Assembly (NCBI RefSeq): GCF_014697615.1
Contig: NZ_JACJSD010000032.1
Location: 1 to 64,000, forward strand
Direction of reading: 5' to 3'
Source of the DNA: Nostoc sp. FACHB-280
Lineage (GTDB): Bacteria > Cyanobacteriota > Cyanobacteriia > Cyanobacteriales > Nostocaceae
DNA: 64,000 bases
The notes beneath the pieces were generated by a model. That model did no database searches. It was not told where the DNA came from and saw only the letters and a program-made list of their open reading frames with translations. Below are positions 1 through 64,000 of the stretch, piece by piece. How positions within the stretch are numbered: the stretch's first letter is position 1; every line of letters starts with the position of its first letter. The translations under genes and the position numbers were made by a program.

Positions 1-77
1 AACTGTCTTTGTGAGATCCCACCCTCTAAGTACGCATCAATTATTTTCTGCCGAAAGTCAAGTGAGTATGCTTTCAT
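1..77 (-). CDS. IS630 family transposase, N-terminal fragment (cut by window edge)
   Basis: Only the first 25 codons are in the window. They read MKAYSLDFRQKIIDAYLEGG and continue ISQRQ, which is the typical beginning of the helix-turn-helix region of cyanobacterial IS630 transposases (Y-S-x-D-x-R-x-K-I-I...G-x-S-x-R-x). The start ATG is at 77. The DDE catalytic domain would lie to the left of base 1. The call rests on this short but characteristic stretch. Confidence 0.7.
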   Translation of the reverse strand, partial: MKAYSLDFRQKIIDAYLEGGISQRQ

Positions 78-141
78 TTATATCTTCTCATAATCTATAT
101 CTTATCTAATTACTGTATCTCATTAGACTGGAAAACGCTAT
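1..141 (-). mobile_element. End of an IS630-type insertion sequence (cut by window edge)
   Basis: The left edge holds the 5' part of an IS630-like transposase gene followed by about 60 bp of AT-rich non-coding DNA, which then abuts a truncated Uma2 reading frame. IS630 elements insert at TA dinucleotides, and a TA lies exactly where the Uma2 similarity ends (141-142). The outer boundary is therefore inferred, not proven; the terminal inverted repeat cannot be checked because the other end is outside the window. Confidence 0.6.
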
Positions 142-239
142 AATTCTCCATTAATAATTTCGTAGCGTGTCCACTCATTTTCAGGTAGAACCTCTATATC
201 GTGGATTGTCCAGCGTACTCCTTCAATAGCTTGACTCAT
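138..239 (-). pseudogene. Uma2 family protein, 5' remnant broken by the IS630 element
   Basis: A 33-codon frame starts at the ATG at 239 and stops at a TAG at 138. Its product contains GVRWTIHDIEVLPENEW followed by TRYEIINGEL, the usual N-terminus of cyanobacterial Uma2 (DUF820) proteins, which normally run on to about 190-220 residues. Similarity ends abruptly after GEL, precisely where IS630-like sequence begins, so I infer disruption by insertion. The rest of the gene should lie beyond the other end of the insertion sequence. The stop codon appears to be supplied by the element. Confidence 0.65.
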
Positions 240-355
240 AATAGTTTCCGTTTAGCTGGTTGCCTGTCTTTGTTTCATTTTATCTGCTAGAACCGAGTCA
301 GAATTATACATACGATCGCCATCCTACATTTTACTGATGAGCGATCGCATTAATT

Positions 356-1600
356 CTAGTTCTTGGCTTTACTAAACACGCGATAATACAGCCATGTACT
401 AGTCTCCTTGAAGGGAAATAGCAAATACGTCAAGGGATTAATTGTCACGATAATATTGCGAAAGTCCCGGACTGCCAAAAATACAATGAATTTTGCCACT
501 TGGGTGGCTGACATTACCCCATAAGGATTAAGTTGACTTTTAAACGGGCCGAGAATTAATTTGCGAATGATGCAATTACCTTCTAAACGTTTAAGGGTAA
601 TAATATTTCCCAAGGTGCGTTTACTCAGTTCATAAAGGGGACTCAGGGCTGGTGATACCTCTGCTTCCGAAGTATTCACCCAAATTTCCTTGGTGGCTTT
701 GTCTTGTGGCCCTGTCACCGTTGTCATGAAGATATCCATCAACCGCAATGCTGAAAAAGTATTCACCTCATAAGATGAATTGATGGCTTCGGGTGTGCGA
801 TCGCCATAAACATTCACACCATGATTGATAATCAAAATATCGACTTTTTCTAACCTATCTCGCAGTTGTGCCTCATTGCCCAACTCCCAAGGAAGTACCA
901 TTACTCCTGTTTGAGTGTTTAGCTTCTCTGGATTTGTCGTAATAGCTACAACCTTGGCATTGTGTTTAATCAATTCTGCCGTTAACGCTTGTCCCAAAGT
1001 TCCCGATGCACCAGTTATGGCAATGGTTTTACCTTTAAGAGAAAGTGCTGTACCCAGAATTTTATCCACCAACGGAAACACACCACTGTAATAAGCATTT
1101 ACATCATCAAAATGGTGTCGCCAATGGTAAGCACGATTTACCCACAAACTCGAAGGAATAATTTCTAAAGGGCCGGGTAAGTGATTATAGTCAGTATCAA
1201 TTTTTCCTTGAAAATAGCGTACCGATGCCCCATACAAAAAGGTGCAAGCGTATAGTACCCCTAACCACAACCCCCATTGGTTCACTAATAAAGCCACTAT
1301 TATCAAAACAAAGACTAAAAGCACCGACTCTACAATATCGTGGTAAAGCTGAGATTCTTGATAAATTTTGAGAGAAACTACCGATAAGTCTCGCCGATAG
1401 GCTGCATGGTGTTTGTTATGCCATTTAGCCAACCAACTCACTTTGTGACATAAAGCATGGTAAGTGTCCCTGAGTACCTCTGCCAGCAACAGCGAAAAAA
1501 CACCCCAAGCTGCAAACTGTAACCAGTTATTTACCAGCAGCCAATTAATCTGTAAATTTGCTTCAATCACAGTCCAGTTTTCAGCTAACATCTTTATCAT
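356..1600 (-). CDS. Fused sterol-desaturase-like / short-chain dehydrogenase protein
   Basis: This 414-residue protein joins two domains. The N-terminal half is a membrane fatty-acid-hydroxylase/sterol-desaturase-like region with histidine clusters (H48-x3-H52, H61-x2-H64-H65, H159-x2-H162-H163) and hydrophobic segments near 20-45 and 92-125. From about residue 190 a short-chain dehydrogenase begins, with the nucleotide-binding ITGASGTLGQA (195-205) and the catalytic Y323-x3-K327. The same two-domain arrangement is known in cyanobacteria as a bifunctional sterol desaturase/SDR; the substrate is unknown. The gene stands alone. The first Met is used; a second Met at residue 4 is possible. Confidence 0.8.
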   Translation of the reverse strand: MIKMLAENWTVIEANLQINWLLVNNWLQFAAWGVFSLLLAEVLRDTYHALCHKVSWLAKWHNKHHAAYRRDLSVVSLKIYQESQLYHDIVESVLLVFVLIIVALLVNQWGLWLGVLYACTFLYGASVRYFQGKIDTDYNHLPGPLEIIPSSLWVNRAYHWRHHFDDVNAYYSGVFPLVDKILGTALSLKGKTIAITGASGTLGQALTAELIKHNAKVVAITTNPEKLNTQTGVMVLPWELGNEAQLRDRLEKVDILIINHGVNVYGDRTPEAINSSYEVNTFSALRLMDIFMTTVTGPQDKATKEIWVNTSEAEVSPALSPLYELSKRTLGNIITLKRLEGNCIIRKLILGPFKSQLNPYGVMSATQVAKFIVFLAVRDFRNIIVTINPLTYLLFPFKETSTWLYYRVFSKAKN

Positions 1601-1924
1601 ATTTTTCAGTATGCCATTATCTTAATCAATCTTTATATTCTGATAAGATTGGCAAACCTTGATGCAGTTAGTTGAAAATTTTCAATTCATTCATCCTGAA
1701 TCACACAGACTGTAGCCACACAGGGCTGATACAGAACCCAAATTGGAGTGGCTGGGGAGTAGTGTCGTTTTCTTTAAGGTCGATACAGATAGACTGCAAG
1801 GGGTAAGGGAAAAGAATGAAAGACCGATGAATTCGTGAAATTGTATCCGAACTTACGCAGAATTTGTTCCCAATTCCCTACTCTACAAATGAATGTCATG
1901 TTTTATGGCTGTACTTTAGCTTTA
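1601..1924. other. Intergenic stretch without a recognisable feature
   Basis: About 320 bp of AT-rich DNA between the desaturase/SDR gene and the next small gene. I see no open frame of note, no strong hairpin and no recognisable RNA. Confidence 0.6.
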
Positions 1925-2215
1925 TTAATAAAGATAAGTCAGATAATAAGAAATACTAAAAGCAAACATTACTAAGATGACAGGAATTAAATGATTTAAC
2001 TCTAACTTGCGTTTCTTAAGTATTTGCCAACAAGATAGAGGAATTATCAAAGGCCAAAAGAGAGTTGTAATTAAAGATACAAGCAAATACAAAAATTTCT
2101 CTTCTGGAGAAGATGCAGGATGACGTAGAGAGAATCTTAGCCAGTTACCAAAAAAATAGCAGGTCATCAAAAGATAAGTAATGAATAACGTTACAGTTAC
2201 TGGCATTTGATTCAT
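1925..2215 (-). CDS. Small membrane protein of unknown function
   Basis: A 96-residue product with about three hydrophobic segments (residues 5-25, 42-65, 76-95) separated by short charged stretches, so it is probably an inner-membrane protein. An AGGA sequence sits 8 bases before the ATG and supports this start. I do not recognise the family. It reads the same way as its neighbours but is separated from both by more than 250 bp, so it is probably transcribed alone. Confidence 0.6.
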   Translation of the reverse strand: MNQMPVTVTLFITYLLMTCYFFGNWLRFSLRHPASSPEEKFLYLLVSLITTLFWPLIIPLSCWQILKKRKLELNHLIPVILVMFAFSISYYLTYLY

Positions 2216-2481
2216 AATTCATTCCTTACTTAAGGCTATGCAAGTTTTTGTTAATGAATTATTATTTTTGCAGATTTTATGATCATATTTTGTAGCGAAG
2301 AGACAACAGATAAAACAGTAGTTCCACTTAATGCGAAAAAATTTGAGGAAGTAGGTTGCTACTAATTAAGGTCGTTATTTAACAAGCACATTTTTCTTAC
2401 TGGCTTATAAAATGTGGTATTGAGCAGATATTAAGACATAGCTAAATTTGAGGGTGTAGTAAAAAAGCGCCAAATCTCACG

Positions 2482-2733
2482 TTAATTTAGTACATCTTTA
2501 ACGCCTACCCAGCCAGTTATTTTTTTGTAGGATCTGACATAACTTGTAACAGGAAGGTTTTTTGGCAGTTCAGGTTTACTAGGTATTTCTTCTCTGATAA
2601 CTTCTGCTAACAAACTAGGACGCTGACAACTTAATACAGGCATATCTTGCCAACAGTGGCGGCAAAACCAGGTAATTTCAGAACCACGCACATGTTGTAA
2701 GAGTACTTCCGAACAGCAAGGACAGTAATTCAT
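2482..2733 (-). CDS. Small zinc-ribbon protein (conserved cyanobacterial type)
   Basis: This 83-residue protein begins MNYCPCCSEVL and carries a second cysteine pair in WFCRHCWQDMP (C24-x2-C27). With C4 and C7 this makes a probable four-cysteine zinc ribbon over the first 30 residues. The C-terminal 50 residues are polar and contain no recognisable domain. Small cyanobacterial proteins of this design are common and uncharacterised. No function can be assigned. Confidence 0.65.
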   Translation of the reverse strand: MNYCPCCSEVLLQHVRGSEITWFCRHCWQDMPVLSCQRPSLLAEVIREEIPSKPELPKNLPVTSYVRSYKKITGWVGVKDVLN

Positions 2734-3036
2734 ATTTTTCTACAATGAATTGATATAAAAGGGTTTTAAAATTAAGGCAGTCACTTGCTTTAACTGTGGT
2801 CATTCAAATAACTGTCTGTATCTACGAGGATAGTTATGAAATATAAGAATGTTGTGAAGAAAATAATATTAATCAACTATTCGTAATATTTATACAACTT
2901 GGTTTAAGTAATAACCTCAGACTTTTATGAATAAAGGTTACAATTCTTAGATGTAGTGATCTGTTTTGATTGTTGAAATCATCTGTAAAGGCTGGAAATA
3001 GGAAAGAGCTTTTTTGGGTGTGCTGTATTTTGTCTG
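2734..3036. other. Intergenic stretch without a gene
   Basis: Roughly 300 bp of AT-rich sequence between the zinc-ribbon gene and the terminator of the repeat-protein gene. Short overlapping frames exist on both strands here, but they lack ribosome-binding sites and look like chance. Confidence 0.55.
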
Positions 3037-3088
3037 AAAAAACAGCGATAGAGTCTGTTCTATTTTTGGAAAACAAACTCTATCGCTG
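3037..3088 (-). terminator. Intrinsic terminator of the repeat-protein gene
   Basis: A perfect 12-bp inverted repeat (CAGCGATAGAGT at 3043-3054 and its complement at 3077-3088) is followed, on the minus strand, by TTTTTTCAG. It begins 26 bp after the stop codon of the repeat-protein gene, as expected of a rho-independent terminator. Confidence 0.85.
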
Positions 3089-3113
3089 TATAGTTGCAAT
3101 TAATTTTCTGACT

Positions 3114-3749
3114 CTATCTTCTTGCATCAGAACGATTTTCTTCAGGAGGATTAGCAGGAACACCCAAAGCATCCTTTAATTTTTGTTCACTGACACCCAA
3201 CTTCTGGGCAGCGGCGGCAAAATCAGGGCGGGGTGGGCGTTGACCTTGTCCTTGCCCTTGTCCGGGAGGGTTAGCCGGAACACCCAAAGCATCTTTTAAT
3301 TTTTGTTCACTGACACCCAACTTCTGGGCAGCAGCAGCAAAATCAGGGCGGGGTGGGCGTTGACCTTGTCCTTGCCCTTGTCCGGGAGGATTAGCCGGAA
3401 CACCCAAAGCATCTTTTAATTTTTGTTCACTGACACCCAACTTCTGGGCAGCGGCGGCAAAATCAGGGCGGGGTGGGCGTTGACCTTGTCCTTGCCCTTG
3501 TCCGGGAGGATTAGCCGGAACACCCAAAGCATCTTTTAATTTTTGTTCACTGACACCCAACTTCTGGGCGGCAGCGGCAAAGTCGGGGCGGGGTGGGCGT
3601 TGACCTTCTGGTGGTTGGTTGGAAGGTTGTGAAGCTTGAGCAATTTTATACGCTGGATTAGCTGCATTGACTTGATTTAAGGAAATTACACCGAATGTAC
3701 CAGCGAGAATGGAAATTGTAGCTACGAATGCGGCTTTGTTGAGTTTCAT
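3114..3749 (-). CDS. Secreted protein with four 40-residue repeats
   Basis: A 211-residue exported protein with an N-terminal signal peptide (hydrophobic core about 8-25, then VNAANPAYKIAQA). The mature part is four nearly identical 40-residue repeats, each with a predicted amphipathic helix pair (FAAAAQKLGVSEQKLKDALG) and a Pro/Gly/Gln linker (VPANPPGQGQGQGQRPPRPD). The helical part recalls helix-pair repeats found in other secreted bacterial proteins, but I know no defined function. GAGG lies 6-7 bases before the ATG. A shared palindrome at 3826-3841, 77 bp upstream, links it to the two-component system at 5339-7479, whose kinase loop contains the same linker motifs. It has its own terminator. 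Functional inference is open: ligand, modulator or effector of that sensor. Confidence 0.85.
   Translation of the reverse strand: MKLNKAAFVATISILAGTFGVISLNQVNAANPAYKIAQASQPSNQPPEGQRPPRPDFAAAAQKLGVSEQKLKDALGVPANPPGQGQGQGQRPPRPDFAAAAQKLGVSEQKLKDALGVPANPPGQGQGQGQRPPRPDFAAAAQKLGVSEQKLKDALGVPANPPGQGQGQGQRPPRPDFAAAAQKLGVSEQKLKDALGVPANPPEENRSDARR
3120..3600. repeat. Four-copy tandem repeat, 120-bp period, inside the secreted protein gene
   Basis: The same 120-bp sequence recurs with phase-identical landmarks at about 3174, 3294, 3414 and 3534. Differences are few and mostly at third codon positions, so the copies are either young or kept alike by recombination. Confidence 0.95.
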
Positions 3750-3825
3750 AATTATCCTCTAGAAAGTTAAGTTGTTGATGTTTTTTATTTAACCGAGTAA
3801 AAATTACAGTTCGCCCTGATTGTGG

Positions 3826-3841
3826 ATTACATTTTTGTAAT
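3826..3841. promoter_or_regulatory. Palindromic putative operator upstream of the repeat-protein gene
   Basis: The 16-bp palindrome ATTACATTTTTGTAAT lies 77 bp before the repeat-protein start. An identical copy is at 5213-5228 and a variant at 5267-5282, both in the divergent promoter of the response-regulator operon. That it is a binding site for the regulator is my inference. Confidence 0.6.
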
Positions 3842-3866
3842 TTTTGTGCATAGTATTTTGCCAAAA

Positions 3867-4622
3867 TTACGTCATTTGCAGTCCAACATCAAAAGAGGCG
3901 GTGTAACCTTTTCCATTGCTTTTCAGCTTGAGTAACATTTGTTCGCCACCATCTTGAAAAATTCCGTCATCAGCATTCTTGATAGTGCGCTGTCCTTTGC
4001 TGACGTAAGGTGCTTGGGTGTAAATGCGATCGCTCATCGCATCGTCAAAATATAATTGCGATGTAAACTCATATTTCTCTTGTGTACGCACCTTCAAGTG
4101 GATATGCACAGTTCTCCCTTCATACCAACCAGGGTAAATAGTTGTGAACTGGACATTCCCCTGAGCGTCGGTGACTTGATAACCACGCAAGAACTTTTTA
4201 CCCACAGTATTAAAACTTTGGTCTGTCACATCAGAATAAACACCCAACGCATCACAGTGCCAAATATCGACAATGGCACCTGCAACGGGTGTACAGCCAG
4301 TACTGCCAACCTGAGAAATGTGCAGTGTTAATTGCAGAGGTACACCTGCTTTGATTGCACCATCAGCAGGATCAATGCGAATATCAGAACGATTGAGTTT
4401 CTCATCCACAAAATATGGCCCTTCGGTTTGCTGTGGACTGAGAACACAACTAGGTGATGTTGCAGACTTGACTGTAGATGATACTGGCACAGATGCACTG
4501 ATTTGTTCTTGTGTAGAAACAGATTTTCTCGGTATACAACCCACAACAAAGATTGCAGTTCCGGCTGCTCTAAATAAACCCAGTGCCTCTCTGCGATTTA
4601 ATAGACGATTTTTGGTATTCAT
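3867..4622 (-). CDS. Intradiol ring-cleavage dioxygenase-like lipoprotein (Tat-type signal)
   Basis: This 251-residue protein matches the catalytic fold of protocatechuate/catechol intradiol dioxygenases: QQTEGPYFVDEKLNR near residues 65-80, the first iron-ligand Tyr in DALGVYSD, the second in YPGWYEGRTVHIHLKV together with the two His ligands (HIH). Iron(III) would be bound by two Tyr and two His. The N-terminus has twin arginines (R10-R11) followed by a hydrophobic stretch ending in VVGC (Cys29), suggesting Tat export and lipid anchoring. Many exported homologues are not shown to degrade catechols, so the substrate is unknown. It lies between two secreted-protein genes, all reading towards the left. 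Confidence 0.85.
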   Translation of the reverse strand: MNTKNRLLNRREALGLFRAAGTAIFVVGCIPRKSVSTQEQISASVPVSSTVKSATSPSCVLSPQQTEGPYFVDEKLNRSDIRIDPADGAIKAGVPLQLTLHISQVGSTGCTPVAGAIVDIWHCDALGVYSDVTDQSFNTVGKKFLRGYQVTDAQGNVQFTTIYPGWYEGRTVHIHLKVRTQEKYEFTSQLYFDDAMSDRIYTQAPYVSKGQRTIKNADDGIFQDGGEQMLLKLKSNGKGYTASFDVGLQMT

Positions 4623-4680
4623 AAACTCTAGTAAGACTTATGTACAAAGATTATCTGTGGAGACTGGGTGAAGGGGTTTA

Positions 4681-4845
4681 AGAGGGTGTTTGAAAAGTGG
4701 TTGGTTGTGATTATTAGCACTTCTTGATCCCCCCTAACCCCCCTTTTTAAGGGGGGAAATGCTTTAAAGTCACCCTTTTTTAAGGGGGATTTAGGGGGAT
4801 CTAAAATGTTTGGCTACTAACAATAGGACTTTTAAAACATCCTCT
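4681..4845. repeat. Palindromic MITE-like element with nested inverted repeats
   Basis: An outer imperfect 18-bp inverted repeat (4681-4698 and 4828-4845, 15-16 of 18 matching) encloses an inner palindromic block from GATC at 4726 to GATC at 4801 built of runs of C, T and G. The inner block resembles the insert found in frame inside pbpC at 22961-23016. It has no coding capacity and fits a small non-autonomous mobile repeat. Confidence 0.7.
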
Positions 4846-4873
4846 AAGGGTTTTAGATAAGTAAAGTCAAAAT

Positions 4874-5134
4874 TCAAAAGTTGTCTTTCTTGTGACTATT
4901 TAAGTCTTGCTGAGAATTTGGGTTTTGACGATTACTTTGAGGGAGATTCTTTTTTGCTTGTGGACGGACTTGGCGACGTTTAATTTGTGGTTTTTTATTA
5001 GTTATTGGTTGTCCTGTAATATTTGTATTATGCACAGAAGTAGCATCGGCATTTGCTGAATTAGTTCCCACAAATCCAGAGGTTCCAATCATCAAAGGAA
5101 TTATTGCTATACCTAATACTCTACGAATATTCAT
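4874..5134 (-). CDS. Small basic secreted protein of unknown function
   Basis: An 86-residue product with a clear signal peptide (MNIRRVLGIAIIPLMIGTSG, cleavage probably after NSANA). The mature part of about 60 residues is rich in Lys, Arg, Gln and Asn, without Cys, and probably disordered. I chose the ATG at 5134 because TTTTGAGG lies 9 bases upstream; an ATG at 5188 would put charged residues before the signal peptide. It is divergent to the response-regulator operon and shares the promoter region with two ATTACA-N4-TGTAAT palindromes, so co-regulation is likely. I do not recognise the family. Confidence 0.65.
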   Translation of the reverse strand: MNIRRVLGIAIIPLMIGTSGFVGTNSANADATSVHNTNITGQPITNKKPQIKRRQVRPQAKKNLPQSNRQNPNSQQDLNSHKKDNF

Positions 5135-5212
5135 TATAATTAACCTCAAAATTTGCTGTAGCTGATATTTATGATTAAGCCATCTCAAAATGACAGACAG
5201 GCTATTTTCTCC

Positions 5213-5228
5213 ATTACATTTTTGTAAT
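5213..5228. promoter_or_regulatory. Palindromic putative operator, divergent promoter, copy 1
   Basis: ATTACATTTTTGTAAT, identical to the copy at 3826-3841. It lies 79 bp upstream of the small secreted protein start and 111 bp upstream of the response-regulator start. Confidence 0.6.
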
Positions 5229-5266
5229 TTGCTAAATTCTGAAGATTTGAGATAATAGTGGTATAA

Positions 5267-5282
5267 ATTACAGATTTGTAAT
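5267..5282. promoter_or_regulatory. Palindromic putative operator, divergent promoter, copy 2
   Basis: ATTACAGATTTGTAAT keeps both half-sites of copy 1 with a different 4-base centre. The two copies are 54 bp apart centre to centre, close to five helical turns, so bound proteins could face the same side. It lies 57 bp before the response-regulator start, compatible with autoregulation. Confidence 0.6.
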
Positions 5283-5338
5283 TTTAGTCACAAGAGGACA
5301 AATCTATAATGAAATCATCATTGAATTAGAGAAGACTT

Positions 5339-6022
5339 GTGAACGTTCTGTTTGTCGAAGATGAAGCAAAAATTGCGAACTTCGTCCGGGCTGGACTGAA
5401 GGAGCAAGGATTTGTCGTAGACTATTGCGACAACGGTGATGAGGGATATCTGCGAGCAATGGATAATGAATACGATGCCATTATTCTTGACATTATGGTG
5501 CCAGGAAAAGATGGACTGTCGATTCTCAAACAACTACGGCGAGAAGGGCGGAATGCTCCGGTAATTTTGTTAACAGCACGTAATGAATTAGACGATCGCC
5601 TGGCTGGTTTAAACTTGGGAGCCGATGATTACATTGCTAAACCTTTTTTTGTGGAAGAATTAGCGGCGCGGATTCATGCGGTGGTGCGTCGGAGTGTGGG
5701 CGATCGCCAAAATTTATTGACGGTTGGCTCAATCAAACTCGATCGCATCGCGCGGGAAGTCACTTGCAATCAACGCGCCATCGAACTTACTAGCCGCGAA
5801 TTTAATTTACTGGAATATCTGATGCGTTCTCCCGGAAGAGTTTTTACCCGTACCCAAATCTTAGAACATATTTGGGGTTACGATTTTAACCCTAATACCA
5901 ATGTTGTGGATGTGTGTATTCAGCGCATTCGCAAAAAAATTGAGCCGATTGATGAAACAAATTGGATTGAAAGTATTCGCGGCGTTGGCTATCGGTTTCG
6001 CAAACCAGAGAATCAATCGTGA
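5339..6022 (+). CDS. OmpR-family response regulator
   Basis: A 227-residue regulator with a receiver domain (acidic E7-D8, phospho-acceptor D51, Lys101 in IAKPF) and a C-terminal winged-helix DNA-binding domain (about 130-225, ending GVGYRFRKPENQS). The start is GTG. Its stop overlaps the GTG start of the sensor kinase (GTGA), so the two are co-translated. The divergent upstream region carries two copies of a palindrome also found before the secreted repeat protein; I infer that this regulator binds it. OmpR-type regulators usually prefer direct repeats, so that needs testing. The cognate signal is unknown. Confidence 0.92.
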   Translation: MNVLFVEDEAKIANFVRAGLKEQGFVVDYCDNGDEGYLRAMDNEYDAIILDIMVPGKDGLSILKQLRREGRNAPVILLTARNELDDRLAGLNLGADDYIAKPFFVEELAARIHAVVRRSVGDRQNLLTVGSIKLDRIAREVTCNQRAIELTSREFNLLEYLMRSPGRVFTRTQILEHIWGYDFNPNTNVVDVCIQRIRKKIEPIDETNWIESIRGVGYRFRKPENQS

Positions 6023-7479
6023 AACATCTGCGATCGTTTCGACTCCGGATTGCGTTGTTATCTGCGGCTTTAGCTGGTACTACCTTGGTAGGTTTTGGTG
6101 CAATATCCTGGTTTCAGATTTACAATGCCAAAATTAGCCGCTTAGATGGCGAACTGTTAAATCAGTTAATCCGCGCCAATCGTCCCCCAGAACCAGGAAA
6201 GGAACCTCCCCGCCCAGAATTTTTACCTGTTGGCTTGGGTACAAATACCAAAATTCCTGTCGCCTTACTGGTGCTGAATACTGAGGGTAAAACCGTCTAC
6301 GAATTTAACTCCTTAACTGGGGATACTGAGGTGAAAAATCTCTTGGTGAAGCGTTTAGAGTTAGCACCTGCACCGCCAGATATTCCCCGACAAAGAAGAC
6401 CTGTAATTTTCGGCGCAAATCCGCCAGGACAACCACCACCGCGCCCAAATCCCCCACAATTTGTTACAGAACACACCGCGAAAGAAACTTGGCGAATTGG
6501 TGCATTGAAGTTTCCGAATTCTCAGGTAGCGGTTGCTGTCAGCTTACAACCCGTAAATCAAGAAATGGCCAGTATCCGCTATATTTTCTTGGTGTTAATT
6601 CCAGGGGCTTTACTGCTAGTGGCGGCTGGGGCTTGGTTTGTTTCTGGTGGGGCGTTACGTCCGATTCACGAATTAACGGGTGTCATTCAACAGGTAACAG
6701 TGCAAGGGTTAGATCAGCGTATTCCCACTGAGACAACAGATTTAGAATTTGTGGAACTGATTCAGGTGTTTAACCAAATGTTAGAACGTCTGGAACGCAG
6801 TTTTACCCAAGCTTCCCGCTTTAGTGCAGATGCAGCCCATGAACTGAAAACTCCATTAACTATTTTGCAAGGTGAATTAGAACAATCGCTCCAACAAGTT
6901 GAGCCAGGAAGTGATGTACAGCAACGTTTAACCAATTTACTGGATGAAGTGCATCGTTTAAGTACAATTATGCGGAAACTCTTGCTGCTGTCTTTGGCGG
7001 ATGCAGGCAAAATGGGCTTGTATTTGGTGGATGTCAATATGTCTGAGTTGTTACAGGAGATGATTGAAGATGTAGAATTGCTGGCTCCTCAGTTGAATGT
7101 GCAAGCTAATATTCCTGAGAATTTGCGGGTAAAAGGCGATCGCGATTTACTTATGCAAGTTATACAAAACCTGCTGAGTAACGCAATTAAATATAATTTT
7201 GCTGATGGTTGGATTAAAATTCAGGCACATCAAACCCAAAAAAATCTTAAAATAACTGTTACCAATTCATCAAAAGATATTTTACCCAGCGATCGCGATC
7301 GGTTGTTTGAACGCTTTTATCGTGGTGATCCAGCCCGTACCCGGAAAGTAGAAGGTATTGGACTGGGACTCAGCCTCGCCCGTGAAATTGTCCGGGCGCA
7401 CCGTGGCGAACTAGTCCTAGATTCTTCCACTTCTGGTCAAACAGGGTTTAGTCTCACTTTACCAATTGCATCATCTTGA
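6019..7479 (+). CDS. Membrane sensor histidine kinase with Pro-rich periplasmic loop
   Basis: A 486-residue kinase: first membrane segment about 9-32, periplasmic loop about 33-186, second membrane segment about 187-212, HAMP to about 265, HisKA with phospho-acceptor H274 (DAAHELKTPL), and an ATPase domain with N-box QNLLSNAIKYN and G-box GIGLGLSLA. The loop is unusual: it contains EPPRPEF (62-68) and ANPPGQPPPRPNPPQF (133-148), closely matching the linker ANPPGQ...RPPRPDF of the secreted repeat protein 2.3 kb away. This suggests that sensor and secreted protein share a binding partner or bind each other. The GTG start overlaps the regulator stop. Confidence 0.92.
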   Translation: MKHLRSFRLRIALLSAALAGTTLVGFGAISWFQIYNAKISRLDGELLNQLIRANRPPEPGKEPPRPEFLPVGLGTNTKIPVALLVLNTEGKTVYEFNSLTGDTEVKNLLVKRLELAPAPPDIPRQRRPVIFGANPPGQPPPRPNPPQFVTEHTAKETWRIGALKFPNSQVAVAVSLQPVNQEMASIRYIFLVLIPGALLLVAAGAWFVSGGALRPIHELTGVIQQVTVQGLDQRIPTETTDLEFVELIQVFNQMLERLERSFTQASRFSADAAHELKTPLTILQGELEQSLQQVEPGSDVQQRLTNLLDEVHRLSTIMRKLLLLSLADAGKMGLYLVDVNMSELLQEMIEDVELLAPQLNVQANIPENLRVKGDRDLLMQVIQNLLSNAIKYNFADGWIKIQAHQTQKNLKITVTNSSKDILPSDRDRLFERFYRGDPARTRKVEGIGLGLSLAREIVRAHRGELVLDSSTSGQTGFSLTLPIASS

Positions 7480-7725
7480 ATAGGGCTTATATTGTGTCCG
7501 GTCAATTACTTATTATTAAGGCCGTAGAGGGGAGAATTTTAATATTTCTGCACAGATTTACCGAATTATCACTGATATTACGCAGAGAATCACAGATGAT
7601 TTCAATGAAATCATCTGATGTTAATACACAGCACTTTGCTATAAGAAAACGTTCTACCTCGGAAGTATTTATTAGCTTGATAAAATCAGCGACCAACTAA
7701 ACAAACTTATGACCAATCAACCGCC

Positions 7726-7944
7726 TTAAACCTTGGATGTGGGTTTTAAAAATAACCATGCTACAAAAAATGTAGCAGCTGTGAATAGTTGCGTTAAATC
7801 CAAAGCAGAGAGATAACCATCTGCAAAAGAAGCGATACTGCGATCGGTAATGCCAAAGACCCAAGAAGAGAGTCCAAATAGCCAAATCCCATTCTTGAGA
7901 TTGCCTACGAACTCTTTAGAGTCGGATGTTTTTTGGTCTTTCAT
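7726..7944 (-). CDS. Small membrane protein of unknown function
   Basis: Read from the ATG at 7944 this is a 72-residue protein beginning MKDQKTSDSKEF with two hydrophobic segments (about 17-33 and 45-65). I prefer this start to the GTG at 8007 because GGAG lies 8 bases before it, while the upstream start has none. It is not recognised. It lies alone between the kinase operon and a divergent small gene. Confidence 0.55.
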   Translation of the reverse strand: MKDQKTSDSKEFVGNLKNGIWLFGLSSWVFGITDRSIASFADGYLSALDLTQLFTAATFFVAWLFLKPTSKV

Positions 7945-8172
7945 GTCTTCTACTCCGATGGTGGAAAATCCAGTATCCGCAAATGAGAACGTTTTAATTT
8001 TTGACACTGATTTATAACTATATTAATAAATATTTCTTGATATTGACTAAACTGCCAAAAGATACATCTCATAGATGAATTATCGACATTTGGTAGTTAT
8101 ACCCGTGGGAGAATACCTAACCAGGACTAAATTAAGTCACAATAGCAGTAGGCAATCATAGAGGGTGCTGCT

Positions 8173-8487
8173 ATGGATCGTCTAATTCAAATTCTTCGGA
8201 ATGTCTTTATTCGCCTTGAAGGTTATTTTTCTGTAGTTTTCAAGGGCATTTTCGGTTTTTTCAGTGGTATTTTTGGCTTTTTTGGGAAAGTTTTCGGGTT
8301 TAGTAACTCTAGCTCTAGTTATTACTTGGAATCTGATGCGGCGCAAACTCTCAAGCGAGTTTCAGAAGAACCGACAAAAACAGAGCAGAAAACTACCTCG
8401 GAAACACCTTCCTTTACCCGTCGTCGTTCTCAGAAAAAAGTAGAGGACTATTACCTCAACATGGCGCGTGATGTTGGCAAGAAGTAA
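8173..8487 (+). CDS. Conserved cyanobacterial protein with amphipathic N-terminus
   Basis: A 104-residue protein. Residues 1-45 alternate Phe/Gly-rich hydrophobic stretches (GIFGFFSGIFGFFGKVFGFS) that could lie in or on a membrane; residues 46-104 are polar and basic (TRRRSQKKVEDYY). GAGG is well placed before the ATG. Related small proteins occur in filamentous cyanobacteria, sometimes misnamed threonine dehydratase, but I know of no demonstrated function. Confidence 0.65.
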   Translation: MDRLIQILRNVFIRLEGYFSVVFKGIFGFFSGIFGFFGKVFGFSNSSSSYYLESDAAQTLKRVSEEPTKTEQKTTSETPSFTRRRSQKKVEDYYLNMARDVGKK

Positions 8488-8513
8488 AAGTTAACTTGCA
8501 ATATCAATCATCG

Positions 8514-8579
8514 TCAGGTGGGCAATGTTTACAACATAACAGTCTGTTGAAACCCGATTGTGAACTATTGCCCACTTGA
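8514..8579. terminator. Possible bidirectional terminator between convergent genes
   Basis: TCAGGTGGGCAAT (8514-8526) and ATTGCCCACTTGA (8567-8579) form a 13-bp stem with one G-U pair, with a 40-base loop, between two convergent genes. It is followed by TTTTAAA on the plus strand. The long loop makes it less certain. Confidence 0.45.
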
Positions 8580-8601
8580 TTTTAAACCGAGTCACACTCA
8601 C

Positions 8602-8973
8602 TTATACCATGTGTTGCAATCGAGACAAACGCTCTGAATAGTTTTTGATGACGTGGAGTGCAAACATAGGTGTTTCTTGAACAGCGAAGAGAAATCTTCT
8701 TTCATCCAAAGAGACAAGTTTACATTCAGTTTTAGCGATCGCAGTATAAGTCCGATTTTTAATACCTACAAGTACCCCCGTGCCAAACACATCACCAGTT
8801 GTAATTGTCTCTACAACTTTGCCGTTAACTAAAATGTTAATTTCTCCTGCAATAATACCAAACATAAAATCACCAGCCTGTCCTTCTGTAAAGATGATCT
8901 GACCTGCTGCATATATTTGAGGTTCGGCTTGTTTTTGAAATATCTCGATGGTGACGACTGGATTTAACAACAT
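8602..8973 (-). CDS. Single-domain cyclic-nucleotide-binding-like protein
   Basis: A 123-residue protein consisting only of a CRP/cNMP-binding beta-roll (YAAGQIIFTEGQAGDFMFGIIAGEINIL, then GDVFGTGVLVGIKNRTYTAIAKTECKLVSLD) and its C-terminal helix. There is no DNA-binding domain. The phosphate-binding cassette lacks the usual G-E-x-A and Arg-Ser/Thr-Ala signature, having FGTGVLVGIKNRTYTAIA instead, so true cyclic nucleotide binding is doubtful. Stand-alone domains like this are often sensors or partners of other proteins. Convergent with the upstream gene. Confidence 0.8.
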   Translation of the reverse strand: MLLNPVVTIEIFQKQAEPQIYAAGQIIFTEGQAGDFMFGIIAGEINILVNGKVVETITTGDVFGTGVLVGIKNRTYTAIAKTECKLVSLDERRFLFAVQETPMFALHVIKNYSERLSRLQHMV

Positions 8974-9496
8974 TATAGGAATACCAAACTTATACTTGGG
9001 CGATACAATAAACCAGAGTAGATTATACTACTACGGTCTGAGATGTTAGTGATACACTCAACAGATATTCATGCACTTTATTACAAGGTTTAGAAACCTG
9101 GAGTAGTCTTATTTGAGATAGGAAGAATAGAGACAAGGTAGACAAGGTAGATAGATATTTGATTTGTAAAAATCGAGAGGCTCAGATACCCGGCTTCTTA
9201 AAGAAGTCAGGTTTCTTTTGGTTTACGAATGATTTTGGACTGCTATATATTTTATTTTTGCAAAAATCAGAACAACCAGAAATGACTTTTTTCCTACTCT
9301 CTGAGTATATCAGTAAATTCAAAAAATTAAGCGAATTACTATATCTTTAGATACTAGTATTTTCTGTATATATATCCTTTTTTGCTAATTATTGTTCGTT
9401 TTTATTTACTAAAAATAAATTGCTAATGACGGATGAATAAATATTTCAATATCGCTAAAATCATTGACAAGCTTGGATTTTAGCTAGGTGTTGAAT
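8974..9496. other. Intergenic region with short repeats, no gene
   Basis: About 520 bp. It holds a short tandem repeat (GACAAGGTA units, 9131-9154) and a small hairpin repeat (9189-9211, CTTCTT/AAGAAG arms) of a type common in filamentous cyanobacteria. A 63-codon frame at 9159-9350 runs through the hairpin, has no ribosome-binding site and is probably chance. Confidence 0.6.
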
Positions 9497-9748
9497 ATGC
9501 GACGTATAGCTGATTTTATGTTGATGATTGTTTGTGGTGGGGTTTGGTATTTGCTGGGAATTATATCAACAATCGCTACACCACCAATGGAAGTTAGAGA
9601 AGAAAGTCAAAGTCGCAAACCCCAAAATTTGCTTGATAAAAGTGATTGTTTATATAATGCGCGATCGCCTTATATTCAATGTGCTGTAAATCCAACTGAA
9701 TTGTGTGATCAATGTATTTATTTTGTGGAATATAGCAATCCTAAATAA
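9497..9748 (+). CDS. DUF6464-like small protein with conserved cysteines
   Basis: Read from the ATG at 9497 (AGG 8 bases upstream; a GTG three codons earlier is possible) the product is 83 residues. It has one N-terminal hydrophobic segment (about 5-27) and a C-terminal block DCLYNARSPYIQCAVNP followed by ELCDQCIYF. The pattern C-x-YNARSPY-x2-CAVNP-x4-C-x2-C is, as I remember it, that of the cyanobacterial DUF6464 family; four Cys suggest metal binding or disulfides. Function unknown. Confidence 0.65.
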   Translation: MRRIADFMLMIVCGGVWYLLGIISTIATPPMEVREESQSRKPQNLLDKSDCLYNARSPYIQCAVNPTELCDQCIYFVEYSNPK

Positions 9749-9836
9749 TTGATAAGCATCTCTCTCTTGTCTCTGTTGCTCACTCATCAAATAGGACTGC
9801 TATTTTCTCAGAAAACTTATCTCTAATTCTGTAAAA

Positions 9837-10433
9837 CTAAATTGAACCCAAACCCGATTTAAGAGTAAAATAAGCAGCACAGAATCGACCGCCCTCTGGA
9901 TGTTTGAGTACGGCTTTTCCTAAGTAAAAATTATCATCAATTTGAACTAATTGGTCTACCAATTCCCGAATCAGAAATGGGGGGTTCTCTGGTAAATCGA
10001 AACTCAAGCGTAAAACTTCAATATCTGGTTCTAATAAACACTGACCACGGGATGTCTGAAATTTAAATGCCAGGGTTCTTCCTCTCGTATCTGCCACATA
10101 ACCATTATAGAAAGGCCAAATTAAGCGCCCTAGTAATAACCCATCATTGGTAAAAATATTATCACCAGTATTATTGTTGGCATCAAATGTCTTACCCTCC
10201 CAAGGTAGCCACATTTTTGTGATGATATCTAACCAACTATCTAAAACTGGATTGAAATTAGCAGTCAAAAACTCACCCCAATAGCGACCGTTTAAAGTTG
10301 GTTCTGGAACTTTACCTTGGCGATAAATCTTATCTAAGGCTGCGATTCCACCTTTTTGGTCAGATTTCAATTGTCTTTTAGCTACTTCCAGTTCTGCGCT
10401 TAAATTAACCTTGAGTTGCTGATCAATATTCAT
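9837..10433 (-). CDS. Conserved hypothetical protein
   Basis: Read from the ATG at 10433 this is a 198-residue protein. I prefer this start because GAGG lies 6 bases upstream; a TTG start at 10511 would add 26 residues without a good site. It has no signal peptide or membrane segment. Regions such as LNGRYWGEFL, SWLDIITKMWLPWEGKTFD and GRTLAFKFQTSRG suggest a soluble beta-rich domain with several Trp. I do not recognise the family and propose no function. Confidence 0.6.
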   Translation of the reverse strand: MNIDQQLKVNLSAELEVAKRQLKSDQKGGIAALDKIYRQGKVPEPTLNGRYWGEFLTANFNPVLDSWLDIITKMWLPWEGKTFDANNNTGDNIFTNDGLLLGRLIWPFYNGYVADTRGRTLAFKFQTSRGQCLLEPDIEVLRLSFDLPENPPFLIRELVDQLVQIDDNFYLGKAVLKHPEGGRFCAAYFTLKSGLGSI

Positions 10434-11024
10434 GAGTAGCCTCACTGAGTTTAGTTGATTCCTGAAAGCTAGGATTGACGCAATGAAGGAAATTTCACTA
10501 TTGGGACTCAATCAAGTAACTGCTTCTATTATTACAATTCACAACGGCAGATTCAGTCACCAGCGCCAGATTGAGTAAATTTACCTGAAGCGTTCAACTT
10601 AATTATCCACCTCAGACTTCCCCAGACAGTACACTTGACTACCGTTGAATTTTTAACTTTTGCCAATTTGGCAAACAAATTGTTGTGAATACTGATATTG
10701 TTTGTATTGTGCAAGGGGTGTACCAGAAGTTGTCCTGACTTTATGGTTGGGGCAACTTCTCCAAAAATATCACCAGCAGGAAAAGTAGTACATATAAACT
10801 GAAGAGCCTCAGCAGTCTAAAATATTGATACCGAGAGTGTTAATGCTAAGTTTTAAATAAGGTTAATAAACGATAAAAATTAAATTAAAAATTCATAATC
10901 TATATATATAAATTGCAATAAAATTTGACTGCTGGGCGAAAATTGATGGTTTTTATAAAGTCTTAAGAGTTATTATCGATCCCAAGGAATAAATTAACAA
11001 CTTGTAAAAAACCATATCAATTTA
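10434..11024. other. Long intergenic region without a recognisable feature
   Basis: About 590 bp between divergent genes, AT-rich towards the right (TATATATATA near 10901-10910). It must hold both promoters. I see no convincing hairpin, riboswitch or small gene. Confidence 0.55.
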
Positions 11025-11579
11025 GTGAACTACCCAAGCGTTTACATTTCGGAACAAACCAGTCCCATAAATTTAACTGGCGATATGGGACAAGCTGTGC
11101 AAATTTCTATTCATGCACCGAGCCAATATATATGTACTAATTGCGAACGGATATTACCAGATTGGCAACAAGAACCCTTTTTTTGGGTTGTGATTGTTTT
11201 GCAACGATCGCAATTTTCTTTAGTGGAAAGTACCAAAGAAATCGAGGCGGAGAAACAAAAGTTACGCCAAAAGTTTATGGGATTTGGTTGTGATGTGGCT
11301 TTTGAATTGCGCGATCGCGGCTATCTCACAGACTTAATTGATCCACGTACTGGCTATCCTTTACTTTCTCGTCCCGGTGCGATACCGCACAATGATACTG
11401 CTGTAGTCAAAGCTTTACTTGGCTATCCAGTCATTAAAAATAAATGCTGTGTGCTGGTTCATCCAATTTGGGGTACAGCAGTTTATCCAAGTATTTTAAT
11501 CTCCGCCGCACCCCCAACCTTGATTGAATTTGTCGTCAAAGAAATCGCCTGTCAACATGGATGGGAAGAGGAAGCCTGA
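11025..11579 (+). CDS. MMADHC-like (cobalamin trafficking, type D) protein
   Basis: A 184-residue protein whose C-terminal half resembles the MMADHC family (human methylmalonic aciduria and homocystinuria type D): RSQFSLVEST, RDRGYLTDLIDPRTGYP (about 104-121), then KNKCCVLVHPIWGTAVYPS and ISAAPPTL. In animals MMADHC works with MMACHC to deliver cobalamin to its enzymes; bacterial homologues are little studied. The start is GTG at 11025. It lies 760 bp before a cobalamin riboswitch and a cobalt importer, separated only by a convergent nuclease gene, which fits a role with cobalamin. The family call is from memory of the motif, not a search. A single C-x2-C in the N-terminal part (ICTNCERILP) could bind metal. 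Confidence 0.7.
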   Translation: MNYPSVYISEQTSPINLTGDMGQAVQISIHAPSQYICTNCERILPDWQQEPFFWVVIVLQRSQFSLVESTKEIEAEKQKLRQKFMGFGCDVAFELRDRGYLTDLIDPRTGYPLLSRPGAIPHNDTAVVKALLGYPVIKNKCCVLVHPIWGTAVYPSILISAAPPTLIEFVVKEIACQHGWEEEA

Positions 11580-11631
11580 AGTGTGAAAGTTTTTTTCAAG
11601 GATTTTTATGATCCAGACATTAGTAATGATT

Positions 11632-12237
11632 TTACTTCTTCCTCCGGTTGGTGAGCGAAGCCGAACCACTGCCTTCTTTTGCAAGACTGCGATATTCCCA
11701 AGGATTGGTAAATTTGCTATCACTCCAAACACCTATTTTTTGCTGTTGTGCTTGTGCTTCTGCTTTTTGAACTAAATCTTTACTCGGACATTTGTTTAAA
11801 TAAGGGCGATAAACCTTAGCTAAACCTTCTTTTAATAAGACTTCTTGGACAAAAGTACCATCTTTTAAGCGGACTTCTGCAACCTTTCTGCCATAGCGAT
11901 CGCTATCTGTGATGTTCAAAATAACGCGATCGCCTGATTGTTTTACTAATTGTTGTAAGCGTGCTTGTGCTTTGGCACCCCAGTCAAATTGATTGCGATC
12001 GCTGGCGAGTTTACTGTTCCTTTCTTTCTGCGAATGGGGTACTTCTGGCGCATCAATACAAGCAAAGCGCACATTGAATTTAAGTCCTTTTGCATCTTTG
12101 ACAGCTAAAGTATCCCCATCACTCACCCGTTCTACCAAGTCTCCAGAAGCACCAAAGAATTTATCGCAACTCACCAAACCCAAAACCATCAAAGTTGCAC
12201 TTAGCCAAAGTACCATCTGTTTTGTTAATTTCTGCAT
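11632..12237 (-). CDS. Staphylococcal-nuclease-like (thermonuclease) lipoprotein
   Basis: A 201-residue exported protein with lipobox LVSC (Cys24) and an SNase (OB-fold) domain at about 35-180: RVSDGDTLAV, the catalytic Arg/Asp/Glu region VRFACIDAPEVP, and the second Arg in SDRYGRKVAEV. It should cleave DNA or RNA with Ca2+ outside the cytoplasmic membrane. GGTGAGG just before the ATG supports the start. The final residues (GSGSASLTNRRKK) are encoded by a dispersed palindromic repeat at 11646-11667, so the C-terminus seems to have been remodelled by repeat insertion. Convergent with the MMADHC-like gene. Confidence 0.88.
   Translation of the reverse strand: MQKLTKQMVLWLSATLMVLGLVSCDKFFGASGDLVERVSDGDTLAVKDAKGLKFNVRFACIDAPEVPHSQKERNSKLASDRNQFDWGAKAQARLQQLVKQSGDRVILNITDSDRYGRKVAEVRLKDGTFVQEVLLKEGLAKVYRPYLNKCPSKDLVQKAEAQAQQQKIGVWSDSKFTNPWEYRSLAKEGSGSASLTNRRKK
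11646..11667. repeat. Dispersed small repeat within the nuclease gene end
   Basis: The 20-base TTGGTGAGCGAAGCCGAACC (11648-11667) recurs exactly, in inverse orientation, at 56982-57001, and related sequence is at 23653-23678 and near 54362. Here it encodes the last residues of the nuclease lipoprotein. Confidence 0.75.
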
Positions 12238-12340
12238 TCAACCTCACCTAACTCTGATGGATGATACTATATTTGATTTTTGAAATAGATGCGGCTTTGA
12301 TGGAAGTGCCAACATTAAAAATAGTGATATATTTACTGAG

Positions 12341-12451
12341 ATCGGTTCTAATGGGGAACAGCCATTAGACGTAAGGGGGAAAGTTCGGTGTAAATCCGGC
12401 ACTGTCCCGCAACTGTGAACCAAAATTGGGTGAGTCAGGATGCCCGCCGAT
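12341..12451 (+). promoter_or_regulatory. Cobalamin (B12) riboswitch
   Basis: The region shows the closing stem ATCGG (12341-12345) / CCGAT (12447-12451), the 5' GGTTCTAATGGG-like segment, the AAGGGGGAAAGTTCGGTG segment and the B12 box at 12392-12418 (GGCACTGTCCCGCAACTGTG), followed by GAGTCAGGATGCCCGCC. These are the conserved elements of cobalamin riboswitches. It ends 40 bases before cbiM, so high cobalamin should shut down cobalt uptake. Confidence 0.95.
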
Positions 12452-12491
12452 ATAACTGAATATATTTACATAAATCTGCGAGGTACAGATT

Positions 12492-13271
12492 ATGAACCGA
12501 AAAAAGCAGGCTTTAGCTAGTCTATGCCTGATGACAGTAATTAGTTTTTATTTAGTAGTTGGTTTACCCAAACCCGCCTACGCAATGCACATTATGGAAG
12601 GTTTTTTACCAGTGCAGTGGGCGATTTTTTGGTGGGTTGTCGCATTGCCGTTTTTTTTATTAGGGTTGCGGAGTTTGACGCGCATTACCCAAGCCAACCC
12701 CCAGCTTAAACTATTACTCGGCTTGGCGGGTGCGTTTACTTTTGTACTTTCCGCGTTGAAAATTCCTTCGGTTACAGGTAGCTGTTCTCATCCTACCGGC
12801 ACAGGGTTAGGTGCGGTGCTGTTTGGCCCCTTAACCATGTCGGTTTTGGGTAGTTTAGTATTGTTGTTTCAGGCTTTGTTGTTAGCACATGGCGGTTTGA
12901 CAACTTTGGGTGCAAATGCTTTTTCGATGGCGATCGCCGGGCCATTTGCCGCTTACTGGATATATAATTTCACAATTAAATTAGGTGGTAAAGAAAAAAT
13001 TGCCATATTTCTCGCCGCCGCAGTCTCAGATTTACTCACCTACATTATTACTTCTATCCAACTCGCCTTAGCTTTTCCCGCGCCTGTTGGTGGCTTCATT
13101 GCTTCATTCACCAAATTCGCCGGAATTTTTGCCTTAACGCAAGTTCCTCTCGCAATTAGTGAAGGATTGCTAACTGTATTAGTGTGGAATTGGTTGCAAT
13201 CTTATAATCCTCAAGAATTAGAATTGCTGAAATTAATTAAACGGGAACCTCAAGGAAATGAATCAGTCTAA
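12492..13271 (+). CDS. cbiM: Cobalt ECF transporter substrate-binding subunit CbiM
   Basis: A 259-residue membrane protein, the substrate-specific component of the cobalt energy-coupling-factor transporter. A signal peptide ends at AYA31 so that the mature protein would start M-H-I-M-E-G-F-L-P; the free N-terminus and this His are known to coordinate the metal in the family. Several membrane segments follow, with conserved [18 protein letters not shown] and [20 protein letters not shown]. It is first in a cbiMNQO operon under a cobalamin riboswitch, overlapping cbiN by 14 bp. Nickel is the alternative substrate in the family; the riboswitch decides for cobalt. Confidence 0.96.
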
Positions 13272-13560
13272 AAAAGGGTTGAGTAACTGGTTATTAGTAT
13301 TAGCTGTATTAGCTTTAGCTGTTGCACCATTAATCTTTGTCCGTGGTGGTGAATTTAGTGGTTCTGATGGCAAAGCTGAAGAAGAAATTAATAAAATTCA
13401 ACCAGAATATAAACCTTGGTTCAAATCAATTTTTGAACCAGCTAGTGGGGAAATAGAAAGCTTATTATTTGCTTCGCAAGCGGCTTTGGGTGCGGGAGTA
13501 ATTGGTTACGCCATTGGCTTATATAAAGGCCGTTCCCAACAACAAAAGCATGAAGAATGA
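13258..13560 (+). CDS. cbiN: Cobalt transporter auxiliary subunit CbiN
   Basis: A 100-residue protein with two membrane segments (about 9-26 and 68-88) and a periplasmic loop containing [15 protein letters not shown] and [31 protein letters not shown], the CbiN signature. CbiN helps CbiM load cobalt. The ATG lies inside the end of cbiM, preceded by AAGGAA, and its TGA overlaps the ATG of cbiQ (ATGA). Confidence 0.94.
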
Positions 13561-14369
13561 GTTTGCAATTAGATACATTAGCTTATACTAATCGGTTGCG
13601 AAAATTACCCCCAGAGCATAAACTAATTTTTGCCTTGACTACTCTTGCTATTGCCCTTACCACCCATCCATTCGTGCAGATTTTAATAGCAATTTGGATG
13701 GGTGTTTGGACAATTGTTTATGCCAAAATTCCGGCTGGGATTTATTTTCGTTTGTTATTATTTACCATCGTTTTTTGTTTGACTAGTTTACCAGCCTTGA
13801 TCATCAATGGTGTGTCAATTAATGATTTGCCAAAGGTGCAATTAGATGCTTTATATGGGCTAACCTTTGGGCAATTTTATATTTATGTCAGTCATCATGG
13901 CAGCCTGCAAGCCTGGTCAATATTCACCAGAGCTTTAGCCTCAGTTTCTTGCTTATATTTTCTCATGTTAACTGTTCCGTTTACAGAAATCTTACAAACT
14001 TTGCGTTACTTGCGATTTCCGGTGCTGTTAACTGATTTGTTATTACTGATGTATCGGTTTATTTTCATTTTGCTGAATACAGCCAATGAAATATGGACAG
14101 CGCAGAATTCTCGTGGTGGCTATCGCACTTGGCGTATTTGGATGAAAAGTTTAGCCATATTAATTGGACAACTTTTACAGCGCACCTTACAAAGATATAG
14201 TCAGTTTTCTCTGGGTTTAGAAGCGCGGGGTTTCACTGGGGAATTGCGAGTTTGGCATCCTCGCCGCTATCATCCCCAAACCAGATATATCATCGAAGCA
14301 ATTTGCGGCTGTATTGGTTTAATCGGATTGGAATTTTGGCGGAATGCAGGAATATTTATTAGAATTTGA
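13557..14369 (+). CDS. cbiQ: Cobalt ECF transporter transmembrane subunit CbiQ
   Basis: A 270-residue polytopic membrane protein, the T-component coupling CbiM to the ATPase. It has about five or six hydrophobic segments and the family motif around AQNSRGGYRTWRIW and SLGLEARGFTGELRVWHP (the paired A-R-G coupling helices). It overlaps cbiN by 4 bp and cbiO by 26 bp, consistent with translational coupling and stoichiometric assembly. Confidence 0.94.
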   Translation: MSLQLDTLAYTNRLRKLPPEHKLIFALTTLAIALTTHPFVQILIAIWMGVWTIVYAKIPAGIYFRLLLFTIVFCLTSLPALIINGVSINDLPKVQLDALYGLTFGQFYIYVSHHGSLQAWSIFTRALASVSCLYFLMLTVPFTEILQTLRYLRFPVLLTDLLLLMYRFIFILLNTANEIWTAQNSRGGYRTWRIWMKSLAILIGQLLQRTLQRYSQFSLGLEARGFTGELRVWHPRRYHPQTRYIIEAICGCIGLIGLEFWRNAGIFIRI

Positions 14370-15180
14370 GCAAGTATGTTACACCTATTCCGGCGCACAG
14401 CAATCAGCTTTAAATGGTCTTAACTTAAAAGTTCCATTTGGTAAAAGATGTGCGCTAATTGGGCAGAATGGTTGTGGGAAAACTACGTTATTTTTATTAG
14501 CTAATGGTTTATATAAACCTGATAAGGGTGTTGTGCGGTGGCGTGGAGAACCGTTAAATTATCATCGCAATTATCTGGGGAAATTGCGTCAACAAGTCGG
14601 GCTAATCTTTCAAGATCCCGAACAGCAGTTAGTGGCTGCTACTGTGGAAGAAGATATATCTTATGGTTTGTGTAATTTAGGCTTGCCAGTTGCAGAAATT
14701 CAAGACCGAGTAGAACAAATATTAGTAGAGTTTGGGTTGACAGCTTTAGCAGAAAGACCAGTACATCATTTAAGTTTAGGACAAAAAAAGCGCGTTTCTA
14801 TAGCAGATGTAATGGTATTGAATCCAGAATTATTATTATTAGATGAACCGACAGCTTATTTAGATGTGAAACATACGCGAAATTTGCTGAAAACTCTGCA
14901 AAAAATTCATCGAGATGGCACAACTTTAATGATGGCAACCCACGATTTAGATTTGGTATATCGTTGGGCAGATTGGGTTTTTGTGATGGATAAAGGACAA
15001 CTGATTCTAGAAGGTGAACCGCAAGATGTATTGAGTCAGCGTGCTTTATTAGAAGAGTTAGAATTAGGCGTACCTTTGATATATGAAATGTTATTTGATG
15101 GGTTAGCGGATGAGGATGAAGCCGTTAGAGAAAGAGTGCGGCACAGAATATTAAAATTATTTCATGATTTTGCATCGTGA
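14344..15180 (+). CDS. cbiO: Cobalt ECF transporter ATPase CbiO
   Basis: A 278-residue ABC ATPase: Walker A GQNGCGKTT (40-48), Q-loop IFQDPEQQ, signature LSLGQKKRVSIA, Walker B LLLLDEPTAYLD and switch His in MMATHDLD. It powers cobalt import with CbiQ/CbiM. The start ATG is within the end of cbiQ, preceded by GGCGG. It is the last gene of the riboswitch-controlled operon; the next gene starts 71 bp later and appears unrelated. Confidence 0.95.
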   Translation: MQEYLLEFEQVCYTYSGAQQSALNGLNLKVPFGKRCALIGQNGCGKTTLFLLANGLYKPDKGVVRWRGEPLNYHRNYLGKLRQQVGLIFQDPEQQLVAATVEEDISYGLCNLGLPVAEIQDRVEQILVEFGLTALAERPVHHLSLGQKKRVSIADVMVLNPELLLLDEPTAYLDVKHTRNLLKTLQKIHRDGTTLMMATHDLDLVYRWADWVFVMDKGQLILEGEPQDVLSQRALLEELELGVPLIYEMLFDGLADEDEAVRERVRHRILKLFHDFAS

Positions 15181-15251
15181 TATGAGCAATAGTTATTAAT
15201 AACTGTGGTTTGCTAAAGTGAGAAGTATATAACAAATCCCAAGCTTGGCAA

Positions 15252-15920
15252 ATGGTGAAAACACAAGCAATACCTCCTTTGGAAAGTGGCGATCGCTTAA
15301 CTCGTCCTGAATTTGAACGTCGTTATGATGCTGCAACCCATATCAGGAAAGCAGAATTGATTGAAGGAATTGTTTACGTGGCCTCTCCCTTAAGACATGA
15401 ACAGCATGGTAAACCCCACAGTCGAGTGATGACTTGGTTAGGAGTCTATCAAGCCATGACTCCTGGTGTTGACTTGAGTGTTGAACCAACAGTCAGATTA
15501 GATTTAGATAACGAACCCCAACCAGATGCAGTGCTGTTTATTGAATCTGCGGCGGGTGGACAAACTCGATTAAGCCATGACGGTTACATTGAAGGTTCTC
15601 CCGAATTGATTGTGGAAATTGCTGCTAGTAGCGTCTCAATTGATACGGGTATTAAAAAGCAAGTTTATCGCCGGAATGGGGTGTTAGAGTATGTGATTTG
15701 GCAATCTTATGAAAATAAACTGGAATGGTTTCGCTTAGTTGATGGCGAGTATCAATTACTATCTCCTGGTGCAGATGGAATTATTCGTTCTCAGGTGTTT
15801 CCGGGGTTGTGGTTGGCAGTGGAGGCGCTGTTAAATAATCAGATGGCGCGAGTTTTGGAGGTGGTACAGGAGGGGTTGAAGTCGGCGGAATATGCTGCGT
15901 TTGTGCAGCGATTTGTTTAA
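15252..15920 (+). CDS. Uma2 family (DUF820) restriction-endonuclease-like protein
   Basis: A 222-residue member of the Uma2 family, abundant in cyanobacteria and built on a PD-(D/E)XK nuclease fold: ELIEGIVYVASP (39-50), EPQPDAVLFIE, SPELIVEIAASSVSIDTGIKKQVYRRNGVLEYVIW. The Asp of QPDA and the Glu of VEIA are the usual catalytic positions. Biological role is unknown. No clear ribosome-binding site precedes the ATG. Its 3' end runs straight into a dispersed repeat cluster (15919-16060). A truncated relative lies at 138-239. Confidence 0.85.
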   Translation: MVKTQAIPPLESGDRLTRPEFERRYDAATHIRKAELIEGIVYVASPLRHEQHGKPHSRVMTWLGVYQAMTPGVDLSVEPTVRLDLDNEPQPDAVLFIESAAGGQTRLSHDGYIEGSPELIVEIAASSVSIDTGIKKQVYRRNGVLEYVIWQSYENKLEWFRLVDGEYQLLSPGADGIIRSQVFPGLWLAVEALLNNQMARVLEVVQEGLKSAEYAAFVQRFV

Positions 15921-15950
15921 CGTAGACGCGAAGCGGCTTCCAGAATGGTA

Positions 15951-15993
15951 CCGCAAAGGACGCATAGACGCGATAGCGGCTTCCCGCAGGGTA
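15951..15993. repeat. Dispersed 43-bp repeat, copy A (3' of the A2M-like gene)
   Basis: This 43-bp sequence, containing ACGCGATAGCGGCTTCCCGC, recurs in opposite orientation with about two mismatches at 21834-21876. The two copies flank the 5.7-kb alpha-2-macroglobulin-like gene. Related purine-rich AAGAGAAG tracts lie beside both copies. Confidence 0.8.
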
Positions 15994-16061
15994 GGACACG
16001 AAGAGAAGAAAGAAGAGAGAAGGACTTTGCGTTTACCTCCGCGAACCTCTGCGTTTAAAAC

Positions 16062-19000
16062 TCAACCCTTCTCCTCAAGCACAATAGTAGACTCAGCAGA
16101 ACGCCCAAATTCTTCTGGTGCGTATTGTAAATGTGCTTCTGCGCCAGGCCAGGTGTATGTACCAGGAGTTACAGAACGGACTAAGTAATGTAGGCTGTAA
16201 ACTCCTGGTTCGAGGTGGTCGGCGTAGGCGATAATGCGATCGCGGTAAATATTACGATAACCAAGTTGCCAACTATCGGCTTTCGCTTGCAGTGCGGCTG
16301 TCGCAGTTTGAAAACTTTGGTCTACGGCTTCAAATCCTGCTGGTAATGGGTCTTTAACTACTATATGGTCTACAGGATGATCGGCGATTATTTCTAAACC
16401 AATATCAAATACTTGTCCACTATCGACAGTTAAGGGTTTATCAACTGCATACATCCCGGTTTTTTGCAGAACTTTTTCTTCTCCGACTTTACTAATTTCT
16501 CTGGTGACACGTAACCCGTTAAATCTGCCTGGTTGGTTGCCTTGCAAGCGATAATTATAGGCAACTAAATAATGTAATTTGCCTTTGCCTGATTTTTGTA
16601 TTATCAAATCATGGCGACCACGGGGTAATTTATCCATTGCCACATTTAGCTGCAAGTTTGGATTTTTGTAACCATCAAAGCGATTTTCACCTAACTTTTG
16701 ACGAGCTAATTGAACTGTAGTGGCAAAATTTGGTGGTGTGGGTTGGAGTTGGCTATATTCTACTAATGCCGTTAAGGCTTGAGCATTATCATAGTTAGTT
16801 TGCCATGTGCCATCGCGGCGTAAACCTAATAGACTTTGGAATAATTTATCGATGACTTCTGGTTTACTTTGTTTGGCAATAAATAACCTTAAAGCTTGTG
16901 CTTGGGCGGTGGTAGATGAATTCATCCATCCCCAACTTTGGGGTAAACTAATTACGGCGTTGCGTCCAGTTTCATAGATATTTTTTTGTAACTGGTTCAA
17001 CATTTGTTGTGATTCATCTTGCCATTCGGGGAATTGCGATAAATACCGCGCTAGTTTGATTTGCGTAACTATATCAAAGTTATTACGTTGCTGATAAATA
17101 TCGCCTAAGAAACTATTGCTTTTATCACCTAATTCTGCTAAAGCAATTAAGGCATTTAATTGCAGTTGATTTTTACAAATTTGTTGTTTACAAAAATCAT
17201 ACTGTCCTGGGTTCGCCAAAACCTTTTGCAGATAATTTTTCAAGCGCGTTAGTGTTGCAGAATCAATAAAACCAGGAAATACTTGATTAGCTTTTACTAA
17301 TGATTCAGCCGAGTATGCAGAAACCCAAGGATCTGATTTTTCTTGTCCTGGATAAGCAGCAAAACCACCATCGGCTATTTGTAATTTTTGCAGTTGGGTA
17401 ATGGCTTGATTTGCTTTTTGGCTAGGATTAAATTCAGCGAATGTTTGACTGTATTGTTTAGCTAAAGTTTGCAGGTTAGCAGCAATAATTAATTGACTGG
17501 CGGCTGGTTCTGCAAAGGGTAAATCATCATCTTCTAAAACTTGTTTGGCTGGTGCTTTAATTTCGGGTATTAATGTACTCGCTAGTTGAATATCTAAACC
17601 GCCTGCTTCGGGGTAGATATTTTTATCAACATTCAGAGGAATTTTAACTTGCTTTTCTGTTACCCCAGTTTCAACAACTTGTTCGGTAATTTCTAGCGGC
17701 TTGACTTCCAAGGGTAATTCAAAAGCATCGGCTGTATTATTTAGTTGAGTGGTGAACCTAACTTTACTTTCGCCAACGCCACCTGCAATCATGGGGAAGC
17801 GATAAGCTTTGGTGGCTGGTTCGGCGTTGGTTTGCAATGAAGTCGTGGTGGGGTTATTTTCCGCAAACTTGACTGTACCGCTAAGTTCACCGTTAATTGA
17901 GAGGTTTCCGTTATTCCCGGTGGTGTTGGTGATTGATAAACCTGCGAAGATGCGATCGCCTGGACGGACAAACTGTGGCAAGATGGCATTAGTTAGCAGT
18001 GGTTTGGTGGTGATAAATGTCGCGTCAGCGTTACCAAAGCGTAAGTTTCCATCGGTAGCGACAGCCATCACCCGCCATGTCGTGAAATCATCCGGTAATT
18101 TAAAGGTTATTTGCGCCTTCCCACTCGCATCAGCTAACACAGAACCATTGTAGTAAGCCAACGCCTGAAAATCTGTACGGACACGGGTATTTGCTGCACC
18201 GACAGAAAAACCACCGCCATAACCCCAGCCTTTAGGCTTCGCTATATCTTGGGGTTGTATCACCACATCAGGACGATTATCGCTGAACCGGGTAGATATT
18301 TGCTGTTCTGCATAAACTGTATCTACCAAGTTTGGCGGACGATAACCAGATAGTTGCAACACCGCTTCATTCACCACCATGACAGTAAATTGTCCTGGGG
18401 TGGGGTTATTTTGGTTGTCTTTTAGTTCTAGTTGTATTGTTTGTTCTGCACCAGGTTCTAAAGATGCTTGCAATGGTGTGACTTGCACCTTTAAATATTT
18501 ATCTTGCAAGTTGACTTTAAAAGGTGAGAAACCAATTTTTACAAGTTTATCTAAACTTCCTGGTTCGACTTGGTTAAGAGGTGCGCCTTGTCTGACTAAT
18601 ACAGCTTCTACTGCTGCATTGGGTAACATTTCTGGGGTGACTTGAAACTGAATTTGGGGTGCGCCTCCCTTAACTTTTGTGACTTGTTGATAAATTGGTT
18701 TGTCTTTAATGACTGCAAAATATAATTCGGCTTCCGGGTAGGGAGATTGAATTAAAGCGGTGGCAGTTTCTCCAGGATTATACTCTTTTTTATCGAGTTT
18801 AACTTCTAGGCGATTTTCATCTTCCGAACTCCAATAAACTGGTGTTTCTCCTGTTGCCCAAATTTGCAAATCTGTCGCCGTTAATTCTTCTTTTGTATCG
18901 CTAAAATTAGCTCTAATTCTGTATGAACCTGATTCGCGTGGTGTTAAAGTTAATATTTGGGGACTCTCAGCAGAAGTAATATCTGTTTGTTCTACTGTTT

Positions 19001-21797
19001 TATATTCCACTTGATTTTTAGCAGTGCGACTTCCTTCTACTAACTGCGTCACACTACTATATTTCATCTGTTGTAATTCTAAATGCACCCGTTGACCTGT
19101 GATGGGTTTTCCTGTAGGTTCAGTCACTATCATTTCTACAGGTAAAGCCTTACCTGCATCAGCAATAAAATTGCTTTTAAGTCCAATTAGTTTGTTACTG
19201 GGTAAAGCGGTAAACTTTTGAGAAGCCGCCACAGATAAATTAGAAACATCTGCAACTTGCACATCTACTTGGTAAGTCATTGGGTAAGGTAAATCTTTCG
19301 CCACCGTTACAGTTTGACTCGTTTTACCACTTGCATCTAACTTGTCGCTAGTTTGCAAAACCTCACTGGTTAACGATGGACTTTCTTCCGGCCAAAACCA
19401 TTGTCTACCAAAACTAAATTCTTCCCAACCTTTAGGGATAAAACTAGTTTGTTGGCGCGTGACAAAATATTTTGCTTCCCCAGCTTCCACAGGCGCACCA
19501 AATAAATAATTACTCGCGGCTTTCGCTTCCACTTTATCGTTAGCTAGGGCAAATTCTTTATCTAAATTAAGTTCAACTTTAAAGTTAGGTGGTTTAAACT
19601 CAGCCACACGAAACTCGCCGGAAATTTCTTGTCCTTTTTTACCTTTACCCTGAATTGTATAGTATCCCAAAGCTTGAGTTTTCTGAATGGGTAACTCTAA
19701 AGAAAATGTCCCAAACTCATTGGTAGTTTTGCCACCTAATTGGGTTTTTTGTCCGTCGGGATTAATTAGAGTTAATTGATAAACAGCGTTTTTATCTTGC
19801 TGGAGAGTCCCATTTTCTAAATAATCAGCAAAACCAGTAAACCAAGCTTTTTCGCCTGGTTGATACAAGTCCCTATCAGAAAAAATTACACCACGAGATT
19901 CTGCTTTAGCTTCTTGCCAACCTGCATCAATACCATAACCAAAAGACCCGCTATATTCTTCGGTTCTGGCAAAAGCCCAATCTTGATTTTCTCGCGCAAT
20001 TACTAATAGTTGTGGTGATTTAGTAAATCTTTGATTATTAGGAAAACACTGCTTTAAATTATCAACTTGTAATCTAAAAGTGCCATTTTCATCAGTTTTA
20101 CCCGTCGTGCAAGGTAAAGCATTACTAGGATATTTTTCCTCTAACTTTGATTGATAAACTTCAATAGCTGCATTCTTAGCTGGTGAACCATCACTCAAAT
20201 GATGCACACGAATTAAACCAGAGTCAGGAAACCATTGACTAAATACACCCAAATTTGTTAATTGAACTAAACCATAAGTTACAGGTTCCCGCCACAATTC
20301 CTTGCCATTATCTTGATATTTATTTGTACGTGCTTGGACTCCATAAGCTAACATCCCTGTCGGACTACCAAGCTTTTCTCTTAGCGGGACATTGACATCA
20401 ACAAGCTGATTCTTTTTAGAGTTGACTTTAAAGCTTTGCCAGGAATTTAGCTGTGGTAATAACTCATTATCATTACCTTTTGGCGAAGCACTATTAAAAT
20501 ACACTAAATCCGTAGGTTGAACTACACGATAAGCGGCTTTATATTTAGATTCTGGTAAATTAACTGTACTAATATTTAACTGTAAATTTTGATTTGAGGG
20601 AAAAATATGTAAATCTGAGGGAACCCAAATATCACCCGCTAAATCACCAGTATTATATTGTAAGGTGACAGGTTTATTTAAAGTCTGACCAAATTTATCT
20701 TTAATATTTGTCCCAATCGTAATTTTATAATTAGTCGCAGGTTCTAAAGCGTAGGGATTAAGAGTCACCAAATTAGATTCTTCTGGAACTTGGAACAGTC
20801 GAGAAATATCTTTTGGTGCTGGGTCAATTTTGATATTATCTTTAACTGAATCTGCCAATAATATATTATTAAATTCTAGCTGCGGACTACCTTTAATAAA
20901 TCTGCCATAAGTTCCGTTAACATCAGGCTGTCCGTAAAAGTTGATGGTTTTAAATTCTAAAGGTGAATAAGTCGCCAACTTACTCACCGACTCTTTATCT
21001 GTAGGTAAGTTACCGTAATTTGGTAATATACCAGGAGAAAACACCAGACGGTAGTTAGTCCCTTTTTCTAAACTTTGCTGGGGTATGAGATTATAAACCC
21101 AATTACGTGCTGAAGGGTCAAAAGTTGCTAAAGGATCTTCACCTTCTGTTGGTTTTTCTTCTTTAGCTAAATCTATATTAAAACTGATATCCTGATTTTT
21201 ACCTTCCGGTACAAGCTTAAGATGTTCTTGTAACGAAGCTAAGTTTAATTCCACATTCGAGGTAAATTGTAGCTTTTGTTTTAAATCTATAGGTTGAATC
21301 TCCGCCTTCTCCACAGGATTCACACCAGGTAAATCAGTCAACTTAATAGGTTCAGTGTTAAAAGTCCAAGCTAAATCTTGATTTAACTTGTGATTTTTTA
21401 AATCTGCCAAACCTGCTTTTAAAGTAACTTGAAACCTTGTCGCTTGGGGTAGTGCCTTATCTGCTTGAAAACCTACCATACGCGGCGTTAAAAAGCGAAA
21501 TTTACCGGGTAAAGGCGGCCATACAGTAAATTTTTGTAATAAATTTTGTTGTTCTGCACTATCTAAATTTTCAACAGGAATTAATGCTTCCTTAAAGCGG
21601 ATGCGAATTTGATTTAAAGGTGTAGCATCACCAATAGGACTAATTTGTTCAATCCAGTCCGGTAACTTTGGTGGCGTGAGGGGAGAAACGGCGGGTAACG
21701 GTTCTTTATTGGAGGATACACCTAATAAACTACAGCCGCTAATGCTGAGTAAAAATGTCAGAATAATAAATAATTGCAGAACAATTTTAATAATCAT
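16062..21797 (-). CDS. Alpha-2-macroglobulin-like lipoprotein without thioester
   Basis: A 1911-residue exported protein with lipobox SISGC (Cys22). It has the bacterial A2M layout: N-terminal beta-sandwich (MG/Big-like) domains including TRFQVTLKAGLADLKNHKLN, then MG domains with SDRDLYQPGEKAWFTGFA, the bait-region-following block FKLPDDFTTWRVMAVATDG (about 1235), an alpha/alpha toroid with repeated Gln-rich helices (1440-1720) and a C-terminal receptor-like domain. The thioester C-x-E-Q is replaced by F1428-A-E-P, so it cannot form the covalent trap; this is known for one of the two bacterial A2M classes. It faces pbpC divergently, echoing the A2M-PBP1C pairing of other bacteria, where both are thought to act in the periplasm. 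Inverted 43-bp repeats flank it. Confidence 0.9.
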   Translation of the reverse strand: MIIKIVLQLFIILTFLLSISGCSLLGVSSNKEPLPAVSPLTPPKLPDWIEQISPIGDATPLNQIRIRFKEALIPVENLDSAEQQNLLQKFTVWPPLPGKFRFLTPRMVGFQADKALPQATRFQVTLKAGLADLKNHKLNQDLAWTFNTEPIKLTDLPGVNPVEKAEIQPIDLKQKLQFTSNVELNLASLQEHLKLVPEGKNQDISFNIDLAKEEKPTEGEDPLATFDPSARNWVYNLIPQQSLEKGTNYRLVFSPGILPNYGNLPTDKESVSKLATYSPLEFKTINFYGQPDVNGTYGRFIKGSPQLEFNNILLADSVKDNIKIDPAPKDISRLFQVPEESNLVTLNPYALEPATNYKITIGTNIKDKFGQTLNKPVTLQYNTGDLAGDIWVPSDLHIFPSNQNLQLNISTVNLPESKYKAAYRVVQPTDLVYFNSASPKGNDNELLPQLNSWQSFKVNSKKNQLVDVNVPLREKLGSPTGMLAYGVQARTNKYQDNGKELWREPVTYGLVQLTNLGVFSQWFPDSGLIRVHHLSDGSPAKNAAIEVYQSKLEEKYPSNALPCTTGKTDENGTFRLQVDNLKQCFPNNQRFTKSPQLLVIARENQDWAFARTEEYSGSFGYGIDAGWQEAKAESRGVIFSDRDLYQPGEKAWFTGFADYLENGTLQQDKNAVYQLTLINPDGQKTQLGGKTTNEFGTFSLELPIQKTQALGYYTIQGKGKKGQEISGEFRVAEFKPPNFKVELNLDKEFALANDKVEAKAASNYLFGAPVEAGEAKYFVTRQQTSFIPKGWEEFSFGRQWFWPEESPSLTSEVLQTSDKLDASGKTSQTVTVAKDLPYPMTYQVDVQVADVSNLSVAASQKFTALPSNKLIGLKSNFIADAGKALPVEMIVTEPTGKPITGQRVHLELQQMKYSSVTQLVEGSRTAKNQVEYKTVEQTDITSAESPQILTLTPRESGSYRIRANFSDTKEELTATDLQIWATGETPVYWSSEDENRLEVKLDKKEYNPGETATALIQSPYPEAELYFAVIKDKPIYQQVTKVKGGAPQIQFQVTPEMLPNAAVEAVLVRQGAPLNQVEPGSLDKLVKIGFSPFKVNLQDKYLKVQVTPLQASLEPGAEQTIQLELKDNQNNPTPGQFTVMVVNEAVLQLSGYRPPNLVDTVYAEQQISTRFSDNRPDVVIQPQDIAKPKGWGYGGGFSVGAANTRVRTDFQALAYYNGSVLADASGKAQITFKLPDDFTTWRVMAVATDGNLRFGNADATFITTKPLLTNAILPQFVRPGDRIFAGLSITNTTGNNGNLSINGELSGTVKFAENNPTTTSLQTNAEPATKAYRFPMIAGGVGESKVRFTTQLNNTADAFELPLEVKPLEITEQVVETGVTEKQVKIPLNVDKNIYPEAGGLDIQLASTLIPEIKAPAKQVLEDDDLPFAEPAASQLIIAANLQTLAKQYSQTFAEFNPSQKANQAITQLQKLQIADGGFAAYPGQEKSDPWVSAYSAESLVKANQVFPGFIDSATLTRLKNYLQKVLANPGQYDFCKQQICKNQLQLNALIALAELGDKSNSFLGDIYQQRNNFDIVTQIKLARYLSQFPEWQDESQQMLNQLQKNIYETGRNAVISLPQSWGWMNSSTTAQAQALRLFIAKQSKPEVIDKLFQSLLGLRRDGTWQTNYDNAQALTALVEYSQLQPTPPNFATTVQLARQKLGENRFDGYKNPNLQLNVAMDKLPRGRHDLIIQKSGKGKLHYLVAYNYRLQGNQPGRFNGLRVTREISKVGEEKVLQKTGMYAVDKPLTVDSGQVFDIGLEIIADHPVDHIVVKDPLPAGFEAVDQSFQTATAALQAKADSWQLGYRNIYRDRIIAYADHLEPGVYSLHYLVRSVTPGTYTWPGAEAHLQYAPEEFGRSAESTIVLEEKG

Positions 21798-21833
21798 ATT
21801 AAATCACTTTAAATCTTTTCTTTCTTTGCGTTC

Positions 21834-21876
21834 TACCCTGCGGGAAGCCGCTAACGCGTCTATGTGTCCTTTGCGG
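21834..21876. repeat. Dispersed 43-bp repeat, copy B (5' of the A2M-like gene)
   Basis: Inverted, nearly identical copy of 15951-15993. It sits between the A2M-like gene and pbpC, in the shared promoter region. Confidence 0.8.
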
Positions 21877-21941
21877 TTCGTTAAAAAGTCTTGAATTTAT
21901 CCATGTTTTGGCTAAGACTTGCCTATAAACGAACCGCAAAG
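21869..21941. repeat. Hairpin-forming inverted repeat in the A2M-pbpC intergenic region
   Basis: CTTTGCGGTTCGTT (21869-21882) is perfectly complementary to AACGAACCGCAAAG (21928-21941), a 14-bp stem with a 45-base loop. The left arm overlaps the 43-bp repeat copy B, so the repeat family may be a larger palindromic element. Confidence 0.7.
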
Positions 21942-22148
21942 AGCGCAAAGGACACAAAGGAAGAGAAGAGAGAAGAGAGAGGAACTCGGTATACAATGGA
22001 TAACCAATTTAATGTAGCCATTTCCAAAAATCACTACAATTCTTAATTTAAATTGGTATAAATTGTTAAGTCTTTGCAATATTACCTGATCAAAGAATAG
22101 CGATCGCGTCAAAATTAAAGTAGTTTTTACTATCCAGGGGAGTCTCTG

Positions 22149-24470
22149 ATGAGACTAAGTAGGCGGCTCATCCGAAAGTCAAAATTCTTCTTAGCTATTG
22201 TATTTGTCTGCCTAGTGGTGCGGCTACTGCCATATTTTGCGCCTATTAATACCGCAGACATCGCCCAAAATCAGTTAGCTTTGGAATTTAGCGATCGCAA
22301 TGGGCTACCATTAGGAACAATCCTCACCCGTGACCAAGAACATACCGCCGTTGTACCCTTAAATCAAGTTTCTCCCCAATTTATCAACGCCATTATCGCC
22401 GCCGAAGATAGCAGTTTCTACCATCATGGCGCGTTGGATATCAAAGCCATTATCCGCGCCATCAACCAAGCCATTCACGCCAAACAAATAGTCTCCGGTG
22501 CTTCCACAATTACTATGCAGTTAGCACGGATGTTAGAACCATCCACCCGCAACTTGTCAGGGAAATTGCAAGAAATTTGGTTAGCTTGGCGGTTAGCGGC
22601 GGGAATGAATAAAGATGAAATTCTGGCTGCATATATCAACCGTCTGCCAATGGGCGGCAATATATATGGTGTAGAAGCCGCATCCCGCACTTATTTTTCT
22701 ACTCCCGCCAGTGAGTTAAATCTTGCCCAGGCTAGTCTTTTGGCTGCTATTCCTAATAATCCCACCTACTTTGACCCGTTACAACATTGGGATAGACTCA
22801 AACAACGTCAGAAATACGTCCTCAACCGGATGGTACAGGATGGTTATATCACTCAGCAAATAGCCGACAAAACCCAAACCGAAAAGGTAGTTTTTCAGTC
22901 TCGCCAACGGGGAATTATCGCTGCACCTCATTTCTTGTTTTGGTTAGCACATCAAATGCAGATCCCCTCAACATCTAGCGGTGTTCCCCCCTTTTTAAGG
23001 GGGGTTAGGGGGGATCATCTCATCCAAACCACCATCGACAAGCCATTACAACAATTCGTCGAAGCCCAAGCACAGCAAGTCATCTCCAACCTCGCCGCTA
23101 ACAATGTCCACGATGCAGCAGCTTTGGTAATTGACAACCACACAGGCGAAGTTTTAGCTTACGTCGGTTCACCTGATTATTTCAACGAAGCCAAACTTGG
23201 ACGCAACGATGGCGTACAAGCCCTACGTCAACCAGGTTCTACCCTCAAACCCTTTGTCTATGAGTTGGCGTTAGAAAAAAAACTGATTCGCCCAAACACC
23301 ATCCTGGCTGATGTCCCCGCCCACTACGCCATCCCTGGGGCGAAACTGTATAGCCCTACAGATTATACTCAACGCTTTCTCGGCCCGGTGCGGGTGCGGA
23401 TAGCTTTAGCCAATTCTTTAAATGTGCCAGCTGTGAGAGTATTAGAGAAAATTGGCGTACCGAATTTTTTAGCACGTCTGCATGAATTAGGCTTTACTCA
23501 CCTGAATCAAACCTCAGAATATTACGGTTTGGGTTTAACTCTCGGTAGTGGGGAAGTTACGTTATGGGAACTTGCTCAAGCTTACGTCACAATGGCGAGA
23601 CAAGGACAAAGTATCCCACTTGTGCCTACTATTCCCCACTCCCCACTCCCCGGTTTACTGAGCGAAGTCGAAGTAAACGCCCCTAACCAAACAACATGGC
23701 AACTGATTACTGATATATTGAGCGATCGCCACGCCCGTGCCACTGCTTTTGGTGTAGACTCAGTATTAAACTTGCCCTTCCCCGCCGCCGTCAAAACTGG
23801 TACTTCTTCCAACTTCCGTGATACTTGGACTGTTGGCTTTACTACCGACTACACCGTTGCAACTTGGGTAGGAAATTTCAACGGCGAACCAATGCGTCAA
23901 GTATCTGGTGTTATGGGTGCAGCACCTTTGTGGAACCGTATTATGTTGCACCTGCATGAAAACCAAGAACCCGCAGCGTTTACAGTTCCCCAAGGATTAA
24001 TTCAACTCCCTATATGTGCAAACTCTGGTTTACGCCCCACACCAGACTGTAACTCTGTTGTACAAGAGTATTTTTACCCAGAAGATAAAATTGCTTACGC
24101 AACTCAAGACAAGTTTAATTTACCACCCGAATATAATGATTGGTTAGCCAAGCAGCAATCAAATTTTGTTTCTAGTAATTTACGCATTGTCTCGCCCCAA
24201 AATGGTGATTTGTACTTACTCTATCCTGGTACAGAAGGACAGCAAAAATTAGAATTTAAACTAGCCGGAAATCCATCCTCTGTTGAGTGGCGATTGAATG
24301 GAGAACAACTAGATACACAATCAACTAATTTATTTTGGTATCTGCGTCCGGGAAACTGGAATTTAGAAGCGCAAAGTGGAGACTCTAGAGATAAAGTGAA
24401 TTTTCACGTAGAATTAGCCAAAATTCGACCAACAAAGCGGGGTTTTTCAGTTGTTAATTCTCAGAGATAA
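22149..24470 (+). CDS. pbpC: Penicillin-binding protein 1C, peptidoglycan glycosyltransferase/transpeptidase
   Basis: A 773-residue membrane-anchored bifunctional enzyme. After an N-terminal membrane segment (14-30) comes the GT51 glycosyltransferase domain (AAEDSSFYHHGALD, about 80-93; QLARMLEP), then the transpeptidase with S364-T-L-K367, S423-L-N425 and K549-T-G-T-S, and a C-terminal PBP1C-type domain (LRIVSPQNGDLYLLYPG). GGGGAG 8 bases before the ATG fixes the start. Divergent from the A2M-like gene. Odd: residues about 271-289 are encoded by a dispersed C/T/G-rich palindromic repeat inserted in frame, and residues about 495-512 by another. Both are in linker regions, so activity may be kept. 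Confidence 0.92.
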   Translation: MRLSRRLIRKSKFFLAIVFVCLVVRLLPYFAPINTADIAQNQLALEFSDRNGLPLGTILTRDQEHTAVVPLNQVSPQFINAIIAAEDSSFYHHGALDIKAIIRAINQAIHAKQIVSGASTITMQLARMLEPSTRNLSGKLQEIWLAWRLAAGMNKDEILAAYINRLPMGGNIYGVEAASRTYFSTPASELNLAQASLLAAIPNNPTYFDPLQHWDRLKQRQKYVLNRMVQDGYITQQIADKTQTEKVVFQSRQRGIIAAPHFLFWLAHQMQIPSTSSGVPPFLRGVRGDHLIQTTIDKPLQQFVEAQAQQVISNLAANNVHDAAALVIDNHTGEVLAYVGSPDYFNEAKLGRNDGVQALRQPGSTLKPFVYELALEKKLIRPNTILADVPAHYAIPGAKLYSPTDYTQRFLGPVRVRIALANSLNVPAVRVLEKIGVPNFLARLHELGFTHLNQTSEYYGLGLTLGSGEVTLWELAQAYVTMARQGQSIPLVPTIPHSPLPGLLSEVEVNAPNQTTWQLITDILSDRHARATAFGVDSVLNLPFPAAVKTGTSSNFRDTWTVGFTTDYTVATWVGNFNGEPMRQVSGVMGAAPLWNRIMLHLHENQEPAAFTVPQGLIQLPICANSGLRPTPDCNSVVQEYFYPEDKIAYATQDKFNLPPEYNDWLAKQQSNFVSSNLRIVSPQNGDLYLLYPGTEGQQKLEFKLAGNPSSVEWRLNGEQLDTQSTNLFWYLRPGNWNLEAQSGDSRDKVNFHVELAKIRPTKRGFSVVNSQR
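22961..23016. repeat. Dispersed palindromic repeat inserted in frame in pbpC
   Basis: From GATC at 22961 to GATC at 23016, with the CCCCCCTTTTTAAGGGGGG core also seen in the intergenic element at 4726-4801. It adds about 18 residues (IPSTSSGVPPFLRGVRGD) between the glycosyltransferase and transpeptidase domains. Confidence 0.8.
23653..23678. repeat. Second small hairpin repeat inside pbpC
   Basis: GTTTACT...AGTAAAC arms enclose GAGCGAAGTCGA, related to the repeat at 11648-11667. It follows a CCCCACT tandem run at 23634-23650 and adds residues of the type PGLLSEVEVNAP. Confidence 0.65.
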
Positions 24471-24694
24471 ACATGGTGGCTGAGTATATCATAAAACTGC
24501 ATAAAAATAGCTAATGTTGTCTATAGCAATTCTTAAATTATGCGGAAGAAATCAGATACTCCACTTCTCAAAGAATTTGGGTATCTAACATATTTAATTT
24601 GTGAAAATTAAATATATTTGTCATCGTTCATCTTGAGTAAAGATTTGGGAATACTAAGTTTACCTAAGTTAATACAGCACTAGCAATCTCTGGC

Positions 24695-26581
24695 ATGATA
24701 TTGGCGTTTGTTCCCTATTCCATTTACGTGACTGGGTTTATTCCACATGGACATTGTTATCTCTGGAAACCCGAACTTATATGGCTGAATATTATTTCTG
24801 ATACTGCGATCGCCTTAGCTTATTATTCCATACCTCTGTTATTAATTTACTTTATATCCAAACGTCAAGATGTTCCCTTTAATGGAGTATTTCTGTTATT
24901 TGGGGTTTTTATCTTGGCTTGTGGTAGTGGACATTTAATAGATATTTGGACACTGTGGCATCCTGATTATTGGGCTTCATCAATTTTAAAAGCCTTTACA
25001 GCAATTATCTCAATATATACAGCCTTTGCTTTAATTTATCTCATGCCACAAGCTCTGACTCTGCCCACTCCAGCGCAGTTAGAAGCTATCAATAAAGTGC
25101 TTAAAAGTGAAATCATTGAGCGTAAACGTATCGAACAAGAACTACGCCGTGCTGAAGAAGTTGCTAAAAATTCTAGCCAAGCCAAGAGTGAATTTCTTGC
25201 TAATATGAGCCATGAATTACGCACACCACTCAACGGTATTCTTGGCTATACACAAATTTTACAACGCACAGAAAAATTGAGTGAAAAAGGTAGTAAAGGT
25301 GTCGGGGTAATTTATCAGTGTGGCTCTCATTTATTAACCATGATTAATGAGATTTTAGATTTATCTAAAATCGAAGCCAGAAAACTAGAATTAAATCCAA
25401 TTGATTTTTATTTACCTGCATTTTTAGATAGCATCAGTGAAATTTGTCGTATCCGAGCCGAACAAAAAGTTATTAAATTTTATCTATTATTTGACCCAGA
25501 TTTACCCATAGGTATTCAGGCTGATGAACAACGCTTGCGACAAGTTTTGATTAATTTGCTGGGTAATGCCATTAAATTTACTCAACAAGGCAGTGTTACC
25601 TTTAAAGTTAGAGTTATTAACCAAACCATTAATAATGAAGGTAAAGTAATCTATAAGCTCCGGTTTGAAGTGATAGATACTGGCACAGGTATTGCACCTG
25701 AGCAAATAGAAAAAATATTTGTACCGTTTGAACAAGCAGGAAATCAGAAACTACAAACAGAAGGTACAGGTTTAGGACTGGCCATCAGCCAAAAAATTAT
25801 TTCGTTGATGGGTAGTCAAATTCAAGTAGAAAGTGAATTTGGCAAAGGCAGTACTTTTTGGTTTGAAGTAGAATCACCAGAATCTAAAGATTGGGCGAAA
25901 GTTTCTAGAGTTGTTGAACAGGGAATTATTATCGGTTATCAAGGAGAAAAACGCTCAATTTTGATGGTGGATGATAAATGGGAAAATCGCTCAGTGATTG
26001 TCAATTTATTAGAACCAGTGGGGTTTGATGTCATAGAAGCTACTCATGGAAAAGAAGCATGGGAAAAAATCAACACTCATCAACCAGACTTGATAATTAC
26101 TGATTTAGTCATGCCTGTAATGAATGGTTTTGAGTTGATTAAAAGTTTGCGTCAGTCTAGTCAATTTGCCGAAATACCTGCGATCGCTTCTTCTGCCAGT
26201 GTCTTTGCAATTGATGAATATAAAAGTATTGATATGGGTGCAAATGCCTTTATCCCCAAGCCGATAGAAGCAGAAACACTGCTAGAGTTATTACGAAAAT
26301 TTCTGCAACTAGAATGGTTATACGACAATCAGCCAAACACCACAAAACCAAATAATACAAATACTTCAGATGCTTTAGATAATTTTATTCTGCCTGCCAA
26401 AGAGGTTTTAGAGCAATTCTTAGCACTCACTCAAGATGGCGATATTCAAAACATTTTAGAATTAGCGGAACAACTCGCTTCACAGCAGCAGTTCCATACC
26501 TTTACTAATCAAATTATCCAGTTAGCCAAAAATTTTCAACTCAAACGGTTGGAAACTTTTATTCAACAACAAATTAGTTAA
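24695..26581 (+). CDS. Ethylene-receptor-like hybrid histidine kinase
   Basis: A 628-residue sensor. Three N-terminal membrane helices (about 30-125) form an ethylene-binding domain: D36, Y43, I73, C76 and H80 match plant ETR1 Asp25, Tyr32, Ile62, Cys65 and His69 with a constant offset of 11. Cys and His bind the copper cofactor in ETR1. A coiled coil leads to HisKA with H173 ([12 protein letters not shown]), an ATPase domain (N-box [17 protein letters not shown]) and a receiver domain with D470. A helical C-terminal tail follows. Unlike Synechocystis Etr1 there is no PAS or GAF domain, as far as I recall that protein. It precedes a REC-kinase gene by 9 bp, so both form an operon. Copper-dependent ethylene sensing is inferred from residues alone. 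Confidence 0.88.
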
Positions 26582-26590
26582 AACAGCATC

Positions 26591-27856
26591 ATGAATCAGG
26601 GTTTAAGAAAGGGATTTATTTTGATTGTGGATGATAATCCCACCAATTTATCAGTTCTTTCGGAAGCACTCGCGGGTGAGGGTTGGCGTTTTCGTGTCGC
26701 GGTGGATGGCGAAAGTGCGATCGCTCAAGCTGAACGCAACCCACCAGAATTAATTTTACTGGATGTCCAAATGCCCGGTATTGACGGTTTTGAAACCTGT
26801 CGTCGTCTCAAAGCGAATCTGGTAACACAAAATATTCCGATTATTTTCACCACAGCCTTAGCTGATACAGAAAGCAAAATTCACGGATTTTCCCTGGGTG
26901 CAGTTGATTATATCCCTAAACCTTTTGCCCAGGAAGAAGTAATTGCGCGAGTGCGTGTACATTTACAACTCCAGCAATTAACTCAGTCTTTAGAAGAACA
27001 AGTACGCGATCGCACCACTGCATTACAAAAAGCCCAAGTGCAACTGGTACAACAAGAAAAACTCTCAACTCTAGGAGAGTTAATCGCGGGAATCGCCCAC
27101 GAAATGAACAATCCCATTGGCTTTATTGTCAACAATATTCCACCTTTACAAGAATATATTGCTGACATCACCAAGCTACTGCAACTCTACGAACAAGAAT
27201 ATCCCACCCCAACAGTCAAAATTAAGACTTTTATTCATCACCTGGATTTGACATTTGTTCTGGAAGACTTGGAAAAAATTGTCAGTTCCATTGAGGTAGG
27301 TTCCGAACGTATCCAGCACCTTTCAAATTCACTTCGCAGTTTCTCACGCTCAGACAGCGACACCAAATTACCTGCTGATTTGCATACGGGTATGGATAGT
27401 ACGCTGTTGATTTTACAACATCGCCTCAAGCCTAATGGCGATCGCCCAGCCATTGAAGTAATTCGCGCTTATGGTAAGTTACCTCATGTTCACTGCTACA
27501 TCGGTGAAATGAATCAAGTATTTATGAATCTGCTGGCTAACGCCGTTGATGCCCTTGATGAAGCAATTATCCAAGGTAAAATGAGCGATCGCATTCCCCA
27601 AATTCAAATTACCACCGATGTCAATTCTCAAGAAATGGCGGTAATTAAAATTGCTGACAATGGTATCGGGATTCCTGAAAGACTTAAACAACGACTGTTT
27701 GAACCTTTATTTACGACAAAACCCGTCGGTAAAGGTACAGGACTTGGGTTATCCATCGCCCATCAAATTGTTGTTGAAAAACACAACGGCATCATGGATG
27801 TTCATTCTCAACCAGGGATTGGAACCGAGTTTACCATCGCCATTCCCATGTCCTGA
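26591..27856 (+). CDS. Receiver-histidine kinase hybrid (signal relay partner)
   Basis: A 421-residue soluble protein: receiver domain first (D14-D15, acceptor D58 in ILLDVQMPGIDG, K110), a coiled coil (122-160), then HisKA with H170 (GIAHEMNNP) and ATPase domain (N-box NLLANAVDAL, G-box GTGLGLSIA). This REC-HK order is common in cyanobacterial relays, where an upstream hybrid kinase phosphorylates the receiver. It begins 9 bp after the ethylene-receptor-like kinase, so they are almost surely co-transcribed and probably act together. No DNA-binding domain is present; the final output is elsewhere. Confidence 0.9.
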   Translation: MNQGLRKGFILIVDDNPTNLSVLSEALAGEGWRFRVAVDGESAIAQAERNPPELILLDVQMPGIDGFETCRRLKANLVTQNIPIIFTTALADTESKIHGFSLGAVDYIPKPFAQEEVIARVRVHLQLQQLTQSLEEQVRDRTTALQKAQVQLVQQEKLSTLGELIAGIAHEMNNPIGFIVNNIPPLQEYIADITKLLQLYEQEYPTPTVKIKTFIHHLDLTFVLEDLEKIVSSIEVGSERIQHLSNSLRSFSRSDSDTKLPADLHTGMDSTLLILQHRLKPNGDRPAIEVIRAYGKLPHVHCYIGEMNQVFMNLLANAVDALDEAIIQGKMSDRIPQIQITTDVNSQEMAVIKIADNGIGIPERLKQRLFEPLFTTKPVGKGTGLGLSIAHQIVVEKHNGIMDVHSQPGIGTEFTIAIPMS

Positions 27857-28027
27857 CGATACCTTACTTAAATGACATAGACCATAGGTATACCCAAATA
27901 CTTGGAATTGAAGAATATTTTTATACCTTGCGATCGCCCAAATAAACTTAATAATACCTCTTCAGAAATTTGCTGTTTTGAAATTGATGATTTAAAGTAG
28001 TGCTGAGTTTTTCGGAAACAATCATCA

Positions 28028-28183
28028 ATGACTACTTTAACGACAGAAAATCAAAAATCCACCAAGCAGAAAAAACAGTCTTTTGGGCGTGTAGATATTG
28101 GTTCTCCTAAAGTTCCATTTCGCAAAACCAAAAAGATTAAGCAAGAACATGAGTTACTCAGTGACTGGGAACACGCTAGTTAA
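28028..28183 (+). CDS. Possible small basic protein, 51 residues
   Basis: An ATG at 28028 opens a 51-codon frame ending in TAA at 28181. The product is very basic in the middle (KQKKQSFGRVDIGSPKVPFR, then KTKKIKQEHELLSDWEHAS). GGAAA lies about 11 bases before the ATG. Composition looks like a real small cytoplasmic protein rather than a random frame, but I recognise no family. Confidence 0.45.
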   Translation: MTTLTTENQKSTKQKKQSFGRVDIGSPKVPFRKTKKIKQEHELLSDWEHAS

Positions 28184-28202
28184 TTAATTACCACTAGCAA
28201 CT

Positions 28203-28748
28203 CTACTGACACAATTGAGATACTGGTGTCATTCGGGGGCGATTGTATTGGTAAAATCCCTCAAGATTGAGTAAAGCTTTGCGGTATAAAATCCACGTAG
28301 CACTATCCTCGTCAACATTGACGGTATTGAGGATATTTGCCTGACTAAGTGTTAAACGTTCTTCTGCATCCCACTTAAATTCAGCAGAATCAACTGTATT
28401 TTTCTGCGGAATATCCCACACAATACTTAGACCTTCGCCTGTAATGAGATTTTTATCTGCTATCCCACGCACACAAACAAATTGATCAGAGTGCGGATAC
28501 CCATAATAACCATTCACTTGATTTCCAGTTTTAGAAAAATTAAAACAAACTCCAGCCCCATCCCGCCAATCTTGGGGGTCAGGTTGACTGCAAAATTGAT
28601 ATTGACCATTTACTAAACTGGCAATATTGACTGGTTGATTTGTTAACTGCAAGTCTTGAGCAAAAAGAACCTTACCAAAAATCAGTGAACCTGTGAATAA
28701 AGTTAAACAGACAATACCCATAGGTAAGAAATTGCTCATGATTAGCAT
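28203..28748 (-). CDS. Secreted protein of unknown function
   Basis: A 181-residue protein with a signal peptide (hydrophobic core about 11-28, cleavage likely near FAQD). The mature part contains QYQFCSQPDPQDWRDGAGVCFNFSKTGNQVNGYYGYPHSDQF-type sequence and several Cys, suggesting a small beta-rich, disulfide-bonded domain exported from the cytoplasm. An ATG three codons downstream (28739) is an alternative start. Conserved-looking but not recognised. Confidence 0.65.
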   Translation of the reverse strand: MLIMSNFLPMGIVCLTLFTGSLIFGKVLFAQDLQLTNQPVNIASLVNGQYQFCSQPDPQDWRDGAGVCFNFSKTGNQVNGYYGYPHSDQFVCVRGIADKNLITGEGLSIVWDIPQKNTVDSAEFKWDAEERLTLSQANILNTVNVDEDSATWILYRKALLNLEGFYQYNRPRMTPVSQLCQ

Positions 28749-28809
28749 TATCTCACCGCTATATTTCTGGGAGACTTGCTTGGAGAAAAAGATTTAAATG
28801 AACTAATTT

Positions 28810-28923
28810 CTAAACAACTGGAGCCGCAGCAACCACCATAAACATGAGTAATGCCAACATCAAAACCAAGAGTTTGACAATTAGGTAAGTTGTAGGATCA
28901 TAAAGTGAAAAATCGCTAAACAT
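28810..28923 (-). CDS. Single-membrane-span microprotein, 37 residues
   Basis: The frame starts at ATG 28923, preceded by a near-perfect GGAGGTGTCTC ribosome-binding site, and ends in TAG at 28810. The product MFSDFSLYDPTTYLIVKLLV continues LMLALLMFMVVAAAPVV: a short polar head and one membrane helix. It has the size of small photosystem or NDH-1 subunits but I cannot match it to one. The strong ribosome-binding site is the main support. Confidence 0.7.
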   Translation of the reverse strand: MFSDFSLYDPTTYLIVKLLVLMLALLMFMVVAAAPVV

Positions 28924-29117
28924 GAGACACCTCCATTAACCATGTTTGCAAAGTTAATTTCAGCAATAAACCTGATGTGGATTAACTGTGTTTCCTACAT
29001 TTATATTTTCTCTCAGAATTCTCTGACCAGAACCATTATGTAATTTTAGGTAACATTTCTAGTGTGTAAGCAGGGTGGGCAGTTTGCCTGCCCAATTAAT
29101 GCGATCGTAATTTTAGT

Positions 29118-29474
29118 TTAACTTTCAGGCACATCAATCAAAATACTGCCTTCTTCCACACGTATCGGAAAAACTGGCAGTGTTTTTTGTTGTGAAACTA
29201 ATGACAATACCTTACCAACTCCTGGCGGCCAGGGACACCAATTATTCACCTCGCCAGTACCTAAATCAAAAGCACTGCGGTGAAACGGACAAACAATCGC
29301 GCCGTCTTCAATTTTGCCATTCTTCAGAGGTAATTTTAAATGTGGGCAAGTATTTTCTACTGCATATAATTTATTCTCATGATTCAGCAAGAGAATTTTG
29401 CGCTTACCGACATTCACGACTTCTCTCGCACCTGGGGCAAGTGCATTAGCCGCCAGAACTTTAGTCCAGCCCAT
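29118..29474 (-). CDS. Rieske-type [2Fe-2S] ferredoxin
   Basis: Read from the ATG at 29474 (AGGAG 7 bases upstream; the earlier ATG at 29489 lacks one) the product is 118 residues. It is a stand-alone Rieske domain with cluster ligands C43-x-H45 and C62-x2-H65 (TCPHLKLPL and VCPFHRSAFD). There is no membrane segment, so it is a soluble electron carrier of the kind serving oxygenases or a nitrite-reductase-small-subunit-like protein. The partner enzyme is not evident nearby. Cluster binding is well supported by the ligands. Confidence 0.9.
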   Translation of the reverse strand: MGWTKVLAANALAPGAREVVNVGKRKILLLNHENKLYAVENTCPHLKLPLKNGKIEDGAIVCPFHRSAFDLGTGEVNNWCPWPPGVGKVLSLVSQQKTLPVFPIRVEEGSILIDVPES

Positions 29475-29625
29475 TGAGTTCTCCTTCATTAATGGATCTG
29501 TTTTCAGTTTCCCGCAATTGTGACCCTAGTGCGTATTGTTGCCGCCTGACTGCTGCCATAACAGGCGGTATAACATAGAGTAGACAAGATACTAACTTTA
29601 AATTACTTTACAAAGGTCGGAAAAA

Positions 29626-29886
29626 ATGGGTCGCATAAATCCCTACACCCTGCAAATGCAAATTACCCGGATGTTTGACCAAGGACAATCATTTTTCGCT
29701 ACAACCAAAGTCCAGGAATGGTTAAAAGAACGCAATCAAAATCCCCTAGACTACGATATTATTTTCCACCAAAAACCCGCTCCTCCTGGCTCTAAAGAAG
29801 TCATGGTGGTAGAAATTGAACTGCGCCGCAAAGATGGACAGCCTGTAGATGCTTGGTTGCAAGAACAAGCCAACCTTCATGCGTAA
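29626..29886 (+). CDS. Conserved hypothetical cyanobacterial protein
   Basis: An 86-residue soluble protein (MGRINPYTLQMQITRMFDQG ... ELRRKDGQPVDAWLQEQANLHA) with mixed alpha/beta character. GGTCGGAAAAA lies before the ATG. It is divergent from the Rieske gene, sharing a 150-bp promoter region. No domain recognised. Confidence 0.65.
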   Translation: MGRINPYTLQMQITRMFDQGQSFFATTKVQEWLKERNQNPLDYDIIFHQKPAPPGSKEVMVVEIELRRKDGQPVDAWLQEQANLHA

Positions 29887-30060
29887 GTTGTTTAAAGTGC
29901 TGAGTGCTGAGTAGTAACCCAGTTCCTTACAAATGCTTGAACTGCTATAAAATTTAAGATTTTGGATTTTAAATTATCCGCAAGAAGGGTGGACAAAACT
30001 TTGCCCACCCTTATTGCTATCGAAATGATTAATTCTGACTTCTGACTTCTAACTTCTTCA

Positions 30061-31179
30061 TCAATGATGATGATGATGGTGATGATGTTCAGTTAAGTGA
30101 GGATTCACTGTCACAGCTTGTTCTGACAACAAATCGGCAATATGAGGATTTGCCCATTCTGCCGCCATTGCCAAAAATTCTGGATTGTCGTTAACACAAG
30201 CCATCTGCACATAATCCACACCAGAATGCTGCTTTTCTAAAGCATGAATAATGTGGTGGACATCTAATAAAGTTTCATGGTTTTCCGTAGCAAAACCAAT
30301 GGGCATAAATACTATGACTTTTGCACCCAATTGAATCAGGTTTTTAGCAGCTTGTTCAGCGTTAGGCTGTGTCCATTCAATTAAAGGTGTATCGTGATTC
30401 AACCAACCCACCGATATTAAAGGATAGCGGTTAATCAATTTATCTCGGACTAAATCATACAACGCTTGGCTTTCGGTGATCCCAGATGTAAAACCTTTGG
30501 CTTTGTGGGGACAACCGTGATTCATTAATACAACCCCGATTTGGGAAGGTAAGTAATTTGCAGCTAAATCAGCATCGATTTTTTCTTCTACCAGATGCGC
30601 CATCAAATCGATGTAAGCTGGTTCGTTGTAAAAAGACGGAATGTAACGCTGTCCTTTAACCCAGTGTTCTTCTGCGTCTGCGATTTCGGCTAAAGCGTTA
30701 TTCACTTGCTCGATCGCAATTCCACTGGTAAAAATCGAATCAACAACCAACAGTGGGTAAATTAACAGCTTATCAAACCCTTGGCTTTGGATTTCTGCTA
30801 AAACTTGCTTGGGTAAGAAAGGCGCACAGAAGTTAAATGCTTTGAATACTTTAACGCGATCGCCCCACTTTGCCTGTAAATTCTGTTCAATCCCGGCTCG
30901 TTGCTGCTCAAATATGGCGTTGTGTGGCGAAATAAAATCATGATGTGTATGACCCCATTCATGGCGGTCAAATAACGCCAAAAGTCTTGCTAGAGGCGGA
31001 TAAATCCAAGTAGGAACGGGTGCAAACTTCGCTGTAAGTAAATTTAAAGCCTGTTCATTATAATTGGCAAAATCTTCGTAGCTTTCGACTTCACCATAGC
31101 CCATCAATAATACAGCTACACGGTCTTGACCAGGTAGATGCTCATGGGTGTGTTGCAATTTTTCTGGGGTAGCAACCAC
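30061..31179 (-). CDS. Ferrochelatase-family protein with C-terminal octahistidine
   Basis: A 372-residue soluble protein of the chelatase fold (class II chelatase, ferrochelatase-related). Similar motifs include VAVLLMGYGEVESYEDF near the N-terminus, DTPLIEWTQPN (compare the W-x-Q-P of ferrochelatase) and PIGFATENHETLLDV (compare P-I-G-F-x-S-E-H-x-E-T-L). It lacks the C-terminal membrane CAB extension of the usual cyanobacterial HemH, so it may insert iron or another metal into a different tetrapyrrole. It ends in TEHHHHHHHH, encoded by a mixed CAT/CAC run, hence a natural metal-binding tail. The start is a GTG at 31179 with GAGG 8 bases upstream. Metal and tetrapyrrole are unknown. Confidence 0.75.
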   Translation of the reverse strand: MVATPEKLQHTHEHLPGQDRVAVLLMGYGEVESYEDFANYNEQALNLLTAKFAPVPTWIYPPLARLLALFDRHEWGHTHHDFISPHNAIFEQQRAGIEQNLQAKWGDRVKVFKAFNFCAPFLPKQVLAEIQSQGFDKLLIYPLLVVDSIFTSGIAIEQVNNALAEIADAEEHWVKGQRYIPSFYNEPAYIDLMAHLVEEKIDADLAANYLPSQIGVVLMNHGCPHKAKGFTSGITESQALYDLVRDKLINRYPLISVGWLNHDTPLIEWTQPNAEQAAKNLIQLGAKVIVFMPIGFATENHETLLDVHHIIHALEKQHSGVDYVQMACVNDNPEFLAMAAEWANPHIADLLSEQAVTVNPHLTEHHHHHHHH

Positions 31180-31517
31180 AATACATTCCTCAATATAAAT
31201 TCAGAGTCAAGAGCTAGGTAATAACTCTCGTGTATTTTTCTGAATCATAAATCATTATCCCTTCCGGGGGGATAGGATAACTAGAAAATTAACAACAATA
31301 CTTCAAAAGACATACTTAGAATTAATCCTAGATACTGAGTATGACAAAATAATTACCGAGTATCCTCAAGAAAAATTTAACTAATAGATTCTCCTTATGG
31401 GAAATTTTTAAGTATTTTTTATGTCTTTCTATTTCAATAGAAATACTTAATTTAATTCTGGATAAATGAACAAAAACGCCAGAATAAACAACAGACACTT
31501 GTGAGCATAAAAGATAA
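31180..31517. other. Intergenic region without a recognisable feature
   Basis: About 340 bp of AT-rich DNA between divergent genes; it must hold promoters for both. No small gene, hairpin of note or known RNA seen. Confidence 0.55.
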
Positions 31518-32060
31518 ATGATGATCATCCTTTGCCCAGGAATTCATGAACCAGAACTCACGGAAAACTTTATTTCAGGATGCTTCAGCCAAAAAAGAGA
31601 TAAAATTATGGTGTGTCCGGGGCAAGGTGTTTTAGCATTATCAGCCCCACATATTTTGCAGTTTTTAAGCGATCGCTGCAAAAATCGTCAAAATACACCT
31701 ATTGTATTTATTAGCTTCAGTGCGGGAGTCTTGGGAGCGATCGCCGCCGCCTGGAACTGGCAAATCTGGGGAGGACAAGTCAAAGCGTTTATTGCTATAG
31801 ATGGATGGGGTGTACCTTTATGGGGGAATTTTCCTATTCATCGCCTCAGCCACGATTATTTTACACATTGGAGTTCCTCGTTACTCGGTAGTGGGCATAA
31901 TAATTTTTACGCAGAACCAACCGTTGATCATTTATCTATGTGGCGATCGCCCCAAAATGTCCAAGGTTGGTGGGTAGACTCTTCAAATGAAGATTCTCCT
32001 CAACAAATGCGCTTGACTGCTGCTGAGTTTTTGCATTTGTTGGTAAAACGCTATGAATAA
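31518..32060 (+). CDS. Alpha/beta-hydrolase-like hypothetical protein
   Basis: A 180-residue protein starting MMIILCPGIHEPEL with a nucleophile-elbow-like FISFSAGVLGA (about 69-79) and a late AEPTVDHLSMW block with His, suggesting a compact alpha/beta-hydrolase. The first beta strand ILCPGIHEP resembles the oxyanion strand of these enzymes. It is shorter than the usual 250-300 residues, so it may be minimal or non-catalytic. Substrate unknown. Confidence 0.6.
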   Translation: MMIILCPGIHEPELTENFISGCFSQKRDKIMVCPGQGVLALSAPHILQFLSDRCKNRQNTPIVFISFSAGVLGAIAAAWNWQIWGGQVKAFIAIDGWGVPLWGNFPIHRLSHDYFTHWSSSLLGSGHNNFYAEPTVDHLSMWRSPQNVQGWWVDSSNEDSPQQMRLTAAEFLHLLVKRYE

Positions 32061-32250
32061 AAATAGTCCGGAAAACAGCGTCAGTACACAGGAGTGAGAA
32101 ATAGGAAGCAGAAAAATTTTAGATTTTGGATTTTGGATTTTCAATGATGTCATCCACAATTGAACTACCAGAAAACTAAAATTTCACACTTCATACTTGA
32201 TACCTTCCCTTAGCTGTTCTATCTACCCTAGTCGTTATCACTAAGAACCG

Positions 32251-33513
32251 ATGTTTCCAACTGAACCTGCTGCTGTCAATAATGGGTTTAGCGCACTGCT
32301 AAAAAACCGTGGCTTCATGCTTCTGTGGATTGGACAACTCATTTCCCAGTTGGCAGATAAAGTCTTTTTCGTGTTGATGATTGCCTTACTGGAATTTTAT
32401 CCAGCCCCGCCAGGATTAGCCCAAAACTCAATGTACTCAACCTTAATGGTGGCATTTACTATCCCCGCCATTTTATTCGGTTCTGCGGGTGGTGTATTTG
32501 TGGATCGGTTGCCAAAAAAGTTGATTATGGTAGGCTCCGATATTGTGCGTGGGCTATTAACACTGTGTCTGCCCTTTTTACCAAGAGAATTTTTAATTTT
32601 ATTAATTCTCACCTTTTGCATCTCTACAGTAACGCAGTTTTTTGCCCCCGCAGAACAAGCAGCCATTCCCTTGTTAGTGCGGCGGGAAAATTTATTGGCA
32701 GCCAACGCCCTGTTTAGCAGCACCATGATGGGGGCTTTGATTGTAGGTTTTGCCATTGGAGAACCTATATTAAGTTGGGCAAAAACCTTAATGGGAGAAG
32801 AATACGGGCAAGAAATTATCGTTGGTGGACTATACATTTTATCGGGTGTGATGATGCAGCCGATTCAATTTAAAGAACATAAACCCCATCGAGAACATCG
32901 AGTATCTGTTAACCCTTGGGCGGAATTTCGAGAAAGTGTGCGCTATCTCAAGAAAAACCGCTTAGTTTTAAACGCAATGCTGCAATTAACCACCTTATAT
33001 TGTGTGTTTGCAGCTTTAACAGTCCTGACAATTCGATTAGCAGAAGAGTTTGGTTTAAAAGAAAAACAGTTTGGCTTTTTCTTAGCAGCAGCTGGAGTCG
33101 GAATGCTCATCGGGGCGGGGATTTTAGGTCACTGGGGGGATAAATTACACCACAAACCTTTGCCTTTGATGGGATTTTTAGCAATGGCACTTGTTTTGGG
33201 AGTCTTTACATTTACCCATAACTTATTGCTGGCATTAGGATTGTGTACATTGTTAGGTATAGGTGCAGCTTTGATTGGCGTACCCATGCAAACTTTAATT
33301 CAGCAGCAAACACCCCCAACCATGCACGGTAAAGTATTTGGTTTTCAAAACCATGCCGTAAATATTGCTTTATCTGTACCTTTAGCCATTACTGGGCCAT
33401 TAACAGATGCCCTTGGGTTGCGTGTAGTTTTAGTGACAATGAGTGTTGTAGTTGCTGCCGTTGGTGTTTGGGCATGGCAGAACACCCGCCGAGTATTACA
33501 AGATGTGATTTAA
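32251..33513 (+). CDS. MFS transporter
   Basis: A 420-residue integral membrane protein with about 11-12 hydrophobic segments and the MFS features GGVFVDRLPKKLIMVGSDIVRG (loop 2-3, D-R-x-x-R/K type), FFAPAEQAAIPLLV and GHWGDKLHHKPLPLMG. This subgroup is related to the enterobactin/macrolide exporters (EntS/MefA-like) by overall layout. It has no operon partner: the next gene, ilvB, starts 246 bp later with its own promoter. The substrate cannot be told from the sequence. Confidence 0.85.
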   Translation: MFPTEPAAVNNGFSALLKNRGFMLLWIGQLISQLADKVFFVLMIALLEFYPAPPGLAQNSMYSTLMVAFTIPAILFGSAGGVFVDRLPKKLIMVGSDIVRGLLTLCLPFLPREFLILLILTFCISTVTQFFAPAEQAAIPLLVRRENLLAANALFSSTMMGALIVGFAIGEPILSWAKTLMGEEYGQEIIVGGLYILSGVMMQPIQFKEHKPHREHRVSVNPWAEFRESVRYLKKNRLVLNAMLQLTTLYCVFAALTVLTIRLAEEFGLKEKQFGFFLAAAGVGMLIGAGILGHWGDKLHHKPLPLMGFLAMALVLGVFTFTHNLLLALGLCTLLGIGAALIGVPMQTLIQQQTPPTMHGKVFGFQNHAVNIALSVPLAITGPLTDALGLRVVLVTMSVVVAAVGVWAWQNTRRVLQDVI

Positions 33514-33758
33514 AGAGCTTGATAATCATGCTTAATTGTCTATGATTAAAAATAGTCAGCTTTGCTGATTAAAACAAGCGCAACTTTGTTATTTCATATT
33601 TTTAAGATATTCCGCACAAACAGATAAATCTGTTTGTCACTTCTACCTTGTGATTGATATTTAAAAAATCGGTAGGCACTAAATCGAACTTTTCCATTAA
33701 AATGAAATCTTAACTACAGAATTTCAGCGTTAACTTAGCTATTATCTGAGGTTCGATC

Positions 33759-35654
33759 GTGACCTTGAGCTTGCCTTCCCCGATTAGTCCCGCAAAAACC
33801 GAAAATCAAAACCAGTCTGCTGCTCAATCGTCAGTTGTGACACCCAAACGGGCAACTGGTGGTTTCGCTTTACTAGATAGCCTGCTGCGCCACGGCGTTG
33901 AGTATATATTCGGTTATCCTGGTGGGGCAATCCTGCCGATTTATGATGATTTATACAAAGTAGAATCCACTGGTGCGCTGAAGCACATCCTGGTAAGGCA
34001 TGAACAAGGCGCAGCCCACGCCGCAGACGGCTATGCCCGCGCCACTGGTAAAGTCGGAGTGTGCTTTGGCACTTCTGGCCCAGGGGCGACAAACTTGGTA
34101 ACAGGTATCGCTACAGCCTACATGGATTCAATTCCAATGGTGATCGTCACGGGACAAGTACCCCGGAAAATGATCGGTACAGATGCGTTCCAAGAAACCG
34201 ATATTTACGGCATTACTTTACCCATAGTCAAGCACTCTTATGTGGTGCGTGACCCTAAAGATATGGCCAGAATCGTGGCTGAAGCATTCCACATCGCCAG
34301 CACTGGACGGCCAGGGCCAGTTTTAATTGATGTCCCCAAAGATGTCGCCTTTGAAGAATTTGATTATGAGCCTGTAGAACCAGGTTCAGTTAAATTACCG
34401 GGCTATCGCCCCACCGTTAAGGGAAATCCCCGCCAAATCAATGCGGCAATTAAGTTACTGAAAGAAAGCCGTCGTCCATTGTTGTATGTTGGTGGTGGTG
34501 CGATCGCAGCTAACGCCCATGAAGAAGTTAAACAGTTAGCTGAGTTATTCAATATTCCTGTCACTACCACATTGATGGGAATTGGGGCATTTGATGAACA
34601 TCATCCTCTGTCTGTGGGGATGTTGGGAATGCACGGCACAGCCTACGCTAACTTTGCTGTGAGCGACTGTGATTTGCTGATTTGCGTGGGTGCGAGATTT
34701 GATGACCGCGTAACAGGGAAATTAGATGAATTTGCTTCCCGCGCCAAAGTAATTCACATCGACATCGACCCAGCAGAAGTTGGAAAAAACCGTATTCCCG
34801 AAGTACCCATTGTTGGTGATGTCCGCAATGTCTTGGTTGATTTGTTGCGGCGCTGCAAGCAATCTGGGGTTAAACCTACACCCAACCAAAACCAAGAATG
34901 GTTGAATTTAATTAACCGTTGGCGGGAAGAATACCCCTTAGTTGTTCCCCAACATCCCGACAGCATCTCTCCCCAAGAAGCCATTGTCGAAGTTAGTCGC
35001 CAAGCACCCCACGCCTTCTACACTACAGATGTGGGTCAGCATCAAATGTGGGCGGCGCAGTTCCTCAAGAATGGCCCACGCCGTTGGATTTCCAGCGCGG
35101 GTTTAGGAACAATGGGTTTTGGCTTACCTGCGGCCATTGGTGCAAAAGTCGCCTTCCCCAATGAAGAAGTGATTTGTATCAGTGGTGATGCGAGTTTCCA
35201 AATGTGTTTACAAGAATTGGGAACAGCAGCACAATATGGGATTAATGTCAAGACTGTAATCGTGAACAATGGTTGGCAAGGAATGGTGCGCCAGTGGCAA
35301 CAAGCCTTTCACGGCGAACGTTACTCTTCTTCCAACATGGAAGTCGGGATGCCAGATATTGAGTTGTTAGCGAAAGCTTACGGTATCAAAGGCATTGTAG
35401 TTAAAGAACGGGAGCAATTAAAAGATGCGATCGCCGAAATGTTGGCACATAACGGCCCCGTCATCTTAAATGTTCACGTCACCAGAGATGAAAACTGCTA
35501 TCCAATGGTAGCCCCTGGTAAGAGCAACGCTCAAATGGTCGGTTTACCCAAGCAACCACCAACCAGTTCTGTAGAACCTGTTTGTTGTAGTCACTGCGGT
35601 AGCATGAATGCACCAAACCATAACTTCTGTGCTGAGTGTGGGACGAAGTTGTAA
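33759..35654 (+). CDS. ilvB: Acetolactate synthase large subunit with C-terminal zinc ribbon
   Basis: A 631-residue thiamin-diphosphate enzyme making acetolactate/acetohydroxybutyrate for branched-chain amino acid synthesis. The catalytic Glu is in [19 protein letters not shown]; the ThDP-binding GDA...NN is in [15 protein letters not shown] and IVNNGWQGM. The start is GTG. Unusually the last 23 residues carry [19 protein letters not shown], a four-cysteine zinc ribbon, replacing the normal end. The core is full length, so the ribbon is an added module; possible roles are regulatory subunit contact or metal control. The small subunit (ilvN/H) is not in this window. Confidence 0.95.
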
Positions 35655-35666
35655 GTTAAATAACTT

Positions 35667-35823
35667 GGGGTGTAGGGGTGTAAGGGTGTAAGGGTGTAAG
35701 GAAAGCAGAAGGCAGAAGGACAATTAGAAAGGTTCTCAGTCCATCTAATAAAAGACCAAAGCACTTCTTTTCCTCGCACCCTCACACCCTCACCCCCTTA
35801 CACCCTCACACCCTCACACCCAC
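35667..35823. repeat. Inverted short-tandem-repeat arrays between convergent genes
   Basis: GGGTGTAAG-type units (35667-35701) face CACCCTCACAC-type units (35776-35823), so RNA from either strand can fold into a long C/G-rich hairpin. It lies at the 3' ends of ilvB and the peptidase gene and may act as a terminator. Heptamer short tandem repeats of this kind are typical of filamentous cyanobacteria. Confidence 0.7.
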
Positions 35824-36861
35824 TCAATAGGGATCAGAATTAAACCTCCCCCGCTTCACACTCCTAAAGTAATAACCGCGATTTGGTGGATTTCTCAGGT
35901 CGAATGTATCGCCACTGGGAACCCGCCAAATTTTATAGTCATGGTAAGTCAGAGGTGTCCGGGGTTTACATACCTCCGGTGGGTGGTCTCCTAGAACAAA
36001 GTAGGCGGCGTTTCTCCCCATCACCTTAGCTAGACCATATTTATCTATGACAAGGGATGTCTCCTCACTAATAGCTATTCCTAAAACACGGTTAGCTTTG
36101 CCATCCTGAATTTGTCGCGCAATAAAAGCCATAATGCGACCCATACGTTTGCGGCTATCGAAGTGGGTATCGATGATGGTTCCGCGCAAATGACCCCATT
36201 GAAAAAAATCATAAGAAAAGGTGATGTTTCGATAAGGGTCTTCGAGTATTTCTCTGGTTTCTATGCTGTCTTCGCAGGCACAAGAATCGTAGATATACTC
36301 ACTGTGAATCATTGCACCTGCACTCGTCCCGCCAATTGCACCGCCTCTAGCGTAGACTTCTCGCACAGCGTTTTCTAGTCTGGTGTTTTTCCAACTGCGG
36401 ATATATTGACATTGGTCTCCCCCAGCAAAGAAAACTACGCCAGCTTTTCTAACTTTGGTGACGATATCTTCGCGGTTGGCATCATTGCGGTTACTAATGA
36501 TGAGTGTTTTGACTGAGTTCACACCTCTCATACCGTAAATCAGGTGATTGTAATCTTCACTGCCATAGGCGCGGAGAACTACCACATCAACTTTATTGGC
36601 GCTGCTGCTAGTATCTCCACGAACTTGGTCAATCATCCATTGAATAGCCTTCTCAACATCAGGGCCACCGCCGCCTAAGTTTAGTACGGGGCCAGCTAGA
36701 CGAGGAAGGTGGGAAAGGGGCGGAACAACATCAACAGTGTTGTCAATGAAGTGGCGTTTCAGGTATGCTGTAAGACGGGTTATTAAACTGGCACCCATCC
36801 TTAACAACACAGTTCCCAAATTCTTCCAGAACTTTGCTATATCTGGGAATGCCTTCGTCAT
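35824..36861 (-). CDS. Cyanophycinase-like peptidase (S51 family)
   Basis: A 345-residue serine peptidase-like protein read from the ATG at 36861 (a TTG at 36879 would add 6 residues). The nucleophile is S180 in GTSAGA; FFAGGDQCQYIRSW and the block DTHFDSRKRMGRIMAF complete the S51 signature. Cyanophycinase releases beta-Asp-Arg from cyanophycin, the nitrogen store of cyanobacteria; this protein has an extra basic/hydrophobic N-terminal 50 residues and diverges from the classical CphB, so another isoaspartyl peptide may be the substrate. It stands alone here; no cphA is nearby. Confidence 0.82.
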   Translation of the reverse strand: MTKAFPDIAKFWKNLGTVLLRMGASLITRLTAYLKRHFIDNTVDVVPPLSHLPRLAGPVLNLGGGGPDVEKAIQWMIDQVRGDTSSSANKVDVVVLRAYGSEDYNHLIYGMRGVNSVKTLIISNRNDANREDIVTKVRKAGVVFFAGGDQCQYIRSWKNTRLENAVREVYARGGAIGGTSAGAMIHSEYIYDSCACEDSIETREILEDPYRNITFSYDFFQWGHLRGTIIDTHFDSRKRMGRIMAFIARQIQDGKANRVLGIAISEETSLVIDKYGLAKVMGRNAAYFVLGDHPPEVCKPRTPLTYHDYKIWRVPSGDTFDLRNPPNRGYYFRSVKRGRFNSDPY

Positions 36862-37024
36862 ACTAACTTTATAGAGCAAACTGCATTTACTGTTTACTCT
36901 CGCATCAGAAGGCTTGAAATTCCCAGCGTACAGGTCTTGTAATGTTTTTTAACGTCAAATAGTCCAGAGTAATCATTTATTCTCTGGTTTAGGGCCAGTA
37001 TGCTCAGTTTTACTCTGTGTTTAA

Positions 37025-38212
37025 TTACCAGACAACTTGCGATCGCTCCTGTACCACTCGCTGATAAACTGACTCTGTTTGCTGGGCTAGTTTTGACCAG
37101 CTAAAGCGGCGTTCTAAATCTTCGTAAGCGTTATCTACCAGCCATTGCCGATATCCGGGGTTTTTCAAAACCTCCAAAATTCCCCATGCTAAGGAATCAG
37201 GATCATTTACCCCAGTGACGATACCTGTTTTGGTATGCTGAACAACTTCCGGGAAACCACCCGTGTCAGAGACTACTACGGGTACGCGCGATGCAAAGCT
37301 TTCTAAAGCCACAATACCAAAGGGTTCATAAAAACTAGGGAATACAGCACAGTCGGCGATGGTTTGGAATTTATCTAAGTATTCATCAGATAAGAAACCA
37401 GTAAAGTAGCATTTCTCCCAAATGCCTAAATCTGCGGCTTGGCGTTTAAGATGATCGGTATTACCGCCACCAATAATCACAAATTTGACGTAACCACCCA
37501 TCTCTGCAAGAACTTTGGGTGCAGCATTTAATAATACTGGTACACCTTTTTCATAAGTCATCCGCCCGACATAGTAAACAATTTTTTCCCCATCTTCGGC
37601 AAATTGGCGGCGAAAATCTTGCGCGTGAAAATCTTCGTGATGCTGTTTTTTCTCTGGACGGATACCGTTATAAATCACATCGATTTTATCCCAAGGGCTG
37701 CTGAGGGCGCGTTCTACCTCCCGGCGCATATAGTCTGTACAAACGATAACTCGCCAAGCATCGAAAGCAAGTAAGTTTTCTTTGCCATGAATATAACGTT
37801 GAATATCGTTATGAATTCCGTTATAGCGTCCATGTTCTGTGGCGTGAATTGTTGCAATTAAAGGAATTTTAAAAGTATGCTTGAGGGCGATCGCAGCATC
37901 ACCTACTAACCAATCATGGGCATGGATGATATCAAACGGCCCTTCCTCCAAAATTAACTTACCACCGTGATGACCCATGCTTTGGTTAAGATTGACAATC
38001 CAGTGAAAAAAGTCATTACTATGTCCTACTGGTACCCGATGCACATTTATGCCTTCCACTACCTCATACATCGGTGCTTGACCAAATTCCACTGTAATTA
38101 AGTGAATTTCATGTCCTAACTTAGCTATTTCTGGATACAACTCAGCTACGTGTCTCGCAATACCGCCGACTATTCTTGGTGGAAATTCCCAACTTAATAC
38201 AAGTATTTTCAT
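37025..38212 (-). CDS. GT4 family glycosyltransferase
   Basis: A 395-residue GT-B enzyme. N-terminal signature WEFPPRIVGGIARHVAEL (8-25) with glycine loop; the central PGRMTYEKGV-type motif is YVGRMTYEKGVP, and the C-terminal E-x7-E motif is in YEPFGIVALESF, with DTGGFPEVVQ. These are retaining GT4 features (nucleotide-sugar donor, two Rossmann folds). The donor and acceptor are unknown; this branch resembles glycogen/starch-synthase-like and sucrose-type GT4 enzymes. GGAG 10 bases before the ATG supports the start. Confidence 0.88.
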   Translation of the reverse strand: MKILVLSWEFPPRIVGGIARHVAELYPEIAKLGHEIHLITVEFGQAPMYEVVEGINVHRVPVGHSNDFFHWIVNLNQSMGHHGGKLILEEGPFDIIHAHDWLVGDAAIALKHTFKIPLIATIHATEHGRYNGIHNDIQRYIHGKENLLAFDAWRVIVCTDYMRREVERALSSPWDKIDVIYNGIRPEKKQHHEDFHAQDFRRQFAEDGEKIVYYVGRMTYEKGVPVLLNAAPKVLAEMGGYVKFVIIGGGNTDHLKRQAADLGIWEKCYFTGFLSDEYLDKFQTIADCAVFPSFYEPFGIVALESFASRVPVVVSDTGGFPEVVQHTKTGIVTGVNDPDSLAWGILEVLKNPGYRQWLVDNAYEDLERRFSWSKLAQQTESVYQRVVQERSQVVW

Positions 38213-38640
38213 GTACTAAAATCTCCAAATTTTTATAAATTTCTCAAAAAACTAGCTGTATCTCAAAAATACAAGGAGAAGAAATCTATTGAGTCGGTAT
38301 GTTTACCAAAGTTTTCTAATTTTTTAATAATTTTAGGGATAGATCACAGGTTATCAAGGTTGGGCAAATTAGCAAATACCTTATGAAACTTACTAGATTA
38401 ATTGATAAATGTTCCTAGTGTATGGAGTATCTAACCCCTCTTTCAAGTTTTAGTACTGCTTGTTTTCATGCTTGAGTAAAAACCATCAGGAAATAAATCA
38501 ACGGTATCTTGCACCATTCTCAATGAATCCTGATTTGCTTAACACCCACACCACTGTGATAGTCTCTTTACTGTAACTTTGCATAAGTTATACCCAAAGC
38601 TACGTAGTAAACAAATTTTAAACCTTGGGTGGAAAGAGTC
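38213..38640. other. Divergent intergenic region without a recognisable feature
   Basis: About 430 bp of AT-rich sequence holding the promoters of the glycosyltransferase and the secreted protein gene. No hairpin of note and no small gene seen. Confidence 0.55.
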
Positions 38641-39150
38641 ATGCAATCTATACCAATCAAGTTCTACAGACGAGTTCTGCTGACTGTTGCGATATCTGTT
38701 ATGGGCATAATAGCGTCTTCTCCAGCTACGTTGACAGCACCTACGAAAACTCAACTATTGTCTCGAAAATGTACAACTAGTGGTTATATTGGACGAAGGC
38801 AAAGAGATGTATCTATCGGTAGAGAAGTATACACTAGTCAATTTAATATGATTGCTAACTCTAACGAAAAGTTAAGAGCTAGGGTTGCTTGCGACATTAC
38901 CAAACCTCAGCCTGGTGCATTTAAAACACTATATCTTGAGATGGGGGTTGATGATGCAGATAGAAATTCTGACACAGTAGTAACTGTATTTTTCAACGGC
39001 GAAGAGGTTTTAAATAAAGCTGTTCAAAAAGGGCCTGTTAAAAAAGTATCTTTAGATGTGCGTAATGTACGCAGTGCTACTATTGAAGTCTGGACTCCTG
39101 ATAGGTATGGAAATTCTGTCCACTTCGTTAAAGCTGAACTTTTAAAATGA
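38641..39150 (+). CDS. Secreted beta-sandwich protein of unknown function
   Basis: A 169-residue protein read from the ATG at 38641 (GGAAAG 6 bases upstream; a GTG at 38629 is less likely). It has a signal peptide with a hydrophobic core about 11-30 and a mature domain of alternating strands (RVACDITKPQPGAFKTLYLEMGV, DTVVTVFFNGEEVLNKAV, SATIEVWTP). The pattern, with -VFFNGEEV- and terminal -FVKAEL-, recalls NPCBM-like carbohydrate-binding sandwiches, but that is a weak impression. Three conserved-looking Cys are absent or few, so it is not disulfide-rich. Confidence 0.6.
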   Translation: MQSIPIKFYRRVLLTVAISVMGIIASSPATLTAPTKTQLLSRKCTTSGYIGRRQRDVSIGREVYTSQFNMIANSNEKLRARVACDITKPQPGAFKTLYLEMGVDDADRNSDTVVTVFFNGEEVLNKAVQKGPVKKVSLDVRNVRSATIEVWTPDRYGNSVHFVKAELLK

Positions 39151-39192
39151 TCTTCAGCTTATTGCAGGCATACTTTAATAATTAAAACAGGT

Positions 39193-39235
39193 GTAGCGAC
39201 AATTCATGAAGAATTGTCGCTACAGTAATTTTTTC
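39193..39235 (+). terminator. Intrinsic terminator after the secreted protein gene
   Basis: Perfect 13-bp stem GTAGCGACAATTC (39193-39205) / GAATTGTCGCTAC (39211-39223) with a 5-base loop, followed by AGTAATTTTTTC. The stem sequence resembles a repeat family common in Nostoc-type genomes. Confidence 0.8.
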
Positions 39236-39282
39236 AGGTTAAGTTCTAACTGATCAATTGTGAGTAGGTAAAATTTCCCTGA

Positions 39283-41094
39283 TCAATTTTGATCTAACCG
39301 TAAGACTGCCATAAAAGCTTCTTGGGGTACATCTACTGTACCTACTGCTTTCATCCGCTTTTTACCTTTGGCTTGCTTCTGCAACAGTTTTTTCTTGCGG
39401 CTGATGTCACCGCCGTAACACTTGGCGAGTACATCTTTGCGTAAGGCGGGAATATGTTCACTGGCGATGACTTTACTACCAATGGCGGCTTGAATTGGCA
39501 CTTTAAATTGATGGCGGGGAATTAATTCTTTGAGTTTCTCAGCCATTGACCGCCCGACGTTATAAGCTTTATCGCGGTGGACAATCATTGCTAAAGAATC
39601 CACGGGGTCGCCGTTAATCATGATATCTAGCTTTACCAGGGGATTTTCGCGGTAGCCAATGATATGGTATTCCATACTGGCATAACCGCGCGATCGCGAT
39701 TTCATTTGGTCAAAAAAGTCGGTGACAACTTCTGCCAAGGGTATCTCATAAGTTAAGGTGGTGCGCCCTTGGGTGAGATATTTCATATCTTTGAAAATAC
39801 CACGGCGATTTTGTGACAACTCCATCAATGTGCCGACAAAACCCTCCGGTGTAATCATCTCTACCTGTACGTAGGGTTCTTCGATTTTCTCACGGTCATT
39901 AGGTGCTGGCAAATGGCTGGGATTATCAATATATAATTCCTCGCCCTTAATAGTAGTGACTTTATAAACCACCGAAGGCGCAGTAATAATTAAATCCAAG
40001 TCATACTCACGCTCTAATCGTTCCTGCACGATTTCCATGTGCAGTAACCCCAGGAACCCACACCGGAAACCAAAACCCATCGCGCTCGAAGTTTCTGGTT
40101 CGTAGTGCAGCGCCGCATCATTGAGCCTGAGCTTTTCTAAAGCTTCCCGCAAGTCTTCAAATTGGTCAGCATCGATAGGGAACATCCCACAAAAAACCAT
40201 TGGGTTGGCTTCTGTGTACCCTGGTAAGGGGTCTGCGGCTTTGGCATTAGATAAGGTAATGGTATCGCCTACCCGCGCATCTGCTACGGCTTTAATGGCG
40301 GCTGCCAAATAACCCACTTCCCCGGCGTGGAGGTCATCAACTTGCTTTTGGGTGGGAGATAGAACACCCAACTCATCGATTTCGTATTCCTTGCCGGAAG
40401 CCATCAGATAAATGCGATCGCCTTTTTTCACGCGCCCATCCATCACCCGGAAGTAGACAATTACCCCCCGATAGGGATCGTAATAGCTATCAAAAATTAA
40501 CGCCCGTAAACGTTCATTAACTCTATCGGGTGCGGGTGGAATCCGTTCCACAATCGTCTCTAAAATCTCATCAATCCCAATTCCTTCTTTGGCTGAAGCG
40601 AGAATTGCCCCACTGCAATCAAGACCGATAATTTCTTCAATTTCGCTAATTACCCGGTCTGGTTCGGCACCAGGCAGGTCAATTTTATTCAAAACTGGAA
40701 TAATTTCCAAGTTATGCTCTAACGCCAAGTAGACATTCGCCAGAGTTTGCGCTTCTACACCTTGAGACGCATCTACAACTAACAGCGCCCCTTCACAAGC
40801 CGCCAAACTGCGGGACACCTCATAAGAAAAGTCTACGTGTCCGGGAGTGTCAATTAAATTTAATACATACTGCTGACCATCTTTAGCAGTGTAATTCATC
40901 CGGGCAGCTTGCAGCTTAATGGTAATGCCGCGCTCCCGTTCTAAATCCATATTGTCGAGAAACTGCTCCTTCATCTGTCGTTGATCAACAGTGCCGGTAG
41001 CTTGCAACAGGCGATCGGCCAGGGTTGATTTCCCGTGATCAATGTGAGCAATAATACAGAAATTGCGAATGCGAACTGCGGGAACGTCAGTCAT
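39283..41094 (-). CDS. lepA: Translation elongation factor 4 (LepA)
   Basis: A 603-residue GTPase that back-translocates or stabilises ribosomes. G1 P-loop AHIDHGKST (16-24), G3 DTPGHVDF, G4 NKID, then EF-G-like domains II, III and V and the LepA-specific C-terminal domain (HIGYREN-like [43 protein letters not shown]). The length matches the family. Stands alone with its 3' end facing the secreted protein terminator. Confidence 0.97.
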
Positions 41095-41686
41095 ATACTA
41101 TCTTTGCTGAAGCAGCAACCAAGGTTATAAAGAGCGATTTACTTAATGTATTTTAATGCTTTCTTTGCCAAGACGCTGCTATTTAGGAGAGGGAGTGGGG
41201 AGTTGGGAGGTGTGGGAGGGGTGGGAGACAAGGGAGACAAGGGGGACAAGGGGGACAAGGGGGACAAGGTAGATAAGTCTGTAGCATGGCAAATGACTAA
41301 TAACTAATGACCAATGACAAATGACTATTGACCCTTAAGTATTTTGCAAATCTATATAAAGTCTCTATAATTAAGTCTATTTTTCCTTGCAGGTATTGAA
41401 CAGTCAGCAGCGTACAATAAAGATATATAAGTACATAGTGTAGGGATCGTGGGCAGTTACACCTCGTAAATGCTCGGATCTACTGATTTACTGACAAAAC
41501 TTCTAGAGCATTGAAAGAGTGAGTTCTATGAAAATTGCCACTTAAAAATTTCAAGCTGTTATTTTTGGTGAGAGTTCGGGGAACTATGTATCTATACCTT
41601 TAAGATTTGTCAGTAAACTAACCCGAAACTTGAGTAGAACTACTTTACAAAGCTTTGGAGAAAACAAATTCAGAGTATATAAACCT
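41095..41686. other. Intergenic region dominated by short tandem repeats
   Basis: Holds GGGGACAA-type heptamer/octamer repeats at 41187-41274 and a CTAATGAC-type repeat at 41290-41332. Both are short-tandem-repeat classes typical of filamentous cyanobacteria. The remaining right part is AT-rich and must hold the promoter of the ribbon-helix-helix gene. Confidence 0.7.
41187..41274. repeat. Short tandem repeat array, GGGGACAA units
   Basis: G-rich leader (GGGAGTGGGG...) followed by five or more ACAAGGGGG-like units, ending in ACAAGGTAGATAAG. The same ACAAGGTAG unit occurs at 9131-9154. Confidence 0.8.
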
Positions 41687-41923
41687 ATGAATATGAAAGA
41701 GAGAGCTACCGAAGGGGAGCAAAGACAAGGCGATAAGGTAGAAATTGCTGTCCGCCTAGATTCTGAGCTATTAGAGCAAATTCAGCATCTTACCAATGAT
41801 CCTAGCAAAGTCATTGAGGTAGCAATTCGCCAATGGTTACGGGGTGAGATTCATAGAGATGATGAACTGACACGGACTCCTTATCGCACACCTGTACCAC
41901 CTAGAGGTGAGTGGAATGATTGA
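41687..41923 (+). CDS. Ribbon-helix-helix-like small protein
   Basis: Read from the ATG at 41687 the product is 78 residues: a polar head (RATEGEQRQGDK), then VEIAVRLDSELLEQIQHLTNDPSKVIEVAIRQWLRGEI, which has the strand-helix-helix pattern of a RHH DNA-binding domain or antitoxin-like protein. A TTG at 41630 would add 19 residues without a ribosome-binding site. No toxin gene is adjacent, so it is more likely a stand-alone regulator. Start uncertain. Confidence 0.6.
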   Translation: MNMKERATEGEQRQGDKVEIAVRLDSELLEQIQHLTNDPSKVIEVAIRQWLRGEIHRDDELTRTPYRTPVPPRGEWND

Positions 41924-42072
41924 CAGCCACAAACAAGCTTTTCATAGACAAGAACACCAAGGTCAATCATCTTATTCACAACAGTCAAAACACCCAATGT
42001 AAGTCTGCAAAAGCTATCAACAGCTTTTGCAAACCTGTATTGAGTTGCCACTTGTCTACCCAACTCGATTAA

Positions 42073-43827
42073 ATGACTATTACTGCCAACTCCCAATTGC
42101 CAAACTTATTTTCTCAAAATCTGGAAGACATAGCTAATCAAACAAATGGCTCGTCACCAGCTCTCGGTGCTGAGTTGGTGTATGTGCAGGATGGGTCAGG
42201 CCGCTACCTGACATTTTATTGGCAGCGTAGTGAAGTTCTGGGATTAAACCCTGAGCAAATAGTCAGCAGCCATGAAGAGGAAATTTTTGCTCCTGTGGAT
42301 AAGGTAGCCTATTTGGAACGATTGCACCGAATTTTAGCAAGTTTGGTGCCAGAAAAGTTTCAATGTTGGTTTCGCTACCAGCAAGAGTTGTATGAGTTGG
42401 AGTTAGTAATTTGTCCAATCATACCGCCACTGGGAACTGCCGCCACTACAGTTATAGTGATGGGGCGGTTATTACAGGCGACAGTGAATCAACAAGAAAT
42501 CAGTAATATACCCAAAGCGCCTACACCAATCGAGTTGGCTTTACGTTCGCAACAACATCAAAAACTAGTAACGAAAATTACTAGAAATATTCGGCGAACT
42601 TTGGACTTAGACATTATTTGGCAACAAACAGTAGATAGTTTGGGTAAAGCACTCAAACTAGAACGTTGCATTATCTGTCCCTATCAGCCCTCTAGCTCTA
42701 AAGTACGTGTCATAGCAGAGTACCATCAGCCAGAACGCAGTTCGATGCTTGGCTTAGAAATAGATGTCGCTTCTGAGCCAGCATTTGCCCAAGCATTAGC
42801 CACTTTAGAACCTGTGGTGATGGAGGTATCACAATATGCACTGTGTCCACAGCAGAAAGTTTTAGTAGTTGCAACCTGCTATCAAGACCAAGCCAATGGT
42901 TTGATTGCTGTGGCTGTGCGAGATGAATGCTATCCTCTCACAAAAGCTGAACTGGAATTAGCCAAAGAAGTAGCTGATCAATTAGGAACTGCGATCGCTC
43001 ATGCTACTTTATATAAAGAATTAGAAGCAGCCAGACAAAAAGCCGAAGAAGCCTCACGCCTCAAAAGTGAATTTTTAGCCAACGTTTCCCACGAAATTCG
43101 TACTCCCCTCAATGGCATGATTGGCTTTCTAAAGCTGATTCTAGAGGGGATGGCAGATGACCCAGAAGAACAGCATCAGTTTCTTTTAGAAGCCCATCAA
43201 TCATCCATTCACCTGCTGAACATCATCAATGATATTTTGGATATTGCCAAAATTGAAGCAGGCAAAATGGAATTAGACTGCGCTCCGGTGAAATTAGATG
43301 AGCTATTTTGTGGTGTAGAAAGTTTCATGCGTCCCCAAGCAGAAATGAAAAACCTCAGCTTTCGGATGCAAATTCCTACCACCTGCGATGAAATTGTTGT
43401 CCAAGGCAATTATCAACGGCTACTCCAAGTCATGCTGAACTTGGTAAACAATGCCATTAAATTTACTCATGAAGGTGGTATAACCATCACATCCGAAATT
43501 GTCCAGAAAAAAGTCAAATTCCAAGAACAGCAATTTCCCGGTATGGTTAGAGTCCGGGTAGCAGATACTGGTATTGGTGTTTCTTTAGACAAGCAAGATA
43601 AATTATTTCAATTATTTTCTCAAGTAGATGGTTCCCGCACTCGCCAATATGGCGGTACAGGTTTGGGGTTGGCAATATCCCAAAAGCTAATTGAAGCGAT
43701 GGGTGGCGAAGTACATTTTTACAGCTTGGGTGAAGGACTAGGTTCAACTGTCACCTTTACTGTACCTTTGTATCATCAACCAGTGATTGTTTCTTCTAGT
43801 GATGGTAACTTAGATTGTGCTTGTTGA
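42073..43827 (+). CDS. Soluble PAS-GAF sensor histidine kinase
   Basis: A 584-residue kinase without membrane segments. A PAS-like domain (residues about 18-140, [16 protein letters not shown]), a GAF domain (about 165-315, with [19 protein letters not shown] and [19 protein letters not shown]-like core), a coiled coil, HisKA with H340 ([14 protein letters not shown]) and ATPase domain (N-box [20 protein letters not shown]). No bilin-binding Cys-His motif of phytochromes is evident in the GAF, so its ligand is unknown. No response regulator is adjacent. Confidence 0.88.
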
Positions 43828-43828
43828 T

Positions 43829-43899
43829 ACAGGTTATAGGTGATAGGTTACAGGTTACAGGTTAGAGTAAAAATACTAGTCCCTAGCCCCTAGCCCCTC
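43829..43899. repeat. Short tandem repeats between two convergent genes
   Basis: AGGTTACAGGTTACAGGTT units (43829-43866) followed by CCCTAGCCCCTAGCCCC (43879-43899), filling the gap between the kinase and proA. A partly complementary CCTGTTACCTGTTACC stands at 45284-45299, beyond proA. Confidence 0.75.
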
Positions 43900-45204
43900 C
43901 TACAAATCGCGGTGAATAAACGCCTTGGCATTTGAGCCGGTGTAACTAGCGACAATATGACCATTACCAGTCATTTGATATTTATAAGTTACCAAGCCTT
44001 CTAAGCCAACAGGGCCACGGGGAGGCATTTGTTGAGTGCTAATACCAACTTCTGCGCCAAAACCATAGCGGAAACCATCAGCAAAGCGTGTAGAACAATT
44101 GTGAAAAACGCCAGCAGAATTTACTAAGCCAAAGAAAGATTCTGCGGTAGCGATATCTTCAGTAATAATTGCGTCGGTGTGGCGAGAACCATATTGGTTA
44201 ATATGAGCGATCGCATCTTCTAAAGAGTCTACAATTTTAACTGACAAAATTAAATCGCTATATTCTGTTTCCCAATCAACTTCGGTAGCTGGGGCAATAT
44301 TTGGTAATATTTCTAAGGTGCGTTGATCACCTTTTAATTCCACATGATTGGTGGCTAAAGCTGCGGCAATTTTGGGTAAAAATTCTCCAGCAATTGCTTG
44401 ATGTACTAATAAAGTTTCAATAGCATTACAAGCAGCCGCATATTGAATTTTCGCATCAACAGTAATTTCTACGGCTTTGTTAATATCAGCAGCTTGATCA
44501 ATATAAGCATGACAAATGCCATCAGCATGACCAAGGACAGGAATGCGGGTATTTTCTTGCACAAACCTGACAAAAGAATTAGAACCTCTAGGAATAATTA
44601 AATCTACATATTTATCTAATTTCAACAGTCCTACAGTTTCTTCCCTTGTGGTGAGTAACTGCACCGCATCAGGACTAACAGCAGTTTGAGATAATCCTTG
44701 TTTAATTGCTTTGACTATGGCTTCACAAGAACGTACAGCTTCTTTACCACATTTGAGAATTACACCATTACCTGATTTAATCGCCAAAGAAACAATTTGA
44801 ATGGCGGCTTCAGGACGGGCTTCAAAAATAATGCCTAACACACCCAAAGGACAAGAGATGCGCTTGAGGACTAAGCCAGTATCGAGTTCGCGGTGAATTT
44901 GGACTTTACCTATTGGATCAGCCAGTTTACCAACATCTCGGACTCCAGCGATCGCATCTCTTAATTTATGTTCATCTAACTGCAACCGTTTATACAGAGG
45001 TTTAGCAATTCCTTCCGCCGCCGCCGCTTGACAGTCAGCCACATTTGCCTGCAATATTTCCTCTCTAGCTGATTCTAACCCTTGGGCGATCGCTGCGATC
45101 GCTTCATTTTTTGCTTCTGTGGAAAGAATAGCCAATTTACTTGCAGCCGCGCGAGTTTTTTCGGCAATGCTAACTAGGGATGGTGCAACTTCAACAATGG
45201 TCAT
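43900..45204 (-). CDS. proA: Glutamate-5-semialdehyde dehydrogenase
   Basis: A 434-residue NADPH-dependent enzyme (gamma-glutamyl phosphate reductase) for proline synthesis. Signature regions: [32 protein letters not shown], the catalytic Cys in [13 protein letters not shown], and VSTQ-type [18 protein letters not shown] near the C-terminus. Length fits the family (about 415-435). Stands alone; proB is not in this window. Confidence 0.97.
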
Positions 45205-45301
45205 GAGAAAAAATAACTCTTAATTATGGTAGAAACATTTATTTTCCATCCTATAGCAATCTGATTTCCACTGTTGCCTCTTCCCTGTTACCTGTTACCT
45301 T

Positions 45302-46225
45302 TCATCTTGCCCATTGTTCCAAGATATAAGCATAAAAAGCATCTTTATCAACAGTATCCATTGCATAAATTTTCCGCCCACCGGGAACAACTTTCGTCCG
45401 TCCTTGACTTAAGCCGGTGGTAATAATTTCAGTTTCCCACTGTCGCAGTTGATAAAATTCTGGGTGTCCTAAATAAGCCGTCGCCAACACATCCCAAAAA
45501 TAATAATCTTGGGGAATTACCAGTGCGTAACATTGTCCGGCTAAATCAGAGATGGGATAGTGACGTTGTTTGCCCATTTTGTACACAATATCTGATGTCA
45601 CTGGGACATTGTTAGTTAAATCTAACGGACACATAATAATTTCAATTTGGGTTTGCCAAACTCGCGCGGCGGAAACTGCATCCCAATAAACATTCCATTC
45701 CGCCGAACCATCTTGTCCGGCTTCTAAACTTTTTTCGACATTACCACCAACATTCAACGCGCCACCCATCCAAACAATTCTTTGAATTTTGGCTTCAATG
45801 TCTGGTGCTTTATCTAATGCCACTGCAACTGTCGTTAATGGCCCTGTTACCATCAGCGTTACTGGTGTTGGTGCTTCTCGTAACACCCGCACCATAAAAT
45901 CTTGTCCAGGTTCGGCAACCAAAGGTGTATTAATAGTATCCTGCTGGTTAAGAATGGGCAGATGATCAACAATAAACGAATCACGTCGATAAAGTCGAGG
46001 GAAAGGATTAATACCGCGTACTGTACTTTCGGCAACTGGGATGTGAGAAAATCCCATCAAATCAATGATTTTACGTGTCGCACTAACGGCAGGTTGAACA
46101 TAACAATCAGCAGGAGTGACGACAACACCAAGCAATTCTATATGATCCATCGTCAACAGCAGCATAGTTGCTAGATAATCATCTACACCACCATCGTGAT
46201 CCATTAATACCAGTTGTTTTGACAT
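45302..46225 (-). CDS. Nucleoside hydrolase (inosine/uridine-preferring family)
   Basis: A 307-residue enzyme that splits nucleosides into base and ribose, read from the ATG at 46225. The Ca2+-binding motif is DHDGGVDD (about 8-15), followed by VMVTGPLTTVAVALD and the DAVSAARV/ W-M-G-G-A block; a late Asp in MDTVDKDAFY fits the family pattern. The upstream frame extension to 46357 lacks family resemblance and would overlap the deaminase gene. The start lies just 16 bp from the divergent cytosine deaminase start. With the deaminase and ribokinase next to it, it makes a salvage cluster. Confidence 0.9.
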   Translation of the reverse strand: MSKQLVLMDHDGGVDDYLATMLLLTMDHIELLGVVVTPADCYVQPAVSATRKIIDLMGFSHIPVAESTVRGINPFPRLYRRDSFIVDHLPILNQQDTINTPLVAEPGQDFMVRVLREAPTPVTLMVTGPLTTVAVALDKAPDIEAKIQRIVWMGGALNVGGNVEKSLEAGQDGSAEWNVYWDAVSAARVWQTQIEIIMCPLDLTNNVPVTSDIVYKMGKQRHYPISDLAGQCYALVIPQDYYFWDVLATAYLGHPEFYQLRQWETEIITTGLSQGRTKVVPGGRKIYAMDTVDKDAFYAYILEQWAR

Positions 46226-46241
46226 AAAGGAGAATAAGAGA

Positions 46242-46673
46242 ATGGATGAATTTATGCAAGCTGCGATCGCAGAAGCTAGACAAAGTAGACAAGAAGGTGG
46301 AATTCCTATCGGTTCCGTTCTCGTCAAGGATGGCGAGATTCTTGGTAGAGGACACAATAAGCGCGTCCAAGACGGCGATCCTGTTACCCATGCCGAAATT
46401 GATTGTCTCCGTAACGCTGGCAGAATTGGCAGTTACAGAGGTACCACCCTATATTCAACCTTAATGCCGTGCTATTTGTGCGCCGGAGCGGTTGTGCAGT
46501 TTGGTATCAAAAAAGTCATCGCCGGCGAATCTCGCACATTTCCTGGTGCGAAAGAATTTATGGTATCTCACGGCGTGGAAGTAATTGATTTAAATTTAGA
46601 TGAATGCGAACAAATGATGAGTGACTTTATTCAAACCAACCCCGAACTCTGGAATGAAGATATTGGGAAATAG
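46242..46673 (+). CDS. Cytosine deaminase (Fcy1-like zinc deaminase)
   Basis: A 143-residue zinc enzyme of the cytidine-deaminase fold: zinc ligands H-x-E in VTHAEIDCL and PC-x2-C in MPCYLCAGAVVQFGIKKVI. The C-terminus FIQTNPELWNEDIGK closely follows yeast cytosine deaminase Fcy1 (compare -W-x-E-D-I-G-), so cytosine to uracil is the best guess; guanine or tRNA deamination is less likely. AAAGGAGAATAAGAGA precedes the ATG (or an ATG slightly upstream). Divergent from the nucleoside hydrolase, convergent with ribokinase. Confidence 0.88.
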   Translation: MDEFMQAAIAEARQSRQEGGIPIGSVLVKDGEILGRGHNKRVQDGDPVTHAEIDCLRNAGRIGSYRGTTLYSTLMPCYLCAGAVVQFGIKKVIAGESRTFPGAKEFMVSHGVEVIDLNLDECEQMMSDFIQTNPELWNEDIGK

Positions 46674-46680
46674 TCATTTG

Positions 46681-47640
46681 TTATTTGTCATTTGTCCTTT
46701 GTGACGTTTCCCTACTCCCTACTCCCCTATCTTTAAGGAAAGCCTCAAAAGTCAACTTATCAGGTAACGAAGTTTGTGCGCCGGCTTTTGTCGCGGCTAA
46801 AGCACCTGCGGCTGCACCCCAAATCACGGCTTGATGTAAAGACATTCCAGCGTAAAGTGCAGCAGCTAAACCACCATTAAAAGCATCACCCGCCGCCACC
46901 GTATCTACAACATCAACAGGAAAAGCCGGAACAAAAAATGTTTCTTCGGCTGTGGCGCAAACTACGCCTTTTGCGCCTAATTTGACGATCGCAGATTTTA
47001 CACCTCTTTGCAATAACACTGTTGCGGCTTTGGTTGCTGACTCTTGGTTATCTACTTTAAAACCAACTAATTGTCCGGCTTCTACTTCATTGGGGGTAAT
47101 AATATCTACTAACGGGTAAAGTTCGGCAGGTAAATCAGATTGTACCGGCGCAGGATCAAGAATTACAGTAATATTTGCATTGCGTCCAGCTTGAGCAGCC
47201 GATACAACTGCATTCAAGGGAATTTCTAATTGTAAAAGTAGTGCTTTAGCTGTTGGTAATAAAGGCGATAACCTCTCCACATCTGCTTGATTTACTTCTC
47301 CATTTGCACCAGGAACTACCACAATTTGGTTTTGTCCAGCATCATCAACAATAATTATGGCAACACCAGAACTGACGCTTTCATCTCGGAAAATATTCTC
47401 AGTTTGTACGCCAGCCGTTTGCAAATTCTCCAGTAGTTCTGCACCAAAACCTTTGGTTCCCACACGTCCTACCATCTGAGTTGGAATTCCCAACCGCGCT
47501 AATGCTACAGCTTGATTTGCACCTTTACCGCCTGGGACTTGGAAAAAATGTTTTCCTAATAAAGTTTCGCCACTAGTTGGTAAATGGGAGGCGGTGGCGA
47601 CTAAATCTAGATTGATACTGCCGAAAACAATAATACTCAT
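46681..47640 (-). CDS. rbsK: Ribokinase
   Basis: A 319-residue PfkB-family kinase phosphorylating D-ribose. N-terminal GSINLDLV and GGKGANQAVALARLG (substrate side), and C-terminal DTVAAGDAFNGGLAAAL with the catalytic Asp. The placement next to a nucleoside hydrolase and a cytosine deaminase suggests it handles ribose released from nucleosides. The C-terminal dozen residues (RGVGSRETSQRTNDK) extend into a region of short repeats and may be recently added. Confidence 0.93.
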   Translation of the reverse strand: MSIIVFGSINLDLVATASHLPTSGETLLGKHFFQVPGGKGANQAVALARLGIPTQMVGRVGTKGFGAELLENLQTAGVQTENIFRDESVSSGVAIIIVDDAGQNQIVVVPGANGEVNQADVERLSPLLPTAKALLLQLEIPLNAVVSAAQAGRNANITVILDPAPVQSDLPAELYPLVDIITPNEVEAGQLVGFKVDNQESATKAATVLLQRGVKSAIVKLGAKGVVCATAEETFFVPAFPVDVVDTVAAGDAFNGGLAAALYAGMSLHQAVIWGAAAGALAATKAGAQTSLPDKLTFEAFLKDRGVGSRETSQRTNDK

Positions 47641-47877
47641 AACGATAATTTTGCTGCGGTAGTTGAATGAAATGAATATTACAAACCAGTGAATTTATTG
47701 AATTTTTAGAGCTTGATTTTTATGACTATCAAAAATTTAACAAAATATCTTGCCAACTTAGTAAGAACTTTACTCATAGCAGCAACAGCTTTAAGGTAAC
47801 TACATATACAAAAACTATACTGGGTAACGATTCATCACAAAAGAAACTAAAAAATTTACAAAACCCAATATAGATTT

Positions 47878-49491
47878 ATGAGTCATTCACAACTGTTTCA
47901 CAAACTAGCCAATACATTTCGGATTATCCGTTATTGTCAACAGCGTAATATCTCGACTAGCCAAGGTTTAGAAGAAATTTTGGCAATTCAGAAAATGATG
48001 TCAGTACGCAAAACTAAACGCCGAGAATTTCTCGCAGATATGGGAAAGTTCACCCTAATCGGTGGTGCAATGGGTGTAAGTACTGCTTATGCTCATCGTA
48101 CCTTAGCAGCACCATCTTCAACTGATGCCAAAATAGCCATTATTGGAGGTGGGTTAGCAGGTTTAGCTTGTGCTTATGAACTGCAAAAAAAAGGCATTTT
48201 TGCTACTGTTTATGAAGCTAGTCAACGCATTGGTGGACGTTGTTATTCTCTAGAAGGTTTTTTTCCTGGACAAGTTGCAGAAAGAGGTGGCGAGTTTATC
48301 GATAACCTGCATAAAACTATGCTGGGATATGTGAAAGAATTTAAGCTAGAGGTAGAAGATTTATCTAAAGAATCTGGAGAAGTTTTTTATTACTTTAATG
48401 GTCAACGTTATTCTGAGTCACTGGTAGTTGAAGAATTTCGAGATTTTGTAGCAGCGATGCAAGATGATTTACGCACTATTCAAGAACCAACGGCGAATAA
48501 TTTTACAGCAGCAGAACGCCGCCTTGATTTCATCAATTTACAAGATTATCTTGATAGTCGCGGGGCAGGAAATTTAATTAAGCAAGTGATTAAATCTGCC
48601 TATACTGGTGAATATGGACGAGAAATTACAGAACAAAGTTGTCTGAGTTTTTTATTATTTGCCCATGCAGATAAACGCTCAAAATTTCAGCCATTTGGTG
48701 TGTTTAGTGATGAGCGATATCATGTAATTGGGGGTAATCAACAAATTGTGAAAGCTTTAGAAACAAAATTATCAGGACAAATTAAGGCTGGCAAAAAACT
48801 TATAGCAGCTAGAAAAGATAGTTTAGGGAAAATTGAATTATTCTTTGAAAATAGTGTCAGTGAAAAATTTGATGCGGTGGTTTTTGCAATCCCGTTTTCA
48901 ACTTTACGCGCAGTAGATTTAACAGGATTGCGACTTCCTCAATGGAAAATCAACGCTATTAACAATTTTGTTTATGGCACTAACTCAAAACTAATGGTAG
49001 GGTTTAATAGCCGTCCTTGGGTGAATTTTGGTAGTAATGGAGAAGCTTATGCTAATCTCCCATTTATTCAAGGAACTTGGGAAACAAATCCTAGCCAAGC
49101 AACTAATTATCGTGGAATATTGACAGATTTTACTGGTGGTAATTTAGGTGCAAGTCTCAATCCTAAATCTCTTCAGCAAGATACTGCAAATTTTTTGAGT
49201 AACTTAAAATTTATCTTTCCAGGCGCAGATATTTCAGCCACCAAAGTTAAAAGCAACCAGTATTTAGCTTATCTGGAAAATTGGTCATTAAATTCTTTCA
49301 CTAAGGGCAGTTATACTTGCAACCAACCTGGATATTTTACTAGCATTGCTGGCAATGAAGGTACACCAGTAGATAACATTTATTTTGCTGGCGAACATAC
49401 TAACTCATTTTATGAGTGGCAAGGTTTTATGGAAGGTGCGGCAATTTCTGGAGTTGTTGCAGCTAAACAAATTTATCAGACTTTTAAATAA
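47878..49491 (+). CDS. Flavin amine oxidase (Tat-type signal)
   Basis: A 537-residue FAD oxidase of the monoamine/L-amino acid oxidase family. An N-terminal polar extension of 40 residues precedes KTKRREFLADMGKFTLIGGA (R48-R49 twin arginine and hydrophobic stretch), suggesting Tat export. FAD-binding GGGLAGLACAYELQKKG with ...VYEASQRIGGRCYS lies at about 87-125, and the C-terminal IYFAGEHTNSFYEWQGFMEGA closes the FAD site. Substrate may be an L-amino acid or polyamine. An internal start near 47995 would begin just before the Tat signal and is possible; neither has a good ribosome-binding site. Confidence 0.87.
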   Translation: MSHSQLFHKLANTFRIIRYCQQRNISTSQGLEEILAIQKMMSVRKTKRREFLADMGKFTLIGGAMGVSTAYAHRTLAAPSSTDAKIAIIGGGLAGLACAYELQKKGIFATVYEASQRIGGRCYSLEGFFPGQVAERGGEFIDNLHKTMLGYVKEFKLEVEDLSKESGEVFYYFNGQRYSESLVVEEFRDFVAAMQDDLRTIQEPTANNFTAAERRLDFINLQDYLDSRGAGNLIKQVIKSAYTGEYGREITEQSCLSFLLFAHADKRSKFQPFGVFSDERYHVIGGNQQIVKALETKLSGQIKAGKKLIAARKDSLGKIELFFENSVSEKFDAVVFAIPFSTLRAVDLTGLRLPQWKINAINNFVYGTNSKLMVGFNSRPWVNFGSNGEAYANLPFIQGTWETNPSQATNYRGILTDFTGGNLGASLNPKSLQQDTANFLSNLKFIFPGADISATKVKSNQYLAYLENWSLNSFTKGSYTCNQPGYFTSIAGNEGTPVDNIYFAGEHTNSFYEWQGFMEGAAISGVVAAKQIYQTFK

Positions 49492-49691
49492 GCGATCGCT
49501 TCTATTTGATGCCTTCCCAACTGACAGTAAAATTTATAGGTAATTAAGCGCATAGCCTAAAAAATACCAGCTTTATACTAAGCACTTAGTATAAAGCTCT
49601 TAACTCTGTAAAACAGCAACAAAAAAATTGACAGTCAATAGCTAAAGCGATATACCATATCAAGGTGCAATATACGCAAGTTTTTATTCTT

Positions 49692-50072
49692 ATGTCTAGT
49701 GTTGAACGCGACGAAACCAGAGAACATCGCATCGCCACAGAAGTCATTGCAGATGCGGAAGATAAAGAAGACCGGGCAATGGGTTGGTATTATTACCTAG
49801 AAGAAGCCTTGAATTGTCCGTTTATGGCTAAATGGGCGAAAAAATCCCGCAAAACCTCGACAATAGAGGAAAAAACTGTTGAGGTGCTAGGAATGGCTCC
49901 TGATGATGAGTGTTTAAAAGATATGTATGTGGAAGTGGCTGATCTTAATGGAAAGGATGATGATGTCTATTCGGCAAAATTATCAGACATTAAGCCTATT
50001 GATGCAGATGGTGACACTGAACAAGCGATCGCAGATTGGCACTATTGGCTGGCTAGAGGCTACAAGTTCTAG
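49692..50072 (+). CDS. ccbP: CcbP-like calcium-binding protein
   Basis: A 126-residue acidic protein from the ATG at 49692 (MSSVERDETREHRIATEVI). It follows the sequence pattern I remember for CcbP of Anabaena, a Ca2+-binding protein without EF-hands whose loss of function releases calcium in heterocyst differentiation: DKEDRAMGWYYYLEEALN, FMAKWAKKSRKTS, EVLGMAPDDECLKDMYVEV, and the end ADWHYWLARGYKF. Acidic clusters (DDD, DADGD) probably bind Ca2+. This points to a heterocyst-forming host. A GTG at 49665 is not favoured. Stands alone. Confidence 0.85.
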   Translation: MSSVERDETREHRIATEVIADAEDKEDRAMGWYYYLEEALNCPFMAKWAKKSRKTSTIEEKTVEVLGMAPDDECLKDMYVEVADLNGKDDDVYSAKLSDIKPIDADGDTEQAIADWHYWLARGYKF

Positions 50073-50091
50073 AATATCGCCATGTAGCTCT

Positions 50092-50658
50092 TTAATTATC
50101 TGATAAGTAGCGAATAATTCGACAGGGGTTTCCAGCCGCAATAACATTTGCAGGTATATCTTTCACCACAACACTACCAGCACCAATTGTTGTGTTGTCA
50201 CCAATTGTGACCCCTGGACAAATAATCGCATTTCCACCTATCCAGACATTGTTACCGATTTTCACGGGTGCAGCTAGTTCTTGACCTGTCAGCCGAATTT
50301 CTGGTTCTACGGGATGATACGCAGTATAAATCTGCACGTAGGGCGCACATAAAACATTATTACCAATTTCAACTATATTGCAGTCTAAAATTACGCAGCC
50401 GTAATTCATATATAATTTATGACCAGCATAAATATTACTGCCGTAATCACAGTGAAATGGTGGCACAATGGTAGTTTTTTCTCCTACCTTGGCGAATAAT
50501 TCTTGGAGTATTTGTTGTCTTTGCTCTTGCTGTTCAGCATTTGTATTATTGTAGGTTTGCAAAAGACGGTTAGCACGTCGATTCTCAGCGGTTAATTCTG
50601 GATCTTCTGCTAAATACAACTCACCAGCTAACATTTTTTGTTTTTCTGTTTTCTTCAT
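50092..50658 (-). CDS. Maltose/galactoside-type O-acetyltransferase
   Basis: A 188-residue left-handed beta-helix acetyltransferase. Starts with MKKTEKQKMLAGELYLAEDPEL (the Maa/LacA-type head), then hexapeptide repeats such as IGNNVLCAP, IGNNVWIGGNAIICPGVTIGDNTTIGAGSVVVKDIPANVIAAGNPCR, with the catalytic His in the VQIYTAYHPV region. It transfers acetyl from acetyl-CoA to a sugar. Substrate not determinable. Length matches the family. Confidence 0.92.
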   Translation of the reverse strand: MKKTEKQKMLAGELYLAEDPELTAENRRANRLLQTYNNTNAEQQEQRQQILQELFAKVGEKTTIVPPFHCDYGSNIYAGHKLYMNYGCVILDCNIVEIGNNVLCAPYVQIYTAYHPVEPEIRLTGQELAAPVKIGNNVWIGGNAIICPGVTIGDNTTIGAGSVVVKDIPANVIAAGNPCRIIRYLSDN

Positions 50659-50787
50659 TAGCTATTTTTAATTTTTATTAAATAAAAGAGTGAATTTAAA
50701 AATAAATTTCCCAGGTGATTTTATTATCAATACTATTGCAATAAAAATCAAAAATTTTGCTTGATTTTAGCAAAAATTCGGAGGAAT

Positions 50788-51972
50788 ATGCCTTTTCGGA
50801 TTTTAAGCTTGGATGGTGGCGGAATAAGGGGAGTAGTTGCTGCAACGATTTTGGCAGCTATTGAGCAGCAAATTAATCAGCCTTTGCACGAGTATTTTAA
50901 CTTAATTGCCGGGACTTCTACAGGCTCAATTTTAGCTGCTGCGATCGCCACAGGACGCAACAGCCAAAATATCATTGACCTGTACACCCAAAAAAGCTCA
51001 AGAATCTTTCCTTACAGAAGTCTTTTTTCCTTACAGCGGCTACCTCTCATCCTCAAGTATGGTATTTCTGCACCAAAGTTTTCTGATAGCGGTTTAATTC
51101 AAGTACTTAAAGAAAATTTAGGTGAAACAAAATTATTTGATATTCCTGAACCAAAATTATTAATTACCTCCTACGACACCATTGCTAGAGAACCAATAAT
51201 ATTTAAAAGTTGGCGACAAGATAAAGACTATGGCAATGTCCCACTGTGGGAAATTTGCGTTTGTTCGGCTTCTGCACCTACTTATTTTCCTGCACATCAA
51301 CTAGATAGAATAGTTAACGGCACAGTTGAAAGAGCTACAGAAAATACTGTTACCCTAGATGGTAATGCTTCATATACAGAAAACCTTTATAACAACACAC
51401 AAATTAGAATTGTGAGTGGTACAGGTAGAGGTCAAACTCGCACTATCAAAAAATATAAAGGTTATACAAGAGAAGCCTTGTTAGATTCCCCTTGGGAGAG
51501 AGTACCAGATAATACGGCAACTTACTCAATTAAATGTATCTACTCTGCTATTGATGGTGGTGTGGCGGCTAATAACCCATCAGCTTGTGCTATAGCAGAA
51601 GCCTTAAGATTAGGCAATAGACTAGAAGATATTACCATTCTTTCCATCGGTACAGGCGATCGCACACGCATTATCCCATTTGCCCAAGCTGAAGGCTGGG
51701 GTTTGTTACAATGGGCGCAGCCAATCATTGGGATATTATTTGATGCTTCCTCTAGTGTTCACCAGTACATTACAGAACAGGTAATTCTAGATAACCAGAT
51801 TTTACGCTTGCAATTTAAGTTAGACCGAGAGCTAATTGGTAAGCGATTAAGTGATGATATTGATGATGTCAGTCCTGAGAATCTTCAGAATTTAATGGAA
51901 GCCGCAAAGGTTTATATTCAGCAGCCATTAATACGCAATGCTTTACAGAAGTTTTTACAACTCAACAGTAAT
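50788..51972 (+). CDS. Patatin-like phospholipase with an inserted domain
   Basis: A 395-residue phospholipase. Start at the ATG 50788 because GGAGG lies 4-5 bases before it. Oxyanion G-G-G-I-R-G (10-15), nucleophile S44 in GTSTG, and the catalytic Asp in AIDGGVAANNPS give a complete Ser-Asp dyad. Residues about 177-251 (from NGTVERATENTVTLDG to WERVPDNTATYSIKC) interrupt the domain; they read IRIVSGTGRGQTRTIKKYKG, a pattern I associate with phage tail and other beta-rich proteins. The core resumes at IYSAIDGG. A terminator follows at 51982. No CBASS or other defence partner gene is adjacent. Confidence 0.88.
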
Positions 51973-51975
51973 TAG

Positions 51976-52296
51976 TAGAAAAATGTAGAGACGTTACATG
52001 TAAAGTCTCTACATTTTTGGGTTTGGCGTTTGTCTGTCATTTACCCGGAATACGCTGTATGTAGATGTTATTTTATGTTTTGGCGTTGCATAAATGCGGG
52101 ATGAAATTATAAAATTCCACTTTTAAAACTCTTTCTCTTTGAGCCTTTGCGCCTTTGCGTGAGACAAAAATCATCCACGTAATCAGCAACGTCTATATTT
52201 TTAGCTTGTAGCCTGTGCCGCTAAAAAGATTTGTTGCGCTGTTATTTGTAAATTGGGAAAAACAGAAGAAACAAGTTGATCATTATTTTGAAATAA
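51976..52296. other. Intergenic region; no gene apart from terminator
   Basis: About 320 bp between the patatin-like gene and the hydrolase remnant. Apart from the terminator it holds nothing I recognise; the missing N-terminal half of the hydrolase is not found here. Confidence 0.55.
51982..52020 (+). terminator. Intrinsic terminator of the patatin-like gene
   Basis: AATGTAGAGAC (51982-51992) / GTCTCTACATT (52005-52015), followed by TTTGG. An 11-bp stem with a 12-base loop, 9 bp after the stop codon. Confidence 0.75.
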
Positions 52297-52767
52297 TTGT
52301 TTGCGATACTTAGTACACTTGATCAGTTTGCTCATCAGCTTGATTCTGATACGCTGCATTCCTTCAATTATCAACCAAAAGATCCAAGTCAACTTGAACA
52401 GTTCCACTCAGAACCGAGTATGTATGAACCGGATTCTTTGGGGAAGGACTATTCAAACGAAGCAGTATTAAGGAATTTTTTCTATCATGATTGTCAACCA
52501 GATGTGCTAGATTGGGCAATCTCGAAAGGGCGATCGCAACAATCTTTAGCATATATATTTGAAACACATCCTCTAAAAGCCTTTCCTGCAATTGAACGTA
52601 AATATATTGTTTGTACCAATGACCGAATTATATCTCCTGCATGGTCACGCTACGCTGCACGCCAGCGTCTAGGAGTCGATGCGATCGAATTACCGTCTGG
52701 ACATTGCCCACATTTGTCTTGTCCTGAAATGCTGGCTTCAGCATTAACTACAACACCAATTCAGTAA
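52297..52767 (+). pseudogene. C-terminal remnant of an alpha/beta hydrolase
   Basis: The 156-codon frame encodes the lid and C-terminal part of an esterase-type alpha/beta hydrolase: AIERKYIVCTNDRIISPAWSRYAARQRLGVDAIELPSGHCPHLSCPEMLASAL, with the catalytic Asp region (TNDRIISP) and catalytic His (SGHCPHLS). The N-terminal half with the oxyanion strand and G-x-S-x-G nucleophile is missing, and there is no proper start with ribosome-binding site. It is therefore a decayed fragment, not a complete enzyme. Confidence 0.75.
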
Positions 52768-52848
52768 TTAAATAATATAATTAGGGGCGAACGATTATTC
52801 ACCCCTACTGAAGTTTTTTTCAAAATTAAATATTAGTTCTGTGACTGA

Positions 52849-53979
52849 TTAATTATTCATTCCCAGTTGACTAAGCTTATGCTTTTCTGGGGTAGTTTCC
52901 AGTTCCACAGATAGAAAATCAATGCCTTCTTTTTCTAACAATTCTAGAATGGCTAGATTTAAGTTTTTCTCTGCGGCGAAATAGAGTTTGTCATCATTAA
53001 CAAAGCCAACGATGTTAATCACACGGGCATTATTCTCTATCTGGCTAAAGCGGACGATAATTTCCTTTGATAAGCCTTTAATAGATTCAGGCATTACTTG
53101 AATTGCATCGCAGATTCTAGCAGTTTGCTGGGCGGAAATATTATCAATTTTTAGAGTTAAGCTAATGCCCCATTTTAGTTCCTCACCGGGATTTTGTGAC
53201 CAATTCTCAACAATGCCAGTAATCATTCTAGAGTTGGGCATTTTTAAAATAGAACCCCACTTGTATACGTGCAAGGTTGTGGTTCTAAATCCAATATTGA
53301 GAACTTGAACAAAACCCTCTACGCCTGCTACACCTACCCAGTCGCCTTCCCGATAAAGATTATCAGAGTAGATAATAATTGTACAAAACCAATCGTAGAC
53401 AATATCTTTGAATAACAAACCTAACGTAATACCAGCACCACCTAATAAGCCAACTAGGGCGGCGGCTGATTGTCCTAGAAAGATTTCACTGACTTTAATA
53501 GTAATGACTATAATGGCTGCCGATTGAAATATTTTCGGCATTAATGGTCTAAGTAATTCATCAAGGTCGGTGTCAGTATGCAGTACTAAGTTAGCAATTA
53601 TTTGACCTAAAATGGAAGCGGCTCGATAAATAGCATAAGCAACTATAAAAACGACAATTAAGTTAAGGGTTTTACCAATTGATTCGCTTAATTGAATGCC
53701 TAATTCTGGTGACAGAATTTCTTTGACAAACCACAGTCCGGCAATCAAGATTAACCAACTTAAAGACGGTTTGATAATTCCTACTAGTTCATCGTCTAGG
53801 TCGGTTTTGGTTTGTTTTGTAAAGCGTTCAATAGTTCTAACTATTAATTCCACTACAAATCGTCTTAATGTTTGTGTCAAAGTTAAGACGACAATGACAG
53901 TCACTATTTTGCCAATAGGTATGCCAGAGTAATCAATATTTTTCAGTAAGTTCAAAATTTCTTGCATAAGATTAGCCAA
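52849..53979 (-). CDS. MscS-family mechanosensitive channel
   Basis: A 376-residue membrane channel. N-terminal membrane segments (about 15-35, 70-90, 105-125, 150-165) precede the pore helix region AALVGLLGGAGITLGLLFKDIV and the MscS beta domain (YREGDWVGVAGVEGFVQVLNIGFRTTTLHVYKWGSILKMPNSRMITGIVENWS). A cytoplasmic C-terminal domain follows. It releases ions on membrane stretch, an osmotic safety valve; small-conductance or ion-specific variants exist. Single gene. Confidence 0.92.
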   Translation of the reverse strand: MANLMQEILNLLKNIDYSGIPIGKIVTVIVVLTLTQTLRRFVVELIVRTIERFTKQTKTDLDDELVGIIKPSLSWLILIAGLWFVKEILSPELGIQLSESIGKTLNLIVVFIVAYAIYRAASILGQIIANLVLHTDTDLDELLRPLMPKIFQSAAIIVITIKVSEIFLGQSAAALVGLLGGAGITLGLLFKDIVYDWFCTIIIYSDNLYREGDWVGVAGVEGFVQVLNIGFRTTTLHVYKWGSILKMPNSRMITGIVENWSQNPGEELKWGISLTLKIDNISAQQTARICDAIQVMPESIKGLSKEIIVRFSQIENNARVINIVGFVNDDKLYFAAEKNLNLAILELLEKEGIDFLSVELETTPEKHKLSQLGMNN

Positions 53980-54317
53980 CCAGTAATAGATGCTTAGACT
54001 TAATCACCCTGTGCTTTTTGTATAACAATCATTTAATGCTGAGAAAGACTCATGCTGTGTGTTTGTACAACACTATCTGAGTAGCGGAAGGTGAATTTGA
54101 CGTTTCGCCCTTAATTCAGCATTTGATATAGTGTTATGAGCTAAATGTTACTCATGCTAATACTGGTTGTAATCCGGTGATATTCTTAAAATCTTGGTTA
54201 ATTGCTAATGAGCTAAGTATTATTACTATTCTATATAGTACGATATATTTCTAATTACTTGGATTGTTTGGGTTTAAGCAATCTACTGTTCATGAAGATT
54301 TGCGATCGCACCATATA

Positions 54318-54434
54318 ATACCATTTCACTTTAAAAATGATACGGATATGCAAGTAGCGCCTCGACTTCGCTCGGCGACCAGAAGCAGAGTTGCAGAGGA
54401 AGCGATTTCTATCAGTAATTTCGTGAAATGGTAT
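54318..54434. repeat. MITE-like element with 12-bp terminal inverted repeats
   Basis: ATACCATTTCAC (54318-54329) is perfectly complementary to GTGAAATGGTAT (54423-54434), bounding a 117-bp segment without coding capacity. It contains GACTTCGCTCGGCGACC, related to the small repeat at 11648. Transposition cannot be shown from one copy. Confidence 0.65.
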
Positions 54435-54477
54435 AACCCCTCAGACTGGAAGTATGGGGCTATACAATCAATAAATT

Positions 54478-54532
54478 AGCCGTCATCAACTGCATACATC
54501 ACCACGCAGTTAATGACGGCTGATTAATTTTT
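54478..54532 (-). terminator. Hairpin terminator at the 3' end of ndhD
   Basis: AGCCGTCATCAACTGC (54478-54493) and GCAGTTAATGACGGCT (54506-54521) form a 16-bp stem whose single mismatch is a G-U pair in minus-strand RNA. It lies 24 bp after the ndhD stop. A T-run (ATTTTTT) follows on the plus strand, so it may act in both directions. Confidence 0.7.
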
Positions 54533-54544
54533 TGGCGGAAGAAT

Positions 54545-56221
54545 TTATTTAATGATTCCTAAAACTTCCGGCTGGGCAACTTGGGGTGCAAATAATCCCT
54601 TGGCATAAATTTCCGGCTTGGCTTCGGCAAATTGAATATATGATTGGCGTACTTGGCTATTCACAGCCACAGTTTTGACATCATACATTTGTGTAGCCAA
54701 TTTGGGATAAATCCCAACACCAATAATCAGCACCAAGAAACAAGCGGCGATAAAGATTTCACGGGGTTGGGCATCTCGGTAAACTGCTTCACTGGGTAGG
54801 AGACAGTCTGTACCGAAGCAAACTGTTCCTTCATCTTCTTGATTTTCAAAAGCAGAGTTACCAATATCACAGGTAAGTTCTGCGCCAGTACCGTAAAATA
54901 CTTGTCGCAACATCGACAGCAGATAAATCGGGGTGAGGATAACTCCGACGGCTGCTAAGAACACCATAACGGTGCAGAATGTCGGACTGTAAATGTCACT
55001 GGTGGTAATACCAACAAATACTTGCAGTTCACTCACAAAGCCACTCATACCAGGAAGGGCGAGTGATGCCATTGCGCCAGCAGTAAACAGAGCAAATACC
55101 TTTGGCATAATTTGACCAATACCGCCCATACTTTCCATTGCCATTGTATGGGTGCGATCGTAGGTAACACCAGCTAAGAAGAATAGGACTGCGGCAATTA
55201 AACCGTGGGAAAGCATTTGCAGCATTGCACCACTGACACCGACATCAGTAAAGGAGGCAATTCCCAGCAGTACAAAACCCATGTGAGAAATAGACGAATA
55301 AGCGAGGCGGCGCTTCATGTTCGTCTGAGCAAAGGAGTTTAATGCACCATAGATAATATTGATGACACCAAGAGTTGCGAGAACTGGTGCAAAGTAAACA
55401 TGGGCATCGGAGAGCATTTCTAAATTGATGCGAATTAAACCATATCCGCCCATTTTCAGCAGTACACCTGCTAATAGCATGGATACAGGGGCAGATGCTT
55501 CACCGTGGGCATCGGGCAACCATGTATGCAAGGGAAATACGGCTAATTTGACACCAAAGGCAATTAATAACCCAGCATATAACCACAGTTCTAAAGCTAA
55601 GGGATAATTTTTTGCACTAAGTTCAACGATATCGAAGGTTGTATTATCGCCGTAGAGCGCCATTGCTAGGCCAGCTACGAGAATAAAAATAGAAGCGGCG
55701 GCGGTGTAAAGTAAGAATTTGGTGGCAGCGTAACGGCGTTTTTGACCACCCCAAATGGAGACTAGCAGGTAAACAGGAACTAATTCTAGTTCCCACATAA
55801 TAAAGAACAACAGTAAGTCTTGGGCGACGAATACGCCGATTTGTGCGCCATACAGCAGCAACATCAAGAAGTAAAACAGGCGTGGCTTGAGGTTAACTTG
55901 CCATGCAGCAAACATTGAAAGGGTTGTGACTAGTCCTGCCAGTAGCACAAGTGGCGCGGATATTCCATCGACTGAAACTGCCCAACTGAACCCCAACTGA
56001 GGCACCCAGGTATATTTCTCCGCGAGTTGAAACGTTGCACTGCTGGCATCGTAATGCTTCCAAAAGGCGTAGCACATCAAGATAAAATCCGCGATCGCCA
56101 CACCTAGGGCATACCAGCGCACAAGTTTGCCGTCTTTATCAGGCAGCACGGGAATGAGCATGGAAGCAACGAGTGGGAGCAGAATAATCGCGGTTAGCCA
56201 AGGAAATCCATCCGCTATCAT
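54545..56221 (-). CDS. ndhD: NAD(P)H-quinone oxidoreductase chain 4 (NDH-1 subunit NdhD)
   Basis: A 558-residue proton-translocating subunit of thylakoid NDH-1, read from the ATG at 56221 (a TTG at 56233 would add 4 residues). It has about 14 membrane segments and the family blocks [41 protein letters not shown] and [39 protein letters not shown], including the conserved charged residues of the proton channel. This is the respiratory/cyclic NdhD1/D2 type rather than the CO2-uptake NdhD3/D4 type by general similarity. Stands alone with a hairpin terminator. Confidence 0.95.
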
Positions 56222-56415
56222 GGCAGTAAGCAAAAATACTCATAGTTGAATAACTTCATTATATGCAATTATGTTAAATTTTCTTCATAAATCTTTATCG
56301 CAGATTGCTATAGAAGGAATTGATTATGCCAATGTTGCGATAATAGTAAAGTGGCTTAAATATAAGTAATAATGGTGATTATTTGCCCAAAAACTGAATA
56401 ATTCACACCTTAGAT

Positions 56416-56925
56416 TCAATAAAGTCTCAATTCCATAAAAATCCAGTTATCTCGATATTCTGGAGGGATTTCTGTTTTTTCAAAATATGGTGCGATATCT
56501 TGAAAACCGAGTGAATGATACAGTGCTTGCGCTGCTTTCGTAAAAGGAGCCGTATCTAAGCACAGTTTTGAGTAACCTAAATTAGCAGCTTCATAGATAA
56601 TATTTTCTAATAAAGCTCGGCCTATACCTTGGGCGCGAAATTTTGGTTGGACGTACAGCCTTTTTATTTCTCCAACTTCCTGATCAATGCTGCGTAAGCC
56701 AACACAACCCACAATTTTGCCTTTATATCTTGCCAAAAGTAAGCGTCCGGTTGGCGGCATAAATTCATCGATTTGTTCAAGACATTCTTCTAAGGAGGAA
56801 TTAACATCAAAACTCATGTTAAATTCCTGGTTCCACATCAAGTTTATCCAGCTAAAATATTCAAGCAGCAAATCTTTGAGATGGGCTTTGTCTTTGTCAG
56901 TTTCGCATTGAATAATTTTTAGCAA
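56416..56925 (-). CDS. GNAT family N-acetyltransferase
   Basis: A 169-residue acetyltransferase with the acetyl-CoA binding motif RLYVQPKFRAQGIGRALLENII (Q/R-x-x-G-x-G/A), preceded by VGCVGLRSIDQEVGEIKR and followed by YSKLCLDTAPFTKAAQALYHSLGF. Substrate unknown. It shares a 167-bp gap with the divergent oxygenase gene, in which a dispersed repeat lies (56982-57001). Confidence 0.9.
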   Translation of the reverse strand: MLKIIQCETDKDKAHLKDLLLEYFSWINLMWNQEFNMSFDVNSSLEECLEQIDEFMPPTGRLLLARYKGKIVGCVGLRSIDQEVGEIKRLYVQPKFRAQGIGRALLENIIYEAANLGYSKLCLDTAPFTKAAQALYHSLGFQDIAPYFEKTEIPPEYRDNWIFMELRLY

Positions 56926-56981
56926 AATAATTTCCTTATTATGTATGAGTAGAGTGATGTAAATATTTTGCAGGAGGCAGT

Positions 56982-57001
56982 GGTTCGGCTTCGCTCACCA
57001 A
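56982..57001. repeat. Dispersed 20-bp repeat, intergenic copy
   Basis: GGTTCGGCTTCGCTCACCAA is the exact inverse complement of 11648-11667 in the nuclease gene. Confidence 0.75.
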
Positions 57002-57092
57002 GCTGGAAAAGGCAGGAGGGACAAGATTTATAGGGGAATTAACTCGATAAACTTATAAAGTAAAGCAAATAAAATTTATATAGATTTTTCCA

Positions 57093-58001
57093 ATGTGCAG
57101 AATACCAATTCTTGATTTATCAGCCTTGATAAATACTGATTCCCAAGCTCAAGATGCTGTAGTGAAACAAATTTATCAAGCTTGCCATGAAGTTGGCTTT
57201 ATGTATTTGCAAAATCATGGCATTTCAAAAGAATTGATTGCAGAAGTATTTAGCTATAGTCAACATATTTTTAATTTACCGCTAGAAGTTAAACAACAAA
57301 TAGCTTGGCAAGATGAATTTAGTAATACTGGTTATGTTGGCAGAGAAAGAGAGCGACTCAATCCAAGTCAACCAGGAGACTTAAAAGAAGCTTTTAATTT
57401 TAGTAAGGTAGAAGTTGCGTTTTCTATTAATGGTGTGAGTTTAGCAAACAACTCTTGTATTATTGCATTTTATAAAGCTTGTACAGAACTAGCTAACAAA
57501 GTATTAACAACATTTGCTTTGGCGTTGGGATTACCAACAGATTTTTTAACGATTAGACACAATCAGCAAAATCATACTCTGCGACTGTTACATTATCCGC
57601 CAATCCAAGAACTTCCGAAACCTGGACAAGTGCGTGCGGGGGAGCATTCTGATTATGGCAGTATTACTTTGTTATTCCAAGATGATGTGGGTGGTTTGGA
57701 AGTGCAAACAACAACTGGAGAATGGATAACTGCGCCGACAATTCCTGATACGGTGATTGTGAATACAGGCGATTTGATGCAGCGTTGGACAAATGATGTG
57801 TTTTGTTCAACTAAGCATCGGGTAATGATTCCCCATGATCATAGGGTACAGCGATCGCGTTATTCAGTTGCGTTTTTCTGTCATCCTAATGATGATACAG
57901 AAATTGCTTGTTTGGAAACTTGCCAACAGGAACGTCAGCCTATTTATCCTCCCATCCTTGCGGGAGAATATCTTTTGAGTCGTCTACAAGCAACATATTA
58001 A
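57093..58001 (+). CDS. 2-oxoglutarate/Fe(II)-dependent oxygenase (isopenicillin N synthase-like)
   Basis: A 302-residue oxygenase of the IPNS/plant-ACC-oxidase type. Iron ligands H185-x-D187 (GEHSDYGSITLLFQD) and a later His in TKHRVMIPH, with the 2-oxoglutarate-binding R-x-S (RSRYSV). N-terminal IPILDLSALINT and GFMYLQNHGIS are typical. The gene is directly followed, without gap, by a FAD oxidase-like gene, so the two probably act on the same or successive substrates. The substrate is unknown. Confidence 0.9.
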   Translation: MCRIPILDLSALINTDSQAQDAVVKQIYQACHEVGFMYLQNHGISKELIAEVFSYSQHIFNLPLEVKQQIAWQDEFSNTGYVGRERERLNPSQPGDLKEAFNFSKVEVAFSINGVSLANNSCIIAFYKACTELANKVLTTFALALGLPTDFLTIRHNQQNHTLRLLHYPPIQELPKPGQVRAGEHSDYGSITLLFQDDVGGLEVQTTTGEWITAPTIPDTVIVNTGDLMQRWTNDVFCSTKHRVMIPHDHRVQRSRYSVAFFCHPNDDTEIACLETCQQERQPIYPPILAGEYLLSRLQATY

Positions 58002-59150
58002 ATGAAAACCTACGATTGGATTGTGGTTGGTGGCGGAATTACGGGTGCGACACTGGCTTATGAATTAGTCAAAGTGGGCTTACGTGTGCTGTTATTGGAA
58101 CAACACGCCACACCAGACAATGCAACTCGATATAGTTATGGTGGATTAGCTTATTGGTCAGGAACAACACCACTTACTCGTCAATTATGCCAAGAAGCGA
58201 GCGATCGTTATCAAATCTTGCCTCAAGAATTATATGCTGATATTGAATTGCGAGAATTAGATTTATTACTGACAATTTCAGCCGATACTCACCCAGAAAC
58301 CGCCACCAGTCTCTATGCTAATTGTGCCGTACCGCCAAGTTTACTCAGTGTACAAGACGCTTGTGAGTTAGAACCACTACTCAATCGGGAAGTTATTTCC
58401 GGCGCTTTAACGGTTAAACACGGTCATATTCATCCAGATAAAACCACACAAGCTTACATCCAAGCTTTTTTACGTGCTGGTGGAGAGATGCAAATTAGTC
58501 AGGTTTTGCAAATCCTTAAAGGTGGTGTCCAAACAAATACCGGAACTTACCACAGTGCTAACGTTGTGATTTGCGCTGGTGGACTCAGCCGCAAATTACT
58601 CAAATCAGCAGGTATTTCCATCAAGGTGTATTTTACCCACGCCGAAATGATTGAAATTCAACATGTAGATTTGCGTTTACAAACTTTAGTAATGCCGGCG
58701 AATCTGCAAAGATTTCAATTAGAAACAGCATCGACACAAGTTGATGAATTGTGGGATGACTTGGGAAATGAATTAGTCTCGCCAATATTAGATGTAGGTG
58801 CAGTGCAATTTCTAGATGGTAGCTTGCGTGTAGGTCAAATTAGTCGTGTGCTTACAAATCCTGATGTACAGGTAAACGCAGAAGAGAGTGAAAATTGGTT
58901 ACGAAATAGCATTGCTGCTGTGTTACCAGATGTAGCTAAATTACCAGGAACTTGGCATCATTGTTTAGTGGCGTTTAGTAATAATCGTTTACCTGTAATT
59001 GGTGCTATCCCAGAATTTTCTGGTTTGCATATTTTTTCAGGCTTCAGCAATCCTCTTGTTTTTGTTCCACCTTTAGCACAACGTTTTGCTAACTTTGCCA
59101 CAGGCAAGGAAGATGAAATTATTAACCAAATAATTATAAGTATGAAGTAA
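58002..59150 (+). CDS. FAD-dependent oxidoreductase (DAO/glycine-oxidase-like)
   Basis: A 382-residue flavoprotein of the D-amino acid/glycine oxidase family. The ADP-binding G-G-G-x-x-G (VVGGGITGATLAYELVKVGLRVLLLEQ, about 8-34) is clear; later VVICAGGLSRKLL and IFSGFSNPLVFVPPLAQRFANFATGK fit the family's substrate and FAD contacts. The ATG follows the oxygenase stop codon immediately (TAAATG), so they are translated as a unit. Likely an amine or amino acid oxidase; the exact substrate is not evident. Confidence 0.88.
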   Translation: MKTYDWIVVGGGITGATLAYELVKVGLRVLLLEQHATPDNATRYSYGGLAYWSGTTPLTRQLCQEASDRYQILPQELYADIELRELDLLLTISADTHPETATSLYANCAVPPSLLSVQDACELEPLLNREVISGALTVKHGHIHPDKTTQAYIQAFLRAGGEMQISQVLQILKGGVQTNTGTYHSANVVICAGGLSRKLLKSAGISIKVYFTHAEMIEIQHVDLRLQTLVMPANLQRFQLETASTQVDELWDDLGNELVSPILDVGAVQFLDGSLRVGQISRVLTNPDVQVNAEESENWLRNSIAAVLPDVAKLPGTWHHCLVAFSNNRLPVIGAIPEFSGLHIFSGFSNPLVFVPPLAQRFANFATGKEDEIINQIIISMK

Positions 59151-59151
59151 G

Positions 59152-59760
59152 CTAAACTGTAGAATTAATCAGGCTCATAGATAAAATGCCGAGAATTTTA
59201 TCTACTTCCTTGATAAAATAATCTTTTTTATCAATAAAAACAGTGCTATTGCAAAGTTTTAAAAATTTCCAATCAGTTCCTGTTGTCACCACACCATAAA
59301 TCTCATTAGTAACATTGCCCTGTTGTTGATTAAATAAATTAGCAGCAATCATTGTGGCAATACATTGTCCTAAACCTGATTTAATACTTTCGTTTTTAGC
59401 TTCAACAATTGTCACTACAGGGCTGGTGATATCATACTGTTCTGGTGATTTACACAAGATAAAATCACAACGTCCTTCTAATCCTTGGGCTGCATCAACA
59501 TTAAATTCGGAACCAGAGAAAACGCTGACTTGATATTGTAAATAACGTCTCACTTCTATTAAAACTGGCATGATTACCAATTCTGAACTAGCTTTTTCTG
59601 TATTGATTGCCGTTACTAAAGGTAAATGTTCTGCCAGAATCATATTTAGGTAATCTGTAGGTGTAACAACTGCTGTATCAGAGAATAAATCCTGATTTTC
59701 AACAACTGTTAGTTGAAAGTCTTTTTTGACTTTATTAAAAGTAAACGCACTGTACGGCAT
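59152..59760 (-). CDS. PD-(D/E)XK nuclease-like protein of unknown function
   Basis: A 202-residue protein with the catalytic spacing of restriction-endonuclease-like folds: Glu/Asp in EGRCDFILCKS, E-A-K in VTIVEAKNESIKSGLGQC with a following Gln. The first half (MPYSAFTFNKVKKDFQLTV) looks like an alpha/beta wing. It lies convergent to the FAD oxidase gene, 1 bp apart, and is followed in the same direction by the TPR gene. Could be a restriction-like or DNA-repair enzyme; no methylase is adjacent. Confidence 0.75.
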   Translation of the reverse strand: MPYSAFTFNKVKKDFQLTVVENQDLFSDTAVVTPTDYLNMILAEHLPLVTAINTEKASSELVIMPVLIEVRRYLQYQVSVFSGSEFNVDAAQGLEGRCDFILCKSPEQYDITSPVVTIVEAKNESIKSGLGQCIATMIAANLFNQQQGNVTNEIYGVVTTGTDWKFLKLCNSTVFIDKKDYFIKEVDKILGILSMSLINSTV

Positions 59761-59808
59761 TTTAATACTATATCTCTTGACTCCTGAATTCTTAAATAGA
59801 ATATCAAA

Positions 59809-62127
59809 TTAATCAGCGATTAACTGTTGAAACCGTTCATTTTTAGCGATTTCATCAAAGTCGATATCATTTGCAGCATCTTCTTTATATCTGGGATTAA
59901 TTTCTATTGCTTGTTGGAGACATTCAATTGCTAATTGCGCTTGCTTTTGGAGAGCGTAACAAGCTGCTTTATTATAATGAGAAATTGCGTAATCTGGTTT
60001 CAGTTCTAGGGCTTTATTGAATGCAGCGATCGCATCGTCATCCATACCTAATCTTACCAGCGTGTAACCGCGTTTATCCCAGATTTTGGGCGAGTTGGGT
60101 TGTAATTTAATTGCTTGCTCAAATGAAGCCAATGCTTCTTCATATTCTTCCAATTCTATAAGCGATAAACCCCGGTTTAACCAAGCCGTGACATCATCGG
60201 GTTTGATTTTTGTGGCTTTATTAAAACAAGCAAAAGCGTGCTTATGCTGACGGAGATTACCAAACGCCACGCCGCGATCGCACCACGCTTGATGATAATC
60301 TGGTTGAAGTTTGATAGCCTTGTCATAAGAAGCGATCGCATCTTGATAACGCTTCAGTCTTGCTAAAGTCAGACCATGTTTTAACCAAGCGTTGGCATTC
60401 TCCGGCTGGATTTTTATTGCTTGATTGTAACATGCGATCGCTGCTTCATATTGCTTTTGGGCAAATAAATCATCACCTTGTTGAATATCAGCCTCTACTG
60501 ATACTTGTGGTGCTTGAGTCTGGGTTGTTTTTGATTCTGTAATTTCTTGGAGAATTAACTCTTTACGTTGTTGAGCATCTAATTGCAACTCGGAAAGTTG
60601 AGACACAAATTCAGTTTCTAATTTTTCCAGTTTTTCGAGAAGGAATAACTTTTGTTTTTGAGCATTTACTTGCAGTTCCGAAAATTGTTCAGCAAACTCT
60701 AAACCAGATTTTTCTAGATTTTCGATAATTGAATCTTTACGATCGCTGATATCTAACTGTGCGGCTGTTTGGATTTTTTCTAAATTATCTAATAATACTT
60801 GCTTTTGTTGCTCATACTCCAAGGGTAAACCAGAGAGTTGAGCAGTTAAACTATTGGCTATTTCTCTAATATTATCGAGTGTTTTATCTTTTTGCTGTTC
60901 AGTATCTACTCTCATCCCCGCCAACTCTGAGATAAATTCTTGTTGCGTTTTGACTAATTCTGCCAGTAAGTCATCTTTTCGCTGCTGAGTTGCCGAGTTT
61001 AAGCTAGATATATGTAAATTAAAGCTATTTTCTAATTCTGCGATATTATTTTTAGTCCTATCTTTTTGCTGTTCAGCATCGACTCTAATTCCCGCTAACT
61101 CTGAGATAAATTCTTGTTGGTTTTTGACTAATTCTGCCAGTAAGTCATCTTTTCGCTGCTGAGTTGCCGAGTTTAAGCTGGATATATGCAAATTAAAGCT
61201 ATTTTCTAATTCTGCGATATTATTTTTGGTTCTATCTTTTTGTTGTTCAGCATCGACTCTAATTCCTGCCAATTCTGAGACAAATTCTTGTTGCGTTTTG
61301 AACAATTCCGCAATTAAATTATCTTTCTGTTGTTGAAAATCTGCTTGTAAATTGGCAAACTGAGCGATAAATTCATTTTGGGATTTTTCCAAATATTCCC
61401 AAGTTATCTGCTTATGTTTTTCAGTGCCTATTTTGATTTCTGCAATCTGTGAAGCAAAGTCAGATTCTAAGTTAACGATATTTTCTAAACTGGTATCGCG
61501 TTTTTGTTGGGCGTTTAGCTGCAATTGTTGTAATTGCTGACTAAATTCAGCTTCTAAATTTTCTAGATGACTTTTTAGGTTCTTTATTTCTAATTCTAAA
61601 CCTGATAAAATATTATGTTTAGATTGTATTATCTCAGATTGTAAATTAGATAAATTCTCTTGTTCTTGCTGTATATTACGCTTGAGAGCTTCCGACTCAT
61701 TCTCTAATTCTCGATTAATTTTTTTAACTTCTTGAATCAGATTTTCCGCTTCTTGCTTAACAATAACTATTTGATTTTGCAAATTTTCGATGCCTTGTAG
61801 TTGTCCCATTGCTTTATCAACAATTTCCCGAATGGCTACCCGCCGCAACAACCAAAATAAAGCAATCACAGCTACAGGAAATAAACTTAAGATGACTAAC
61901 CAAAGATTGAGCAAGATAGTTGTCGAAATGCCATTAGATGGTGCTTGCTTTCGCAGTTGGTTTAATTCTGCGCGTTCTTGATTAGAGAGAACTTGCGCGA
62001 TAGTTTGTTCCTTGGTGATGGGTGGTGTAGTTTGTCCACTAGCCAAACCAGTAGACAGCAGCAAGGGTGAAAATGCGATCGCACCTTTTAAGACTAATGC
62101 TAAAACAAATTGATTCTTGCTGTTCAC
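59809..62127 (-). CDS. Membrane-anchored coiled-coil protein with C-terminal TPRs
   Basis: About 772 residues. A signal-like N-terminus (FVLALVLKGAIAFSPLLLSTG) and a membrane helix (about 75-98, LWLVILSLFPVAVIALFWLL) are followed by a long coiled coil (about 100-545) and about six tetratricopeptide repeats (FAQKQYEAAIACYNQAIKIQPENANAWLKHG ... AISHYNKAACYALQKQAQLAIECLQQAIEINP). The coiled coil has a 58-residue repeat twice in succession. Start: GTG at 62127 has GGAAG 9 bases upstream; GTG at 62136 is too close to it. It probably scaffolds other proteins in the envelope. Confidence 0.85.
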   Translation of the reverse strand: MNSKNQFVLALVLKGAIAFSPLLLSTGLASGQTTPPITKEQTIAQVLSNQERAELNQLRKQAPSNGISTTILLNLWLVILSLFPVAVIALFWLLRRVAIREIVDKAMGQLQGIENLQNQIVIVKQEAENLIQEVKKINRELENESEALKRNIQQEQENLSNLQSEIIQSKHNILSGLELEIKNLKSHLENLEAEFSQQLQQLQLNAQQKRDTSLENIVNLESDFASQIAEIKIGTEKHKQITWEYLEKSQNEFIAQFANLQADFQQQKDNLIAELFKTQQEFVSELAGIRVDAEQQKDRTKNNIAELENSFNLHISSLNSATQQRKDDLLAELVKNQQEFISELAGIRVDAEQQKDRTKNNIAELENSFNLHISSLNSATQQRKDDLLAELVKTQQEFISELAGMRVDTEQQKDKTLDNIREIANSLTAQLSGLPLEYEQQKQVLLDNLEKIQTAAQLDISDRKDSIIENLEKSGLEFAEQFSELQVNAQKQKLFLLEKLEKLETEFVSQLSELQLDAQQRKELILQEITESKTTQTQAPQVSVEADIQQGDDLFAQKQYEAAIACYNQAIKIQPENANAWLKHGLTLARLKRYQDAIASYDKAIKLQPDYHQAWCDRGVAFGNLRQHKHAFACFNKATKIKPDDVTAWLNRGLSLIELEEYEEALASFEQAIKLQPNSPKIWDKRGYTLVRLGMDDDAIAAFNKALELKPDYAISHYNKAACYALQKQAQLAIECLQQAIEINPRYKEDAANDIDFDEIAKNERFQQLIAD
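60952..61299. repeat. Two direct repeats, 174-bp period, in the coiled coil
   Basis: Copies at about 60952-61125 and 61126-61299 are nearly identical (58 codons), with a weaker third copy beginning at about 61299. The period is a multiple of three, so the frame is kept. Confidence 0.9.
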
Positions 62128-62225
62128 TCTAGTCACCTTCCTCAGATTTTAAAATCCCTTCTTTTAGTGTAGGTGTTTAGCATCAGGTGTTCATGAGCAG
62201 GACTTACACACCAGAATTGTGGAGA

Positions 62226-62320
62226 TGGGGTGTAGGGGTGAAAGGGTATGGGGTGAAAGGGTATGGGGTGAAATGGTTTTGAATACATACGCTCTTACAC
62301 CCTCATACCCCTACACCCTA
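62226..62320. repeat. Inverted short-tandem-repeat arrays, intergenic
   Basis: GGTGTAGGGGTGAAAGGG units (62226-62275) face the inverse TTACACCCTCATACCCCTAC (62295-62320). They could form a long hairpin, followed by a plus-strand T-run near 62334-62350. Confidence 0.7.
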
Positions 62321-62424
62321 CTCTAAAACCTGAGTTTTTTGTTTTTTTGCGTAAGTTCTAGCAGACTTATACAGGTTGTAATTTTTCCTGCACAAGAGTT
62401 GCCTACTAGCCTAAACTGTAATTT

Positions 62425-64000
62425 ATGGCATCTACTATTCAAGCTTTACCAACCGAAGTCGTATATCTCATTACAGCTGGTGAGGTGATAGACTCCTTGG
62501 CATCTGCTGTGAGGGAATTGGTGGAAAATTCTCTAGATGCAGGTGCAACAAGGATTGTGGTTTATTTATGGCCGCAACAATGGCGCATCCGTGTGGCTGA
62601 CAATGGCTGTGGGATGAACCTGGAAGACTTGCAACAAGCCGCAACAGCCCACAGTACGAGTAAAATACGCTCTAGCGATGATTTATGGAAAATTCACAGC
62701 TTGGGGTTTCGGGGTGAAGCGTTGCATAGCTTGACGACTTTGGCAGAGTTAGAAATTTTGAGTCGTCCTGCTGATGGTAATTTGGGGTGGCGGGTGGTTT
62801 ATGGTGATGATGGCAAAGCACAAACAGTAGAAGCAACAGCGATCGCACCTGGTACAGTAGTTACAGTTTCTAATCTGTTTGGTAATTGCCCATCTCGTCG
62901 CCAAGGTTTACCCAGTGCAGCACAGCAAATAAAAGCTGTGCAAGCCACAATTCATCAAATCGCTTTGTGTCATCCGCAAGTAACATGGCAACTTTGGCAA
63001 AATGACCGCATCTGGTTCACCATTTCTCCCGCCACTACCACCGGACAACTACTGCCGCAAATTTTACCCCAAGTCCGCCAAGGTGATTTACAAGAACTAA
63101 AACTCGAAATCCCCCATCCTACCAAATCAGCACTTTCTCTTGTAGTCGGACTACCAGATAGATGTCATCGCCACCGCCCAGACTGGATAAGAATCGCTGT
63201 TAATGGCAGAATGGTGAAATCGCCGGAACTTGAGCAGACTATTTTGTCAGCGTTTCATCGGACTTTACCACGCGATCGCTATCCTATTTGTTTATTACAT
63301 CTAGAAATTTCTCCCGACCAAATTAACTGGAATCGTAACCCAGCCAAAACGGAAATCTATCTAAATGAATTAAACTATTGGCAAGAGCAAATCACCCAAG
63401 CAATTGACCAAGCACTTCGCATTGATGATGCGAACTTTAAAGACGCTGTCCAAACCACCAGAGTCAGCAAATTACTCAAAGCCGCAGAAGAAAAAGGCAG
63501 TTATCAATTTAATCCCAGCAAAACAGAAAGCACTCAGCACTCTCTCAAAGCAGTAGCTCAAGTCAGCAATACTTACATTGTGGCCGAACATCCTGGTGGA
63601 ATGTGGTTAGTAGAACAACATATTGCCCACGAGCGAGTTTTGTACGAACAAATCTGTGATAATTGGCAACTTGTTCCTGTGGAACCCTCAATTATTCTTT
63701 ATCAACTGTCACCCGCGCAAGTTTCGCAACTGCAACGCATTGGTTTAGATATAGAAACCTTTGGCGAACAACTTTGGGCAGTTCGGAACATACCCACCCT
63801 TTTGCAACAACGAGAAGACTGTGCAGAAGCGATTTTAGAACTTAGTTGGGGCGGAGACTTGCAAGCGGCTCAAGTTGCGGTTGCTTGTCGTACCGCCATT
63901 CGTAACGGTACACCACTGAGCCTACCAGAAATGCAAACACTGTTAGACCAATGGCAACGCACCCGTAACCCCCGTACCTGTCCCCACGGTAGACCTATCT
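62425..64000 (+). CDS. mutL: DNA mismatch repair protein MutL, 5' part (cut by window edge)
   Basis: The first 525 codons of MutL, from the ATG at 62425 to the window end. ATPase motifs: ITAGEVIDSLASAVRELVENSLDAGATR (Bergerat fold, E catalytic), ADNGCGMNLEDL and HSTSKI...GFRGEAL. The C-terminal domain is visible (GTPLSLPEMQTLLDQW, RTRNPRTCPHGRPI). The usual A-G-E-V-I-x-R/S-P is changed to ITAGEVIDSLAS, with Leu for Pro. A cyanobacterial MutL of about 560 residues is expected, so little is missing. Confidence 0.93.
   Translation, partial: MASTIQALPTEVVYLITAGEVIDSLASAVRELVENSLDAGATRIVVYLWPQQWRIRVADNGCGMNLEDLQQAATAHSTSKIRSSDDLWKIHSLGFRGEALHSLTTLAELEILSRPADGNLGWRVVYGDDGKAQTVEATAIAPGTVVTVSNLFGNCPSRRQGLPSAAQQIKAVQATIHQIALCHPQVTWQLWQNDRIWFTISPATTTGQLLPQILPQVRQGDLQELKLEIPHPTKSALSLVVGLPDRCHRHRPDWIRIAVNGRMVKSPELEQTILSAFHRTLPRDRYPICLLHLEISPDQINWNRNPAKTEIYLNELNYWQEQITQAIDQALRIDDANFKDAVQTTRVSKLLKAAEEKGSYQFNPSKTESTQHSLKAVAQVSNTYIVAEHPGGMWLVEQHIAHERVLYEQICDNWQLVPVEPSIILYQLSPAQVSQLQRIGLDIETFGEQLWAVRNIPTLLQQREDCAEAILELSWGGDLQAAQVAVACRTAIRNGTPLSLPEMQTLLDQWQRTRNPRTCPHGRPI

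Follow-up and report, generated by a model that had tools for sequence, protein, structure and literature searches.

The locus analysed here raises the question of whether a dispersed palindromic repeat that lies in frame within a conserved penicillin-binding protein gene has been adopted by the protein or is only tolerated by it. The first-pass annotation of the window (the whole stretch of DNA analysed, 64,000 nucleotides) had called the repeat domesticated. We compared the gene with its orthologues, and the repeat with its other copies in the same genome (own-genome copies).

The pbpC gene and its repeat copy

The gene pbpC (22149..24470, plus strand) was assigned by its open frame, Pfam and NCBIfam, and encodes a bifunctional penicillin-binding protein 1C (PBP1C) of 773 aa. 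Pfam placed the transglycosylase domain (PF00912) at residues 55-228 (22311..22832, plus strand), the transpeptidase domain (PF00905) at residues 324-581 (23118..23891, plus strand), and BiPBP_C (PF06832) at residues 670-751. The product scored 588 bits against the NCBIfam equivalog TIGR02073 (PBP_1c; cut-off, 494), and was classed as PBP1C by this score together with the three domains. A copy of a dispersed GATC-to-GATC palindromic repeat, 56 bp long, occupies 22961..23016 (plus strand), with the left arm decayed and the right arm (CCCCCCTTTTTAAGGGGGGTTAGGGGGGATC) intact. It covers codons 272-289, between the transglycosylase and transpeptidase domains, and encodes 18 residues (IPSTSSGVPPFLRGVRGD) in frame. 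The in-frame palindromic repeat that had been proposed for the domain linker is therefore present. The size given for it, about 18 residues, holds for the segment itself; the net gain is 11-15 residues (a linker of 28 aa versus short linkers of 13-17 aa in the same genus). The further proposal that a repeat has created protein sequence is strong at the DNA level, where the repeat supplies coding sequence to the PBP1C linker; its translation is suggested by the open frame.

In the alignment with Escherichia coli PBP1B (5fgz), the insert segment falls directly ahead of the strand IFTTFD; PBP1B has about as many residues at that place. The AlphaFold model, made with 38 aligned orthologues, had a mean pLDDT of 54.8 and a pTM of 0.41, and both variable stretches of PBP1C were low-confidence segments, as was much of the rest of the model. 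Because the mean pLDDT was too poor, the picture of the linker as an exposed loop was not drawn from AlphaFold.

The repeat is dispersed in the own genome. A 101-bp query centred on it gave 64 matches (itself included), and the core CCCCCTTNNNAAGGGGG gave 107 matches with up to one mismatch, versus 2 for a reversed control pattern. From among the matches listed for these two queries, 46 regions were fetched. They contained 51 core clusters, of which 5 overlapped ORFs 80 aa or longer and 46 lay outside; among the matches listed, most copies of this numerous family thus lie outside genes, in agreement with the initial description of the repeat as one of intergenic DNA. The five overlapping clusters lay in pbpC, in a 393-aa AAA ORF, in an 868-aa FtsK-like ORF, and in two short ORFs that are perhaps not genes. 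The right arm of the pbpC copy was identical to several intergenic copies over 33-35 bases.

Among 41 full-length GATC-to-GATC copies of the own genome, 37 were 71-87 bp long, and the pbpC copy was the shortest. All three classes of length modulo 3 were filled (12, 12 and 17 copies), and 26 of the 41 had no stop-free frame in any of the six; from the spread of the length classes and the lack of open frames, the repeat is not built for coding. Terminal inverted repeats (GATCCCCC..GGGGGATC) were found in the 41 copies, with ends that were set by the search rule and hence partly by construction. These repeats, and the lack of a coding capacity of its own, are features of miniature inverted-repeat elements (MITEs). 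A further core of the GATC-ended repeat was seen in the window at 4739-4755, and a repeat-looking stretch (CCCTGCGGGAAGCCGCTAACGCGTCTATG) was seen at about 21833-21870, between a large minus-strand ORF and pbpC.

Linker occupancy among relatives

All 11 genomes of the window's genus contained pbpC. One copy (G001, C1:3646793-3649065) is seemingly broken by a frame change and a TAG codon; an assembly error is possible. Seven of the 11 genomes (G000, G002, G003, G005, G007, G009 and G010) had the repeat in the linker, and four (G001, G004, G006 and G008) had a short linker, e.g., LSNTQQETSPIF. Relatives outside this set were the best 80 of 178, of which 47 gave matches at the cut-off; loci were taken from 30 genomes, three of them already in the set. 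The linker was located in all 119 loci examined and was 13-65 residues long. The tree set of 104 rows was obtained by removing same-protein repeats and fragments shorter than 400 aa (L011 and L012).

Under a loose rule, the 104 linkers held this repeat (24 rows), an unrelated repeat (14 rows), another long sequence (11 rows), or a short sequence (55 rows). The loose rule counts L066 among the carriers of the first repeat, which by eye has another sequence (SARRYANDSAQ..) and was dropped by strict patterns; 3 of the 14 rows with the unrelated repeat also failed the strict patterns. The strict patterns, which were derived from linkers and are hence favoured there, placed the first repeat in the linker of 22 rows and at no other position in the gene or flanks examined, and the unrelated repeat in the linker of 11 rows and elsewhere in one row (L073). 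Many Nostoc rows had the linker peptide IPPTPLEKGGLIPPFLRGVRGDQS or variants of it. The unrelated stretch, of the type TPPLTPPRKRGG, was found in rows from Trichormus, Anabaena, Sphaerospermopsis, Scytonema and others. Of the six genomes searched for it, at least four had it as dispersed DNA (at least 43, 27, 40 and 41 matches), with only 2 matches each in the other two. In L067 and L083 the PBP1C linker was seen to contain several tandem copies of the TPPLTPPRKRGG-type unit. In G009 a further insert was nested within the first repeat.

The expectation that the insert would be special to one lineage was not borne out, as many Nostoc rows and their relatives have the same repeat in the linker, and the unrelated repeat occupies it elsewhere. 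To us the most interesting point, absent from the first-pass annotation, is that different repeats lie in the same PBP1C linker in different lineages. Conservation of the insert in distant cyanobacteria, which would have spoken against the first-pass reading, was not found: the distant tree rows examined (L094, L098 and L101-L104) had a 14-aa linker without the repeat. The other class A penicillin-binding proteins of the genus (18 loci, L013-L030) contained no core with up to two substitutions on the strand read, a search that is in principle enough for a palindromic core. With the typed linker peptide as query, 12 of 40 genomes searched had matches, at a cut-off at which the focal copy was not among the matches. 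Four of the 31 places listed lay in frames longer than 300 aa, two being pbpC by position and two the ATPase described below.

A tree of the 104 PBP1C rows was built with FastTree without the linker. The linker states needed at least 25 changes on this tree; with the labels shuffled, the figure was 44.7. For the first repeat alone, 12 changes were needed, 8 of them forced by starred branches, and the unrelated repeat alone needed 9, 7 of them so forced; gain and loss are indistinguishable in these counts. In the orthologue alignments no empty site aligned cleanly across the junction, so a target duplication and the inserted length were not established. The repeat-bearing rows of the window's genus had common bases at both junctions, which were missing from the Nostoc rows. 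Such bases would fit a single entry into the genus, with losses or short exchanges afterwards, as well as they would fit repeated insertion. Exchange of alleles by recombination was considered as the source of the patchy pattern and set aside, as there was no local jump in divergence on either side of the linker, be it in windows of 100-200 bases or in flanks of 100-600 bases; very short exchanges could have taken place. We claim that the linker has been occupied recurrently, from no fewer than two separate origins, as it holds two unrelated repeat families; the claim does not extend to a number of insertions.

Constraint on the insert and rival explanations

We consider it highly probable that a permissive linker of PBP1C is occupied time and again by short mobile repeats, which persist if the frame survives and are translated as filler. 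A non-autonomous palindromic repeat (MITE-like or a small dispersed repeat, about 75 bp with GATC ends) would have entered the linker between transglycosylase and transpeptidase. As the linker tolerates changes of length and sequence, frame-keeping copies, with later indels, would persist, and copies that broke the downstream transpeptidase were presumably lost. The repeat in the linker would then be translated as filler. The linker would have been occupied in this manner on several occasions, in other genera by the unrelated repeat family.

One rival is true domestication, in which the inserted peptide was adopted by PBP1C, e.g., for domain spacing or for binding of a partner. It would agree with the wide spread of repeat-bearing linkers (24 of the 104 rows under the loose rule), with the recognisable peptide IPPTPLEKGGLIPPFLRGVRGDQS common to Nostoc rows, and with the pN/pS of the left arm (0.48), a value that could reflect some slight constraint or only the codon make-up. 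The pN/pS values were taken from nine equally long (31-residue) linkers in the same frame; this set replaced an initial set of 13 rows with mixed frames, in which the linker gave 0.776. Against domestication, pN/pS was 0.80 over the 22 codons of the insert, versus 0.27 in the preceding 16 codons and 0.08 in the following 100, and reached 1.67 in the right arm; the inserted peptide evolves with hardly any constraint on its amino acids. By a rule-based assignment, 12 of the 24 rows had the right arm in the frame of ..GVRGD, 8 in that of ..GGWGD and 4 in neither, and the frames differed even between the close pair G000 and G010. Close relatives have short linkers (e.g., G008 and G004, with proteins 93% identical), and in other rows an unrelated sequence lies at the same spot. 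Domestication for a conserved peptide is not supported by pN/pS or by the use of frames, and we regard domestication as very unlikely. Keeping of the frame seems to matter, and the peptide much less. On these sequence comparisons, "domesticated" should be replaced by "tolerated".

It is equally improbable, in our judgement, that the hairpin in DNA or RNA rather than the peptide is what matters, with the repeat regulating the gene from within, e.g., as an mRNA structure or an attenuator. The fold is strong (-32.6 kcal/mol for the 56-nt segment as RNA; mean of 23 pbpC copies, -0.55 kcal/mol per nt), as this explanation would have it. Strong folding is nevertheless inherent in the repeat sequence: the mean over 37 copies of the own genome, those in the three domain-bearing ORFs left out, was -0.62 kcal/mol per nt, and the pbpC copies were weaker (p = 0.031), the weakest reaching -0.29 kcal/mol per nt. 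Since the repeat folds by virtue of its own sequence, and slightly less so in pbpC, we gave a regulatory role little weight; many orthologues, moreover, lack the hairpin altogether (55 short linkers). Least credible of all is an old conserved variable linker that looks like a repeat merely through its C/G-rich make-up. In its favour, E. coli PBP1B has a segment of similar length at the same place. The identity of the right arm to intergenic copies over 33-35 bases, the 107 matches of the core versus 2 in the control, and the short linkers in 55 of 104 rows speak against it.

Other occupied sites and known systems

A second variable stretch of pbpC lies in its transpeptidase part (about 23634..23678, plus strand), where a C-rich heptad run (CCCCACTCCCCACTCCCC) is followed by GGTTTACTGAGCGAAGTCGAAGTAAAC. 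In addition to the C-rich heptads, GAGCGAAGTCGAAGT was seen in this stretch, and the orthologues had many different repeat-like peptides there. An 86-bp query from it gave 20 further, weaker matches in the own genome. The first repeat was also seen in frame in an AAA-type ATPase ORF (G000, C1:196711-197889; L138, 1509-2690), with the insert IPPTPLEKGGKVPPLLRGARGD; the ORF is 393 aa long, and its matches to AAA domains are weak. Within the genus, the loop of this ATPase held the same repeat in G010, the repeat with a nested insert in G001, a different repeat-like stretch in G004, G005 and G008, and no repeat in G002 and G003. Outside the genus, an orthologue with 67% identity had the first repeat in the loop too. 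The ATPase loop thus appears similar to the pbpC linker in its occupancy by repeats. A partial copy in frame was seen in the 868-aa ORF (G000, C20 near 51503; L140, 933-3539), which has exonuclease, PD-(D/E)XK nuclease and FtsK domains.

More tentatively, and with somewhat less than even confidence, we suggest that in Nostocales the PBP1C linker repeatedly receives whichever short repeats are active in a lineage, that no fewer than two unrelated families have entered the same few codons, growing in tandem or taking up nested inserts, and are translated there, and that the loop of the AAA-type ATPase is used likewise. If this is true, repeats would keep supplying proteins that are otherwise strongly conserved with new linker sequence and new linker lengths. 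The locus is a clear case, seen in replicate, in which repetitive DNA has come to encode part of a conserved enzyme, with many related genomes that have the insert or lack it, two unrelated repeat families, and two frames. It also offers a natural experiment on the tolerance of a two-domain enzyme to changes of its linker. A peptide derived from a repeat need not be functional, and the one in PBP1C probably has no function of its own. A literature search with limited reach into subscription papers found no report of repeats in cyanobacterial pbpC.

Small dispersed repeats (SDRs), reportedly described by Elhai et al. in 2008 (as cited in PMC3116915 and PMC3733652), are short mobile repeats of heterocystous cyanobacteria. 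The repeat in pbpC is like them in being a short, presumably mobile repeat in such cyanobacteria, a likeness drawn at the level of type. MITEs within genes, among them those of Anabaena PCC 7120, are small inverted-repeat elements without a transposase that can form in-frame fusions (PMC10969869). The pbpC element resembles them as a small inverted-repeat element in frame. In Nostoc PCC 7120, heptad repeats of the type GGGGA(C/T)T are 68% intergenic and otherwise intragenic (PMC4692102). The second variable stretch of pbpC holds a run of that type; the heptads are a tandem repeat, unlike the palindromic element of the pbpC linker. Rickettsia palindromic elements (RPEs) lie in frame within protein-coding genes, and RPE-like elements occur also in Wolbachia and Methanocaldococcus (PMC10969869, PMC2996958 and PMC3733652; RPEs reportedly first in Ogata et al. 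2000, 2002). The repeat described here shares with RPEs its in-frame presence within genes (pbpC, the AAA-type ATPase and the FtsK-like ORF). Unlike RPEs, it carries no coding frame with a conserved peptide (26 of 41 copies without an open frame; two frames in pbpC); its copies are about 75 bp long, and among the matches listed 5 of the 51 core clusters overlapped an ORF 80 aa or longer. In-frame palindromic inserts are already known from Rickettsia and others, and what is unusual here is the shared landing site.
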